Source: an uncultured Roseburia sp. (GTDB taxonomy: Bacteria; Bacillota; Clostridia; Lachnospirales; Lachnospiraceae). Taken from it: a DNA stretch of 46,564 nucleotides. Position numbers and translations under genes: made by a program. Positions 1-46,564 of this stretch are shown here, piece after piece (positions within the stretch are counted from its first letter, which is position 1; every line of letters starts with the position of its first letter). The DNA lies in assembly GCA_945836255.1 (NCBI GenBank), contig CAMAKU010000003.1, forward strand, positions 1 through 46,564, read 5' to 3'. The notes under the pieces are model-generated. The model worked only from the letters and a program-made list of their open reading frames with translations, did no database searches and was not told the origin of the DNA.

Positions 1-479
1 GATACAATCGGCATAATCAGTAATCCACATATAAAATTACTGACACCGTGTATGAAATCCCACGGAAGCCCCGCGATGATCCACGCGATCATGCCCTCAA
101 AACTGAGACCATACAATAATGCTTGTGCCGGAGCATAGAGCGTTCCAAACAGGAAACCATGCATGGCACAGACCACCATATAGACAAGCGGTCGTATCTT
201 CTTTGGCATCTGCTTCGGAAGGAGCATGACAACGCCCCAAAGAACCGTCCAGATGTACAGGTAGGGAATCCACCATGTTGCAAACCCGCTAAAGATACCA
301 TTCAAAAAAACGTATATATAAATGGGATAAAGAGCCTTTTTTCCATATACAACAGTATATGCGATAACAAATACCCCCAGCAAATGTACATTGGGAGCCA
401 CTTCCATGATCACTTTAGATACATACATCACTGCTCCCAGCATGCCAAACACAGCGACTTCCCTCGTCGTCAGTTTCAC
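1..479 (-). CDS. ECF transporter S component, probably cobalamin-related (3' end outside window)
   Basis: Not in the ORF track because it runs off the left edge. Translation from a GTG start gives a hydrophobic protein beginning MKLTTREVAVFGMLGAVMYV, with at least four membrane segments in the 159 residues visible. This is the form of an energy-coupling-factor substrate-binding (S) component, a small membrane protein that binds a vitamin and docks on an ATPase/transmembrane module. A GGTGGAG ribosome binding site precedes GTG, and the gene starts 2 bases after the DUF4430 stop codon, so the two are translationally linked. The upstream cobalamin riboswitch suggests that the substrate is cobalamin or a precursor; that is inference. 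The ECF A and T subunits are not in the window. Confidence 0.85.
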   Translation of the reverse strand, partial: MKLTTREVAVFGMLGAVMYVSKVIMEVAPNVHLLGVFVIAYTVVYGKKALYPIYIYVFLNGIFSGFATWWIPYLYIWTVLWGVVMLLPKQMPKKIRPLVYMVVCAMHGFLFGTLYAPAQALLYGLSFEGMIAWIIAGLPWDFIHGVSNFICGLLIMPIV

Positions 480-481
480 GC

Positions 482-955
482 TTACTCCACCTTAAAGGAG
501 TAGTTGTCTCCCTCTGTAATGTTGGTAGAATCCACACCGGTGGAAGCATATTCGTCATTGATATAGAATGCCCAATAAGTGCCATCTACATCATAATCTG
601 CCGTAATACCATTGACCTCTTTTACATACAGACCATAATCTTCCACATCTCCGTCGATTAAGCCCACTTCTAACAAAGCCTCACCAACCGTAGTTTTGTC
701 CGTATGAATTTCAAATACCGTTTCGTTTCCTTCTTTGTCAACCACAGTACAGGTAAACTCGGTATTTCCTTCTCCTAAGACATTGCTGTCATCCGACGTA
801 CCGGCTTTTTCATTGGTGCTGCTTTCCGTCTTAACCTGAGAATCCTCTGTTGTTGATTTTTTGCCACCACAAGCTGTCGTACAAAGTGCCATAGCCACAA
901 TAAGCATCATACTAAGAATGAGCGACAAAAGCTTTTTACTAAATTTCTTTTGCAT
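482..955 (-). CDS. DUF4430 (transcobalamin-like C-terminal domain) lipoprotein
   Basis: 157 residues. The start is taken at MQKKFSKKLL because AAAGGAG lies just upstream; the longer ORF in the track reads through the riboswitch. The N-terminus is a lipoprotein signal with a lipobox ending TTAC (Cys29), then a Ser/Thr/Glu-rich linker to about residue 80. A DUF4430 domain follows (TVGEALLEVGLI near 88-100, then a YWAFYINDEYAS strand). DUF4430 resembles the C-terminal domain of transcobalamin and intrinsic factor. A surface-anchored cobalamin-capture protein feeding the adjacent ECF S component is therefore a reasonable inference from family plus riboswitch. Direct cobalamin binding is not shown by sequence alone. 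Confidence 0.85.
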   Translation of the reverse strand: MQKKFSKKLLSLILSMMLIVAMALCTTACGGKKSTTEDSQVKTESSTNEKAGTSDDSNVLGEGNTEFTCTVVDKEGNETVFEIHTDKTTVGEALLEVGLIDGDVEDYGLYVKEVNGITADYDVDGTYWAFYINDEYASTGVDSTNITEGDNYSFKVE

Positions 956-1011
956 ATTCTTTTCTCCTTTTTCTTTTATTCCTTCTTTCATTGGCGCTCG
1001 CAATTCATCAG

Positions 1012-1189
1012 CGAAGGTCTTGTATGTCCGGCTATTTCGACTTGATATTATATGAATCAGCCTTCTCAGTTTTGAAACTAATGACCTGTTCCCGGATTGT
1101 GGCATCCGGTAAGATTCATAAGGTAACATATCTCACGGCGACGGGCTCGTACAGGATTTGCACCTGTTTCACCTGACATACGCTCTCTA
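1012..1189 (-). ncRNA. Cobalamin (B12) riboswitch
   Basis: Read on the minus strand, the segment carries in order AGGTGAAACAGGTGCAAATCC, GCCCGTCGCCGTGA, ATGCCACAATCCGGGAA and AAGTCGAAATAGCCGGAC. These correspond to the conserved core, the ATGCCAC..GGGAA block and the B12-box-like 3' element of cobalamin riboswitches. It lies between a TATAAT at 1189-1194 and the DUF4430 gene, so cobalamin should turn down the uptake genes. Exact ends and fold were not computed. Confidence 0.85.
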
Positions 1190-1305
1190 TTATAAATGTT
1201 ATAATAGACATTATCTCGCAATGCCTTGTGCATTGTATCATTGAAACAGCTAAAAATCAAGATAATTCTCTTTGCTTGCAGCAATGCCAACAGCGAAAGT
1301 TTGTA

Positions 1306-1342
1306 TTTGAATAAAATGAAAGACCACCGGCAAAGCCGGTGG
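1306..1342 (-). terminator. Intrinsic terminator of the ABC exporter operon
   Basis: Perfect 8-bp stem CCACCGGC/GCCGGTGG with an AAA/TTT loop (1324-1342). On the minus strand it is followed by TCTTTCATTTTATT. It lies about 45 bases after the stop codon of the ABC permease. Confidence 0.85.
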
Positions 1343-1384
1343 CCATCCCAACGCCATCATGTTCTGCTGAAAAGCTAAACCAAT

Positions 1385-2980
1385 TTATAACCGGACAAAT
1401 CGCTTCACGCCTTCCGTCATCAGGTAACGGTAAAACGCCACACAGACAGCAATCATCACAAGCAGACACAGAAATAGAAACGTCTGGGGGCTTATCTGAT
1501 GACGCAACAGATAATATACCAGTCCCAACAGAAGAACCAGCAGCCAGCCACCAAATAACACCGCAAGAATACTCATACTCTGCTTCACCACTGCCGTCTC
1601 ACTGGTCCATGTCAGGTTCGGGTGGAGCAGATTCACCGTCAGCCCAAAGAGTGCACCAAATAAGGCATACAGCATAGGAAGCACCACAATCATCAGCGCC
1701 GTATACACATCCGGCTGCAACACGATACAGACGCAGACACTACAGATCACCGCCGGAATCGCTGTCAGCAGCACATGCAGACGTATCTTCGTTTGCAGTA
1801 CCTGCTGTGGTGTCACGGGAAGCGACTGCATCAGCCAGAGCGTATTCCCTTCCAGCGAAATGGATGGTGCGGTAATATCATTCATGGACACCAGCATACA
1901 GATCACAGCTATCATCAGCACTCCCGCCATAGCCCCGTTACCTTCAGTCAACAATGTCATCATGGTGATGATATCCTGTCCCTTCCATAAAATCAGAATA
2001 CCGGCAAGAGGTAACAGCAGGGTCCCCAGCGCACAATTTAACATATAAACGGAACTGGCTAAAAGGCGACGCATCTCCTTGCCCAGAAGGGCTCCTGCAA
2101 CACTTGATCTGCGAAGACTTTGGCGGCGATAGGCTTTCCGTGAAGCCACGTCAGTCGCTGTAGCAATCGAAAGAAAACTATGTGCCAGCACATACACCGT
2201 CAGCAGAAACAGTGCAACCACCACAAAAGAAACCAACAAAAGTGCCACGCCATCTCCCGCTGCTGCCCGTCCCACCACATAGATAGGGTACGCACGCATA
2301 CGGATGGATTCTCCCGTGGTAACCGCATGCTGTAACAACTCTGTAATCATCTGACTGGCACGAAAATACACGAAATAATATGCCACCAGAAATGCCAACG
2401 ACAAAACCACCGTCACCAGACTTTTATTCTTAAGTCTGCCGCTGGCTTTTGCCACACCCCAGCCCAGCACACAGGACAGAATCAATACCACTATGGTCAG
2501 CAACAGCCCAAAAATCAACGGACAGACCACGTTCCACAGACTCAGCGGCACTGTCAGGTAATAGACAATCACTGCCGGCAGATACACGATCAGGGTGTAC
2601 ATGGCACCCATCAGATAGACCCCCAGCAAACGCACAACCAAAATATTGGATACCGGTATGGGTAGCGACAATAACATTTCATTGTCTTTCGCCTTATAGA
2701 GACTGGCATAGGTATTAAAGACGCTGCCAAAAATCCCCAGTGCCAGGGCAATCATACTCATCAACAGGAAATACAGCCATCCCATATCCATGGAAATCAA
2801 GGGCTGCAGCGACATGGATAACATAAAAAACATGCCGCCCAACACACCAATCATCAGGATGGCAAAGCCAACGATGGACAGAATCGTGCGGGATTTGGAT
2901 TTCGCCTTGCCTGTCTTCTTATCCTGGAAAAAATTCTGGTTCAATTCCAGTAACTGCTTTTTCAATAACGTCTTAATCAT
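1385..2980 (-). CDS. ABC exporter permease, putative
   Basis: 531 residues from MIKTLLKKQL. This start follows GGAGGAGCGCA and overlaps the last 8 bases of the ATPase gene; the track start is 9 codons further upstream and has no ribosome binding site. After a basic N-terminus there are about a dozen hydrophobic segments arranged in two halves, as in large single-chain ABC-2-like permeases that pair with one ATPase. No periplasmic domain or protease motif is visible. The partner is certainly the overlapping upstream ATPase. Substrate is unknown; such pairs are often called multidrug, bacteriocin or lipid exporters without proof. Confidence 0.8.
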   Translation of the reverse strand: MIKTLLKKQLLELNQNFFQDKKTGKAKSKSRTILSIVGFAILMIGVLGGMFFMLSMSLQPLISMDMGWLYFLLMSMIALALGIFGSVFNTYASLYKAKDNEMLLSLPIPVSNILVVRLLGVYLMGAMYTLIVYLPAVIVYYLTVPLSLWNVVCPLIFGLLLTIVVLILSCVLGWGVAKASGRLKNKSLVTVVLSLAFLVAYYFVYFRASQMITELLQHAVTTGESIRMRAYPIYVVGRAAAGDGVALLLVSFVVVALFLLTVYVLAHSFLSIATATDVASRKAYRRQSLRRSSVAGALLGKEMRRLLASSVYMLNCALGTLLLPLAGILILWKGQDIITMMTLLTEGNGAMAGVLMIAVICMLVSMNDITAPSISLEGNTLWLMQSLPVTPQQVLQTKIRLHVLLTAIPAVICSVCVCIVLQPDVYTALMIVVLPMLYALFGALFGLTVNLLHPNLTWTSETAVVKQSMSILAVLFGGWLLVLLLGLVYYLLRHQISPQTFLFLCLLVMIAVCVAFYRYLMTEGVKRFVRL

Positions 2981-3686
2981 TGCGCTCCTCCAATTCCAAG
3001 AATACATCTTCGAGAGAGGTATCGCCTTTGACCTCCTCCATGGTGCCTGTGCGAATCAATTCACCCTTTTTGATGATTGCAATCTTATCGCACAACTTTT
3101 CTGCCACTTCCAGCACATGGGTAGAGAAAAAGATGGCTCCTCCGTTGTCGCAGAACTCCCGCATCATCTCCTTCAACAGATGAGCGGCCTTCGGGTCCAG
3201 TCCAACAAAGGGTTCATCCATAATAATCAGTCGGGGCTCATGCACCCATGCAGAAATCACTGCCAGTTTCTGCTTCATTCCGTGGGAATAGGAGGAAATC
3301 GGCTGTCCCAAATCTTTCGTCAATTCAAAGAGATCGGCATATTTGTGGATGCGCTCGTTCCGCTCCTGCTCCGACACCTCAAAAATATCAGCAATAAAAT
3401 TCAGATACTGGATACCTGTCATATATTCGTACAAATCCGGATTGTCCGGTATGTATGCAATCATCTTCTTACATGCCAGTGGATCTTTGCGGATGGATTT
3501 GCCGCCGATCATAATTTCGCCTTCCTCAAACTGTAAGATTCCGGCCACTGCCTTAAGCGTTGTGGTCTTCCCGGCACCGTTATGACCGATAAACCCATAG
3601 ATCTCACCTGATTTAATCTCCAAAGACAAGTCACTGACCGCCTTCTTGTCTCCATATGTCTTCGAAAAACCTGTAATTGTAAGCAT
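2973..3686 (-). CDS. ABC transporter ATP-binding protein
   Basis: 237 residues. Walker A is GHNGAGKTTT near residue 34, the signature is SHGMKQK near 136, Walker B is LIIMDEP near 156 and the H-loop is STHVLE near 190. The SHGMKQK form of the signature is typical of the ABC-2 exporter (CcmA-like) branch. AAGGAGAAGATTT precedes the ATG. The downstream permease overlaps it by 8 bases, so the two are cotranscribed and probably translationally coupled. Confidence 0.92.
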   Translation of the reverse strand: MLTITGFSKTYGDKKAVSDLSLEIKSGEIYGFIGHNGAGKTTTLKAVAGILQFEEGEIMIGGKSIRKDPLACKKMIAYIPDNPDLYEYMTGIQYLNFIADIFEVSEQERNERIHKYADLFELTKDLGQPISSYSHGMKQKLAVISAWVHEPRLIIMDEPFVGLDPKAAHLLKEMMREFCDNGGAIFFSTHVLEVAEKLCDKIAIIKKGELIRTGTMEEVKGDTSLEDVFLELEERND

Positions 3687-3730
3687 AAATCTTCTCCTTC
3701 TCGTATTCGAACAATTCTCTTTCTTGGATT

Positions 3731-3782
3731 CCTTAAAAGAAACGGCACAGCAAAGATTCTTTCTTCATCTTTGCTATGCCGT
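3731..3782 (-). terminator. Intrinsic terminator of the MacAB-type efflux operon
   Basis: Long inverted repeat (CGGCATAGCAAAGA with TCTTTGCTGTGCCG on the minus strand) followed by TTTCTTTT. It lies about 45 bases after the stop of the MacB-type permease and separates that operon from the next ABC exporter. Confidence 0.85.
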
Positions 3783-3826
3783 TATTGTAAAACACCCGTT
3801 GCACAATGTCAACGATATTCCATAGA

Positions 3827-5173
3827 TTATTCGTATCGCAGCGCATCAATCGGTGACATATTTGCTGCGCGTTTGGCCGGATAATAGCCAAACACGATAC
3901 CAATCAGCATAGAGAAGATCACCGATATGACAATCGCCGTCAACGACGGGCTCACCGTAATGGTCAATGCCGCTCCCAATTCCTGCTCATACTGCACCAG
4001 CAGTGCAGCGGCAATCTTCGACAGCAGAAATCCGTTGAAAATACCGATGGCAATGCCGATGGCGCCACCCATCAGACATATCACAACGGCCTCCGTCAAA
4101 AACTGTCTGCGGATATTCCGGTTCTTTGCTCCCATTGCTTTGCGAATTCCGATCTCTCTTGTACGCTCCACAACACTGACCAGCATGATGTTCATAACAC
4201 CTACACCACCGACCACCAGCGAAATTGCTGCGATAACGGAAATCGCAATCGTCAATACATTCAGCACCTGATCGATGGTACTCAGTTCCGAAGCCATATC
4301 CATACAGGTCATCTCAAAATTACCGTTGGCACTGTATAACTTCTCATCAAAATAGGCGCTGGTCTCCATGCCAAGCAGCGTGGGATCCACACCATCTTTC
4401 GCCATAATCTGAAAATACTGGATACCGCCATAGTCGATACCGTTGGCCTTATTCGTCTGCTCCGCATAGGTGTACGGCACCAGCACCTGTGTTACAATAT
4501 TACGTTCCTGTGTGGTATCTCCCATGGAGCCCATGCGCACGGCATCGTAATGATACACGCCCACCACATAAAACTTCTGAACGGTTCCGTCATCTGCCTG
4601 AATGGCAATCTGCTTGCCTATGGGATTCTGTCCACCCCACGCATATTTCACAAACAAATCGGAGACCACCGCCGTAGCCTTACACTGGCGATTATCCTCA
4701 TCACTGATATCCCGTCCCGATAACATAGTAACTTTCATGGAATCCAGATAGCCCGGTGTCACACCGGTCACGCGCACATTTGTTGTGCCCTCATCTCCGG
4801 TACAACTGCCCGATGCGCCCAGATCCTGCGTCACCACCACCTGTGCCACCCGGTCGGAGAATTCCTTCTGATAATCAGAGAGCACCTCATACGTCAGTTC
4901 TTCCTCATCCGTCATCTCCGGATACTCCCAGTTCTCCCATTCCGCATCGGTCTCAAATTCCGGCATAATCGCATCCACATAGGCATAAATCAGGTTGGTT
5001 CCGCCCAGATCACGCATGGTGGCAGCAATGGTCTTTTGCAGAGAATTCCCAATGGTTGTAATGGTAATCACGGCACTGATTCCGATAATGATACCCAACA
5101 TCGTCAAAAAGGAGCGAAGACGATTGGATTTGAGATTCTCAAAAGCGAGGCGTATACTTTCTGTCAGATTCAT
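3827..5173 (-). CDS. MacB/FtsX-family ABC permease
   Basis: 448 residues with the MacB layout. A first membrane helix lies near 20-45 (MLGIIIGISAVITITTIGNS). A large extracytoplasmic MacB_PCD domain follows (about 50-285, including SGRDISDEDNRQCKATAVVS). Three helices make up the C-terminal FtsX domain (about 305-445), ending PIDALRYE. ATG overlaps the TGA of the ATPase gene in an ATGA arrangement. With the ATPase and HlyD-like protein upstream it forms a MacA/MacB-type mechanotransmission exporter. In a monoderm cell this would act without an outer membrane channel, typically exporting or sensing peptides and antimicrobials; substrate is not evident. Confidence 0.93.
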   Translation of the reverse strand: MNLTESIRLAFENLKSNRLRSFLTMLGIIIGISAVITITTIGNSLQKTIAATMRDLGGTNLIYAYVDAIMPEFETDAEWENWEYPEMTDEEELTYEVLSDYQKEFSDRVAQVVVTQDLGASGSCTGDEGTTNVRVTGVTPGYLDSMKVTMLSGRDISDEDNRQCKATAVVSDLFVKYAWGGQNPIGKQIAIQADDGTVQKFYVVGVYHYDAVRMGSMGDTTQERNIVTQVLVPYTYAEQTNKANGIDYGGIQYFQIMAKDGVDPTLLGMETSAYFDEKLYSANGNFEMTCMDMASELSTIDQVLNVLTIAISVIAAISLVVGGVGVMNIMLVSVVERTREIGIRKAMGAKNRNIRRQFLTEAVVICLMGGAIGIAIGIFNGFLLSKIAAALLVQYEQELGAALTITVSPSLTAIVISVIFSMLIGIVFGYYPAKRAANMSPIDALRYE

Positions 5174-5883
5174 ACCGTCTCACCCCCTGTCTTTTGCCGG
5201 TCACCGATAATCATTCCATCCGAGATGGTAATCATCCGCTGTGTCTCCTGGGCCAATTCCTGACTGTGGGTAATCAGAATGATGGTCTTATGCTGCTCCC
5301 GATGCAGCCTGTGAAAAATATCCATAACCAGGTGCCCTGTCTTGGAATCCAGTGCTCCTGTCGGCTCATCAGCCAGCAAAATCTCCGGGTCATTCGCCAT
5401 GGCCCGTGCAATCGCCACCCTCTGATTTTGTCCACCCGACAATTCATTGGGCTTATGGTTGGCCCGATCTGACATCCCCACCAGATCCAGCAATTCCATT
5501 GCACGCTCCCGCCGTTTCTTTGCCGGAAGATTCGCATACATCAATGGGATTTCCACATTCCGCACTGCGCTCATCCGGGGAATCAGGCAGAAATTCTGAA
5601 ACACAAAGCCAATCTGCTGATTGCGGATATCACTGAGTTGTTCGTCCGTCATTTTGCTGATGTCCTGACCATTTAACAGATACGTTCCCTCTGTGGGGCG
5701 ATCCAATGCACCAATCATATTCATCAGCGTACTCTTGCCGGAACCGGATTCTCCTACGATGGAGATAAATTCTCCCTCTGTCACGGCCAGATCAATGCCA
5801 TGCAATATTTCCAGTTCATTCGGCTGTCCCACATAATATCGTTTGACGATACCATGCATATCAATCACATTTTTACCTTGCAT
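5170..5883 (-). CDS. MacB/LolD-type ABC ATPase
   Basis: 237 residues. Walker A GESGSGKST near 43, Q-loop FVFQNF near 93, signature LSGGQNQRVAIARA near 144, Walker B ILLADEPTGALD near 164, and an H-loop histidine in ITHSQE. The TGALD after Walker B is characteristic of the LolD/MacB/FtsE group. A CAAGG-type region and GGGATAGGG precede the ATG. The gene lies 19 bases after the HlyD gene and overlaps the permease gene by 4 bases, which supports one transcription unit. Confidence 0.94.
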   Translation of the reverse strand: MQGKNVIDMHGIVKRYYVGQPNELEILHGIDLAVTEGEFISIVGESGSGKSTLMNMIGALDRPTEGTYLLNGQDISKMTDEQLSDIRNQQIGFVFQNFCLIPRMSAVRNVEIPLMYANLPAKKRRERAMELLDLVGMSDRANHKPNELSGGQNQRVAIARAMANDPEILLADEPTGALDSKTGHLVMDIFHRLHREQHKTIILITHSQELAQETQRMITISDGMIIGDRQKTGGETV

Positions 5884-5902
5884 ACTACAGCCCTATCCCT
5901 TT

Positions 5903-7246
5903 CTACATTGCATCATATACAGCATCTTCACTGTACAGCAGGTCATCCTGTTCTTCCGGGAAATACAGTGTAATCTCATCTCCCTCTGTTACATCCAGCG
6001 GGTAGTTGATAATCACATCCCCTTCCTGCAATTCATCTGATGTGACTGCCGTATAATAATCATTGGATACGCCTGTGGTCACAGTAACACGTTCCACCTG
6101 ATATTTTCCATTCTCCTGCTCCACGGCACGGTAAAGGTAGGAAGTGCCGTCATCATCCTGTGCAATTGCATCATAAGGTACCGCCAGTTGTTCTCCTTCT
6201 TCATTCAAGAGAATCTCCACTTTGACTGACATTCCCAGCAAGAGCGGTGTTCCGGCCTCCAGAGCGATAGTCGCACTGTACCCCCCGGTCTGCGCTCCGT
6301 CCACACCGGTCGTTCCCCCGGAGGTGAAATTAATGACCTTTTCAACCGTTCCTGTAAATGTCTGATCGCTACCGATGGCATCCGACGTAATGGTGGCTTT
6401 CTGCCCCGCTGCCAGTTTCAGGATATCTTTTTCCTTGATATTGACATTAACCTTCAGCGTGGTATCATCCTCAATTTTCATCAAGGCTCCACTGGGTATA
6501 CTTCCTTTGGATACATTTAACTGGGTAATCACGCCGGACTGTTCTGCAACCACGGTCAGATGATTCAATTGCTGATACAGTTGATTCAATTCCCGGCTGC
6601 TGTCCGTCGTTGTCACATCCGAACTATTCACCGCATCCTGGGCGTCCTGAACACTGCTCTGTGCCGCATCATACTCGCTCTGTGCCGTCTGCAAAGCCAG
6701 TTGTGCATCCACCAACGCCTGTGCCTGCTGCTCTCCGGTCGTGCCCTCACTACCCACGAGACTGCTGACCGTCTGATAGACACGCTGAGCTTCCGCTAAC
6801 GCCGCCGCCTTGGCATTGGCCTGAGCCTGCGCTTGTTCCAGTGCACGCTGGGCCTTTTGCTTACTGCTTTGATCTGCCTTCTTGACAGCAGCATTCTGAC
6901 TTTCCAAATCGGCAATCTGCTGCCGAATCTCCTCGCCGTCAAAGGTACACAGCACCTGTCCCTTTTCCACATGATCCCCCAAGGCCACATTCAATTCCTT
7001 GATGGGGCTCGTCACCTCCGTGGTGACCTCCACCACATTGGCGCTCTCTACGGTTCCGCTGGTGCTGACAGTGCTGGACATATCCTGCTGTTCCAGATGA
7101 AATGCCTGCACCCCCATAGACATATCCATCATATCCGATCCTGTCTTCTTCACATTATGTACCACAACACCAATCAGTATTGCCACAATGAGGACGATAA
7201 CCAAAGCAATCGTCAATTTTTTGTGTTTTTTGATTTTTTCTAACAT
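5903..7246 (-). CDS. HlyD/MacA-type efflux adaptor protein
   Basis: 447 residues. The start is MLEKIKKHKK because GGAGGAGAGTCT lies directly upstream; the track start is 7 codons earlier. One N-terminal membrane helix (about 10-30) anchors the protein outside the membrane. A biotinyl-lipoyl-like half (CTFDGEEIRQQIADLE) leads into a long Gln/Ala-rich coiled coil (about 120-205, many QAQA repeats). The second lipoyl half, a beta-barrel and a membrane-proximal domain follow. It is the first gene of the operon with the MacB-type ATPase and permease, and its promoter is visible upstream. Confidence 0.92.
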   Translation of the reverse strand: MLEKIKKHKKLTIALVIVLIVAILIGVVVHNVKKTGSDMMDMSMGVQAFHLEQQDMSSTVSTSGTVESANVVEVTTEVTSPIKELNVALGDHVEKGQVLCTFDGEEIRQQIADLESQNAAVKKADQSSKQKAQRALEQAQAQANAKAAALAEAQRVYQTVSSLVGSEGTTGEQQAQALVDAQLALQTAQSEYDAAQSSVQDAQDAVNSSDVTTTDSSRELNQLYQQLNHLTVVAEQSGVITQLNVSKGSIPSGALMKIEDDTTLKVNVNIKEKDILKLAAGQKATITSDAIGSDQTFTGTVEKVINFTSGGTTGVDGAQTGGYSATIALEAGTPLLLGMSVKVEILLNEEGEQLAVPYDAIAQDDDGTSYLYRAVEQENGKYQVERVTVTTGVSNDYYTAVTSDELQEGDVIINYPLDVTEGDEITLYFPEEQDDLLYSEDAVYDAM

Positions 7247-7291
7247 AGACTCTCCTCCCACACACATAACTCGGTGTTTTCTACACCATTT

Positions 7292-7320
7292 ACTATAAAG
7301 GTTCCTATGCCATACGTAAA
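7292..7320 (-). promoter_or_regulatory. SigA-type promoter of the efflux operon
   Basis: Minus strand TTTACG (7315-7320), 17-base spacer, TATAGT (7292-7297). It lies about 45 bases upstream of the HlyD start codon and downstream of a 10-bp direct repeat. Confidence 0.6.
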
Positions 7321-7342
7321 CAGAGAAACCTTTAAATCTTTT

Positions 7343-7361
7343 TTAAGAAATCTTAAGAAAT
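7343..7361 (-). promoter_or_regulatory. Tandem direct repeat, candidate response-regulator site
   Basis: ATTTCTTAAG followed at once by ATTTCTTAAA on the minus strand, two near-identical 10-base units. The repeat ends about 23 bases upstream of the -35 hexamer and overlaps the stop codon of the radical SAM gene. OmpR-family regulators bind 10-11 bp spaced direct repeats of this kind; assignment is inference. Confidence 0.4.
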
Positions 7362-8249
7362 GCGCGGCGTGCACGCAATCTTTTGTTGCAACGCATTCCA
7401 GACACGTTTCTTGTCCGCACTCCACAGCGGCGCTACCAACAGGCGCTTGTCCCCGTCTCCCGTCAGACGGTGAATCACCATCTCCGGCGGCAACAGCGCC
7501 AGACACTCTGCCACCAGTTGCACATAGGTATCCATATCCATCACCGGCACCTTGCCCGCCAGATATTCCTGTTCCAGATCCGTCCCTCGCAAGATATGCA
7601 ACAACTGTAATTTGATACCGTTTGCGCCGCTTTTTCCCACAAAGGACACCGTCTCTTTCATCATTTCTGTACTCTCTCCCGGAAGACCTAAGATCACATG
7701 GACAATTGTTTGCAGCCCTGCCAATTGCAGTTGCCCCATAGCCTCCTCAAACACCGGTAATCCATACCCCCGACGGATATACGCAGCCGTCTTCTCATGA
7801 ATCGTCTGCAACCCCAGTTCCACCCATACCGGCTTGATGGCATTTAACCCTGTGAGCAGTTCCAGAACCTCCGGGCCGAGGCAATCCGGTCTGGTGGCAA
7901 TGGATAACGCCACAATATCCGGATGCGCCAGTGCCTGTTGAAAGATATCCCGCAAATAGGCCACCGGTGCATAGGTATTGGTATAGGATTGAAAATAGGC
8001 AATGTATTTTCCGTGGGGATTCTTCTGGGCGACACGCTTTTTTCCCGCCTCAATCTGCTGCCACACATCCGCCGGTTTGCGAATCCGCTCTGCAAATTCA
8101 CCGCTGCCCCCCGCCGAACAAAAGATACATCCCCGGGTTCCCACTGTCCCGTCACGATTTGGACAGGTACACCCGGCATCCAATGCAATCTTATATACCT
8201 TGCAGCCAAAGGTATCCCGCAGATACTGATTCAACGCATAATATTCCAT
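7353..8249 (-). CDS. TIGR01212-family radical SAM protein (YhcC-like)
   Basis: 298 residues, full length for the family. The N-terminus carries the cysteine motif CTCPNRDGTVGTRGCIFC near residues 27-44, which is diagnostic for this Elp3-related radical SAM subgroup. Further conserved stretches are PYTNTYAP-like YFQSYTNTYAP (near 105) and ELGLQTIHEKT (near 147). It should bind a 4Fe-4S cluster and S-adenosylmethionine; the substrate is unknown. AAGGAGCGACG precedes the ATG. No terminator is visible between it and the efflux operon promoter. Confidence 0.9.
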   Translation of the reverse strand: MEYYALNQYLRDTFGCKVYKIALDAGCTCPNRDGTVGTRGCIFCSAGGSGEFAERIRKPADVWQQIEAGKKRVAQKNPHGKYIAYFQSYTNTYAPVAYLRDIFQQALAHPDIVALSIATRPDCLGPEVLELLTGLNAIKPVWVELGLQTIHEKTAAYIRRGYGLPVFEEAMGQLQLAGLQTIVHVILGLPGESTEMMKETVSFVGKSGANGIKLQLLHILRGTDLEQEYLAGKVPVMDMDTYVQLVAECLALLPPEMVIHRLTGDGDKRLLVAPLWSADKKRVWNALQQKIACTPRIS

Positions 8250-8310
8250 CGTCGCTCCTTAATCAACCACTCCACCATTTTCCTCGTCGCCATAACAGAG
8301 ACGATATAAC

Positions 8311-8362
8311 AGAAAAACCTGACTCTCTCTTCGTTATCTTCAGTAAGAAAGAATCAGGTTTA
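8311..8362 (-). terminator. Intrinsic terminator of argS
   Basis: Minus strand AACCTGATTCTTTCTT pairs with AAGAGAGAGTCAGGTT, followed by TTTCTG. It starts about 13 bases after the argS stop codon. Confidence 0.8.
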
Positions 8363-8374
8363 TCATCACGCAGA

Positions 8375-10141
8375 TTACATACGTTCCGGTGCTTCAAATC
8401 CCAGAAGATCGATACAAATCTCCAGAACGCTTTTTGTCAATTCCAATAAGCGGATATAGCCCGCCTGTTTATCCTCATCCTCCTCTGTCATGATTTTCGT
8501 CTCATGATAGAAGCGGTTAAAAGCATTGGCCAGATCATAAATATAAGCACAGATCCGGTGCGGTGCAGATTCCTCATAAGCACCGTAGATAGCACTGTTG
8601 AACTTCGCCAATTCCAACATCAGTGCCTTCTGGCTCTCATTTGTCGCCGGCAATACCACAGCACCGTCGGCAGATTTGCCCTCGTCGTGATAGCGGTTCA
8701 AAATCGACTTCATACGCACAATCGTATAGAGGATATACGGTCCGGTATTGCCCTCAAACGACGTAAAACGATCCACATCAAAAATATAATCCTTGGATGC
8801 CTGGTTGGACAGATCACCGTACTTGATGGCAGACAATGCCACAATCCGTGCCGTCTCCTTCGCTTCGGCTTCCGGCATGGTCTTGTTCTCCATAATCTTT
8901 TCGTACATCTTCTCATTAATCTCTGCTACCAGATTTTCCAGACGCATGACACCGCCGTCTCTTGTCTTAAAAGGCTTGCCATCCTTGCCATTCATGGTAC
9001 CAAAGCCGATAAATTCCAAAGCAGTGGAATCCGGTACGATTCCGGTCTTTCTGGCGCAGCGGAATACCTGAATAAAGTGAAGTTCCTGACGCTTATCCAC
9101 CACATAGATGACCTTATCCGGGTGATAATCCTCCATACGCCATACCAGTGTTGCCAGATCCGTGGTGTCATACAAGGATGCGCCGTCGGACTTGAGAATC
9201 ATACAGGGCGGAATCTCTTTCGTATCGGTGTCTTCCTTGACATCCACCACCAATGCCCCCTCACTGACATAGGCAAATCCGTCGGCTTTCATCTTATCCA
9301 CCATGGCCGGGATGTAAGGCTGTGCGTCCGATTCCCCTTTCCACAATTCAAAAGAAACATTCAGATTCTCATAGTTTCTTTTCAAATCACTCACGGAAAC
9401 ATTCAGGATATGCCCCAGCAATGCCTGATAACCGGGATTGCCATGCTGCAATTCATAGGTGGCTGTCATGGCTTCTTCCTTATAAGCCGGGTCTTCCTTG
9501 GATTTTTTGCTGGCCGTGGGATAAATCTCCTCCAGTTCGCTGATGGTAAAAGGTGCTTCCTCGGGGTATGTCCCCTCGTAATCCGGATCGAAATAAACCA
9601 GTTGCGGCTGACGCAGACGCAGTTCCGTGATAATCAGGCCCATCTGCAAGCCCCAGTCTCCCAAATGCACATCACCAATCATGGTATCCCCCATAAATCG
9701 ACCGATGCGCTTAATACTCTCGCCAATAATGGCAGAGCGCAAATGTCCCACATGAAGCGGCTTTGCCACATTCGGCCCGCCGTAATCAATCATAATCGTC
9801 TTGGGGGTATCCACCTGATCCACGCCCATGCGCTCGTCTTGTGCCATGTGGTTGACATAGTCTGCCAGGAAGTCTCCGGAAAGGATAATATTCAAAAATC
9901 CGGGCGGGCAGGCCACAACACTTTCAAACATGGCTTGTCCCTGTAACTGTTCACAGACTTCCGTTGCAATGGCAATCGGTGCCTTTTTGTATTCTTTGGC
10001 GGCAGCCATCGCACCGTTACATTGATATTCGCAGAGATCCGGACGGTTCGACAGGGACACACGTCCATATTTCTCATCATAACCACAGCGCACAAACGCC
10101 GCCGTGACTTCCTGTCTGATTAACTCCAAGACTTCCTTCAT
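8375..10141 (-). CDS. argS: Arginyl-tRNA synthetase
   Basis: 588 residues, normal length. It charges tRNA-Arg. The Arg-tRNA synthetase N-terminal domain (about 1-100) is followed by the HIGH-type motif PNVAKPLHVGHLRS near residue 127. A catalytic region includes FKTRDGG near 378, as in enzymes with a degenerate KMSK motif. The C-terminal DALR anticodon-binding domain contains NAFNRFYHETKI near 545. GAGGAAGAGAAG precedes the ATG. The queT gene lies 15 bases upstream on the same strand, so argS may be cotranscribed with it; argS has its own terminator. Confidence 0.97.
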   Translation of the reverse strand: MKEVLELIRQEVTAAFVRCGYDEKYGRVSLSNRPDLCEYQCNGAMAAAKEYKKAPIAIATEVCEQLQGQAMFESVVACPPGFLNIILSGDFLADYVNHMAQDERMGVDQVDTPKTIMIDYGGPNVAKPLHVGHLRSAIIGESIKRIGRFMGDTMIGDVHLGDWGLQMGLIITELRLRQPQLVYFDPDYEGTYPEEAPFTISELEEIYPTASKKSKEDPAYKEEAMTATYELQHGNPGYQALLGHILNVSVSDLKRNYENLNVSFELWKGESDAQPYIPAMVDKMKADGFAYVSEGALVVDVKEDTDTKEIPPCMILKSDGASLYDTTDLATLVWRMEDYHPDKVIYVVDKRQELHFIQVFRCARKTGIVPDSTALEFIGFGTMNGKDGKPFKTRDGGVMRLENLVAEINEKMYEKIMENKTMPEAEAKETARIVALSAIKYGDLSNQASKDYIFDVDRFTSFEGNTGPYILYTIVRMKSILNRYHDEGKSADGAVVLPATNESQKALMLELAKFNSAIYGAYEESAPHRICAYIYDLANAFNRFYHETKIMTEEDEDKQAGYIRLLELTKSVLEICIDLLGFEAPERM

Positions 10142-10156
10142 CTTCTCTTCCTCACT

Positions 10157-10651
10157 TTATTGATTTTGTTTAAATATGGTGTGGCGGTGTTTCCACAATA
10201 CCTGTTTTAAAATCATACCCAGAACACAGACGGAAATCACTTCCCCGATTCCCACTGTCACCATCAGATACCACACCGCATCTTCCAATCCATAGACATA
10301 ACGCAGTACGAAAGGCACAATCAGTGTATTGGCCACCACCGGCGGTAACGTAAATGCAAACTTCGTCTTACGCAACAGATATGTGCCAATGGCCCCCAGC
10401 AGAGTTGCCAGACTGCCAAACACCACATCCAGTGCCATACATCCCGTCAAAATGTTGCTCAGCAGACATCCCACAAACAGACCCGGAATCGCTGCCGGTG
10501 TAAAAATGGGCAGAATCGTCAGTGCTTCTGAGATTCGCACCTGAATGGCACCATTCGCCAATCCAAAGGCGTTGATAAAATAAGTCAACACCACATAAAT
10601 AGCCGCAATCATTGCGGCCTGTGTTAATCGTAACGCATTTTGTTTTTTCAT
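10157..10651 (-). CDS. queT: QueT-family queuosine precursor transporter
   Basis: 164 residues, five or six membrane helices. The block AIQVRISEALTILPIFTPAA near residue 36 is the family hallmark (QueT, an ECF-type S component for preQ0/preQ1-like queuine precursors). The function is supported independently by the preQ1-I riboswitch that overlaps its ribosome binding site. AAGGAG lies 8 bases before the ATG. Together with queA elsewhere in the window it points to queuosine modification of tRNA using salvaged precursor. Confidence 0.92.
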   Translation of the reverse strand: MKKQNALRLTQAAMIAAIYVVLTYFINAFGLANGAIQVRISEALTILPIFTPAAIPGLFVGCLLSNILTGCMALDVVFGSLATLLGAIGTYLLRKTKFAFTLPPVVANTLIVPFVLRYVYGLEDAVWYLMVTVGIGEVISVCVLGMILKQVLWKHRHTIFKQNQ

Positions 10652-10659
10652 ATTCAGTT

Positions 10660-10702
10660 CTCCTTAGTTTTTTTTAATGTGTGGATGGTTTCGAACACAC
10701 AG
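10660..10702 (-). ncRNA. PreQ1-I riboswitch controlling queT
   Basis: Minus strand TGTGTG / CACACA hairpin with loop TTCGAAACCATC, then an A-rich tract and AAAACTAAGGAG. This is the class I preQ1 aptamer layout in which the tail (ACTAAGG) folds back as a pseudoknot. The last bases are the queT ribosome binding site, so control is probably translational. Confidence 0.88.
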
Positions 10703-10855
10703 AATAAATCCTTAAGCATTCTATCATATCTTCGACGAAATGAAAAGATGGCATGCATAATTCTTCCACAAAAGGTACACGCTATAACTATACCTCCGTA
10801 CATAGAATCGCATACCGACAAGCGGTGTCATTCCAATCACCAGGAGGAAACAACC

Positions 10856-11659
10856 ATGAGCATCTATAAAGTTGAGATCTGCGGCGTCAACACATCCAAA
10901 TTGCCGCTACTGACAGAAGAGGAAAAAACAGATCTCTGGGACAAGATTAAGGCGGGCGACTCCAATGCCCGCGAGACATACATCAAAGGCAATCTCCGGC
11001 TGGTCTTAAGCGTTCTGAAACGCTTTTCCAATCATGGCGAAAATCTCGACGATCTGTTTCAGATTGGATGCATCGGTCTGATCAAATCCATAGACAATTT
11101 TGATCCCACCATGGAGGTAAAATTCTCCACCTACGCTGTGCCTATGATCATCGGCGAGATTCGGCGCTATCTGCGGGATACCTCCAGCAGTATCCGTGTC
11201 TCCCGTTCCCTTCGGGATACGGCTTACAAAGCCATCGTCACCAAAGAACGGCTTCTCCGGCAGCGCACCACGGAACCCACCATGGAAGAAATCGCAGAGG
11301 AAGCCGGCATCCCACTGGATGAGATGATTTACGCGCTGGATGCCATGCAAAGCCCCCTATCCCTGTACGACCCCATCTACAACGACGGGGGTGATACGTT
11401 ATATGTCATGGATCAGATCAGCGATAAAAAAAATAAAGAAGAGAACTGGATTGAAAGTCTCTCCTTAAACGATGCACTGGGTACCCTTCCCGACCGGGAA
11501 TCCCACATAATAAAATTGCGCTTTTTTGAGGGGAAGACACAGATGGAAGTCGCATCGGAGATACAAATCTCCCAGGCTCAGGTCTCCCGCCTCGAAAAAA
11601 ACGCATTAAAATCCATGGAAAAATATCTTACCTGCTCCACTTGTCACACAGGGCATTGA
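10856..11659 (+). CDS. sigG: Sporulation sigma factor SigG
   Basis: 267 residues from MSIYKVEICGVNTSKLPLL, preceded by AGGAGGAAACAACC. The track ORF starts 72 codons too early. N-terminal KVEICGVNTSKLP is specific to SigG. Sigma region 2 includes DDLFQIGCIGLIKSIDNFD and region 4 includes EVASEIQISQAQVSRLEK. SigG drives late forespore gene expression. It is the only plus-strand gene of the sporulation block and faces the MBL ribonuclease gene; the last 32 bases of the two genes overlap. The C-terminal tail YLTCSTCHTGH is encoded in that overlap. I found no convincing SigF/SigG promoter by eye. Confidence 0.95.
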   Translation: MSIYKVEICGVNTSKLPLLTEEEKTDLWDKIKAGDSNARETYIKGNLRLVLSVLKRFSNHGENLDDLFQIGCIGLIKSIDNFDPTMEVKFSTYAVPMIIGEIRRYLRDTSSSIRVSRSLRDTAYKAIVTKERLLRQRTTEPTMEEIAEEAGIPLDEMIYALDAMQSPLSLYDPIYNDGGDTLYVMDQISDKKNKEENWIESLSLNDALGTLPDRESHIIKLRFFEGKTQMEVASEIQISQAQVSRLEKNALKSMEKYLTCSTCHTGH

Positions 11660-13229
11660 TCTGATCGGCAAACTTGGCAAGATCCTTATTCGCCATGCCT
11701 TCACAGCCTTCGATCACATGCATCAGGCGCTCACCTGCAGCCACAAGCCGCGCAAAGACATTGGATACTGCCTTCGTGGCAGTCTTTTTCTTCTGAACCA
11801 TCACACAGCTTCCCTGTGCAATGCATTCGCCGGTAAGCAGATTAAACGTATCTCCCGAATACGGAGCCATGGCATCATACCCATAGGTCCTTTGGATATC
11901 CGCAGCAAAAGCGTCGCAGACCTGATCGTCTCCATGTACCACAAAAATCTTCGATGGTGCCTTTTTCAAGCCACCAAGCCACTCCAACAATTTATGTTTG
12001 TCTGCATGACCACTAATGCCCGGCAGATTCTCAATCCTTGCCTCCACATGAACCGTCTCGCCAAATAGTTTCACTTCCTTGGCACCGTTCAGCAGACTGA
12101 ATCCCAGCGTGCCCGGTACCTGATAACCCACAAAGAGAATCGTACATTCCGGTCGCCACAGATTATGCTTGAGATGATGACGGATACGTCCGGCCTCGCA
12201 CATACCGGAAGCGGAAATGATCACTTTCGGCTTCATATCAAAATTAATCATCTTAGATTCGTCACTGGAGACCGCCATCTTCAAGCCCGGAAAACGAATG
12301 GGATTCTTGCCTTCTGCAATCAGGCGTTTGGCTTCTTCATCGAAACATTCCGCCACATTATCGTGAAATACTGCCGTCGCCTCCACTGCAAGAGGACTAT
12401 CCATATAGACTTCAAAATCCTCCAGATCGGAGAGCATTCCTTCTTCTTTGATTCTTCGGATAAAATAAAGCATCTCCTGTGTTCTGCCCACGGAGAAGGC
12501 CGGAATGACCAGATTGCCACCGGATTGAAACGTCTGCCGCATCACATCTGCCAATGCTGTTGCAAAATCGATGGGTGCATTGTGTTCCCTGTCTCCGTAG
12601 GTTGACTCTATCAGCACATAATCCGCTTCGTCAATCAATTCCGGCTCTTTAATCAACGGCTTATTGCCCTGCCCCACATCACCGGAGAATACAATTTTGC
12701 GATCCTCGCCATCCTCATGCAGCCACACCTCGATGGAGGAAGATCCCAGTAGATGTCCTGCATCTACGAACCGCACATCAATCTCATCACAGACATGAAT
12801 CTTATCATGATAATGTACCGGCACAAAATGCTCCAGTACACCGGCAGCATCCTCCATGGTGTAGAGCGGTGTCACTTCCGCCTTACCGGCACGCCTTGCT
12901 TTACGGTTCTTCCATTCCGCTTCAAACGTCTGAATATGGGCACTGTCCTTCAGCATGATGTTACAAAGTTCTGTGGTCGCCTCGGTGGCATAAATCTGTC
13001 CCCGGAAACCATGGGCATACAAAAGCGGCAACAACCCGGAATGATCAATATGTGCATGTGTCACAAACACATAGTCAATCACCGATGCCTGCACCGGTAT
13101 CTCCTGGTTCTCATAGATATCAGCCCCCTGCTCCATACCGCAGTCAACCAGAAATTTCTTCTCTCCTACCTCCACATAATGGCAACTTCCTGTCACCTCA
13201 TGTGCAGCCCCCAAAAACTCAAGTATCAT
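11628..13229 (-). CDS. MBL-fold beta-CASP metallohydrolase, probable RNA nuclease
   Basis: 533 residues. It begins with the metallo-beta-lactamase fold containing the zinc motif HAHIDHSG near residue 58. The beta-CASP domain spans about 245-375, with SASGMCEAGRIRHHLKHNL near 338. The RMMBL segment (PGISGHADKHKLLEWL near 404, then VVHGDDQVCDAF) is typical of RNA-specific enzymes related to CPSF73 and YsdB-like exonucleases. About 70 extra C-terminal residues follow. AAAGGGG lies 10 bases before the ATG. It starts 40 bases after sigE with no visible terminator, so it may be read from the spoIIG transcript. RNA specificity is from family, not shown here. Confidence 0.88.
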   Translation of the reverse strand: MILEFLGAAHEVTGSCHYVEVGEKKFLVDCGMEQGADIYENQEIPVQASVIDYVFVTHAHIDHSGLLPLLYAHGFRGQIYATEATTELCNIMLKDSAHIQTFEAEWKNRKARRAGKAEVTPLYTMEDAAGVLEHFVPVHYHDKIHVCDEIDVRFVDAGHLLGSSSIEVWLHEDGEDRKIVFSGDVGQGNKPLIKEPELIDEADYVLIESTYGDREHNAPIDFATALADVMRQTFQSGGNLVIPAFSVGRTQEMLYFIRRIKEEGMLSDLEDFEVYMDSPLAVEATAVFHDNVAECFDEEAKRLIAEGKNPIRFPGLKMAVSSDESKMINFDMKPKVIISASGMCEAGRIRHHLKHNLWRPECTILFVGYQVPGTLGFSLLNGAKEVKLFGETVHVEARIENLPGISGHADKHKLLEWLGGLKKAPSKIFVVHGDDQVCDAFAADIQRTYGYDAMAPYSGDTFNLLTGECIAQGSCVMVQKKKTATKAVSNVFARLVAAGERLMHVIEGCEGMANKDLAKFADQINALCDKWSR

Positions 13230-13269
13230 ACATTGTCAACCCCTTTCGCTGCTGTATATGTATACCTTA

Positions 13270-13971
13270 TCATATGACGGTTTGTTTTGCCATCTCTTTG
13301 TTCAAACGCTTCATAATCTTTTTTTCCAGTCTGGATATGTAGGATTGGGAGATGCCCAGAAGGTCTGCCACCTGTTTCTGGGTCAATTCTTCTCCATCCT
13401 TGGAATGCAAGCCAAATCGCAGTTCCACAATCAGTTTTTCTCTTCCGTTCAGCGTCTTTAACGCCTGATGCAGAAGTTTGAGATCCGCCTGTGTTTCCAA
13501 ATCCCGATAAATCACATCTTCATCCGTCCCCAGAATGTCCGACAACAACAACTCGTTCCCATCCCAATCCACATTGAGAGGTTCATCGATGGACACCTCC
13601 AGTTTCTGCTTGCTGTTTTTCCGCAGATACATCAGTATCTCATTTTCGATACAACGGGACGCATAGGTGGCCAGTTTGATGCTCTTGGATGCATCAAACG
13701 TATTGATGGCCTTCATCAGACCAATGGTTCCGATGGAGATCAGATCCTCCGTCCCCACCTTCGTATTGTCGAATTTCTTAGCAATATACACCACCAGCCG
13801 CAGGTTATGCTCGATGAGTTTTTCCTTGGCCTCCTTATCTTTTGTCTCCCGAAACAAATCAATGTAATATTTTTCACGTTCTGCATCCAACGGCTCCGGC
13901 AGTACCTCCGCACCGCCAATATACAGCACTTCCTGATTCTGTTCTGTCAACCACTTAAATAATAACCGCAT
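13270..13971 (-). CDS. sigE: Sporulation sigma factor SigE precursor
   Basis: 233 residues. Conserved SigE blocks are seen: [70 protein letters not shown] and a region 4 with [17 protein letters not shown]. It directs early mother-cell transcription after removal of a pro-sequence by SpoIIGA. Here the pro-sequence before YIGG is only about 16 residues ([16 protein letters not shown]), shorter than the roughly 27 in Bacillus subtilis. An in-frame TAG five codons upstream rules out a longer start. AGGAG precedes the ATG and overlaps the spoIIGA stop codon; the gap is 12 bases. Confidence 0.97.
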
Positions 13972-13983
13972 GATTTTCCGCTC

Positions 13984-14751
13984 CTAGCAATAGTCTTTAT
14001 GTAATATCATTTGGTATTTCTTTCCCTGAAACAGCGATGCTTTGCCGAATCCAATCATCATATCTTTCTGCCACTGCATCTGCCCTTGCTGTTTAACCAA
14101 AAATTTCTCTACCGGTATCACTTCCATGAAATCCTTTCCCGCCACCGTCTCATAAGGAATGCAGCGCAGGGTCTGCTGCGGCGTTACCCAGCGGTCTTTC
14201 CACTGGTCGGACACTACACAGACCGCCCGTCCCGTCAACGGATCCCGAAGACCATTGCCGGTATCCGCCAGTGCGACCATATGCTCCACCTGATCTGCCA
14301 CCAGAAAAGCCACCTCCCGATATGACTGCTTCCGTGTCTGACGTATCCCCTCTGCCACAACAAACAACATCAGCACCACACCGGAAATCGGCAACAGCAG
14401 ATCATAAGCCCTCGCCGGCAGCATCTGCTTGAAAAATTGCAGCACGCCTCCCAGTAGCAGATTCATCATGACACAACACAAATACCGCCGCACAAAGGCT
14501 TTGCATCCCCCATACCCGTAAGCAATGGCAAGCATACCGCCATTCACTGGCAAAAAGATGAGAAACAGATACAGCCAGAAGATTGGAACTCCTAAGAAAC
14601 AGAGGATACCGCCAACAGTGCCCGCCAACGCCGCCGTCAGAATGCGCCACCAACGTATGGGATATTTGCACCAGATTCCCAGCGCAATCAGACTGATACT
14701 ATCCAGTACAAAATTTTCCAGAAAAAGAACGTCCAGATAAACTGCATAAAT
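13984..14751 (-). CDS. spoIIGA: Sporulation sigma-E processing peptidase SpoIIGA (probable ATT start)
   Basis: 255 residues if started at ATT (14749-14751). The track starts at an internal TTG 41 codons later, which would remove the first membrane segments. The upstream frame stays open and reads YAVYLDVLFLENFVLD, matching the expected MYxxYxDVLFLxN N-terminus of SpoIIGA. AAAGGAGG lies 9 bases before ATT, and no ATG, GTG or TTG sits at the right place in frame. The N-terminal half has about five membrane helices. The C-terminal half carries the aspartic-protease-like motif ALADTGNGLRDP (Asp163). SpoIIGA cleaves pro-SigE. An alternative is a one-base frameshift error in a TTT run, which would join the nearby out-of-frame ATG. 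Confidence 0.85.
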   Translation of the reverse strand: MYAVYLDVLFLENFVLDSISLIALGIWCKYPIRWWRILTAALAGTVGGILCFLGVPIFWLYLFLIFLPVNGGMLAIAYGYGGCKAFVRRYLCCVMMNLLLGGVLQFFKQMLPARAYDLLLPISGVVLMLFVVAEGIRQTRKQSYREVAFLVADQVEHMVALADTGNGLRDPLTGRAVCVVSDQWKDRWVTPQQTLRCIPYETVAGKDFMEVIPVEKFLVKQQGQMQWQKDMMIGFGKASLFQGKKYQMILHKDYC

Positions 14752-14793
14752 AAAAAGCCACCTCCTTTGATAAAATCATTATAAGGAAGTGGC
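14748..14793 (-). terminator. Intrinsic terminator of ftsZ, interleaved with the spoIIG promoter and RBS
   Basis: Minus strand GCCACTTCCTT (14783-14793) pairs over 11 bp with AAGGAGGTGGC (14757-14767, one G-T pair), followed by TTTTTATTT. It starts about 33 bases after the ftsZ stop codon. The 3' arm is the spoIIGA ribosome binding site, the U-tract contains the ATT start, and the loop contains the TATAAT of the spoIIG promoter. Confidence 0.75.
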
Positions 14794-14812
14794 TTCATAT
14801 AAAATGTCGAAA
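14778..14812 (-). promoter_or_regulatory. spoIIG promoter with Spo0A box
   Basis: Minus strand TATAAT (14778-14783) with a 0A-box TGTCGAAA on the plus strand (TTTCGACA on the minus strand, 14805-14812) placed 21 bases upstream, where the -35 would be. In Bacillus subtilis the spoIIG promoter is a SigA promoter with an over-long spacer and Spo0A bound next to the -35; the layout here matches. The predicted start is near 14771, giving a leader of about 20 bases. Confidence 0.7.
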
Positions 14813-14825
14813 TCCAACTGCTAGA

Positions 14826-16040
14826 TTATTTTCTTGTGTTCTTCAAAAATTCAGGAATCTTGATATCTTCCTGCTTTACGCTGCTGGTAGGCTGCTGCGG
14901 CTTACTCAGTGAAGAAAAACTGTTGGGAACACTGGTCTGCGGTGCTGTCCCGGCTGGCTTCACCGGTGCTGCCGTAGAACTATGTAATCCGCTGCTAAAG
15001 CCTGTGGTAGACGGCTTTGTTGCCGTAACCGTATCTGCGTACTTCATATTGTTCAGAAGAGAACCACCAATGGATGGCTTGGCTGCCGGAGCCTCCTCCA
15101 ATCCGGTGGCAATAACCGTAATCGTCGCCTCGTCCGGCATAGACTCATCATACTTGGCACCAAAGATAATATTCACTGAATCACCTGCCAAGTCCTTGAC
15201 ATAGGTAGAAGCCGCATTGGCATCCATCAGGGAAATATCACCGGAGATATTGATAATGACATGGGTAGCGCCATTGATGGTGGTATCCAGCAACGGACTC
15301 TCCACAGCCATGCGAACTGCTTCGGTAGCCTTCTCGTCGCCCTTTGCCGTACCAATACCGATATGTGCCAGTCCCTTGTCCTTCATAACGGTCTGTACAT
15401 CTGCAAAGTCCAGATTAATCAAAGCCGGCAGATTAATCAGATCGGTAATTCCCTGTACTGCCTGCTGTAACACTTCGTCTGCCTTCTTCAATGCTTCCGG
15501 CATCGTCGTTCTGCGATCTACAATCTCAAGTAACTTGTCATTGGGAATGACAATCAGCGTATCCACATTCTCCTTCAACTTCTCAATACCGGCATTGGCA
15601 TTCACCATACGGGTCTTAGCCTCGAACTTAAATGGCTTTGTAACCACACCAACCGTAAGGATACCCTGCTCCTTAGCGATCTTGGCAACCACCGGTGCTG
15701 CTCCCGTACCGGTACCACCGCCCATACCACAGGTAACAAATACCATATCTGCTCCCTTGACATGTGCCGCAATCTCCTCAGCGGTCTCCTCGGCAGCCTT
15801 CTCGCCAATCTCCGGCTGTGCGCCTGCACCAAGCCCCTTCGTCAACTTCTCTCCAATCTGAATCAACTGGGGAGCCTTGCACAGAGCCAGTGCCTGCTTA
15901 TCGGTGTTGATGCCGATAAACTCTACGCCGGCGATATTCTCATCGATCATTCTATTAACAGCATTATTACCAGCACCGCCAACTCCGATTACAATAATCT
16001 TAGCGCTGGAATCTGCTTCATTCGTCATAATTTCAAGCAA
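14826..16040 (-). CDS. ftsZ: Cell division GTPase FtsZ
   Basis: 404 residues from a TTG start: [27 protein letters not shown] lies 8 bases before TTG, while the track ATG 16 codons upstream has no ribosome binding site. GTP-binding residues [11 protein letters not shown] (near 22), the tubulin signature [10 protein letters not shown] (near 108) and the T7 loop region [11 protein letters not shown] (near 208) are all present. A Pro/Ser/Thr-rich linker (about 318-390) leads to the C-terminal peptide [12 protein letters not shown], the site that binds FtsA/SepF-type partners. It polymerises into the Z ring. It has its own promoter after ftsQ and a terminator that overlaps the spoIIG promoter. 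Confidence 0.98.
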
Positions 16041-16117
16041 GGTCTTGTCCTCCTTCTTCCTATCTAAAAAATCTATGACAGCCGCCATAAATCACATTCT
16101 ACAAACCCATATAAAAT

Positions 16118-16146
16118 ATAATATATTTTTTTATGCAATTTATCAA
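16118..16146 (-). promoter_or_regulatory. SigA-type promoter of ftsZ
   Basis: Minus strand TTGATA (16141-16146), 17-base spacer, TATTAT (16118-16123), in a very AT-rich gap between ftsQ and ftsZ. The predicted start near 16111 gives a leader of about 70 bases. A DnaA box lies 25 bases upstream of the -35. Confidence 0.7.
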
Positions 16147-16170
16147 CCTATTTTTCAAAAAATTTGAAAT

Positions 16171-16179
16171 TTATCCACA
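16171..16179 (+). promoter_or_regulatory. Perfect DnaA box at the ftsQ/ftsZ junction
   Basis: TTATCCACA, exact match to the DnaA box consensus, directly after the ftsQ stop codon and upstream of the ftsZ promoter. A nine-base match alone can occur by chance; a second cluster near mraZ strengthens the case. Confidence 0.5.
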
Positions 16180-16968
16180 TTATTCTTTGGGACGTTCAAA
16201 CACAATATCTGTGTTATCTTCCGTCCAATCTTCTAAATGTAGTATTCCGGTCTGTCCCTCCAGATACGGAAGGATGTGTGGCAGACGCATAATCTTTTCT
16301 TCCAGATAATCGCTGTCACCCACGCTGATATAGATCGTCCCATACAGCACCGTCACGTTTCCCTGCTCATCGAAGGCAAGTGCACTGACCGGCAAATTGT
16401 ATTTTTTGAGTTTTTTTAACAGACTGACCATAAAGGACAACTGCTTTTCTTCCAAACCTGCCTGCTGACCAACCTGTGCATCCTCCAACAAAACCCCTGT
16501 CACCTGAACCACATCCGGCAACACGCGCTCCGAGCATTCCACAATACAACCATCCTCATCGAAATAAGCATAGCCCCCTTCGGTCAGTGGAATGTAGCCC
16601 ACACATTTTTTCTCCGTAACGGTGATTCGGAGACTATCGTATCCGATCAGTCGAACGCTGACCTTGTCAATGAAGGGTATATCCTTTTTCGGTTTGATGG
16701 TGTTGATCAACGCTTCATAAACCGCATTGTTGGAATATTTGTCGCTTAAGACATATTCCTCCACCTGCTCATCCGTATAGATGGTATTGCCCTCCACCGT
16801 GACCGAATGAATCGTGCAAAAGACATAGATTGCCATGATGCACACAATGGCAACAATCACCACCCCAAGAAGTATATTGATGAAATAAAAACGCACATGG
16901 GAAAAGCGGCGACGTTTGCGTCGGTTCTCCCGCCCCGGCTGTTCTTCAATCGTTCTTTCTCTACTCAT
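16180..16968 (-). CDS. ftsQ: Cell division protein FtsQ/DivIB
   Basis: 262 residues. A very basic cytoplasmic N-terminus (RRKRRRF) precedes one membrane helix (about 28-52). A POTRA domain (HSVTVEGNTIYTDEQVEEYVL, about 54-125) and the FtsQ beta domain (about 130-240) follow outside the membrane. It bridges FtsL/FtsB-type proteins and the septal synthase. It lies 9 bases after ftsW with only a weak AGGGATAAG ribosome binding site, consistent with coupling to ftsW translation. Bacillus calls it DivIB. Confidence 0.88.
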   Translation of the reverse strand: MSRERTIEEQPGRENRRKRRRFSHVRFYFINILLGVVIVAIVCIMAIYVFCTIHSVTVEGNTIYTDEQVEEYVLSDKYSNNAVYEALINTIKPKKDIPFIDKVSVRLIGYDSLRITVTEKKCVGYIPLTEGGYAYFDEDGCIVECSERVLPDVVQVTGVLLEDAQVGQQAGLEEKQLSFMVSLLKKLKKYNLPVSALAFDEQGNVTVLYGTIYISVGDSDYLEEKIMRLPHILPYLEGQTGILHLEDWTEDNTDIVFERPKE

Positions 16969-16977
16969 ATCTTATCC

Positions 16978-18111
16978 CTACACATCTACCTGCATATCTT
17001 TGGACACACTGAGTGCAACGCCCATCTCCGCAATCAGTATCATAATGGAGGTTCCTCCATAACTGATAAACGGAAGCGTAATACCCGTATTGGGTATCGT
17101 GTTCGTCACAACGGCAATATTTAAAATCACCTGCAAAGCAATATGGGCCATGATGCCGATGACGAGATAGGATCCAAACATGTCTTTCGCTTTCGTGGCA
17201 ATCAACAGGAATCTCCACAAGAGCAAAATATACATCAAAATCACGCAGATGGCGCCGAATAGTCCCAGTTCTTCACAGATGATGGAAAAAATCATGTCAT
17301 TCTGCGCTTCCGGCACAAATCCAAGTTTTTGAATACTCTCGCCCAGTCCTTTACCAAACAGGCCCCCGGAGCCGATGGCATATAATCCCTGCAAGGTCTG
17401 GTAGCCCGAATCATAATCCTCGGGATTCAGCCAGATCTGAATACGTTCCATACGATAGGAGCCCTTGGCACCCAGCACAAACAATGCCGCCACCAGAGCC
17501 AGACCAATCACCATGAGCACGAAAGGCGCATATTTGGGACTGGACACAAAGATCATAATAAATGCAATACCTGCGATGATGATGGCCGTACTCAGGTTAT
17601 TATAGGCAACCACCAGAAAGATCGGTAAAATTGATGCGAACAGACGAATATTATACTTCAATTGCCGCATGGCCTTCGGTCGCTTGCTAATCACTGCCGC
17701 TATGTACAAAATCACCGCAATCTTAGCCAATTCCGACGGCTGAAACGAAACCGGTCCGATATAGAGCCATCGGGATGAACCATGACTGCTGGTGCCCACG
17801 AAATTCACCGCCAGACAAAGTACCGCCGCCACAATATAGCCAATACCGGCAAATTTCATAAAGATGTGATAATCCATCTTGATGCAGATATACATCAGGA
17901 TAAAGCCAAGGCATGCAGCGCCTGCCTGCTTTTTCAGGTAATATGCGGAATCGTTCATCTTTAACGTGGCATTATACGCACTGGTGCTGTAGAGCATCAC
18001 CAGTCCGAATCCCAACAGACAGATAATCATCAACAACAGCGTGTAGTCGATATATTTAATTGTCTTAGCGCGTTTTCTCTTCTTTGTGGAAGTGTTCGCT
18101 TCCTCTGCCAT
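16978..18111 (-). CDS. ftsW: Septal peptidoglycan glycosyltransferase FtsW (SEDS family)
   Basis: 377 residues, ten predicted membrane helices. SEDS family blocks are GSSRWLYIGPVSFQPSELAK (near 111), the FVPEAQNDMIFSIICEELG loop with the catalytic aspartate (near 265), and NTGITLPFISYGGTS (near 342). It polymerises lipid II with a class B PBP partner, two of which are encoded upstream in the same cluster. AAGGAGTAACAG precedes the ATG, and the gap to murD is 3 bases. FtsW, SpoVE and RodA cannot be fully separated by eye; position in the dcw cluster favours FtsW or SpoVE. Confidence 0.93.
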   Translation of the reverse strand: MAEEANTSTKKRKRAKTIKYIDYTLLLMIICLLGFGLVMLYSTSAYNATLKMNDSAYYLKKQAGAACLGFILMYICIKMDYHIFMKFAGIGYIVAAVLCLAVNFVGTSSHGSSRWLYIGPVSFQPSELAKIAVILYIAAVISKRPKAMRQLKYNIRLFASILPIFLVVAYNNLSTAIIIAGIAFIMIFVSSPKYAPFVLMVIGLALVAALFVLGAKGSYRMERIQIWLNPEDYDSGYQTLQGLYAIGSGGLFGKGLGESIQKLGFVPEAQNDMIFSIICEELGLFGAICVILMYILLLWRFLLIATKAKDMFGSYLVIGIMAHIALQVILNIAVVTNTIPNTGITLPFISYGGTSIMILIAEMGVALSVSKDMQVDV

Positions 18112-18114
18112 CTG

Positions 18115-19476
18115 TTACTCCTTTAACCCTCTGACATACTCCTTGAATCGCTCGCCCCTCTGTTCATAATTATCAAACATTCCCCAACTTGCACACGCCG
18201 GCGACAAAAGAACGGCTTCCCCATCCTCCGCCGTATCATAGGCAATATCAATCGCCTCCTCCAGCGAATCCGCAAAGACATAATCGGTAAATCCATGTTC
18301 TTTGCAACATTGTGCAATCTTCTCTCTGGTCTGGCCGATGAGCACAAGCTGCTTCACCTTGCCGTCAAAACTTTCAATCCACTCATCATATGCAGACTGT
18401 TTGTCGTAACCGCCGCCGATCAGCACGGTACGACGATCCATGGCACAGATTCCCTTAATTGCTGCATCCGGATTGGTGCCCTTGGAATCATTATAGAATG
18501 CGATACCCCGCTTTTTGCAGACAAATTCAATCCGATGTTCCACTGCATGAAACCCGCGCAGTCCCTGACGGATCACCTCCATCGGCACGCCCATGCCATC
18601 GCAGATTGCCACAGCCGCCATTACATTTTCATGGTTATGTGCTCCCAGAATATGCAAATCCTCCACCGCAATGACCGGCTCCGTACGACCGTTTCTCGCC
18701 CAGAAAATCTGACCGTCTTTTACATACAAGCCCTCCTCCAACACCTCGGTACTGGAGAAATAGACTACCCTCTGTGTCAGCGTCTGCCCAAAGGCCCGCA
18801 GTACAGCATCATTATAATTCAGTACACAGAGATCCTCCGGCCCCTGATTCTCCGTAATGCGTTCCTTTGCCGCGATGTATGCCTCCATCGTATGATGGCG
18901 GTTCAGATGATCCGGCGTAATATTTAAAATAGCGGCAACTTTTGGCGCAAACTGATCGATGGTCTCCAATTGGAAACTGCTAATCTCTGCCACTACCACC
19001 GTATCCTCCTGCATTTCACTCACCATTTGGGTGTAGGGAATACCGATATTGCCCACCACTTTAACACTTGGATAATGTAACGCCATGATCTGTCCTACCA
19101 GTGCAGTGGTGGTCGTCTTACCATTGGTACCGGTAATGGCTGCAATGCTTCCCTTGCCGCAGACATAAGCCAGTTCGATTTCACCCCAGATAGTAATCCC
19201 CCGCTCCTTAAGTTCCACAACAAAGGGGATATCCAGTGGCACTCCCGGACTTAACACCGCAATATCAATGGTAGATAACACTTCTTCCGGGACGTTGCCC
19301 AACCAGAGTGTCACCTCCTGCAACCGGGGATTCTGTTGATAGAAAGATGCCGTATCCAAGGCCTCATTTCCATCATATAAGTAAACGCGGCACCCTTTCG
19401 TAAGGAGCAGTTCTGCCGCTGCCGTACCACTGATTCCGGTTCCCACCACCAAAAAAACCTGCTTTGAAATATCCAT
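18115..19476 (-). CDS. murD: UDP-N-acetylmuramoyl-L-alanine:D-glutamate ligase MurD
   Basis: 453 residues from MDISKQVFLVVGTGISG, which follows TGGAGGCGTAGG; the track ORF starts 30 codons too early. The N-terminal Rossmann-like UDP-binding domain is followed by the Mur ligase ATP loop GTNGKTTTTALVG near 115. The central residues NITPDHLNRH (near 185) and the C-terminal domain with YNDSKGTNPDA and SPACASWGMFDNYEQRG are present. It adds D-glutamate to UDP-MurNAc-L-Ala in the cytoplasm. It sits between mraY (28 bases upstream) and ftsW (3 bases downstream). Confidence 0.97.
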   Translation of the reverse strand: MDISKQVFLVVGTGISGTAAAELLLTKGCRVYLYDGNEALDTASFYQQNPRLQEVTLWLGNVPEEVLSTIDIAVLSPGVPLDIPFVVELKERGITIWGEIELAYVCGKGSIAAITGTNGKTTTTALVGQIMALHYPSVKVVGNIGIPYTQMVSEMQEDTVVVAEISSFQLETIDQFAPKVAAILNITPDHLNRHHTMEAYIAAKERITENQGPEDLCVLNYNDAVLRAFGQTLTQRVVYFSSTEVLEEGLYVKDGQIFWARNGRTEPVIAVEDLHILGAHNHENVMAAVAICDGMGVPMEVIRQGLRGFHAVEHRIEFVCKKRGIAFYNDSKGTNPDAAIKGICAMDRRTVLIGGGYDKQSAYDEWIESFDGKVKQLVLIGQTREKIAQCCKEHGFTDYVFADSLEEAIDIAYDTAEDGEAVLLSPACASWGMFDNYEQRGERFKEYVRGLKE

Positions 19477-19504
19477 CCTACGCCTCCACTTTGTTCCTTT
19501 TGAT

Positions 19505-20458
19505 TTACATTGCTGCATAGGCGACCAGACAAAGAAGTGCTGTGATAATGGAAAATACAGCCACAACTCTGGTCTCAGACCAGCCGCTCAGTTCAAAATG
19601 ATGATGAATCGGTGCCATTTTGAAAATGCGCTTTCCATGCGTCAATTTAAAGTATGTCACCTGCAAAATCACGGAAAGTACTTCCACCAGATAAATCAAA
19701 CCTACAATAAGTATAAAAAGCGGCATCTGAAGCATATAAGCCGTCGCTGCCACAAATCCGCCCAATGCCAGCGAACCGGTGTCTCCCATAAACACACTTG
19801 CCGGATAGACATTAAATAACAAAAAGCCCAGTAACGCTCCTACCACCGCACAGGTGATTGGCTCAATGCCACTGTTCGTCCCCACAGCAACCACCGTAAA
19901 GAACACTGCCACCAGAACCGTCACGGAAGAGGCAAGCCCATCGAGGCCGTCCGTGAAATTCACGCCGTTAACCGTTCCAATCACTGCAAAGTACATCAGC
20001 GGAATGGCCATCCAGCCCAAATCGAGATATTTTCCACCGGAAAAGGGCACTAACATCGTCAAAGATACGTCGGTGCAGCGCACCAGATAGACGGCAAAAA
20101 TAGTCGTAACAACAATCTGCAGCAACATCTTCTGCCATGCCAGCAGTCCGTCCGAGCGACGCAACACCACCTTCAGATAATCATCCAGAAATCCAATGGC
20201 TCCAAATCCCACCGTAAGAAATAAGATGGGTATAATCTTGGGGTAACGGGGAATAAAGATAACGGAAGTGATGATAACTGCCGCCAAAATAATCAGTCCA
20301 CCCATAGTCGGTGTACCGGTCTTAATCTGATGTGATTCCAGTTCTTCACGTTCTGTCTGCCCGACCTTCAGTCGTCTGAGAAACGGAATAACCACCGGTC
20401 CTAAGACTGTGGCGATTCCAAAAGAAATCAGGACAGGAAATAAAATTTTTTCAATCAT
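19505..20458 (-). CDS. mraY: Phospho-N-acetylmuramoyl-pentapeptide-transferase MraY
   Basis: 317 residues, ten membrane helices. MraY signatures are TPTMGGL (near 48), the aspartate pair in GFLDDYLK (near 90), NFTDGLDGLASS (near 167), FMGDTGSLALGG (near 223) and the PIHHHFELSGWSE loop (near 282). It makes lipid I from UDP-MurNAc-pentapeptide and undecaprenyl phosphate. AAGGAGTCATTCATT precedes the ATG. The 83-base gap to the upstream PBP gene holds no clear promoter or terminator. Confidence 0.98.
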   Translation of the reverse strand: MIEKILFPVLISFGIATVLGPVVIPFLRRLKVGQTEREELESHQIKTGTPTMGGLIILAAVIITSVIFIPRYPKIIPILFLTVGFGAIGFLDDYLKVVLRRSDGLLAWQKMLLQIVVTTIFAVYLVRCTDVSLTMLVPFSGGKYLDLGWMAIPLMYFAVIGTVNGVNFTDGLDGLASSVTVLVAVFFTVVAVGTNSGIEPITCAVVGALLGFLLFNVYPASVFMGDTGSLALGGFVAATAYMLQMPLFILIVGLIYLVEVLSVILQVTYFKLTHGKRIFKMAPIHHHFELSGWSETRVVAVFSIITALLCLVAYAAM

Positions 20459-20541
20459 AATGAATGACTCCTTGTTTATTATGCATTCTTTTGCATGAAT
20501 CTGATATTTAAATGATTCTCAACTTTACCAGTATACGTGAT

Positions 20542-22266
20542 TTATTTTTGTTGTTCAATACCTAAATAGGGGAGAATATTCTCAAACAACTGACTGACCA
20601 CCGGCGCCGCAATCGTACCGCCATAATAGATTCCTTGGGGTTCATGGATAATCACAATGGCAAGAACCTGGGGATCTTCTGCCGGCGCAAACCCAATAAA
20701 AGAGGCGATATATTTGCCGCTTCCCCGGGGAAGCATCTGGGAAGTGGCCGTTTTCCCACCTACAGAATAGCCTTCTACCTGTCCGTTTTTCCCGGTCCCC
20801 TCTGCCACCACCTGATAGAGCAGGTAGCGCAATGTCTCCGATGTCTCCTCTGATACCGTCCGTCCCTGATCTTCATAGGAAAATGTATGGACTTTTTCCC
20901 CCATGCGGTTTCTGGTTTCCACAGCAATATGGGGTGTAATCCGCGTTCCCCCGTTGATTAGGGAAGATACCGTGGTAGCCATCTGTATGGGTGTCAACTG
21001 GAACGACTGTCCAAAAGATATGGTGGCCAATTCCACCGGACCCACATTTTCCAATTTATGCATAATCGTTCCGGCTTCTCCCGGCAGATCTACGCCGGTT
21101 TTACCAAGCATCTGGAATTGTTCAAAATAATCAAAAAACCGCTCCGCGCCAAGACGCAGTCCCAGTTGAATAAACACCGGGTTACAGGAGTTCATAATGG
21201 CGTGGGTAAAATCCTCGCTTCCGTGCCCCGTGGTCTTATGGCACCGGATTCTCGTATCCTCCACCGTAATACTGCCATTACAGTGAAATTGCTCATCCAG
21301 CGAGACCACATCTGCCTCCAATGCCGCTGCCGTGGTAATAATCTTAAATGTGGAGCCCGGCTCATAGGTATCACTGATGCAGGTGTTCCGCCACATTTCA
21401 TTGCGTTTTTCGCTCTTTTCCTCCTCCGACAAGGATTCGTATTCCTGCGGCAGGGTAAAGGGATCAGAAAGCGAAAATTCCGGTACATTGACCATGGCAT
21501 AGATTTCTCCGTTTTGAGGATTCATCACGATCATTTCCACCGCAGAGGCCTGATGATTCAACATCGTCTGATACGCCAGTTGTGTGGCATACTCACAAAT
21601 ATTATAGTCCAACGACACATAGAGATCATCTCCCGCCTCCGGTTCCATCCGCACCTCGCCCAGTTCCTTGATCTCAATGCCTTTCGCATCGGTAAATGTC
21701 AGGATCTTGCCGTCCTGTCCCTGCAAATAGGAATCATAACGACTCTCAAGCCCGATAATCCCCTGATTGTCACCACCGGTGAACCCTAGAACCTTAGACT
21801 GCAAGGAATCATAGGGATAATATCGTTTGTAGTCATCATCTACCTTGACTCCGGCCAGTTCATAACTGCGGATACGATCTCCCACCTCTTTACTCACATT
21901 GGATTTAATCTTCTCGATGGAACTGACTTTCGTGACCTTTTTCGCGATTTCCCCCCGATCACTCTCCAGTTCCTTGGATAAACAATCGATTACCGCATCT
22001 TCGTCCTCAATCTGACTGTGTATGACGGAAATTGTGCACACCGTCTTATTGGATGCAAGAATGGTGCCGTTCCGATCGATAATTCGCCCTCGTGCCGCTT
22101 TGATGTCACGTTCTCTCTGTTCCACCTCAACTGCCCGCGGGGCATAATGACTGGCACGAAAGATCATCAAGTAGCCCACGCGAAAGCACAAAAACAATAG
22201 CGCCAGAATAAAGAGGTACCCGATCATTTTTGTCTTGCGGTAAGTATAAATGCGCAACCGCTCCAT
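20542..22266 (-). CDS. Class B penicillin-binding protein with altered KTG motif
   Basis: 574 residues from MERLRIYTYR (TGAGG lies 8 bases before this ATG; the track start is a TTG two codons earlier). There is one N-terminal membrane helix (about 15-35). The PBP dimerisation domain includes RGRIIDRNGTILA. A transpeptidase domain follows with S305TFK, S360CN and K505TA. The third motif is GGKTATSQ, with alanine where nearly all active transpeptidases have glycine. No PASTA domain is present. It lies 31 bases downstream of a second class B PBP. By position one of the pair should be the FtsW partner and the other a SpoVD-like sporulation enzyme; which is which cannot be told from sequence alone. 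Confidence 0.92.
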   Translation of the reverse strand: MERLRIYTYRKTKMIGYLFILALLFLCFRVGYLMIFRASHYAPRAVEVEQRERDIKAARGRIIDRNGTILASNKTVCTISVIHSQIEDEDAVIDCLSKELESDRGEIAKKVTKVSSIEKIKSNVSKEVGDRIRSYELAGVKVDDDYKRYYPYDSLQSKVLGFTGGDNQGIIGLESRYDSYLQGQDGKILTFTDAKGIEIKELGEVRMEPEAGDDLYVSLDYNICEYATQLAYQTMLNHQASAVEMIVMNPQNGEIYAMVNVPEFSLSDPFTLPQEYESLSEEEKSEKRNEMWRNTCISDTYEPGSTFKIITTAAALEADVVSLDEQFHCNGSITVEDTRIRCHKTTGHGSEDFTHAIMNSCNPVFIQLGLRLGAERFFDYFEQFQMLGKTGVDLPGEAGTIMHKLENVGPVELATISFGQSFQLTPIQMATTVSSLINGGTRITPHIAVETRNRMGEKVHTFSYEDQGRTVSEETSETLRYLLYQVVAEGTGKNGQVEGYSVGGKTATSQMLPRGSGKYIASFIGFAPAEDPQVLAIVIIHEPQGIYYGGTIAAPVVSQLFENILPYLGIEQQK

Positions 22267-22297
22267 AACCAAGCCTCAAGTACACATTTATACCATC

Positions 22298-24175
22298 TTA
22301 TTCCGCTTCCGGCTGTGCAATGCGTTGAATATTCAAATAAGGCAGGATCTGTGAAAAAATATTTTTGGCTATATAGGAGGACTGCGAACAATGGGACTGG
22401 TCAGCCACATGAGGCGTATCAATCACCACATAGACCACCACCTGGGGATCATCCGCCGGGGCAAATCCAATGAACGACACCACATAATTCCCCTCAATAC
22501 GGGGATACTTCTCTGCCGTACCGGTCTTACCGCCGATGGCATAACCTTCCACCGCCGCTTTCGCACCAGTTCCTTCGTCTACCACCGTCAACATATAATC
22601 CCGCAGTGTATCACTGACTTCCTGAGATACCGTCTCTTTCATAACTACCGGCGCTATCTCCTGTACCGTATTACCGGAATCATCCAAAATCTTCTTAACC
22701 ACATGGGGCTGATACAAATCGCCGCCATTGATCAGGGAACAAAAGGAAGACGCCAGCTGAATCATCGTCACATTAAAGCCCTGTCCAAAAGAACTGATGG
22801 CCAGGTTGGAATCCGTCTCTGCCAACTGTTCCTCGGTAAATACCAGAGATGCGGTACTTGCCTCTCCGGGCAGATCAATGTTAGTCTTCTGTCCAAAGCC
22901 ATAGTCAGACATATATTTGGCAAAATTGGCCGGCCCAATCGCGTAGGACATCTGCATCAGCGAATCGTTGCAGGAATCACGAAGCGCTCCCCGCAAATCC
23001 TCCATGCCATGACCACTTCGGTTAACGCAGTGAATCTCATGACCGCTCACCCATTCCGAGCCATCACAGAGATACGTCTCATCGCCATGCAGTGTCCCTG
23101 AATCCAACCCCATTGCCTCCGTAAAAGGTTTGAAGGTGGAACCCGGCTCATAGGTCTTACTGATGGTATAATTCTGCCAGATATTATTCAGCACATTCAT
23201 CTGATCTTCCTCAGACATGGCAGCAAGTTCTTCCTCTGTAAAATAAGCAGACAGATCCTTGGGATTATTCAGATCAAATCCGGGATAATTGGCCATAGCA
23301 AGGATTTCCCCGTTGTTGGGATCCATGACAATCACCGCTGTATTATCGCTTCCCAGTACAGCCCCTTCCGTCTCCTGCTTCATCTCTTCATTGGCCTGTA
23401 AGATCGCCTCTTCGACAATAGCCTGAATATTCGTGTCAATGGTCATCATCAAGGTGTAGCCATTCTCCGGCTCCACCACCGTCTGCTCCACATTACTGTC
23501 CGCATTGTAATAACCGTATGCCCGGCCATTGGTACCATTTAACACATCGTTATACTGGTTCTCAAGACCAATCACACCCGTGGTGGAAGTGGAGAATCCA
23601 ATCAACGACGCTGCCAGACTATTGTAGGGATACGTACGGGTATATTCCTTTTCAAACCACACGCCTGCAATGGTATCTGCCGTATCTTCATCCTGCATAA
23701 TATCCTCAAACGCCGACATCTCCTCGTAAGAGACATGCTTGGCAAGGATCGTATACTCCCGGTCAGGATGCTTCTCTAACTGCGTCTCAATCGTCTCTCT
23801 GGTAATCTCCGGGAAACAGCGCACCAGCGCGTCCACCGTGGTCTGCTTTTTATCTTCATTCGCATTCAGGACTTTGCAGTCCAGAATTACGTTGTAGACG
23901 TCAACACAAGTGGCAAGGACCGTGCCCTTGCTATCCAGAATATCCCCTCGCTGGTAGGGAATAATCGTACTGTCATACTCCTGCTGTGACAATACAATCT
24001 TTTCGTATTTCTCTCCGCTGGTATATTCGATATACATCAGACGTACAATTAAACCCACAAAAAGAACGCAAATAAACCCAAATACAAAGTAGAGCTTATT
24101 ATGCATTCTTTTTAGAAGTCGTCTTGTCGGTTTTTTCTTTCTTTGTCTACGCACGTTTCTAGCCAAAAATAACAC
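22298..24175 (-). CDS. Class B penicillin-binding protein (FtsI/SpoVD type)
   Basis: 625 residues from a GTG start; TTG three codons later is also possible because the ribosome binding site (AGGCAGTAGG) is weak and overlaps the ftsL end. A basic N-terminus (RRQRKKKPTRRLLKR) precedes one membrane helix (about 28-48). The dimerisation domain begins YQRGDILDSKGTVLA. The transpeptidase motifs are all standard: STFK (in EPGSTFKP), SCN (RDSCND) and KTG (GGKTGTAEK). No PASTA repeats are present. It crosslinks septal or cortex peptidoglycan. The gap to ftsL is 7 bases, which favours this protein as the division PBP. Confidence 0.94.
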   Translation of the reverse strand: MLFLARNVRRQRKKKPTRRLLKRMHNKLYFVFGFICVLFVGLIVRLMYIEYTSGEKYEKIVLSQQEYDSTIIPYQRGDILDSKGTVLATCVDVYNVILDCKVLNANEDKKQTTVDALVRCFPEITRETIETQLEKHPDREYTILAKHVSYEEMSAFEDIMQDEDTADTIAGVWFEKEYTRTYPYNSLAASLIGFSTSTTGVIGLENQYNDVLNGTNGRAYGYYNADSNVEQTVVEPENGYTLMMTIDTNIQAIVEEAILQANEEMKQETEGAVLGSDNTAVIVMDPNNGEILAMANYPGFDLNNPKDLSAYFTEEELAAMSEEDQMNVLNNIWQNYTISKTYEPGSTFKPFTEAMGLDSGTLHGDETYLCDGSEWVSGHEIHCVNRSGHGMEDLRGALRDSCNDSLMQMSYAIGPANFAKYMSDYGFGQKTNIDLPGEASTASLVFTEEQLAETDSNLAISSFGQGFNVTMIQLASSFCSLINGGDLYQPHVVKKILDDSGNTVQEIAPVVMKETVSQEVSDTLRDYMLTVVDEGTGAKAAVEGYAIGGKTGTAEKYPRIEGNYVVSFIGFAPADDPQVVVYVVIDTPHVADQSHCSQSSYIAKNIFSQILPYLNIQRIAQPEAE

Positions 24176-24182
24176 CTACTGC

Positions 24183-24650
24183 CTATGGAATATTGTGATA
24201 CTGACTCATGTAATCACTGCTTTCCATATTATAATACACTATTTGGTCTGCATTTGCATAGACCATTCCTAACTGATTCATGGCGGTCGCCTTAATTTCC
24301 CCGAGATTCGTCGCACTGGCAATTCGGCTCTCCGTCGCGCTGTTGGAGGCCTTAAGATCAGAAATATTCTGCTCCAGTTGGGAAATATTATTCATATGTG
24401 TGGTAATGCTGTTGGTCAGATTCACATATCCCACAAACAATGCACATACAGCTACAGCAACGGAGGAAATATAAATGGCGTATAAACGCTTCCGACGCAT
24501 AATCGCCTGATGCTTGCGTCTTTGTCTGCGGCGTCTTTTCTCCTGTTCTTCTCTACGCTCGCGCTCTCTGGTATATCGATCCGGCAGTGCTTCGCCTACT
24601 TGTCTTACGGTATTTCCTTCTGTGTAATAATAGGTCTTTACTTCCGTCAT
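24183..24650 (-). CDS. ftsL: FtsL-like septum protein
   Basis: 155 residues. A long charged cytoplasmic segment (RERERREEQEKRRRRQRRK, about 28-50) is followed by one membrane helix (about 57-78, YAIYISSVAVAVCALFVGYV). An extracytoplasmic coiled coil comes next (about 82-115, HMNNISQLEQNISDLKASN), then the LGMVYANADQIVYY tail that is typical of FtsL-like proteins. It should assemble with FtsQ and a FtsB-like partner. AAAAGGAGAACGATT precedes the ATG. Sequence similarity in this family is low, so the call rests on topology and on its place between rsmH and a class B PBP. Confidence 0.85.
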   Translation of the reverse strand: MTEVKTYYYTEGNTVRQVGEALPDRYTRERERREEQEKRRRRQRRKHQAIMRRKRLYAIYISSVAVAVCALFVGYVNLTNSITTHMNNISQLEQNISDLKASNSATESRIASATNLGEIKATAMNQLGMVYANADQIVYYNMESSDYMSQYHNIP

Positions 24651-24688
24651 AATCGTTCTCCTTTTCCCATCCGTGGGATACTGCTATC

Positions 24689-25627
24689 CTAATTCTTTCG
24701 CTCAAAAACACGTAACTTTGCACTTTTTGATCTGGAATTCTGTTCCAGTTCTTCTTCTGACGGTAAAATCGGTTTCCTTGTAATCACTCTGCCCTTTGAC
24801 TTCCTGCCACATACGCAGACCGGAAAATCTTTCGGACAGATGCAGGGATCCTGATTGGTTTTAAAACTATTTTTCACGATGCGGTCTTCCAAGGAATGGA
24901 ATGTAATAATGCAGATTCGCCCGCCATCGTTTAAAAGGTCAATAAAATCATTGAGATTCTGTCCCAGCACTTCCAGTTCCCGGTTCAGTTCGATCCGAAT
25001 CGCCTGATACGTCCGCTTTGCCGGATGGCCGCCGGTCGCCTGTACTTTTTTCGGAATGGAACGGCTAATCACTTCATTTAACTGGCCGGCCGTGGTAAGC
25101 GGTGCCTCGCTTCTTGCCTTCACAATATTCTTGGCAATCGTTTTTGCGAAGCGATCTTCTCCATAATCACGGATGATCCGATACAGTTCTTCCTCCGAAT
25201 ACCCGTTGACAATGTCCGCTGCCGTCTTGGGGTTGTCCCGATCCATCCGCATATCCAGTGGTGCCTCCTCTGACCTGTAGGAAAATCCCCGCTCCGGTGT
25301 GTCTAACTGAAAGGAAGATACCCCCAGATCCAACAGAATGCCGTCCACATGGGAGATTCCCAGTTGGTGCAATTCCGAAACCATATTCTCGTAATTACTG
25401 TGTACCAGTGTCACACGATCAGCAAATGGTTCCAATCGTTTGCCGGCAGCTGCAAGGGCATCGCCATCCTGATCAATGCCAATCAGACGCCCTGTGGTAA
25501 GTCTGCTGGCAATCTGATAGGAATGTCCGCCTCCACCAAGGGTTCCATCCACATAGATACCATCCGGCTTGATTGCCAACTGTTCGATTGTCTCATTTAA
25601 AAGTACGGAATAATGCCGGAACTCCAT
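24689..25627 (-). CDS. rsmH: 16S rRNA (cytosine-1402-N4)-methyltransferase RsmH
   Basis: 312 residues from [17 protein letters not shown], five bases after AAGGAG; the track GTG two codons earlier sits on the ribosome binding site. Family blocks are the SAM-binding [10 protein letters not shown] (near 28), [21 protein letters not shown] (near 99), APLDMRMD and the C-terminal [12 protein letters not shown] equivalent [15 protein letters not shown] (near 240). It methylates C1402 in the ribosomal P site. It begins 9 bases after mraZ, as in most bacteria. Confidence 0.97.
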
Positions 25628-25636
25628 AAACACTCC

Positions 25637-26068
25637 TTATATGCTAAGTCCCAACTCTGCCATATGCTCTACAATCTCATCCATATCGTCATAGGAACTT
25701 GCCTCTTCATATTTTGTCTTATCCCAAATCTCGATCTTGGTTAAGACGCCCACCAGAATCACGTCCTTGTCCAATCCGGCAAACTCACGTAAGACGGACG
25801 GAATCAGAATTCGCCCCTGCTTGTCCACCTCACAGGTGGCAGCGCCGGCGAAGAAAAAACGCATAAACTTACGGGCATCCTTGGTGGTTAGATTCACTTC
25901 CCGAAACTTTTGCTCGATGCGGTCCCACTCCTCCTGAGAATATACATAGAGGCAGCCGTCTACGCCCTTGGTAACAACAAACTGATCCCCAAGCTGTTCA
26001 CGAAACTTCGCCGGCACGATTAGTCTGCCTTTGGCATCCACGCTGTGGCTATATTCGCCCATGAACAT
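25637..26068 (-). CDS. mraZ: Transcriptional regulator MraZ
   Basis: 143 residues, the usual length, from MFMGEYSHSVDAKGRLIVP. AAAGGAGG lies 10 bases before this ATG; the track start is 8 codons earlier. Two MraZ/AbrB-like swapped-hairpin repeats are present, DAKGRLIVPAKFRE near 11 and DKQGRILIPSVLRE near 85. MraZ forms ring oligomers that bind spaced GTGG-type repeats upstream of its own operon. It is the first gene of the division cluster, and such repeats are visible upstream. Confidence 0.97.
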   Translation of the reverse strand: MFMGEYSHSVDAKGRLIVPAKFREQLGDQFVVTKGVDGCLYVYSQEEWDRIEQKFREVNLTTKDARKFMRFFFAGAATCEVDKQGRILIPSVLREFAGLDKDVILVGVLTKIEIWDKTKYEEASSYDDMDEIVEHMAELGLSI

Positions 26069-26101
26069 AACGGCTGTACCTCCTTTCCCCATTTGTTGCA
26101 G

Positions 26102-26130
26102 TTATCCACAAAGTTATCAACTTATCCACC
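26102..26130 (+). promoter_or_regulatory. DnaA box cluster in the mraZ leader
   Basis: TTATCCACA (26102-26110, perfect), TTATCAACT (26114-26122) and TTATCCACC (26122-26130) in the same orientation. A one-mismatch copy, TTGTCCACA, lies on the minus strand inside the mraZ promoter spacer (26186-26194). Repeated boxes close to one promoter are unlikely to be chance, but DnaA binding is inference. Confidence 0.55.
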
Positions 26131-26166
26131 ACTTTGTGGCACCACATACCACTTCGCTCCACTTTT
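26129..26166 (-). promoter_or_regulatory. Candidate MraZ operator (GTGG repeats)
   Basis: Minus strand repeats AAGTGG, AAGTGG, TGTGG and AAGTGG, three of them on a 10-base register with one missing register position. They sit right after the predicted mraZ transcription start near 26166. MraZ is known to bind tandem GTGG-containing boxes with 10-bp spacing, so autorepression is likely. Confidence 0.6.
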
Positions 26167-26172
26167 AACTAC

Positions 26173-26201
26173 ATTCTAGGGTATCTGTGGACAAAAATCA
26201 A
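26173..26201 (-). promoter_or_regulatory. SigA-type promoter of the mraZ (dcw) operon
   Basis: Minus strand TTGATT (26196-26201), 17-base spacer, TAGAAT (26173-26178). The -35 overlaps the tail of the terminator of the preceding gene. Confidence 0.65.
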
Positions 26202-26237
26202 GCCTGAAAACACTGTAAAATCAAGGTTTTCAGGCTT
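26190..26237 (-). terminator. Intrinsic terminator of the Re-citrate synthase-like gene
   Basis: Perfect 12-bp inverted repeat AAGCCTGAAAAC (26200-26211) and GTTTTCAGGCTT (26226-26237), followed on the minus strand by GATTTTTGTC. It lies about 155 bases after the stop codon. Confidence 0.75.
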
Positions 26238-26392
26238 GTGGGGCGTGGTGGGGCGTCATCCCAGCACTAGTTCTTGTGGCTCATTTTTTTTAGATACAAT
26301 TTCTTGTGGTTTTTCTCTTTTTCAATTGCATCGAAGAAAATTTTTCACAAAAATGTGTTGTTTATTTTGTACAAATTGTTCATGCCATGGCA
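26238..26392. other. Non-coding remainder of the 324-base gap upstream of mraZ
   Basis: No gene is supported. The only structure is a plus-strand tandem repeat GTGGGGCGTG / GTGGGGCGTC (26238-26257) with 10-base period, similar to a MraZ box but on the opposite strand and upstream of the promoter. The rest is AT-rich 3' untranslated sequence of the synthase gene. Confidence 0.5.
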
Positions 26393-27769
26393 TTATCTTT
26401 CGAAAGAAATCATCCAACGCCGGACCTGTTCTTCCATCTCCTCATCACTGATAATCGTAACCCTTCCTTCTTCATATTGCTGCATAACCCAGGCATACAC
26501 CTGTCTCACCAGGGCATCGGTTTTTGCGACCTGAGGTTTGTTCTGTCTGGCAAGATACTGATTGATCCAATAAGCCACACCTGCAATACCGGAAGTATTG
26601 GTGATGGATACCTTTGGCGGGCAACCCAGAATGCTGTCCGTGTCAAAGATGTTGTAGATTTCCTGATTTTTCAGCATACCATCCGCATGAATGCCCGCTC
26701 TGGTCAGATTAAAATTGGCACCCACAAACGGTGTCATGGGCGGAATCTCATACCCGGTCTCTTTGTGAATATATTCCGCAATCTCTGTAATTTTCTTCGT
26801 ATCCATACCATTGACGTGTCCACGCAAGGATGCATATTCAAACACCATTGCTTCCAGCGGCACGTTGCCCGTCCGTTCTCCGATGCCCAGCAACGAGCAG
26901 TTGACCGCGCCGGCGCCATACATCCAGGCCGTCGTGGCATTAACCACCCCTTTATAGAAATCGTTATGTCCGTGCCACTCCAGCATTTCCGACGGCACGC
27001 CTGCATAATGCTGCAATCCGTAAATGATTCCTGATACACTTCGCGGCAAGGCGACACCCGGATACGGCACGCCAAATCCCATGGTATCACATGCCCGAAT
27101 CTTGACAGGAACGCCGCTTTGCTGTCCCATCTCCATCAGGCGATTGGCCAACGGCACAACAAAACCATAGAAATCCGCACGGGTAATATCCTCAAAATGA
27201 CAGCGGGGACGCAATCCCGCCTCGATACAGTCGGATACGATACCCACGTATTTATCCAGCGCCTGCTGCCGGGTCAATCCCATTTTATGAAAAATATGAT
27301 AGTCGGAACAACTGACCAGAATCCCCGTCTCCTTGACACCAATGGACTTCACCAGTTCAAAGTCTTTCTTGGACGCGCGAATCCACGTTGTCACCTCCGG
27401 GAAACGGTACCCCAGCTGCATACATTGCTCCAGTGCATCCCTATCCTTTTTGGAATAGACAAAAAACTCTGTCTGGCGAATCATCCCGTTCTCTCCGCCC
27501 AGTTCATGCAATAACCGGTAGATGTGAACCATCTGCTCCGTGGTATACGGCGTTCTCGACTGCTGCCCGTCGCGAAAGCTTGTGTCGGTAATATAGATAT
27601 CCTCCGGCATATTTTCCGGCACACGACGGTAGTTAAATGCAATTTTCGGTGTCTGTGTATAGGGAAACATCTCCCGAAACAATTCCGGCTCCCTGACATC
27701 CTGCAACTGATAAATGTATGGGTCCTGTTCCAATTTATAGGTTTTCTCACTGAGTTTGATTTCCTGCAT
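26393..27769 (-). CDS. Re-citrate synthase / homocitrate synthase family enzyme (DRE-TIM)
   Basis: 458 residues from MQEIKLSEKTYKLEQD, after AAAGGA; the track ORF starts 42 codons too early in non-coding sequence. The DRE-TIM active-site motif appears as ITDTSFRDGQQ near 57. EWHGHNDFYKGVVNA near 250, GIGERTGNVPLEAM near 282 and the late VGANFNLTRAGIHADG near 342 complete the HMGL-like fold. The extra N-terminal segment and the RDGQQSRTPYT form resemble clostridial Re-citrate synthase more than LeuA: there is no LeuA C-terminal regulatory domain. It would condense acetyl-CoA with oxaloacetate; homocitrate or isopropylmalate synthesis is the alternative. The divergent LysR gene next door is the likely regulator. 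Confidence 0.8.
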   Translation of the reverse strand: MQEIKLSEKTYKLEQDPYIYQLQDVREPELFREMFPYTQTPKIAFNYRRVPENMPEDIYITDTSFRDGQQSRTPYTTEQMVHIYRLLHELGGENGMIRQTEFFVYSKKDRDALEQCMQLGYRFPEVTTWIRASKKDFELVKSIGVKETGILVSCSDYHIFHKMGLTRQQALDKYVGIVSDCIEAGLRPRCHFEDITRADFYGFVVPLANRLMEMGQQSGVPVKIRACDTMGFGVPYPGVALPRSVSGIIYGLQHYAGVPSEMLEWHGHNDFYKGVVNATTAWMYGAGAVNCSLLGIGERTGNVPLEAMVFEYASLRGHVNGMDTKKITEIAEYIHKETGYEIPPMTPFVGANFNLTRAGIHADGMLKNQEIYNIFDTDSILGCPPKVSITNTSGIAGVAYWINQYLARQNKPQVAKTDALVRQVYAWVMQQYEEGRVTIISDEEMEEQVRRWMISFER

Positions 27770-27843
27770 GATGGTTTCCTTTCTCTCTTCTTTTGTTGAC
27801 TTTATTGTAAGAAGTTCTATACTATTTGTAAAAAGAATTATTT

Positions 27844-27858
27844 CGATTATAATAATCG
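27844..27858. promoter_or_regulatory. LysR-type operator between divergent genes
   Basis: Perfect palindrome CGATTAT-A-ATAATCG in the 126-base gap between the synthase gene and the LysR gene, the usual place for an autoregulatory and activating LysR site. Confidence 0.55.
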
Positions 27859-27895
27859 TTATTTGGAATAAATATAAAAGAGAAAGGTAGAACAA

Positions 27896-28741
27896 ATGGA
27901 CACGGAATCACTGAAGACATTTTTATCCCTATGTAACACCCGCAATTATACGCGTACGGCCGGCCAACTCTTTGTGGCACAATCCACAGTCACCAAGCGG
28001 ATCAACGATCTGGAAAAAGAATTACAGGTTCCCCTGTTCTTACGGAATAACCGCTCCGTTACACTGACACCGGAAGGTGAGCAGTTCTATGTCTATGCCC
28101 AGAAGATGATAGAATTGACCAACTCCTCTTTGTCTGAAATCAGTTCCCTTCGCAAATTCGACAACCAATATCGGATCGGTGCCGCGGACTCCATCTATGA
28201 CGGTCATCTGGCGCCTCTGATTCTCCAGCATCAGAAGCAGCACCCCCGGGATTCCATCAAAATTACGATTGGACTATCCAGCAACCTGCTGGAGCAATTG
28301 CAAGCCAACATCCTAGACATCGTATTCACATATCTGCCTCTGAACAAAGCCGACTACAAGTGTGACATCTTTCGTCAGGATCCCATGGTTCTTGTGACCA
28401 GTTACGAGAACACCCGCTATGTCGACGGTATCACGCAGCAACTTCTCATGCAGGAAAATTATCTTATGTGCAATTTTGCACTACAGGATGTGGGCCATTT
28501 TATCCGCAATCTGTTTCCCCGCTATCATTCATTTTCCGTAGAAATTGATGATTGTTCCAAGATTATTCCCTTTCTTATCGGGCAGAATAACTATACCTTT
28601 CTCCCGGAAGATATGGCAGCACCTTACATTCAGGACAAGCAATTGCGCGCGATTCCCCTTGCCGATTTCCAGACGCCCGTCATCAACAGTTATATCATTG
28701 GAAAAAAGGCAAAAATAAAACAATGGAATGAGGCTTTCTAG
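27896..28741 (+). CDS. LysR-family transcriptional regulator
   Basis: 281 residues. An N-terminal winged helix-turn-helix (TFLSLCNTRNYTRTAGQLFVAQSTVTKRINDLEKEL, about 7-45) is followed by a linker helix and a LysR substrate-binding domain (about 88-281). AAAGG precedes the ATG. It is divergent from the Re-citrate-synthase-like gene and shares an upstream palindrome with it, so it probably controls that gene in response to a carboxylic-acid or amino-acid-related effector; the effector is not evident. Its last codons form half of a hairpin that serves as the lgt terminator. Confidence 0.93.
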   Translation: MDTESLKTFLSLCNTRNYTRTAGQLFVAQSTVTKRINDLEKELQVPLFLRNNRSVTLTPEGEQFYVYAQKMIELTNSSLSEISSLRKFDNQYRIGAADSIYDGHLAPLILQHQKQHPRDSIKITIGLSSNLLEQLQANILDIVFTYLPLNKADYKCDIFRQDPMVLVTSYENTRYVDGITQQLLMQENYLMCNFALQDVGHFIRNLFPRYHSFSVEIDDCSKIIPFLIGQNNYTFLPEDMAAPYIQDKQLRAIPLADFQTPVINSYIIGKKAKIKQWNEAF

Positions 28742-28754
28742 CCACATTCCATTG
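28708..28754 (-). terminator. Intrinsic terminator of lgt, inside the 3' end of the LysR gene
   Basis: CAATGGAATG..GGC-TTTCTA-GCC..CATTCCATTG, a 13-bp stem with one A-A mismatch. On the minus strand it is followed by TTTTATTTTTG, so it ends lgt transcripts. On the plus strand there is no T-run. The LysR stop codon lies in the loop region. Confidence 0.8.
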
Positions 28755-28797
28755 TCTCAACATCCGTCTATCTATTGCTTATTGTTCCAGTCACGTC

Positions 28798-29667
28798 TCA
28801 GGCATTCTTTCGTTCTTTTCTATGGCGATAACCATAGACATACAATACCGCCGAAACAGCCATCATCACCAGAGCCAATGCCTGGGACACAGGAACCCCC
28901 GTCACCCACATCTTTAACTGGTCGGTACGCAGCCCCTCGATCCAGAATCTGCCCAATCCATAGAAAAACAGGTAATAATAAAACAATTCCCCGTCAAACT
29001 TTTTATGCTTCGTCCAAAGGAGCAGAAAAATCAAAATCGCCAGATTCCAGAGAGACTCATACAAAAACGTGGGATGCACCTGCACATAGGTCACACCATC
29101 CACCACACGGGCATGTGCCATCATCTCCTGGGTAATGTCATCCATGGAGCGCACAGCATTCAGCGGCAGTTCCATGGCAAACAGGTTGTCTGTGTATTGC
29201 CCGAAAGCCTCCCGGTTAAAAAAGTTACCCCAGCGTCCCAGAATCTGTCCCACCAGAAGTCCCGGAATTGCAATATCAGCAAAATGCAGAAATTTGATTT
29301 TCTTAATTCGGCACATAAGGTACGCCGTCAGAATTCCGGCCAGAACACCGCCATAGATGGCAAGTCCGCCCTCCCGAATATTAAAAATGCGCCACAGATC
29401 ATCCTTATAATAATCCCACGCAAACACCACATAATAAATACGTGCCCCCAAGACTGCAAAAATAATCGTAAACAGACAGATATCCAGACTGGCATCCGGA
29501 TTGGTCCCATCTGCTTTGGCACGGTACAAAATCAAGGAAACCCCCAGCAGCATCCCCAGCGCAATAATCACGCCGTAATATGCAATGGAAATACCAAAAA
29601 GGTCAATGCTCTTCCCCACATGCTCCAGATAAATATGTAGATTTGGAAAATTAATATCCATATTCAT
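28798..29667 (-). CDS. lgt: Prolipoprotein diacylglyceryl transferase
   Basis: 289 residues from MNMDINFPNLHIYLEHV, after TGAGGAATTTGTTT; the track start lies 15 codons earlier. There are seven membrane helices. The Lgt signature GRWGNFFNREAFG near residue 140 and the conserved HPTFLYESLWN near 200 are intact. It transfers diacylglycerol from phosphatidylglycerol to the lipobox cysteine of preproteins, for example the DUF4430 lipoprotein in this window. It is monocistronic between two terminators. Confidence 0.97.
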   Translation of the reverse strand: MNMDINFPNLHIYLEHVGKSIDLFGISIAYYGVIIALGMLLGVSLILYRAKADGTNPDASLDICLFTIIFAVLGARIYYVVFAWDYYKDDLWRIFNIREGGLAIYGGVLAGILTAYLMCRIKKIKFLHFADIAIPGLLVGQILGRWGNFFNREAFGQYTDNLFAMELPLNAVRSMDDITQEMMAHARVVDGVTYVQVHPTFLYESLWNLAILIFLLLWTKHKKFDGELFYYYLFFYGLGRFWIEGLRTDQLKMWVTGVPVSQALALVMMAVSAVLYVYGYRHRKERKNA

Positions 29668-29770
29668 AAACAAATTCCTCAACTCTCCTGTCCGACCATC
29701 AACCGAACACATTGATTACACATCACTTACTGTATCACATTTGCCGTGATTAAAAAAGACATTTTGATAC

Positions 29771-29800
29771 AAAAACGGACCCGCCGCCCTGGGCAGGTCC
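29771..29800 (-). terminator. Intrinsic terminator of the DUF1540 gene
   Basis: Minus strand GGACC-T-GCC ... GGC-G-GGTCC followed by GTTTTTG, about 55 bases after the DUF1540 stop codon. Confidence 0.75.
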
Positions 29801-29853
29801 TGTTCATATTTCGTGAATTCAAACACGGCATCCGTGTATGTCCTGTACTATGA

Positions 29854-30159
29854 TTACATAGCAAAACTTGCACATTTCGTCTGGCCGGCACCCACGCTGT
29901 TGGCAATGTCAACGCTGCCCGCATCACAATTACGGTTCTTGTTGTAATGACAGTTCACCGCATCACATGTAATCTTGGTTGTGCCGTCCGGCTCACCTGA
30001 TGTGTTGCACGCGCAGCCGTCACGTCCCACTTCATAATTACCGCAATACGTCTCATCACTCTTTTGTGCCGACTTGCCTTCCACAGTAATTCCTGTTCTG
30101 CAGCACATCTTGTCCTTGTTATATCTGCATTCTGTTGCTTTGCAATCTAATTGTGTCAT
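29854..30159 (-). CDS. DUF1540 domain protein, two cysteine-rich repeats
   Basis: 101 residues from MTQLDCKATECRYN, preceded by AAAGGAG; the track start is three codons earlier. Two copies of the DUF1540 unit are seen, DCKATECRYNKDKMCCRTGITVEG (about 5-28) and TCDAVNCHYNKNRNCDAGSVDIA (about 64-86). Each carries the C-x5-C-x2-N-x4-C pattern and a later lone cysteine (CGNY, CASF). The domain is small, probably metal-binding or disulfide-bonded, and common in Clostridia; its function is unknown. No signal peptide is seen. A short hairpin CCGTTC-atca-GAACGG (30206-30221) lies in its leader. Confidence 0.9.
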   Translation of the reverse strand: MTQLDCKATECRYNKDKMCCRTGITVEGKSAQKSDETYCGNYEVGRDGCACNTSGEPDGTTKITCDAVNCHYNKNRNCDAGSVDIANSVGAGQTKCASFAM

Positions 30160-30283
30160 ACGATACACTCCTTTCTGGTCGGTACCTTTCGCACCGCATC
30201 CCCACCGTTCATCAGAACGGTTCTATAGTAGTGTATCCATATCGCAAGCCAATATGCATTTGCCCCACTTTTGGAAAAAAATG

Positions 30284-31309
30284 TTAGAGAATCAACATAG
30301 CATCGCCAAAACTGAAGAAGCGATACTTCTGCCTGACTGCCTCCTCATACGCCGCCATCACATGCTCCCTGCCGGCCAATGCGCTGACCAGCATCACCAG
30401 CGTGGATTCCGGCAAATGAAAATTCGTAATCAATCCATCAATCACCTTGAACTCATAGCCGGGATAGATAAAAATATCCGTCCAGCCGCTTTTTGCCCGC
30501 AATGTGCCGTCCGCTTCTGCTGCTGACTCCAGCGTCCGCGTGCTGGTGGTTCCCACCGAAATGACACGATGTCCCCCCGCTCTCGCCTGATTGATCTGCG
30601 TCGCGGCTTCCTCCGAAATCTGGAAAAACTCCGAGTGCATATGATGATCCTGTACATTCTCTACCTTGACCGGACGGAAAGTTCCCAGTCCCACATGTAG
30701 GGTAACCTCAGCGATGGTCACCCCCATCTGGCGGATTTCCTGTAGCAGTTCCTCCGTAAAATGTAGCCCCGCCGTAGGTGCTGCCGCAGAGCCATCATAC
30801 TTGGCGTAGACCGTCTGATAGCGGTTCTTGTCCTTTAGTTCATGCGTGATATAGGGTGGCAACGGCATCTGTCCCAATTGATCTAAAATCTCTTCAAAGA
30901 TGCCTTCATAGGAAAATTGAATCAACCGGTTGCCTTCATCAACAATGTCAATAACCTCGCCCCGCAACAGACCGCCGCCAAAACACAGACGGGTACCGAT
31001 CTTCGCCTTTTTCCCCGGCTTGACCAATGTCTCCCACACATCGTCGCTTCTGCGCTTTAACAACAGAATTTCAATCTTTCCGCCTGTTTCTTCACGCTCT
31101 CCGTACAGACGTGCCGGAATCACTTTGGTGTTGTTAATCACCAGACAATCCCCCGGTTGTAAGTACTCCTTGATATCGTAAAAATGGCGATGGGTCACAT
31201 CGCCACTTTCTTTATCCAGTACCATTAGTCGGGAATTGGAACGCTTCTCCAGCGGATCCTGTGCAATCAGTTCCTCCGGCAGGTCATAATAAAAATCTTT
31301 TACATCCAT
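30284..31309 (-). CDS. queA: S-adenosylmethionine:tRNA ribosyltransferase-isomerase
   Basis: 341 residues, full length. Family blocks are [13 protein letters not shown] at the N-terminus, [12 protein letters not shown] (near 58), [14 protein letters not shown] (near 175), [11 protein letters not shown] (near 203), [10 protein letters not shown] (near 250) and [19 protein letters not shown] (near 296). It adds the epoxycyclopentanediol precursor to preQ1-modified tRNA to make epoxyqueuosine. It follows pheT by 16 bases, so it is probably transcribed from the Phe T-box unit, and it complements the preQ1-controlled queT gene. Confidence 0.97.
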
Positions 31310-31325
31310 TCGATACTACCTTATC

Positions 31326-33743
31326 TTACTTTCTTAATTCGATTCCCATGCCATCCAGTGCCTTTAAGATCCGGTTCATCGCCCCTTTGATGTCTTCCTC
31401 TTCCAGGTTCTTATCCTTGGCACGGAAGGTCAGGGAGTATGCCACTGACTTAAAGCCTTTGACAATCTGGTTGCCCTCGTATAAGTCAAACAGTTCATAA
31501 GACTCCAGATAAGCGCCACCCTTCTGGTCAAAGACAGCCTCGATATCTCCCACAAGGATCCCCCTCGGAACCACCATGCTGATATCTCTCGTCGCAGCCG
31601 GGAATCGTGCAATCCCCTCATACTTCTTATCAAAGGAGGCCATTTCTACCAGATACGGCATATCAAGCACTGCAATGTAGACCCGTTCCTTGATGTCATA
31701 GTTGGCACAAACCATGGGGTGTACCTCACCCAGATAGCCAATGACCTTGCCTGCATATACGATATTCGCCTGACGTCCCGGATGCAGGAAGTTCTTGCCA
31801 GCCTGTGGATCATAATGTAATTTGTCATTCATGCCCAACTGAGATGCAATCTCTTCCACCACGCCTTTCATGGTAAAGAAATCTCCGTCCCCATACATGC
31901 CAAGGGTCAACTGCATCCGCTCCTCTGGCAACTCGGTCAAAGGTAACTGTTTGGGCAGATAGATATTGCCCATCTCAAACAGGCGCACATCCTTATTTCT
32001 GCGGTTGGCATTGGTGGCTAATGAAGTCAGCATTCCATCCAGTGGCAGGGTACGCATGATACTGAAATCCTCACCCAGGGGATTGGAGATCACCACGGTC
32101 TGACGCAGAGGATCGTCCGCATCCAACAGCAATTTGTCAAATACCTTCGGGCTCTCGAAGGAATAGGTCATACCCTGAGAGAAACCACAGAACTGTGCCA
32201 CATTTCGTACAATCTTCTCAATCTTTAATTTATCGGACAATCTTCCTGTGGTGGCCTCTCCGCTGGGAAGCGACGTAGGAATCTTATCATAGCCATAGAA
32301 TCTTGCCACTTCCTCTGCCAGATCCGCATAACTTTCCAGATCCTGTCTCCATGACGGAATCAGGACTTCATTGGAGACCTCATCGTACCCCAGATCCAGA
32401 CGTCTGAAATACGTAAGCATATCCTCCGCCGGAATGGACGTGCCCAGCATATGATTGTATTTATCCGGTTCAAAGGGCAGTCTTCTGCCTTCCATAGGCT
32501 CATCGTAAATGTCGACTACGCCTCCCACGACCTCACCGGCCCCCAGTTCTTCCACCAACTGACAGGCACGGTTCATCGCTTCAATCGCATTATTCGGATC
32601 CAGTCCCTTTTCAAATTTGCCGGAGGCATCCGTACGCAATCCTACCTTTTTGGAAGAAAGACGGATATTGGTGCCGTCAAAGCAAGCCGCCTCAAACAGC
32701 ATCGTTGTCACATTGTCCGTAATCATGGAATTCTCACCACCCATGATACCGGCAATACCCACTGCTTTTTTGCCATCACAGATCATCAGCACACTCTCAT
32801 CCACCCGGCGCTCCTGCCCATCCAACGTCACAAACGTCTCTCCCGGATTGGCGCGGCGAACCACAATCTGATGATCCTCTATGGTATCCAAATCATAGGC
32901 ATGCATAGGCTGACCGTACTCTTCCATGACGTAGTTCGTAATATCCACAATATTGTTGATGGGTCGAATCCCCTGGGCACGCAGACGTTCCTGCATCCAC
33001 TTCGGTGACGGCGCAATCTTGATATTTTTGACCACTCTGGCTGTATAACGGCGACAGAGATCCTTTGCGTCGACGCGCACCTTGATATATTGATTCACAT
33101 CCTCATCGTTGCCTGTCTCGGTAACCACAGGCGGCACGAATTCCTTCTGGAAGGTTGCTGCCGCTTCTCTGGCAAGGCCAAGTACAGCAAAACAATCTAC
33201 ACGGTTCGAAGTAATCTCATACTCCACCACCGCGTCATCCAAGCCCAGCACCTTAACGGCATTATCTCCCACCGTTACGGATTCATCAAAAATATAGATA
33301 CCATTCTCCGGTGCTTCCGGGAACATATCACGGTTGGAACCCAGTTCCTCAATGGAACACATCATACCGTAGGATTCCACACCACGTAATTTTCCTTTTT
33401 TAATCTTGATACCGCCCTCGGTCTTGCTGCCATCATGACCACCGGCAACACGTCCGCCATCCAGCACCACCGGAACCTTTGCCCCCTCAAAGACATTGGG
33501 TGCGCCGGTAACAATCTGAATCGTCTCGCTGCCCACATCTACCTGACAAATCACCAGTTTATCTGCATCGGGATGCGGCGCAATCTCCTTAATCTGTCCA
33601 ACAACAATCTGATCCAGATCGGCATCCATACAATCATAATATTCCACCTTGGAGCCGGACAACGTCATAGCATCCGCAAATGTCTGTGGCGAAACCTCAA
33701 GCCCCGGTACTAAATCCTTAATCCATTTTAACGAAGTCTTCAT
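31326..33743 (-). CDS. pheT: Phenylalanyl-tRNA synthetase beta subunit
   Basis: 805 residues, the long bacterial form. In order: an N-terminal tRNA-binding (EMAP-II-like) domain (about 40-150, GQIKEIAPHPDADKLVICQV), the B3/B4 editing domain (about 210-385), B5 (about 400-475), the core domain (about 485-690) and a C-terminal ferredoxin-like anticodon-binding domain (about 710-805, RFPAATRDISMVV). TAGGAGGAAGAAATAGC precedes the ATG. It forms the alpha2-beta2 enzyme with PheS, 21 bases upstream. Confidence 0.98.
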   Translation of the reverse strand: MKTSLKWIKDLVPGLEVSPQTFADAMTLSGSKVEYYDCMDADLDQIVVGQIKEIAPHPDADKLVICQVDVGSETIQIVTGAPNVFEGAKVPVVLDGGRVAGGHDGSKTEGGIKIKKGKLRGVESYGMMCSIEELGSNRDMFPEAPENGIYIFDESVTVGDNAVKVLGLDDAVVEYEITSNRVDCFAVLGLAREAAATFQKEFVPPVVTETGNDEDVNQYIKVRVDAKDLCRRYTARVVKNIKIAPSPKWMQERLRAQGIRPINNIVDITNYVMEEYGQPMHAYDLDTIEDHQIVVRRANPGETFVTLDGQERRVDESVLMICDGKKAVGIAGIMGGENSMITDNVTTMLFEAACFDGTNIRLSSKKVGLRTDASGKFEKGLDPNNAIEAMNRACQLVEELGAGEVVGGVVDIYDEPMEGRRLPFEPDKYNHMLGTSIPAEDMLTYFRRLDLGYDEVSNEVLIPSWRQDLESYADLAEEVARFYGYDKIPTSLPSGEATTGRLSDKLKIEKIVRNVAQFCGFSQGMTYSFESPKVFDKLLLDADDPLRQTVVISNPLGEDFSIMRTLPLDGMLTSLATNANRRNKDVRLFEMGNIYLPKQLPLTELPEERMQLTLGMYGDGDFFTMKGVVEEIASQLGMNDKLHYDPQAGKNFLHPGRQANIVYAGKVIGYLGEVHPMVCANYDIKERVYIAVLDMPYLVEMASFDKKYEGIARFPAATRDISMVVPRGILVGDIEAVFDQKGGAYLESYELFDLYEGNQIVKGFKSVAYSLTFRAKDKNLEEEDIKGAMNRILKALDGMGIELRK

Positions 33744-33764
33744 GCTATTTCTTCCTCCTACTCC

Positions 33765-34784
33765 TTAGAACTGTTTCAAGAAACGATCATCATTCTCATA
33801 CAACAGCCGCATATCATCAATTTCATACTTCAACAAAGTAATGCGTTCCAGGCCAAGACCAAAGGCAAAGCCCTGATACTCATCAGGATCAATTCCGCTC
33901 ATCCGCAGTACCTTCGGATGTACCATACCGCAACCCAGGATCTCAATCCATCCCTCACCTTTGCAGAAGCGACAGCCCTTACCGCCACACTTAAAGCAGG
34001 AGACATCCATCTCTGCACTGGGCTCCGTAAACGGGAAATGATGGGGGCGGAATTTCACTTTGGTGTCCGCGCCAAACAACTGCTTGACAAATTCCTCCAG
34101 CGTACCTTTCAGATCGGCAAAGGTAATGTTCTTATCAATCACCATCCCCTCAATCTGATGGAACGACGGTGAATGGGTGGCATCCACCTCATCGGAACGG
34201 AACACACGTCCCGGCGCGATCATACGGATGGGCAGCTTGCCTTTTTCCATCACACGCACCTGTACCGGTGACGTCTGCGTACGCAGCAAAATGTCCTTGT
34301 TAATATAGAAGGTATCCTGTTCATCCTTTGCGGGATGATTTGCAGGGATATTCAGTGCCTCAAAATTGTAGTAATCGTACTCTACTTCCGGGCCCTCAAC
34401 CACCTCATACCCCATACCAACGAAGATGTCTTCCACTTCCTCCAGCACATTGGTATTGGGATGCAGATGACCGATTCTGGCCTTCTTTGCCGGCAACGTC
34501 ACATCGATTACCTCTGTCTTCAGACGGCGCTCCAATTCCGCCTGCTCCAATTTTTCCTTGGCTTCGTTCAACTTTTCCTCGATGGCCGCTCTGGTCTCAT
34601 TCACCAACTGACCAACGGCCGGACGATCCTCGGGCTTGACATCTTTCATGGACTTGAGGACAGCTGTCAACTCACCTTTCTTCCCCAGAATCGCCACGCG
34701 GACATCATTCAGAGATGACATCTCCTCTGCCGCATCGATCTGTTCCATCGCTTTTTTTGTGATTTCCTGAAGTTTCTCTTTCAT
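33765..34784 (-). CDS. pheS: Phenylalanyl-tRNA synthetase alpha subunit
   Basis: 339 residues. An N-terminal coiled coil (about 1-85) binds tRNA-Phe. The class II catalytic domain includes [17 protein letters not shown] (near 104), the motif 2 region [10 protein letters not shown] and [19 protein letters not shown] (near 197), and motif 3 [13 protein letters not shown] (near 312). AAAGGAGAATCT precedes the ATG. It is the first gene of the pheS-pheT-queA unit, and a T-box riboswitch lies in the leader. Confidence 0.98.
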
Positions 34785-34800
34785 ATAGATTCTCCTTTAC

Positions 34801-34996
34801 AAAATAAAAAACTCCGCCCCGATAGGGACGAAGTTACTCCGCGTTACCACCCTGATTTCAGATTGCTCTGACACTCATATGCGTAACGTGCACTACCCGT
34901 CATGACCTACTATCACTTCTGCCATGCAGCTCCTGCGTGAAATTCACATGCTACCTTACCTTGGAATGACTTCCAGCCAATGATCCTTCCTCTCTG
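34801..34996 (-). ncRNA. T-box riboswitch (phenylalanine) upstream of pheS
   Basis: The T-box sequence AGGGTGGTAACGCGG is at 34839-34853 on the minus strand. It is followed by a 10-bp terminator stem ACTTCGTCCC/GGGGCGGAGT and TTTTTTATTTT. The stem I region contains GTGAATTTCACG, with a UUC codon at 34939-34941 as the probable phenylalanine specifier. Uncharged tRNA-Phe should favour the antiterminator. Confidence 0.92.
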
Positions 34997-35002
34997 CAAA
35001 AA

Positions 35003-35031
35003 AGTATAGCCTGCTACTGTGCGCATTCAAA
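35003..35031 (-). promoter_or_regulatory. SigA-type promoter of pheS-pheT-queA
   Basis: Minus strand TTTGAA (35026-35031) with a 17-base spacer, or TTGAAT with 16, then TATACT (35003-35008). It is placed just upstream of the T-box leader. Confidence 0.6.
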
Positions 35032-35072
35032 GCCTTTAACATCTGACATTCTAGCACAGCATCTGCCAAACA

Positions 35073-35963
35073 TCAAGATTTTTTTCTGTCCCGCAGTGCT
35101 TTGTATTTATCGCTGATAACTTCTTTTTTCTTTTTCATCCAACTGCCAAACACCTGCATGAAGAAAACATTGGCCTCTGCACACATAAACATAATGAACA
35201 TACACGAATAAATCCAGAACATCATCAACACAATGGTGGACATGCTTCCATAGATGGAAAATCCATCATAAAAATTCACATACAGAGATAACAGCATGGA
35301 AAAAACATACCAGATCAGCGCACAGATCACTGCCCCCGGAATCTGCGTATATGCTTTGATTTTCTTATTGGGAAGCACGGTAAACAGCCACACAAACAAT
35401 GCGGTCAGTACCGCAAAGACCAACAGCCCTCGGATTAAGGGACGAATACTGACGATTGCCACCAAAATCCCCAGCACGCCAAGTGCCTGATCCAGCAGAC
35501 CCTGGATATACTCGGTAAATACCATCAGAATCAGCACCAGTATAATGGCAAAGATAAAAACGATGGTATAAACTACCGACCAGAACCGCACCACCAGCCA
35601 GTTACGCGTCTCCTCGATTCCATTTAACACGTTCAGCCCCGCTGTCATATATTGCAGGGCCTTTCCGGCTGCCCACAGCGCTACGATAGCGGTGATGGAG
35701 ATAATCCCCACAGAGCGGGAATACACTTCATTTAAAATGGGCTGTAATATGGGCTCGATGTAATTGGGCATGGCCCGACACAGTAAATCCGTCACATACT
35801 CCTGGGAGATGGGTGTATATTGCAGCAATGAGGTAAATACCATCAAAAACGGAATCGCCGACATCAAAATAAAAAACGCCGCCTGTGCCGCGAATGCACC
35901 GATATTATCTCTTTTACATTTATCCAGATAGGTCTTGCCGTAACCAGCGATCATCCAAATCAT
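35073..35963 (-). CDS. YihY/BrkB-family membrane protein
   Basis: 296 residues with six membrane helices. The family features are the N-terminal NIGAFAAQAAFFILMSAIPFLMVF (near 20-45), an internal VALWAAGKALQYMTAGLNVL (near 94), PGAVICALIWYVFSMLLSLYV (near 208) and a positively charged C-terminus. The role of this widespread family is not established, and the former ribonuclease BN label is incorrect. AAAGGAACGATACG precedes the ATG. It lies 33 bases after spoIID on the same strand. Confidence 0.88.
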   Translation of the reverse strand: MIWMIAGYGKTYLDKCKRDNIGAFAAQAAFFILMSAIPFLMVFTSLLQYTPISQEYVTDLLCRAMPNYIEPILQPILNEVYSRSVGIISITAIVALWAAGKALQYMTAGLNVLNGIEETRNWLVVRFWSVVYTIVFIFAIILVLILMVFTEYIQGLLDQALGVLGILVAIVSIRPLIRGLLVFAVLTALFVWLFTVLPNKKIKAYTQIPGAVICALIWYVFSMLLSLYVNFYDGFSIYGSMSTIVLMMFWIYSCMFIMFMCAEANVFFMQVFGSWMKKKKEVISDKYKALRDRKKS

Positions 35964-35996
35964 CGTATCGTTCCTTTCATTCCTCCGTCCCCGGAA

Positions 35997-37460
35997 TCAT
36001 TCTTCCCACGAGGCCAGCGTTGTATTTTTATAAAAATAGGACAGAATATCCTGATAATTGTAACCCAGAGCAGCCAGCGCTTTTGCACCATTCTGGCTCA
36101 TACCCACACCATGTCCATAACCGCCGCCATACACCACAAAAGCACCATCCGTCTGCTTCTGAACCGAGATGGCTGCACTGGGAAGACTATTGACTTGCGC
36201 CACAACCTCATTGTTTTGTAACTGTAAGGAACCGGCAAGGCTGCCCAAAACCTCACGGATATGAAGTTGGTCGCATATCGTCACGGTCCCGGTTTCGCAA
36301 ACCAGATCCATCGTCATCACCGCACCACCGGCATTCCGTTGCCGGACAACAAGATCACAGATGCCTCCGAAAGCCTCCTCTGCATTCAGGGATGTATCTG
36401 TGATTTTCTTTTTCATTTTCTTACTACATTCAATATCTTCCCCGGAAGCAAGCAGTGCCTGTAACCGGGTACGAAGCACTTCCATATTACCATTATCATC
36501 GGACAATTGCACTGTCCATCGGAAATATCGTTCTGAAGATTCGTAGGCGCTCTCATCCGGCGAGCGCAAATATGTATCAAAATCACATGGCGAATGTTCC
36601 ATTCCTATGTAAAACGAGGTAAAAATATCGGTATCCATATGCTCTCCGAAAATCGTTCCATCCTGTGCATAACCACAGGACGTGGAATAATACAACGCAT
36701 CAATGACACCGTCTGCCCCTGTCAGAATCTGCCCTGCCGTATCCGCCACTGCCTGGTTCGTCTCCTGCGACTCTCCCGTCTGATTATACACCTGAAAGGA
36801 AACCGTATCATCCATCTGTGCATTGACCTCCGGGTAAGCGTAGGTATTGCTGTGTCCATACGCATAGGTACGGGCACACACCGCCTGCGCTTTGAGGGCT
36901 TCCGCCCCATAGGTACGGGGCATCTCACTGGGTACCACGCGCTTGAGATAATACTCAATAGGAATCTCATTGACCACGACAATGCCCTCTTGTGTGGTAC
37001 AAAGTTCCAGCGTTCCCTCATAGCCATTGCTGATCTGTCCATTCTCATTTTGGAGATACAATTCACCGCCCTGTGCCGCCACGATACGCACATTGCCTGA
37101 CTCGCGACACTGTGCATCGGCAATCTGATATACTTCATTGGCCCCAAAGGCGCTGGTCAGATTGCCGGTGGTCACAGACATCCCGCCATCTCCATAGACG
37201 CACACCGCACCCCGGTAAATATTCTGATCACTGTCCATCAGCACCACACGGATATCCTGTGAATACGGCAAAGTCACCGGCTCCACCACCTCTTCCTCCG
37301 CAGCAGGCGTCTCCGGCAGATTCATCTGTGACAATAACTGGCGCAAGCCCACAATCCGTCCCTGCACATACAGAATCAGAAGGATCAGTCCCACGCAAAG
37401 CAAGGTCACCAGCACAAGTATTCGATTGTTTTTTGGTCTGCGAAAGGTATATCTGCCCAA
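35997..37460 (-). CDS. spoIID: SpoIID/LytB-domain protein, stage II sporulation protein D
   Basis: 487 residues from a TTG start (MGRYTFRRPKNNR). The track ORF starts 22 codons earlier inside a terminator hairpin. The start is not certain; TGGGG is the only upstream Shine-Dalgarno-like sequence. There is one membrane helix (about 14-34) and a variable region. The SpoIID domain covers IPIEYYLKRVVPSEMPRTYGAEALKAQAVCARTYAY (near 180-215), YYSTSCGYAQDG (near 258) and a C-terminal GYGHGVGMSQNGAKALAALGYNYQDIL block. SpoIID is a lytic transglycosylase that helps engulf the forespore. A long insertion between the core blocks is typical of Lachnospiraceae homologues. Confidence 0.88.
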   Translation of the reverse strand: MGRYTFRRPKNNRILVLVTLLCVGLILLILYVQGRIVGLRQLLSQMNLPETPAAEEEVVEPVTLPYSQDIRVVLMDSDQNIYRGAVCVYGDGGMSVTTGNLTSAFGANEVYQIADAQCRESGNVRIVAAQGGELYLQNENGQISNGYEGTLELCTTQEGIVVVNEIPIEYYLKRVVPSEMPRTYGAEALKAQAVCARTYAYGHSNTYAYPEVNAQMDDTVSFQVYNQTGESQETNQAVADTAGQILTGADGVIDALYYSTSCGYAQDGTIFGEHMDTDIFTSFYIGMEHSPCDFDTYLRSPDESAYESSERYFRWTVQLSDDNGNMEVLRTRLQALLASGEDIECSKKMKKKITDTSLNAEEAFGGICDLVVRQRNAGGAVMTMDLVCETGTVTICDQLHIREVLGSLAGSLQLQNNEVVAQVNSLPSAAISVQKQTDGAFVVYGGGYGHGVGMSQNGAKALAALGYNYQDILSYFYKNTTLASWEE

Positions 37461-37501
37461 CTCACTGCCCCATTCTTTTGATCTGATTGACGCTATACGG
37501 T

Positions 37502-37534
37502 AAAGAAAGGAAGCTGCCACCGGCAACTTCCTTT
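37502..37534 (-). terminator. Intrinsic terminator of the 6S RNA gene
   Basis: Minus strand AAAGGAAGTTGCC / GGCAGCTTCCTTT, 13-bp stem with one mismatch and a three-base loop, followed by CTTT. It lies about 20 bases after the 6S 3' end and upstream of the spoIID start codon. Confidence 0.75.
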
Positions 37535-37555
37535 GCTTATGTGTACCTCATCATA

Positions 37556-37757
37556 ATCTTTAAGTATCCCCAAAATGCCGGGCCTGATATTTTGACTCCT
37601 AGCAAAGCTAGGTGGGTGACCGCAATCTGCCTTCTGCCTTCCACTGCAAACGGAGGCCTGACATCCAACAGACAATATAAGAATCCCATAAAAGTAAATG
37701 TAGGTTCAAAACAACAGGTTGAATCGCACATTTCAGGTTATGAATTAAATTCTAAAG
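37556..37757 (-). ncRNA. ssrS: 6S RNA (SsrS), probable
   Basis: About 200 bases without a coding frame. On the minus strand the 3' half reads CACCTAGCTTTGCTAGG, then CAGGCCCGGCATTTTGGGGATAC. This parallels the E. coli 6S sequence CACCTTGAACC...AAGG ... GGCGGCATCTCGGAGATTCC. The 5' CCTGAAATG pairs with CATTTTGGGG, and CTTTAG plus ATAAT pair with TTAAAG plus ATTAT, giving the long closing stem. A perfect small hairpin CCTAGC-ttt-GCTAGG (37598-37612) sits in the 3' strand of the central bubble as expected. TATAAT is at 37760-37765 and a terminator follows. 6S RNA binds SigA-RNA polymerase in stationary phase. Covariance search was not run; ends are approximate. Confidence 0.75.
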
Positions 37758-37835
37758 TTATTATATGATATTCAGACGCAAAATACCATAGCAAATTATG
37801 GTTTTTTATTTTTGCAGCAAATCCCCCTGTGCAAC

Positions 37836-37864
37836 TTGTTTTTATTGATAAAACATGATAATAT
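37836..37864 (+). promoter_or_regulatory. SigA-type promoter of citrate synthase
   Basis: TTGTTT (37836-37841), 17-base spacer, TAATAT (37859-37864), about 33 bases before the GTG start. An overlapping second option is TTGATA with 17 bases to TAATTA. Confidence 0.55.
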
Positions 37865-37896
37865 GGATAATTATACGCAAAAAGGAGGTAAACATT

Positions 37897-39264
37897 GTGA
37901 CAAATCATTCATTCAGCGAAATCACTCCTCAGTTAGTGCAATTATCGGAACTGTCCAAAAAGTCATCGTATATCGATCCGGAACTCTATACCCAGTACGA
38001 TGTTAAGCGCGGTCTGCGTGATCTTAACGGTAAAGGTGTTCTGGTAGGTATCACTGAGATTTCCGAAGTCAATTCCACCAAGATCGTGGACGGCAAATCG
38101 GTTCCCTGTGACGGACAATTGTTCTACCGCGGCTATAATGTACAAGACCTGATTAAAGGCTTACCGGATGACTTTTTCTTCGGTTTTGAAGAATGTACCT
38201 ATCTTCTGCTTTTCGGCAAACTGCCCAACAAGCAGGAACTGAGCGATTTTTGTACACTGCTGTCAAACTACCGATCACTTCCCCAGAACTTCGTGCGGGA
38301 TGTGATTATGAAAAAGCCAAGCAAAGATATGATGAATGCGTTAGCACGTGGCGTGCTGACATTATACTCTTATGATGAAAGACCCGATGACACTTCAGAA
38401 GCCAACGTACTGCGTCAATGTTTACAACTGATCAGTATGTTTCCTCTGCTCTCTGTGTATAGTTATCAGACCTATCGACACTATTACAAAGAGGAGAGTC
38501 TAATCATTCATCCGCCAAAAAAAGAGTATTCCACGGCCGAGAATATTCTCCACTGCCTGCGCAGTGACAGCAAGTTCACACCGCTGGAAGCCAAGTTATT
38601 AGATGTGGCTCTGATTCTCCACATGGAGCATGGCGGCGGTAATAACTCTACCTTTACGACACATCTGGTCTCCTCCTCCGGGACGGACACCTACTCAGCC
38701 ATTGCTGCAGCCATCGGTTCCCTCAAAGGCCCAAAGCACGGCGGTGCCAATATCAAAGTCGTGAAAATGTTTGCAGACATGAAAGAACAAGTCAAGGACT
38801 GGACAGACGAAGAGGAAGTCGGCAATTATCTGCGTGATCTTCTGGATAAAAAGGCTTTCGACCATGCCGGACTCATCTATGGTATGGGCCACGCCGTTTA
38901 TTCACTTTCCGATCCGCGTGCAGTTACCTTCCACTCTTTCGTGGAGCGACTGTCACACGAGAAAGGTTACGATAAGGAATTTGCTCTGTACAGCCTCGTG
39001 GAACGTCTGGCACCGGAGATTATCGCCGAGAAGCGAAAGATCTACAAAGGCGTCAGCCCCAATGTGGATTTCTACAGCGGATTTGTTTATCAGATGCTGG
39101 ATCTTCCACTGGAATTATACACACCGATTTTTGCCATCGCACGAATCGCCGGTTGGAGCGCCCACCGCATGGAAGAAATCTGCCATCAGGGCAAGATTAT
39201 GCGACCGGCATATATGACGGTATGTCCCCACAAGGAATTCATTTCTATGGAAGACCGGCCCTAA
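37897..39264 (+). CDS. gltA: Citrate synthase (Si-type fold)
   Basis: 455 residues from a GTG start. GGAGG lies 8 bases upstream, and the track ORF starts 14 codons earlier at an unsupported ATG. Citrate synthase blocks are FYRGYNVQDLIKGLP (near 86), LHMEHGGGNNSTFTTHLVSSSGTDTYS (near 243), the active-site histidine in GSLKGPKHGGANIKVV (near 280) and GMGHAVYSLSDPRA (near 329). It condenses oxaloacetate with acetyl-CoA. A second, unrelated citrate-synthase candidate of the Re type lies 10 kb away. The gene is monocistronic, with its own promoter and a long hairpin terminator. Confidence 0.95.
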   Translation: MTNHSFSEITPQLVQLSELSKKSSYIDPELYTQYDVKRGLRDLNGKGVLVGITEISEVNSTKIVDGKSVPCDGQLFYRGYNVQDLIKGLPDDFFFGFEECTYLLLFGKLPNKQELSDFCTLLSNYRSLPQNFVRDVIMKKPSKDMMNALARGVLTLYSYDERPDDTSEANVLRQCLQLISMFPLLSVYSYQTYRHYYKEESLIIHPPKKEYSTAENILHCLRSDSKFTPLEAKLLDVALILHMEHGGGNNSTFTTHLVSSSGTDTYSAIAAAIGSLKGPKHGGANIKVVKMFADMKEQVKDWTDEEEVGNYLRDLLDKKAFDHAGLIYGMGHAVYSLSDPRAVTFHSFVERLSHEKGYDKEFALYSLVERLAPEIIAEKRKIYKGVSPNVDFYSGFVYQMLDLPLELYTPIFAIARIAGWSAHRMEEICHQGKIMRPAYMTVCPHKEFISMEDRP

Positions 39265-39295
39265 AGGGCAAGACACCATTCTACAATAACAGCAA

Positions 39296-39369
39296 GATAG
39301 CCTGCAAAGCAGACGGAATATCCGACCACACCATCCGGTCGATTCCTTTGCTTTACAGGCTATCTTTTT
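39296..39369 (+). terminator. Long hairpin terminator of citrate synthase
   Basis: GATAGCCTG/CAGGCTATC outer stem, extended inward by AAAGCA/TTGCTTT and GGAAT..CGACC/GGTCGATTCC, then TTTTTC. It is an unusually long stem of about 30 imperfect pairs. Confidence 0.8.
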
Positions 39370-39372
39370 CGA

Positions 39373-39450
39373 TTATTTTGCTGTTGTTGCATCTGCCAGC
39401 GGCAGTTCAAACCAGAAATCCGCCCCCATCAGAAATACTGCTCCTTTCCC
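39373..39450 (-). pseudogene. Possible remnant of a histidine kinase C-terminus
   Basis: Minus strand, a short frame reading GKGAVFLMGADFWFELPLADATTAK and a stop. The GxG..FWFELPLA pattern is the usual end of a sensor histidine kinase ATPase domain. The frame is closed by TAA just upstream and overlaps the 3' end of the small membrane protein gene in another frame. A plausible leftover of a deleted kinase next to the receiver gene, but it is only about 25 residues. Confidence 0.35.
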
Positions 39451-39779
39451 TTACGCAACTGCATGGAAAACCAGATCCACGCTACAATAAACAATACAAT
39501 CATGACGATATTCACAATCTGCCCCAGATTCATAATCAGGTCATTGCACATTTCCTCAACACCAAAAAACAACGCCACACCGCCGAATGCAATCGCCCGC
39601 GGAAATAAGAAAGAGATAAATCCGGGCACATCCTTACAATGTGCCATCTCCTCCACTGCCACAAACAGGCTGGGCACCGTCTGTTGTTTGCGCATCTTAC
39701 ATGCGCTGACAATGATATAAATTCCCATAATACTGATAATTACATCAAAAACTAGCATCATTCCCGTATTCGTATTCAC
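39429..39779 (-). CDS. Small membrane protein of unknown function
   Basis: 116 residues from a GTG start that follows GAGGTGG; the track start is three codons earlier. There are three hydrophobic segments, near 7-26 (MLVFDVIISIMGIYIIVSA), near 52-72 (GFISFLFPRAIAFGGVALFF) and near 85-106 (QIVNIVMIVLFIVAWIWFSM). A short charged loop KMRKQQTVPS lies between the first two. I do not recognise the family. It is divergent from the receiver-domain gene across a 171-base AT-rich gap. Codon use is like that of its neighbours. Confidence 0.7.
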   Translation of the reverse strand: MNTNTGMMLVFDVIISIMGIYIIVSACKMRKQQTVPSLFVAVEEMAHCKDVPGFISFLFPRAIAFGGVALFFGVEEMCNDLIMNLGQIVNIVMIVLFIVAWIWFSMQLRKGKEQYF

Positions 39780-39950
39780 TGTAACCACCTCATATTTTTA
39801 TTTTTTTCCATTATATCCATAACCGAAAGCAGTTTCAATGAAAATATCAGACAAAATGCACAAATCATTTCACAATTCATTTGAATATTTTTGTCATTTA
39901 GTGTACTATTATAATATATTTTATTTTCACAGAGATATGAGGTGGCATAC

Positions 39951-40331
39951 ATGGATTTAACGAACAAAAGCATTTTGCTATGCGATGATTCTATTCTAGC
40001 AAGAAAGCGTCTACGGGACGCAATCAATGAGTTTACCGATGGGGCGACTTTTTATGAGGCTGCCAATGGCGAACAGTCTGTGGAACTGTATGGGGAACAT
40101 CATCCGGATATGGTTCTGCTTGATATTGTCATGCCTGTGAAGGACGGCATTGATGCAACCAGGGAGATTCTGGCGATTGATCCGCATGCTACTGTTATCA
40201 TCGTCTCTTCCGTCGGTACACAGATGCAGTTGAAAAAAGCCATTGAAGCCGGTGCCAAGGATTTCATCCAGAAGCCCATTGAGATGGATCAACTCCGTAC
40301 ATTGATTCAAACACATTTAGGAGGGCAATAA
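39951..40331 (+). CDS. Stand-alone response-regulator receiver domain (CheY-like)
   Basis: 126 residues from MDLTNKSILLCDDS; GAGGTGG lies five bases upstream of this ATG. The acidic pocket D12-D13, phosphoacceptor Asp58 (LLDIVMP), Ser86 (VSSVG) and Lys108 (IQKP) are all intact, so it should be phosphorylated. There is no output domain. It is followed 3 bases later by a CheX-like phosphatase-domain gene, which suggests a paired module related to chemotaxis or motility. No kinase gene is in the window. TATAAT is present upstream, but I could not assign a good -35. Confidence 0.93.
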   Translation: MDLTNKSILLCDDSILARKRLRDAINEFTDGATFYEAANGEQSVELYGEHHPDMVLLDIVMPVKDGIDATREILAIDPHATVIIVSSVGTQMQLKKAIEAGAKDFIQKPIEMDQLRTLIQTHLGGQ

Positions 40332-40334
40332 GAT

Positions 40335-41222
40335 ATGTATTCACAGTTTTTTGGCAGTTATCTGCTCCGCAGACAGGCGATTACGCCCGAGCAGTTGACA
40401 CATGCCATCTCACAACTTTCCGATTCCCATATCAAGTTAGGTACCCTTGCAATCCACAAAGGCTACATGGTTGCCTCCGAGGTTGACGAAGTATGTTTCA
40501 TGCAGACCCGGGAAGACAGACGTTTTGGCGAGATTGCCATTGAACGCGGCTATTTGACCGAAGAACAGGTACGCGAACTGCTCAAATCACAGATGCCGGA
40601 TTTTCTTCTCTTTGGCCAATGTCTCGTAGACGACGGTGCCATTACCTACGAAGAACTCCAGAATCTGATTCTTGATTACGAGACAGAGAATGAGATGTGT
40701 GATATTGATCTCAACGTGGAGAACAAAGAAAAGATCACACAATTGATTGAGCGTTTCTTCCTTGTTGCCGAGATTCCCATTACCCAATACAGCATTATGT
40801 ACATGGAATTGATGTTCAATAATCTGGTTCGTTTTATCGGCGATGATTTCACGCCTTTGACACCGATTCCCTGCGAAGAATACCCTGTGAACTACTGTGT
40901 ATCCCAGGCGATTCACGGCAAGGTCAATTGCGTATCCCGCATTGATATGGACAAGGATGTGGCGATTGCTTTTGCTTCTCGTTACGCCCATGAAGAGTTT
41001 ACGGAGTTTGATGAATATGTACAGGCATCGCTGGAAGATTTCATTAATCTGCACAATGGTCTGTTCATTGTCAATATCTCCAATGAATTTTCCGTGGAAC
41101 TGTCATTAGATCCGCCGATTGTGGACGAATCGGAAGCATTGGCCTTATCTCCTGCCTCCTTCATCATACCGGTCATCTATCCCTTCGGCGTAATTCATTT
41201 GATTGCCAGCCTGTACGGTTAA
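40335..41222 (+). CDS. MshEN-like plus CheX-like domain protein
   Basis: 295 residues; AGGAGGGCAATAAGAT precedes the ATG inside the end of the receiver gene. The first 125 residues hold MshEN/GspE-N-like repeats (RFGEIAIERGYLTEEQVRELL near 63 and LFGQCLVDDGAITYEELQNLI near 93), a fold that binds c-di-GMP in some type II/IV secretion ATPases. The rest resembles CheX/CheC phosphatases: SQAIHGKV, then a helix SLEDFINLHNGLFIVNI with an acidic-x2-N arrangement, and a C-terminal beta sheet. It may dephosphorylate the receiver encoded just upstream in response to a nucleotide signal. That role is inference. Confidence 0.75.
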   Translation: MYSQFFGSYLLRRQAITPEQLTHAISQLSDSHIKLGTLAIHKGYMVASEVDEVCFMQTREDRRFGEIAIERGYLTEEQVRELLKSQMPDFLLFGQCLVDDGAITYEELQNLILDYETENEMCDIDLNVENKEKITQLIERFFLVAEIPITQYSIMYMELMFNNLVRFIGDDFTPLTPIPCEEYPVNYCVSQAIHGKVNCVSRIDMDKDVAIAFASRYAHEEFTEFDEYVQASLEDFINLHNGLFIVNISNEFSVELSLDPPIVDESEALALSPASFIIPVIYPFGVIHLIASLYG

Positions 41223-41244
41223 GGACGTCTGATTTCTATAACAA

Positions 41245-41290
41245 AACACCGTATCTGTTCCGAAGCCTTTCGGAAGATACGGTGTTTATT
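41245..41290 (+). terminator. Bidirectional terminator between the CheX-like gene and thrC
   Basis: AAACACCGTATCT pairs perfectly with AGATACGGTGTTT, with an inner CCGAA/TTCGG. It is followed on the plus strand by ATTTTATTC and on the minus strand by TGTTATAG. It serves the convergent CheX-like and thrC genes. Confidence 0.88.
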
Positions 41291-41340
41291 TTATTCTATT
41301 CTGCTATTTTGTTATTCTGTTTCTCATCGCCAAGATACTC

Positions 41341-42825
41341 TTATTTCAGAAAATCACGCACCACCTGAGGCATCTCCTCCACCTCACAGATGGTCTTATG
41401 GCGCACTTCAGCATGACGGATCTCATCCACAGCCTTAGGTACAGTAACGCCGGACACTTCACTCAACTTATCTACCAGATCAAAATCATCCATCTGCTGA
41501 TAAGAGGCATCAATGGCCCCCATCACACTTCTGGCAAACTTAAACGGGCTGGCCGTAGAGGCAATCACCGTCACCGTATCATCGCCGGTGTCCTGACGAT
41601 ACTTCGCGTACACACTGCTGGCCACCGCCGTATGGGTATCAATCACATAACCGGTCTTGTCATACAAATCATGGATTGCACGACCGGTTTCTTCCTCGCT
41701 GGCATAATTGCCATAGAAATCTGCCAGTTGTTCCTTCATCTCCGGTGTAATCTCATATCTGCCTTCCGCAACCAAATCACGCATCAATGCCGCATTCTTC
41801 ACGGTATCCTCTCCGGCAATACGGTAGATCAGACGTTCCAGATTGCTGGATACCAGAATGTCCATGGAAGGCGAATTGGTCAACACAAACGGACGATTCT
41901 TATCGTAGACACCGGTCTGGAAGAAATCAAACAGGACTTTATTCTCATTGGATGCACAGATTAATTTGGCAATGGGCAGGCCCATATTCTTCGCATAAAA
42001 TGCCGCCAGAATATTACCAAAATTACCGGTAGGTACCACCACATTGATTGACTCCCCGGCAGCAATCTTGCCATGTGCCAGCAAACGACTGTATGCGTAC
42101 ACATAGTAGACAATCTGTGGCACCAAACGTCCGATGTTGATGGAATTAGCGGAAGAGAACTGATAACCGGCACGATCCAGTTCCTCTGCCAACTGCGCAT
42201 CTGCAAACATCTGCTTGACACCGGTCTGCGCCTGATCAAAATTACCATTGATTCCTACCACAAGGGTATTATCCCCTGCCTGGGTTACCATCTGCTGCTT
42301 CTGGATCGGGCTGACACCATCCTTCGGATAAAAGACGATAATCTTCGTGCCCTCCACACCGGCAAATCCGGCCAGTGCTGCCTTACCTGTATCACCGGAG
42401 GTCGCCGTCAGAATTACAATATCATTCTTAATCTGGTTCTTTCTTGCCGATGTAATCATCAGATGCGGCAGAATGGAAAGCGCCATATCCTTAAAGGCAA
42501 TGGTGGAACCATGAAACAGTTCCAGATAATACGCACCATCTGCATAGACTAAGGGTGCAATCTCTTCCGTATCAAACTTATCATCATAAGCACGCTGAAT
42601 ACAGGTCTGGAGTTCTTCCTTCGTAAAATCAGACAGAAACAGTTTCATCACTTCATACGCTGTCTCCTGATAGGTCATTTTGCTTAACTCTTCCAGAGAA
42701 ACATCCAACTTGGGAATGAACGTGGGAACAAACAATCCCCCGTTATTCGCCAGTCCTTTTAAGATTGCCTGGGATGCGCTCACCACCTCTGATGCATCTC
42801 TCGTGCTCACATATTGTAAATCCAT
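41341..42825 (-). CDS. thrC: Threonine synthase
   Basis: 494 residues, the long form. The N-terminal domain YVSTRDASEVVSASQAILKGLANNGGLFVP is diagnostic. The pyridoxal-phosphate lysine is in HGSTIAFKDMAL near 113, and phosphate-binding TATSGDTGKAALAG is near 142. The C-terminal part includes GVTVPKAVDEI. It converts O-phosphohomoserine to threonine. AAAGAGGTAGAAAA precedes the ATG. It is monocistronic with a strong promoter (TTGCAT, 17, TATAAT) and a shared terminator. Confidence 0.97.
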   Translation of the reverse strand: MDLQYVSTRDASEVVSASQAILKGLANNGGLFVPTFIPKLDVSLEELSKMTYQETAYEVMKLFLSDFTKEELQTCIQRAYDDKFDTEEIAPLVYADGAYYLELFHGSTIAFKDMALSILPHLMITSARKNQIKNDIVILTATSGDTGKAALAGFAGVEGTKIIVFYPKDGVSPIQKQQMVTQAGDNTLVVGINGNFDQAQTGVKQMFADAQLAEELDRAGYQFSSANSINIGRLVPQIVYYVYAYSRLLAHGKIAAGESINVVVPTGNFGNILAAFYAKNMGLPIAKLICASNENKVLFDFFQTGVYDKNRPFVLTNSPSMDILVSSNLERLIYRIAGEDTVKNAALMRDLVAEGRYEITPEMKEQLADFYGNYASEEETGRAIHDLYDKTGYVIDTHTAVASSVYAKYRQDTGDDTVTVIASTASPFKFARSVMGAIDASYQQMDDFDLVDKLSEVSGVTVPKAVDEIRHAEVRHKTICEVEEMPQVVRDFLK

Positions 42826-42889
42826 TTTTCTACCTCTTTATCCTTCACTCTACTCACCGTGGCTTTACCACGTTGCTACACTATCACTC

Positions 42890-42918
42890 ATTATACTTGA
42901 TTCCCGAAACATATGCAA
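42890..42918 (-). promoter_or_regulatory. SigA-type promoter of thrC
   Basis: Minus strand TTGCAT (42913-42918), 17-base spacer, TATAAT (42890-42895). A small CGTGG-ctttaCCACG hairpin (42859-42873) lies in the leader. Confidence 0.75.
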
Positions 42919-42939
42919 TTCCCTTTCCGGTGACTTTTA

Positions 42940-42948
42940 TGATATAAT
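42940..42948 (+). promoter_or_regulatory. Extended -10 promoter of the AP2/HNH-like gene
   Basis: TGATATAAT, an extended -10 element, about 65 bases before the start codon. No good -35 is visible at 17 bases. Confidence 0.45.
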
Positions 42949-43014
42949 AAGCCTTGCAGCGACGTACGCTTGCAGACGTCGACATAAGGCGAAAAATATA
43001 GAAAGGAGCGCCCT

Positions 43015-43818
43015 ATGCTTCCAGGTGTCTATCAAACCACAAAAAAAGACGGTTCCATTTACTATCGCGCCAGTTTAACCTTTCGCAATAAACACATCAG
43101 TCTCGGCAGTGCAAACAAGGCAACCGTCGCACATCGTATGTATCTGGAAGGGATGCGCCTGATTTCCGATGCTACGATTACGATCCACGATTTCAACAGT
43201 TCCATCGATGCGCTCTCCTATGAAAAAGCCATCAGTCTGCTGAACTTCCGCGATCATAATATCTATATCAAGACACCGATTTATCTGGAAAAGGGATTCT
43301 TTTTGTATTATATCGACCCGAACAATTGTCTGAAATTCGATAATGATGATCTCTTTTACTATTCCAGTCACAAAATCATCTGCCGCGGCGGCCATCTTTT
43401 CGTCAATGACTATGGCATGCAGTATAACATCGCAGCCCGTTATGGCATCAAGAATTACGCCGTTGCCGGACGGGATTACGAATTTGTCAACGGCGATTCC
43501 CATGACTATCGCTATGCCAATATCCGCATCATCAACAAATATCATGGCGTGACCCAGACCCTTCATAATAATAAGATCTGGTATGTGGCCAAACTCCACT
43601 TAAACGGGGATGTTATCGTGGGCAAATATACCACAGAAGTCAAAGCCGCCGTTGCCTATAACAAAGCCGTGGACTATGCAAGAAGCCACGGCTTACAGAA
43701 AAACTATATCGAGAACTATATTACCGAATTGTCGGCCCGGGAGTATGCAGATCTTTACACCCGCCTCCCTCTGTCCGACAAATTCACCTCTTATATCGAT
43801 GCATTGCCGCAGAACTAA
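43015..43818 (+). CDS. AP2-domain protein with degenerate HNH core
   Basis: 267 residues; GAAAGGAGCGCCCT precedes the ATG. Residues 1-45 (GVYQTTKKDGSIYYRASLTFRNKHISLGS) and about 178-225 (GVTQTLHNNKIWYVAKLHLNGDVIVGKYTTEVKAAVAYNKAV) read as AP2-like DNA-binding domains. Between them lies a stretch shaped like an HNH_3 homing-endonuclease core (YEFVNGDSHDYRYANIRIINKY). The usual catalytic His-His of VHHINGD is replaced by EFVNGD, so nuclease activity is unlikely. It looks like a domesticated homing-endonuclease relative now acting as a DNA-binding protein. No targets are known. It is convergent with leuD. Confidence 0.75.
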   Translation: MLPGVYQTTKKDGSIYYRASLTFRNKHISLGSANKATVAHRMYLEGMRLISDATITIHDFNSSIDALSYEKAISLLNFRDHNIYIKTPIYLEKGFFLYYIDPNNCLKFDNDDLFYYSSHKIICRGGHLFVNDYGMQYNIAARYGIKNYAVAGRDYEFVNGDSHDYRYANIRIINKYHGVTQTLHNNKIWYVAKLHLNGDVIVGKYTTEVKAAVAYNKAVDYARSHGLQKNYIENYITELSAREYADLYTRLPLSDKFTSYIDALPQN

Positions 43819-43855
43819 TCAGCCATGTGCCTGATTCCACTGCCAAAAGTACACA

Positions 43856-44344
43856 TTATTGTTGGTTAATATAGTTGACCAGTCCCTCGCAGTCGATAAT
43901 CTTTTGCATAAATGGCGGGAACGCCTGTCCCTGATAAGTCTCTTTCTTGGTCTGGTTGGTAATGATACCACTGTCAAAATCCACCTCAACCTCATCGCCC
44001 TCATCAATCCGTTTTGCCGCCTCCGGGCACTCAATAATGGGCAGCCCGATATTGATGGCATTGCGGTAAAAAATACGGGCAAAGGTCTCCGCAATGACAC
44101 AACTGACACCTGCCGCTTTAATGGCGATAGGTGCATGTTCTCTGGAAGAACCACAACCAAAATTCTTGGTGGCAACGATGATATCCCCTTGCGACACCTT
44201 ATTCACAAACTCCGGATCAATATCTTCCATGCAATGTGTCGCCAGTTCCTTAGGATCTGAGGAATTCAGATATCTGGCAGGAATAATCACATCCGTATCC
44301 ACATTATCTCCAAACTTAAATACGATTCCTTTTGCTGCTTTCAT
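43856..44344 (-). CDS. leuD: 3-isopropylmalate dehydratase small subunit
   Basis: 162 residues, the short form common in Clostridia and Archaea. [17 protein letters not shown] (near 11) and the swivelling-domain loop [18 protein letters not shown] (near 61) are diagnostic. It pairs with LeuC to interconvert 2- and 3-isopropylmalate in leucine synthesis. GTAGGAGGGAAAAGCAGA precedes the ATG and lies 14 bases after leuC. No leuA or leuB is in the window. A homoaconitase or aconitase-like role cannot be excluded for this subgroup. Confidence 0.93.
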
Positions 44345-44358
44345 TCTGCTTTTCCCTC

Positions 44359-45621
44359 CTACATTACATCCTGCGGTCCGCTGATTTTACCGGTCAGGGC
44401 ACTGGCAGCTGCCACCGCCGGACTGGCAAGGTAAATTTCTGAATTCACATGTCCCATACGTCCCACAAAGTTACGGTTCGTGGTGGATACACAACGCTCA
44501 CCCTCGGCAAGGATACCCATATAGCCGCCCAGACACGGTCCACAGGTCGGTGTGCTGACAATAGCGCCTGCCTCGATAAAGGTACGAAGATACCCTGCCT
44601 CCATAGCATCAAGATAAATCTGCTGTGTCGCCGGGATGACAATGACACGAAGTCCCTTTTTCACCTTTTTCCCCTGAAGGATCTTTGCTGCCGTGCGCAG
44701 GTCTTCCAATCTACCATTGGTGCAGGAACCAATCACCACCTGATCGATGGCAATATCCCCCACCTCGTCGATGGTTTTGGTGTTCTCCGGCAGATGAGGG
44801 AATGCCACAGTAGATTTGAGTGTACTCAGGTCAATGGTATATACCTCGTCATACACTGCATCCTCATCAGCTGTGTACTCCACAAACGGGCGGTTGGAAT
44901 GCTGCTTCATGTACTCTCTTGCCAAATCATCCACCGGGAAAATACCGTTCTTGCCACCGGCCTCAATGGCCATATTGGCAATGGTAAAGCGGTCATCCAT
45001 AGATAAATACTGAATACCCTCGCCGGTAAACTCCATAGACTTGTATAGAGCACCATCCACACCAATCATACCAATGATATGCAGAATCACATCCTTGCCG
45101 CTGATATATGGCTGCGGCTTGCCAACCAATTCAAACTTAATCGCAGAAGGCACCTTAAACCATGCCTTACCTGTCGCCATACCGGCAGCCATATCCGTAC
45201 TGCCCACACCGGTAGAAAACGCGCCCAAAGCACCGTAAGTACAGGTATGAGAATCCGCACCAATAATCACATCTCCCGCAACGGTCAGACCTTTCTCCGG
45301 CAGAAGCGCATGCTCAATTCCCATCTCTCCCACATCAAAGTAATTCGTAATTTCATTACGACAGGCAAATTCCCGGACACACTTACAATGTTCTGCGGAC
45401 TTAATGTCCTTGTTCGGGACAAAATGGTCCATGACAAGGGCAATCTTATCTTTATGGAAGACACCATCGACTTTCATTTTCTCAATTTCATGAATCGCTA
45501 CCGGAGAGGTAATATCATTTCCCAGTACCAGATCCAGATCGGCTTCGATTAACTGCCCCGCAGTCACAGATGCTAAGTTCGCATGTGCTGCAAGAATCTT
45601 TTGGGTCATTGTCATTCCCAT
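44359..45621 (-). CDS. leuC: 3-isopropylmalate dehydratase large subunit
   Basis: 420 residues, the shorter HACN-type large subunit. The 4Fe-4S ligands are the cysteine in [13 protein letters not shown] (near 302) and the pair in [15 protein letters not shown] (near 361). [25 protein letters not shown] (near 122) and [14 protein letters not shown] at the C-terminus support the family. AAAAGGAGGAGTCGTC precedes the ATG. It is the first gene of the leuC-leuD operon, divergent from a LysR gene. Confidence 0.95.
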
Positions 45622-45651
45622 GACGACTCCTCCTTTTCTATTGTGTTTGCA

Positions 45652-45679
45652 TTGATTTTACCATGAAATGATATATAAT
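45652..45679 (+). promoter_or_regulatory. SigA-type promoter of the right-end LysR gene
   Basis: TTGATT (45652-45657), 16-base spacer, TATAAT (45674-45679). It lies upstream of the inverted repeat at 45704-45722. Confidence 0.55.
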
Positions 45680-45703
45680 AGAAATACATAATAAACATAT
45701 CAT

Positions 45704-45722
45704 CCATAACAATAGGTTATGG
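45704..45722. promoter_or_regulatory. LysR-type operator upstream of leuC
   Basis: CCATAAC-AATAG-GTTATGG, perfect 7-base arms with a 5-base centre that contains the LysR T-N11-A pattern. It lies 82 bases upstream of the leuC start and 19 bases before the LysR start codon, suited to activation of leuCD and autorepression. Confidence 0.65.
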
Positions 45723-45741
45723 CACAGAAACGAGGTGCACA

Positions 45742-46564
45742 ATGAATAATCCCTTATCTTCTTATCATATTTTTTATGAGGTAGCAAAGGCCGGCAGTCT
45801 CTCCAAAGCCACCGGCCAGTTGTATATCAGTCAGCCTGCCATCAGCAAATCCATTCAGAAATTGGAGGAATCCCTCCAGACACGTCTCTTTCTGCGCAAC
45901 TCCAAAGGCGTCGTTCTCACCCCCGAGGGTGAAATTCTGTTTGCCCATCTGGACTCCGCATTTCATGCCATTCAAAATGCCGAAACCCAACTGGAAACGA
46001 TGGTCAACAGCGATGTGGGCACCCTGCATATCGGTGTCAGTACCACACTGTGCAAATATCTGTTGCTCCCTTATCTATCCGATTTTATCCGGGAGAATCC
46101 CAACACGAATATCCGCATCAGTTGCCAATCCTCCAATGAGACACTGGCGCTGCTGGAGAACGATGCCATTGACATCGGCCTGATCGGTAAACCGGAGCAT
46201 ACCTCCACCTTTGCATACGATAATCTCACCGAGATTGAAGACATCTTCGTGGCAACGGAATCCTACATCCATCATCTGCCAGCGGATGCCACCTCCACCA
46301 AGGCCATTCTGGAATCCTCTACCCTAATGCTGTTAGACAAAAAAAATATGACACGTCAGTATATCGACGATTATCTGACACACAACCAGATTCAGACCAA
46401 AGATGACATTGAGATTTCCAATATGGATCTGCTGATTGAGTTTGCCAAGATTGGTGTCGGTGTGGCTTGTGTCATCAAGAATTTTGTCCAACAGGAGCTC
46501 GCTGACGGAACGCTGATTCAGATTCCGTTGGACATTCCGATTCACAAACGCCATGTGGGCTTCG
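45742..46564 (+). CDS. LysR-family transcriptional regulator (3' end outside window)
   Basis: Not in the ORF track because it runs off the right edge; 274 codons are visible. It starts MNNPLSSYHIFYEVAKAGSL after CGAGGTG. The winged helix-turn-helix (SLSKATGQLYISQPAISKSIQKLEE, about 19-44) is followed by a substrate-binding domain (about 90 onward, GTLHIGVSTTLCKYLLLPYL). The DIGLIGKP block near 155 is typical. It is divergent from leuC with a shared operator and is therefore the probable regulator of leuCD. Confidence 0.92.
   Translation, partial: MNNPLSSYHIFYEVAKAGSLSKATGQLYISQPAISKSIQKLEESLQTRLFLRNSKGVVLTPEGEILFAHLDSAFHAIQNAETQLETMVNSDVGTLHIGVSTTLCKYLLLPYLSDFIRENPNTNIRISCQSSNETLALLENDAIDIGLIGKPEHTSTFAYDNLTEIEDIFVATESYIHHLPADATSTKAILESSTLMLLDKKNMTRQYIDDYLTHNQIQTKDDIEISNMDLLIEFAKIGVGVACVIKNFVQQELADGTLIQIPLDIPIHKRHVGF

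Follow-up and report, generated by a model that had tools for sequence, protein, structure and literature searches.

We analysed a window of 46,564 nucleotides from an uncultured Roseburia sp. of the Lachnospiraceae (contig CAMAKU010000003.1). On its minus strand, ftsZ is followed by spoIIGA and sigE. The ftsZ coding sequence (14826..16088) is a 420-aa reading frame with FtsZ sequence, ending at the TAA stop 14828-14826. The spoIIGA coding sequence occupies 13984..14751 when read from the AUU codon discussed below, and its frame matches PF03419 at 14742-13993 with E = 7.9e-42 over positions 2-283 of 284. The next gene of the operon, sigE (13270..13971), starts with ATG and encodes 233 amino acids, among them a region 2 motif typical of sporulation sigma factors. 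Upstream of spoIIGA, the heptamer TTCGACA (14805..14811), a perfect 0A box TGTCGAA in reverse, overlaps the -35-like hexamer TCGACA (14810-14805). The distance from TCGACA to the -10 hexamer TATAAT (14778..14783) is exactly 21 nt, so that the preliminary description, which had placed a Spo0A box 21 bases upstream of the -10, is borne out as far as the sequence goes. An 0A box at the -35 and an unusually long spacer, the marks of a spoIIG promoter, are both present, and the box is a putative Spo0A site. From the position of the -10 alone, transcription is predicted to start near 14771; the same start had been proposed before, and it is reasonable.

The 21-nt promoter spacer also contains the 5' arm of an RNA hairpin (GAAGCCACTTCCTT, 14783..14796). 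The 3' arm (AAGGAGGTGGCTTT, 14754..14767) includes the extended Shine-Dalgarno (SD) sequence AAGGAGGTGG of spoIIGA, which begins at 14767 and scores -13.4 kcal/mol against the anti-SD; the earlier identification of this arm with the SD of spoIIGA is therefore confirmed. The last base of the 5' arm is the first base of the -10, and TATAAT lies at the 5' edge of the loop. Thus, the 5' arm should lie upstream of the predicted transcription start. The hairpin exists directly after ftsZ, as had been described, and it has 14 pairs, two of them G-U, instead of the 11 given at that time. Taken alone, it has a free energy of -21.8 kcal/mol (z = -5.9 against shuffles, 0/200 of which were as good), and within a 90-nt stretch the z value is -4.6. 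A stable hairpin 3' of the ftsZ stop, followed directly by the U-tract UUUUUAUUU, has the form of an intrinsic terminator, and termination is predicted here. A simple terminator scan of the window returned no site, because it accepts only loops of 3-8 nt. The U-rich stretch behind the hairpin (TTTTTATTT, 14748..14756) consists of the U-tract at 14756-14752 followed by ATTT, and it also holds the putative AUU start codon (14749..14751). The overlap of the hairpin at the end of ftsZ, the promoter and the SD of spoIIGA is real.

We then compared the stretch within the genus. A contig scan with a single SpoIIGA protein gave no match, and an alignment of ten members was too diverse for the search; the alignment of the genus yielded nine loci. 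The named genus members are metagenome-assembled genomes labelled Lachnospiraceae or Roseburia; they are incomplete, and that of the window is 83% complete. SpoIIGA of the other genomes is 39-47% identical to that of the window. In 5/5 genomes both arms, the -10 and the ATT are kept invariant, as is TTCGACA. The invariant blocks of the genus alignment are TTTCGACA, AGCCACTTCCTTATAAT, AGGAGGTGGC and TATTTA; the loop and the beginning of the spacer differ between members in both sequence and length. Within the spacer, only the 5' arm segment AGCCACTTCCT does not vary. The promoter needs no fixed sequence at this place, so the invariance of the 5' arm fits pairing with the SD. Part of the conservation of the 3' arm segment AGGAGGTGGC could be explained by the constraints on the U-tract and the SD. 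No covariation was seen among the five genomes, in which the arms do not vary; the support from re-paired arms is owed to a second lineage and to the difference between the two.

The promoter is almost universal in the family. With all spacings between 15 and 25 given equal weight, TNGACA and TATAAT were found 21 nt apart in 211/227 family loci. In the spoIIG promoter of B. subtilis the -35 and -10 are 22 nt apart. The promoter of the window resembles the spoIIG promoters of Bacillus and Clostridia in its position before spoIIGA-sigE, in the 0A box core TGTCGAA and in the long spacing (21 nt in the window), but its spacer also encodes an arm of an RNA hairpin. Spo0A binding at spoIIGA has been reported in C. 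difficile (PMC3485338).

The family loci contain several other arrangements. In a second type of overlap, the -35/0A box lies in the loop of a terminator-like hairpin, the U-tract of which runs into the -10, and the ribosome binding site (RBS) stays outside. It was found in 10/227 loci (L158, L227, L054, L035, L298, L271, L274, L064, L174, L132) against 0.2 expected from shuffles. A palindromic element, CCAAATCGATTTAG, occupies a nearly fixed place in the spoIIGA leader, about 18 nt 3' of the -10 (L054, L057, L060, L061, L075, L079, L103, L104, L109, L119, L128, L129, L168, L180). AAANCGNTTT resembles operators of the LacI family, so an additional regulator of spoIIG is possible. Some loci (L261, L266, L272, L283, L298, L115, L172, L294) have a leaderless-looking spoIIGA with ATG about 6-7 nt past the -10 and without an SD. 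Such a spoIIGA would likewise be translated only from RNA of its own promoter.

To assess the layout of the window across the family, we measured the pairing of the promoter spacer with the SD region. Pairing of a locus's own arms was at least 25.5 in 28/214 loci. When arms were re-paired between loci 10,000 times, a mean of 2.2 loci and a maximum of 9 reached this value, and a control stretch of the same length 5' of the -35 reached it in 6 loci. Because the 28 loci were picked on pairing, the comparison of own and other arms inside this set is an illustration only. We used instead the own-arm pairing summed over all 214 loci without selection, which exceeded that of the re-paired arms (p = 1e-4). 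The layout occurs in two lineages. A tree of sigE, built from the layout loci with a usable sigE, separates the genus of the window (100/100) from a group of other genera (74/77). The apparent lack of sigE behind six layout loci was an artefact of the search pattern, and the gene is present there. In both lineages the 5' arm lies within the 21-nt promoter spacer, and the arm sequences are unrelated; those of the second lineage are quite different, for example AAAACACCCTCCATAACCT with GGGTTATGGGGGGTGTTTT. Own arms gave values of 32.0 and 34.5, and arms crossed between the two lineages gave 17-18. A locus of another family (L350) shares this layout; it has seven U and an ATG start.

It could be that the hairpin is only the terminator of ftsZ, and that a short gap forces promoter and RBS to overlap with it, no translational control having been selected. 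The gap of about 29 nt between ftsZ and the hairpin is in keeping with this, as are the ten loci described above, in which terminator and promoter overlap without sealing of the RBS. However, the upstream gene of the 28 layout loci is aroD in 17 and ftsZ in 6, five of which belong to the genus of the window (5 loci have no call), and in the second lineage it is usually aroD. An ftsZ-only feature would not be expected behind aroD. At the aroD loci the hairpin is kept at spoIIGA, often at a distance of over 100 bases from the stop of the upstream gene. That it remains beside spoIIGA whichever gene precedes it speaks for a role in controlling spoIIGA and against a mere terminator of ftsZ. Moreover, both lineages have the SD within the 3' arm and keep the 5' arm on the upstream side of the -10. 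Compaction as the whole explanation is therefore unlikely: the hairpin is probably a control element of spoIIGA, which would double as the ftsZ terminator in the window. The inverted repeat could also work as DNA, as a regulator site across a promoter where Spo0A and possibly other regulators act. A protein site would hold its sequence and spacing, whereas the spacing of the arms varies widely (25-57 nt from the -10 to the start in the 28 loci), their sequence is wholly different between the lineages, and a U-tract is present. This makes a DNA site very improbable compared with control of spoIIGA by an RNA hairpin.

About 87% of the family loci tested do without the RBS hairpin. Sporulation in general can therefore proceed in its absence, and the hairpin represents one solution, confined to particular lineages, not a general requirement. 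The conservation of the overlap in related Lachnospiraceae, which the preliminary description had named as a check, is partial: the overlap is present in the 28 loci, and some of the remaining ones have a terminator clearly apart from the RBS.

According to the preliminary description, the SD is sealed in read-through RNA and free in RNA of the own promoter. The predicted folds agree with this. In the window, the unpaired probability of the SD is about 0.001 in the read-through RNA against 0.43 in the own-promoter RNA; the minimum free energy structures also have the SD paired in the RNA from the upstream promoter. Across loci, arms pair far better with their own partners than with arms taken from elsewhere. 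The median unpaired probabilities in the 28 layout loci are 0.0005 for the read-through RNA, a value near zero that is partly built in because these loci were chosen on pairing, and 0.40 for the own-promoter RNA, which is free of this effect. In 131 other loci the medians are 0.30 and 0.36, respectively.

The start codon of spoIIGA in the window is most probably AUU and not AUG. Around the start, the SpoIIGA frame reads TGG CTT TTT ATT TAT GCA GTT TAT CTG GAC, and it contains no ATG, GTG or TTG from the upstream stop to the conserved N-terminus. The ATT at 14751-14749 lies 9 nt after AGGAGG and is the sole start-like in-frame codon at a proper distance from the SD. Four other genomes of the genus also read ATT TAY GCN RTW TAT YTG GAY. 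Because all five genomes share this ATT, an assembly error is rejected as the reason for the missing ATG. The sequence features of an infC-type start are found here: a near-cognate codon, an extended SD, conservation between species and the lack of a canonical in-frame start. In two of the five genomes of the genus (L004 and L006) an in-frame ATG is present, though upstream of the SD. The gene infC itself apparently begins at ATT in the genus of the window (4/4, L187-L190), and an ATG follows four codons later.

The preliminary description had the start codon within the U-tract. This holds for the AUU; the ATG it had chosen (14745..14747) is out of frame. It is barely conceivable that SpoIIGA is made from this ATG by frameshifting, or from a later codon: the ATG is kept in 4/5 genus members, but its SD spacing is longer, its own frame meets TGA after 19 codons, G003/L212 has TTTACG in place of TTTATG while the ATT is retained, and if translation began instead at TTG 14628, where the frame has its earliest canonical start codon, the protein would lose about 41 N-terminal residues, among them the conserved YxD...NF region.

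It turned out that such starts recur in the family. We collected spoIIGA starts from 229 family loci and obtained 84 GTG, 68 ATG, 47 TTG, 16 ATT, 4 ATC, 3 ATA, 4 ACG, 2 CTG and 1 AAG. The share of AUG is 30%, and AUU, AUC and AUA (AUH) together make up 10% (23/229, in about 17 genera). On the tree, AUH starts need about 10 changes, at least 4 of which are forced. Within two genera the codon varies between species and yet remains AUH (ATA/ATT in g72, ATT/ATC in g63). The median SD strength is about -13 kcal/mol for AUH starts against -6 for ATG, a difference to be read with the fact that the start caller itself weighed SD strength. As a control, sigE of 50 of the same loci starts with ATG in 45 (90%), with GTG in 3, with TTG in 2 and with AUH in none. 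Among 70 loci of the class outside the family, there is at most one possible AUH case (L348). Further near-cognate candidates stand in the expected position, behind a good SD: ACG in L245, L260 and L066, AAG in L301, and CTG in L284 and L064; L245 and L301 come from two species within a single genus. Single-locus calls, chiefly those of ACG, AAG and CTG, deserve less confidence than the AUU shared by a whole genus. In two more distant relatives (L215, L217), spoIIGA begins with ATA TAT GCG GTA, AUA replacing AUU. These were left out of the counts, as they were found partly with a peptide pattern beginning IYA, which favours such hits.

Taken together, these data point to the 65-bp stretch as a compact switch, by which SpoIIGA would be made only from RNA begun at its own promoter; we give this reading a probability of about 0.7. 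Read-through RNA from ftsZ would form the hairpin, and most of it would terminate in the U-tract. In RNA continuing past the terminator, the SD would be paired and closed. The Spo0A-activated promoter (0A box/-35, 21-nt spacer, TATAAT) would give RNA from near 14771. Since the promoter spacer is the 5' arm, an RNA starting there necessarily does not contain this arm, and its extended SD would be open. Ribosomes would then initiate at AUU, and the synthesis of SpoIIGA would be low.

A similar logic has been suggested for the adjoining gene of the spoIIGA-sigE cluster. In B. subtilis sigG, a hairpin of 20+ pairs was proposed to block read-through RNA from the spoIIG promoter; it cannot form in the RNA of the gene's own promoter, and expression is further lowered by an RBS hairpin and by the weak GTG start (PMC5942855). 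The sigG leader differs in that it belongs to another gene with a sigma F/G promoter and has no AUU start. Its hairpin, unlike that of the window, is not described as fused with a terminator and the spacer of a Spo0A-type promoter. In phage T4, the RBS of I-TevI and other late genes is sealed in RNA from upstream promoters, and the late-promoter RNA is without the 5' part of the structure (PMC2988022). The promoters there are phage late promoters, and no merger with the terminator of an upstream gene is described. In B. mycoides, two terminators after ftsZ close the dcw cluster, the spacer is longer, and no RNA spanning ftsZ and spoIIGA in full was detected (PMC3762067).

Near-cognate starts are also known from other genes. 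The genes infC and pcnB of E. coli start at AUU, infC being the classic AUU gene. S. aureus has conserved non-canonical starts in cvfC1 (AUU), ccpN (AUA) and infC (AUA), with extended SDs, and in poor medium the AUU/AUA sites tested reached about 10% of what AUG yielded (PMC13009471). The present case differs from these in that the gene is spoIIGA, the AUU lies within the U-tract of a terminator, and AUU, AUC and AUA vary between genera. Searches of an open-access library turned up no description of spoIIGA starting at a non-canonical codon. Judged by the papers covered there, three things appear to be new: the site itself, the merging of a terminator with a promoter spacer and an RBS, and the repeated occurrence of AUH starts in spoIIGA.

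The SpoIIGA protease activates sigma E, which is a nearly irreversible step of sporulation, and spoIIGA is often found downstream of ftsZ, which is transcribed constantly. The arrangement in the window suggests that leakage is stopped at three levels within 65 bp: by termination, by a sealed SD and by a weak start. Automatic annotation that seeks ATG, GTG or TTG will probably set the spoIIGA start wrongly or cut the gene short in such genomes. The data also raise the question of why near-cognate starts occur in spoIIGA, yet AUG in the adjoining sigE. Tentatively, and with more doubt than confidence, we suggest that spoIIGA may be under recurrent start-codon control (in about 17 genera, AUH preceded by an extended SD). 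Commitment to sporulation would then be set by the fidelity of translation initiation (the level of IF3 or the state of the ribosome) on top of Spo0A, and RBS hairpins and leaderless RNAs would be further routes to synthesis from the own promoter only.
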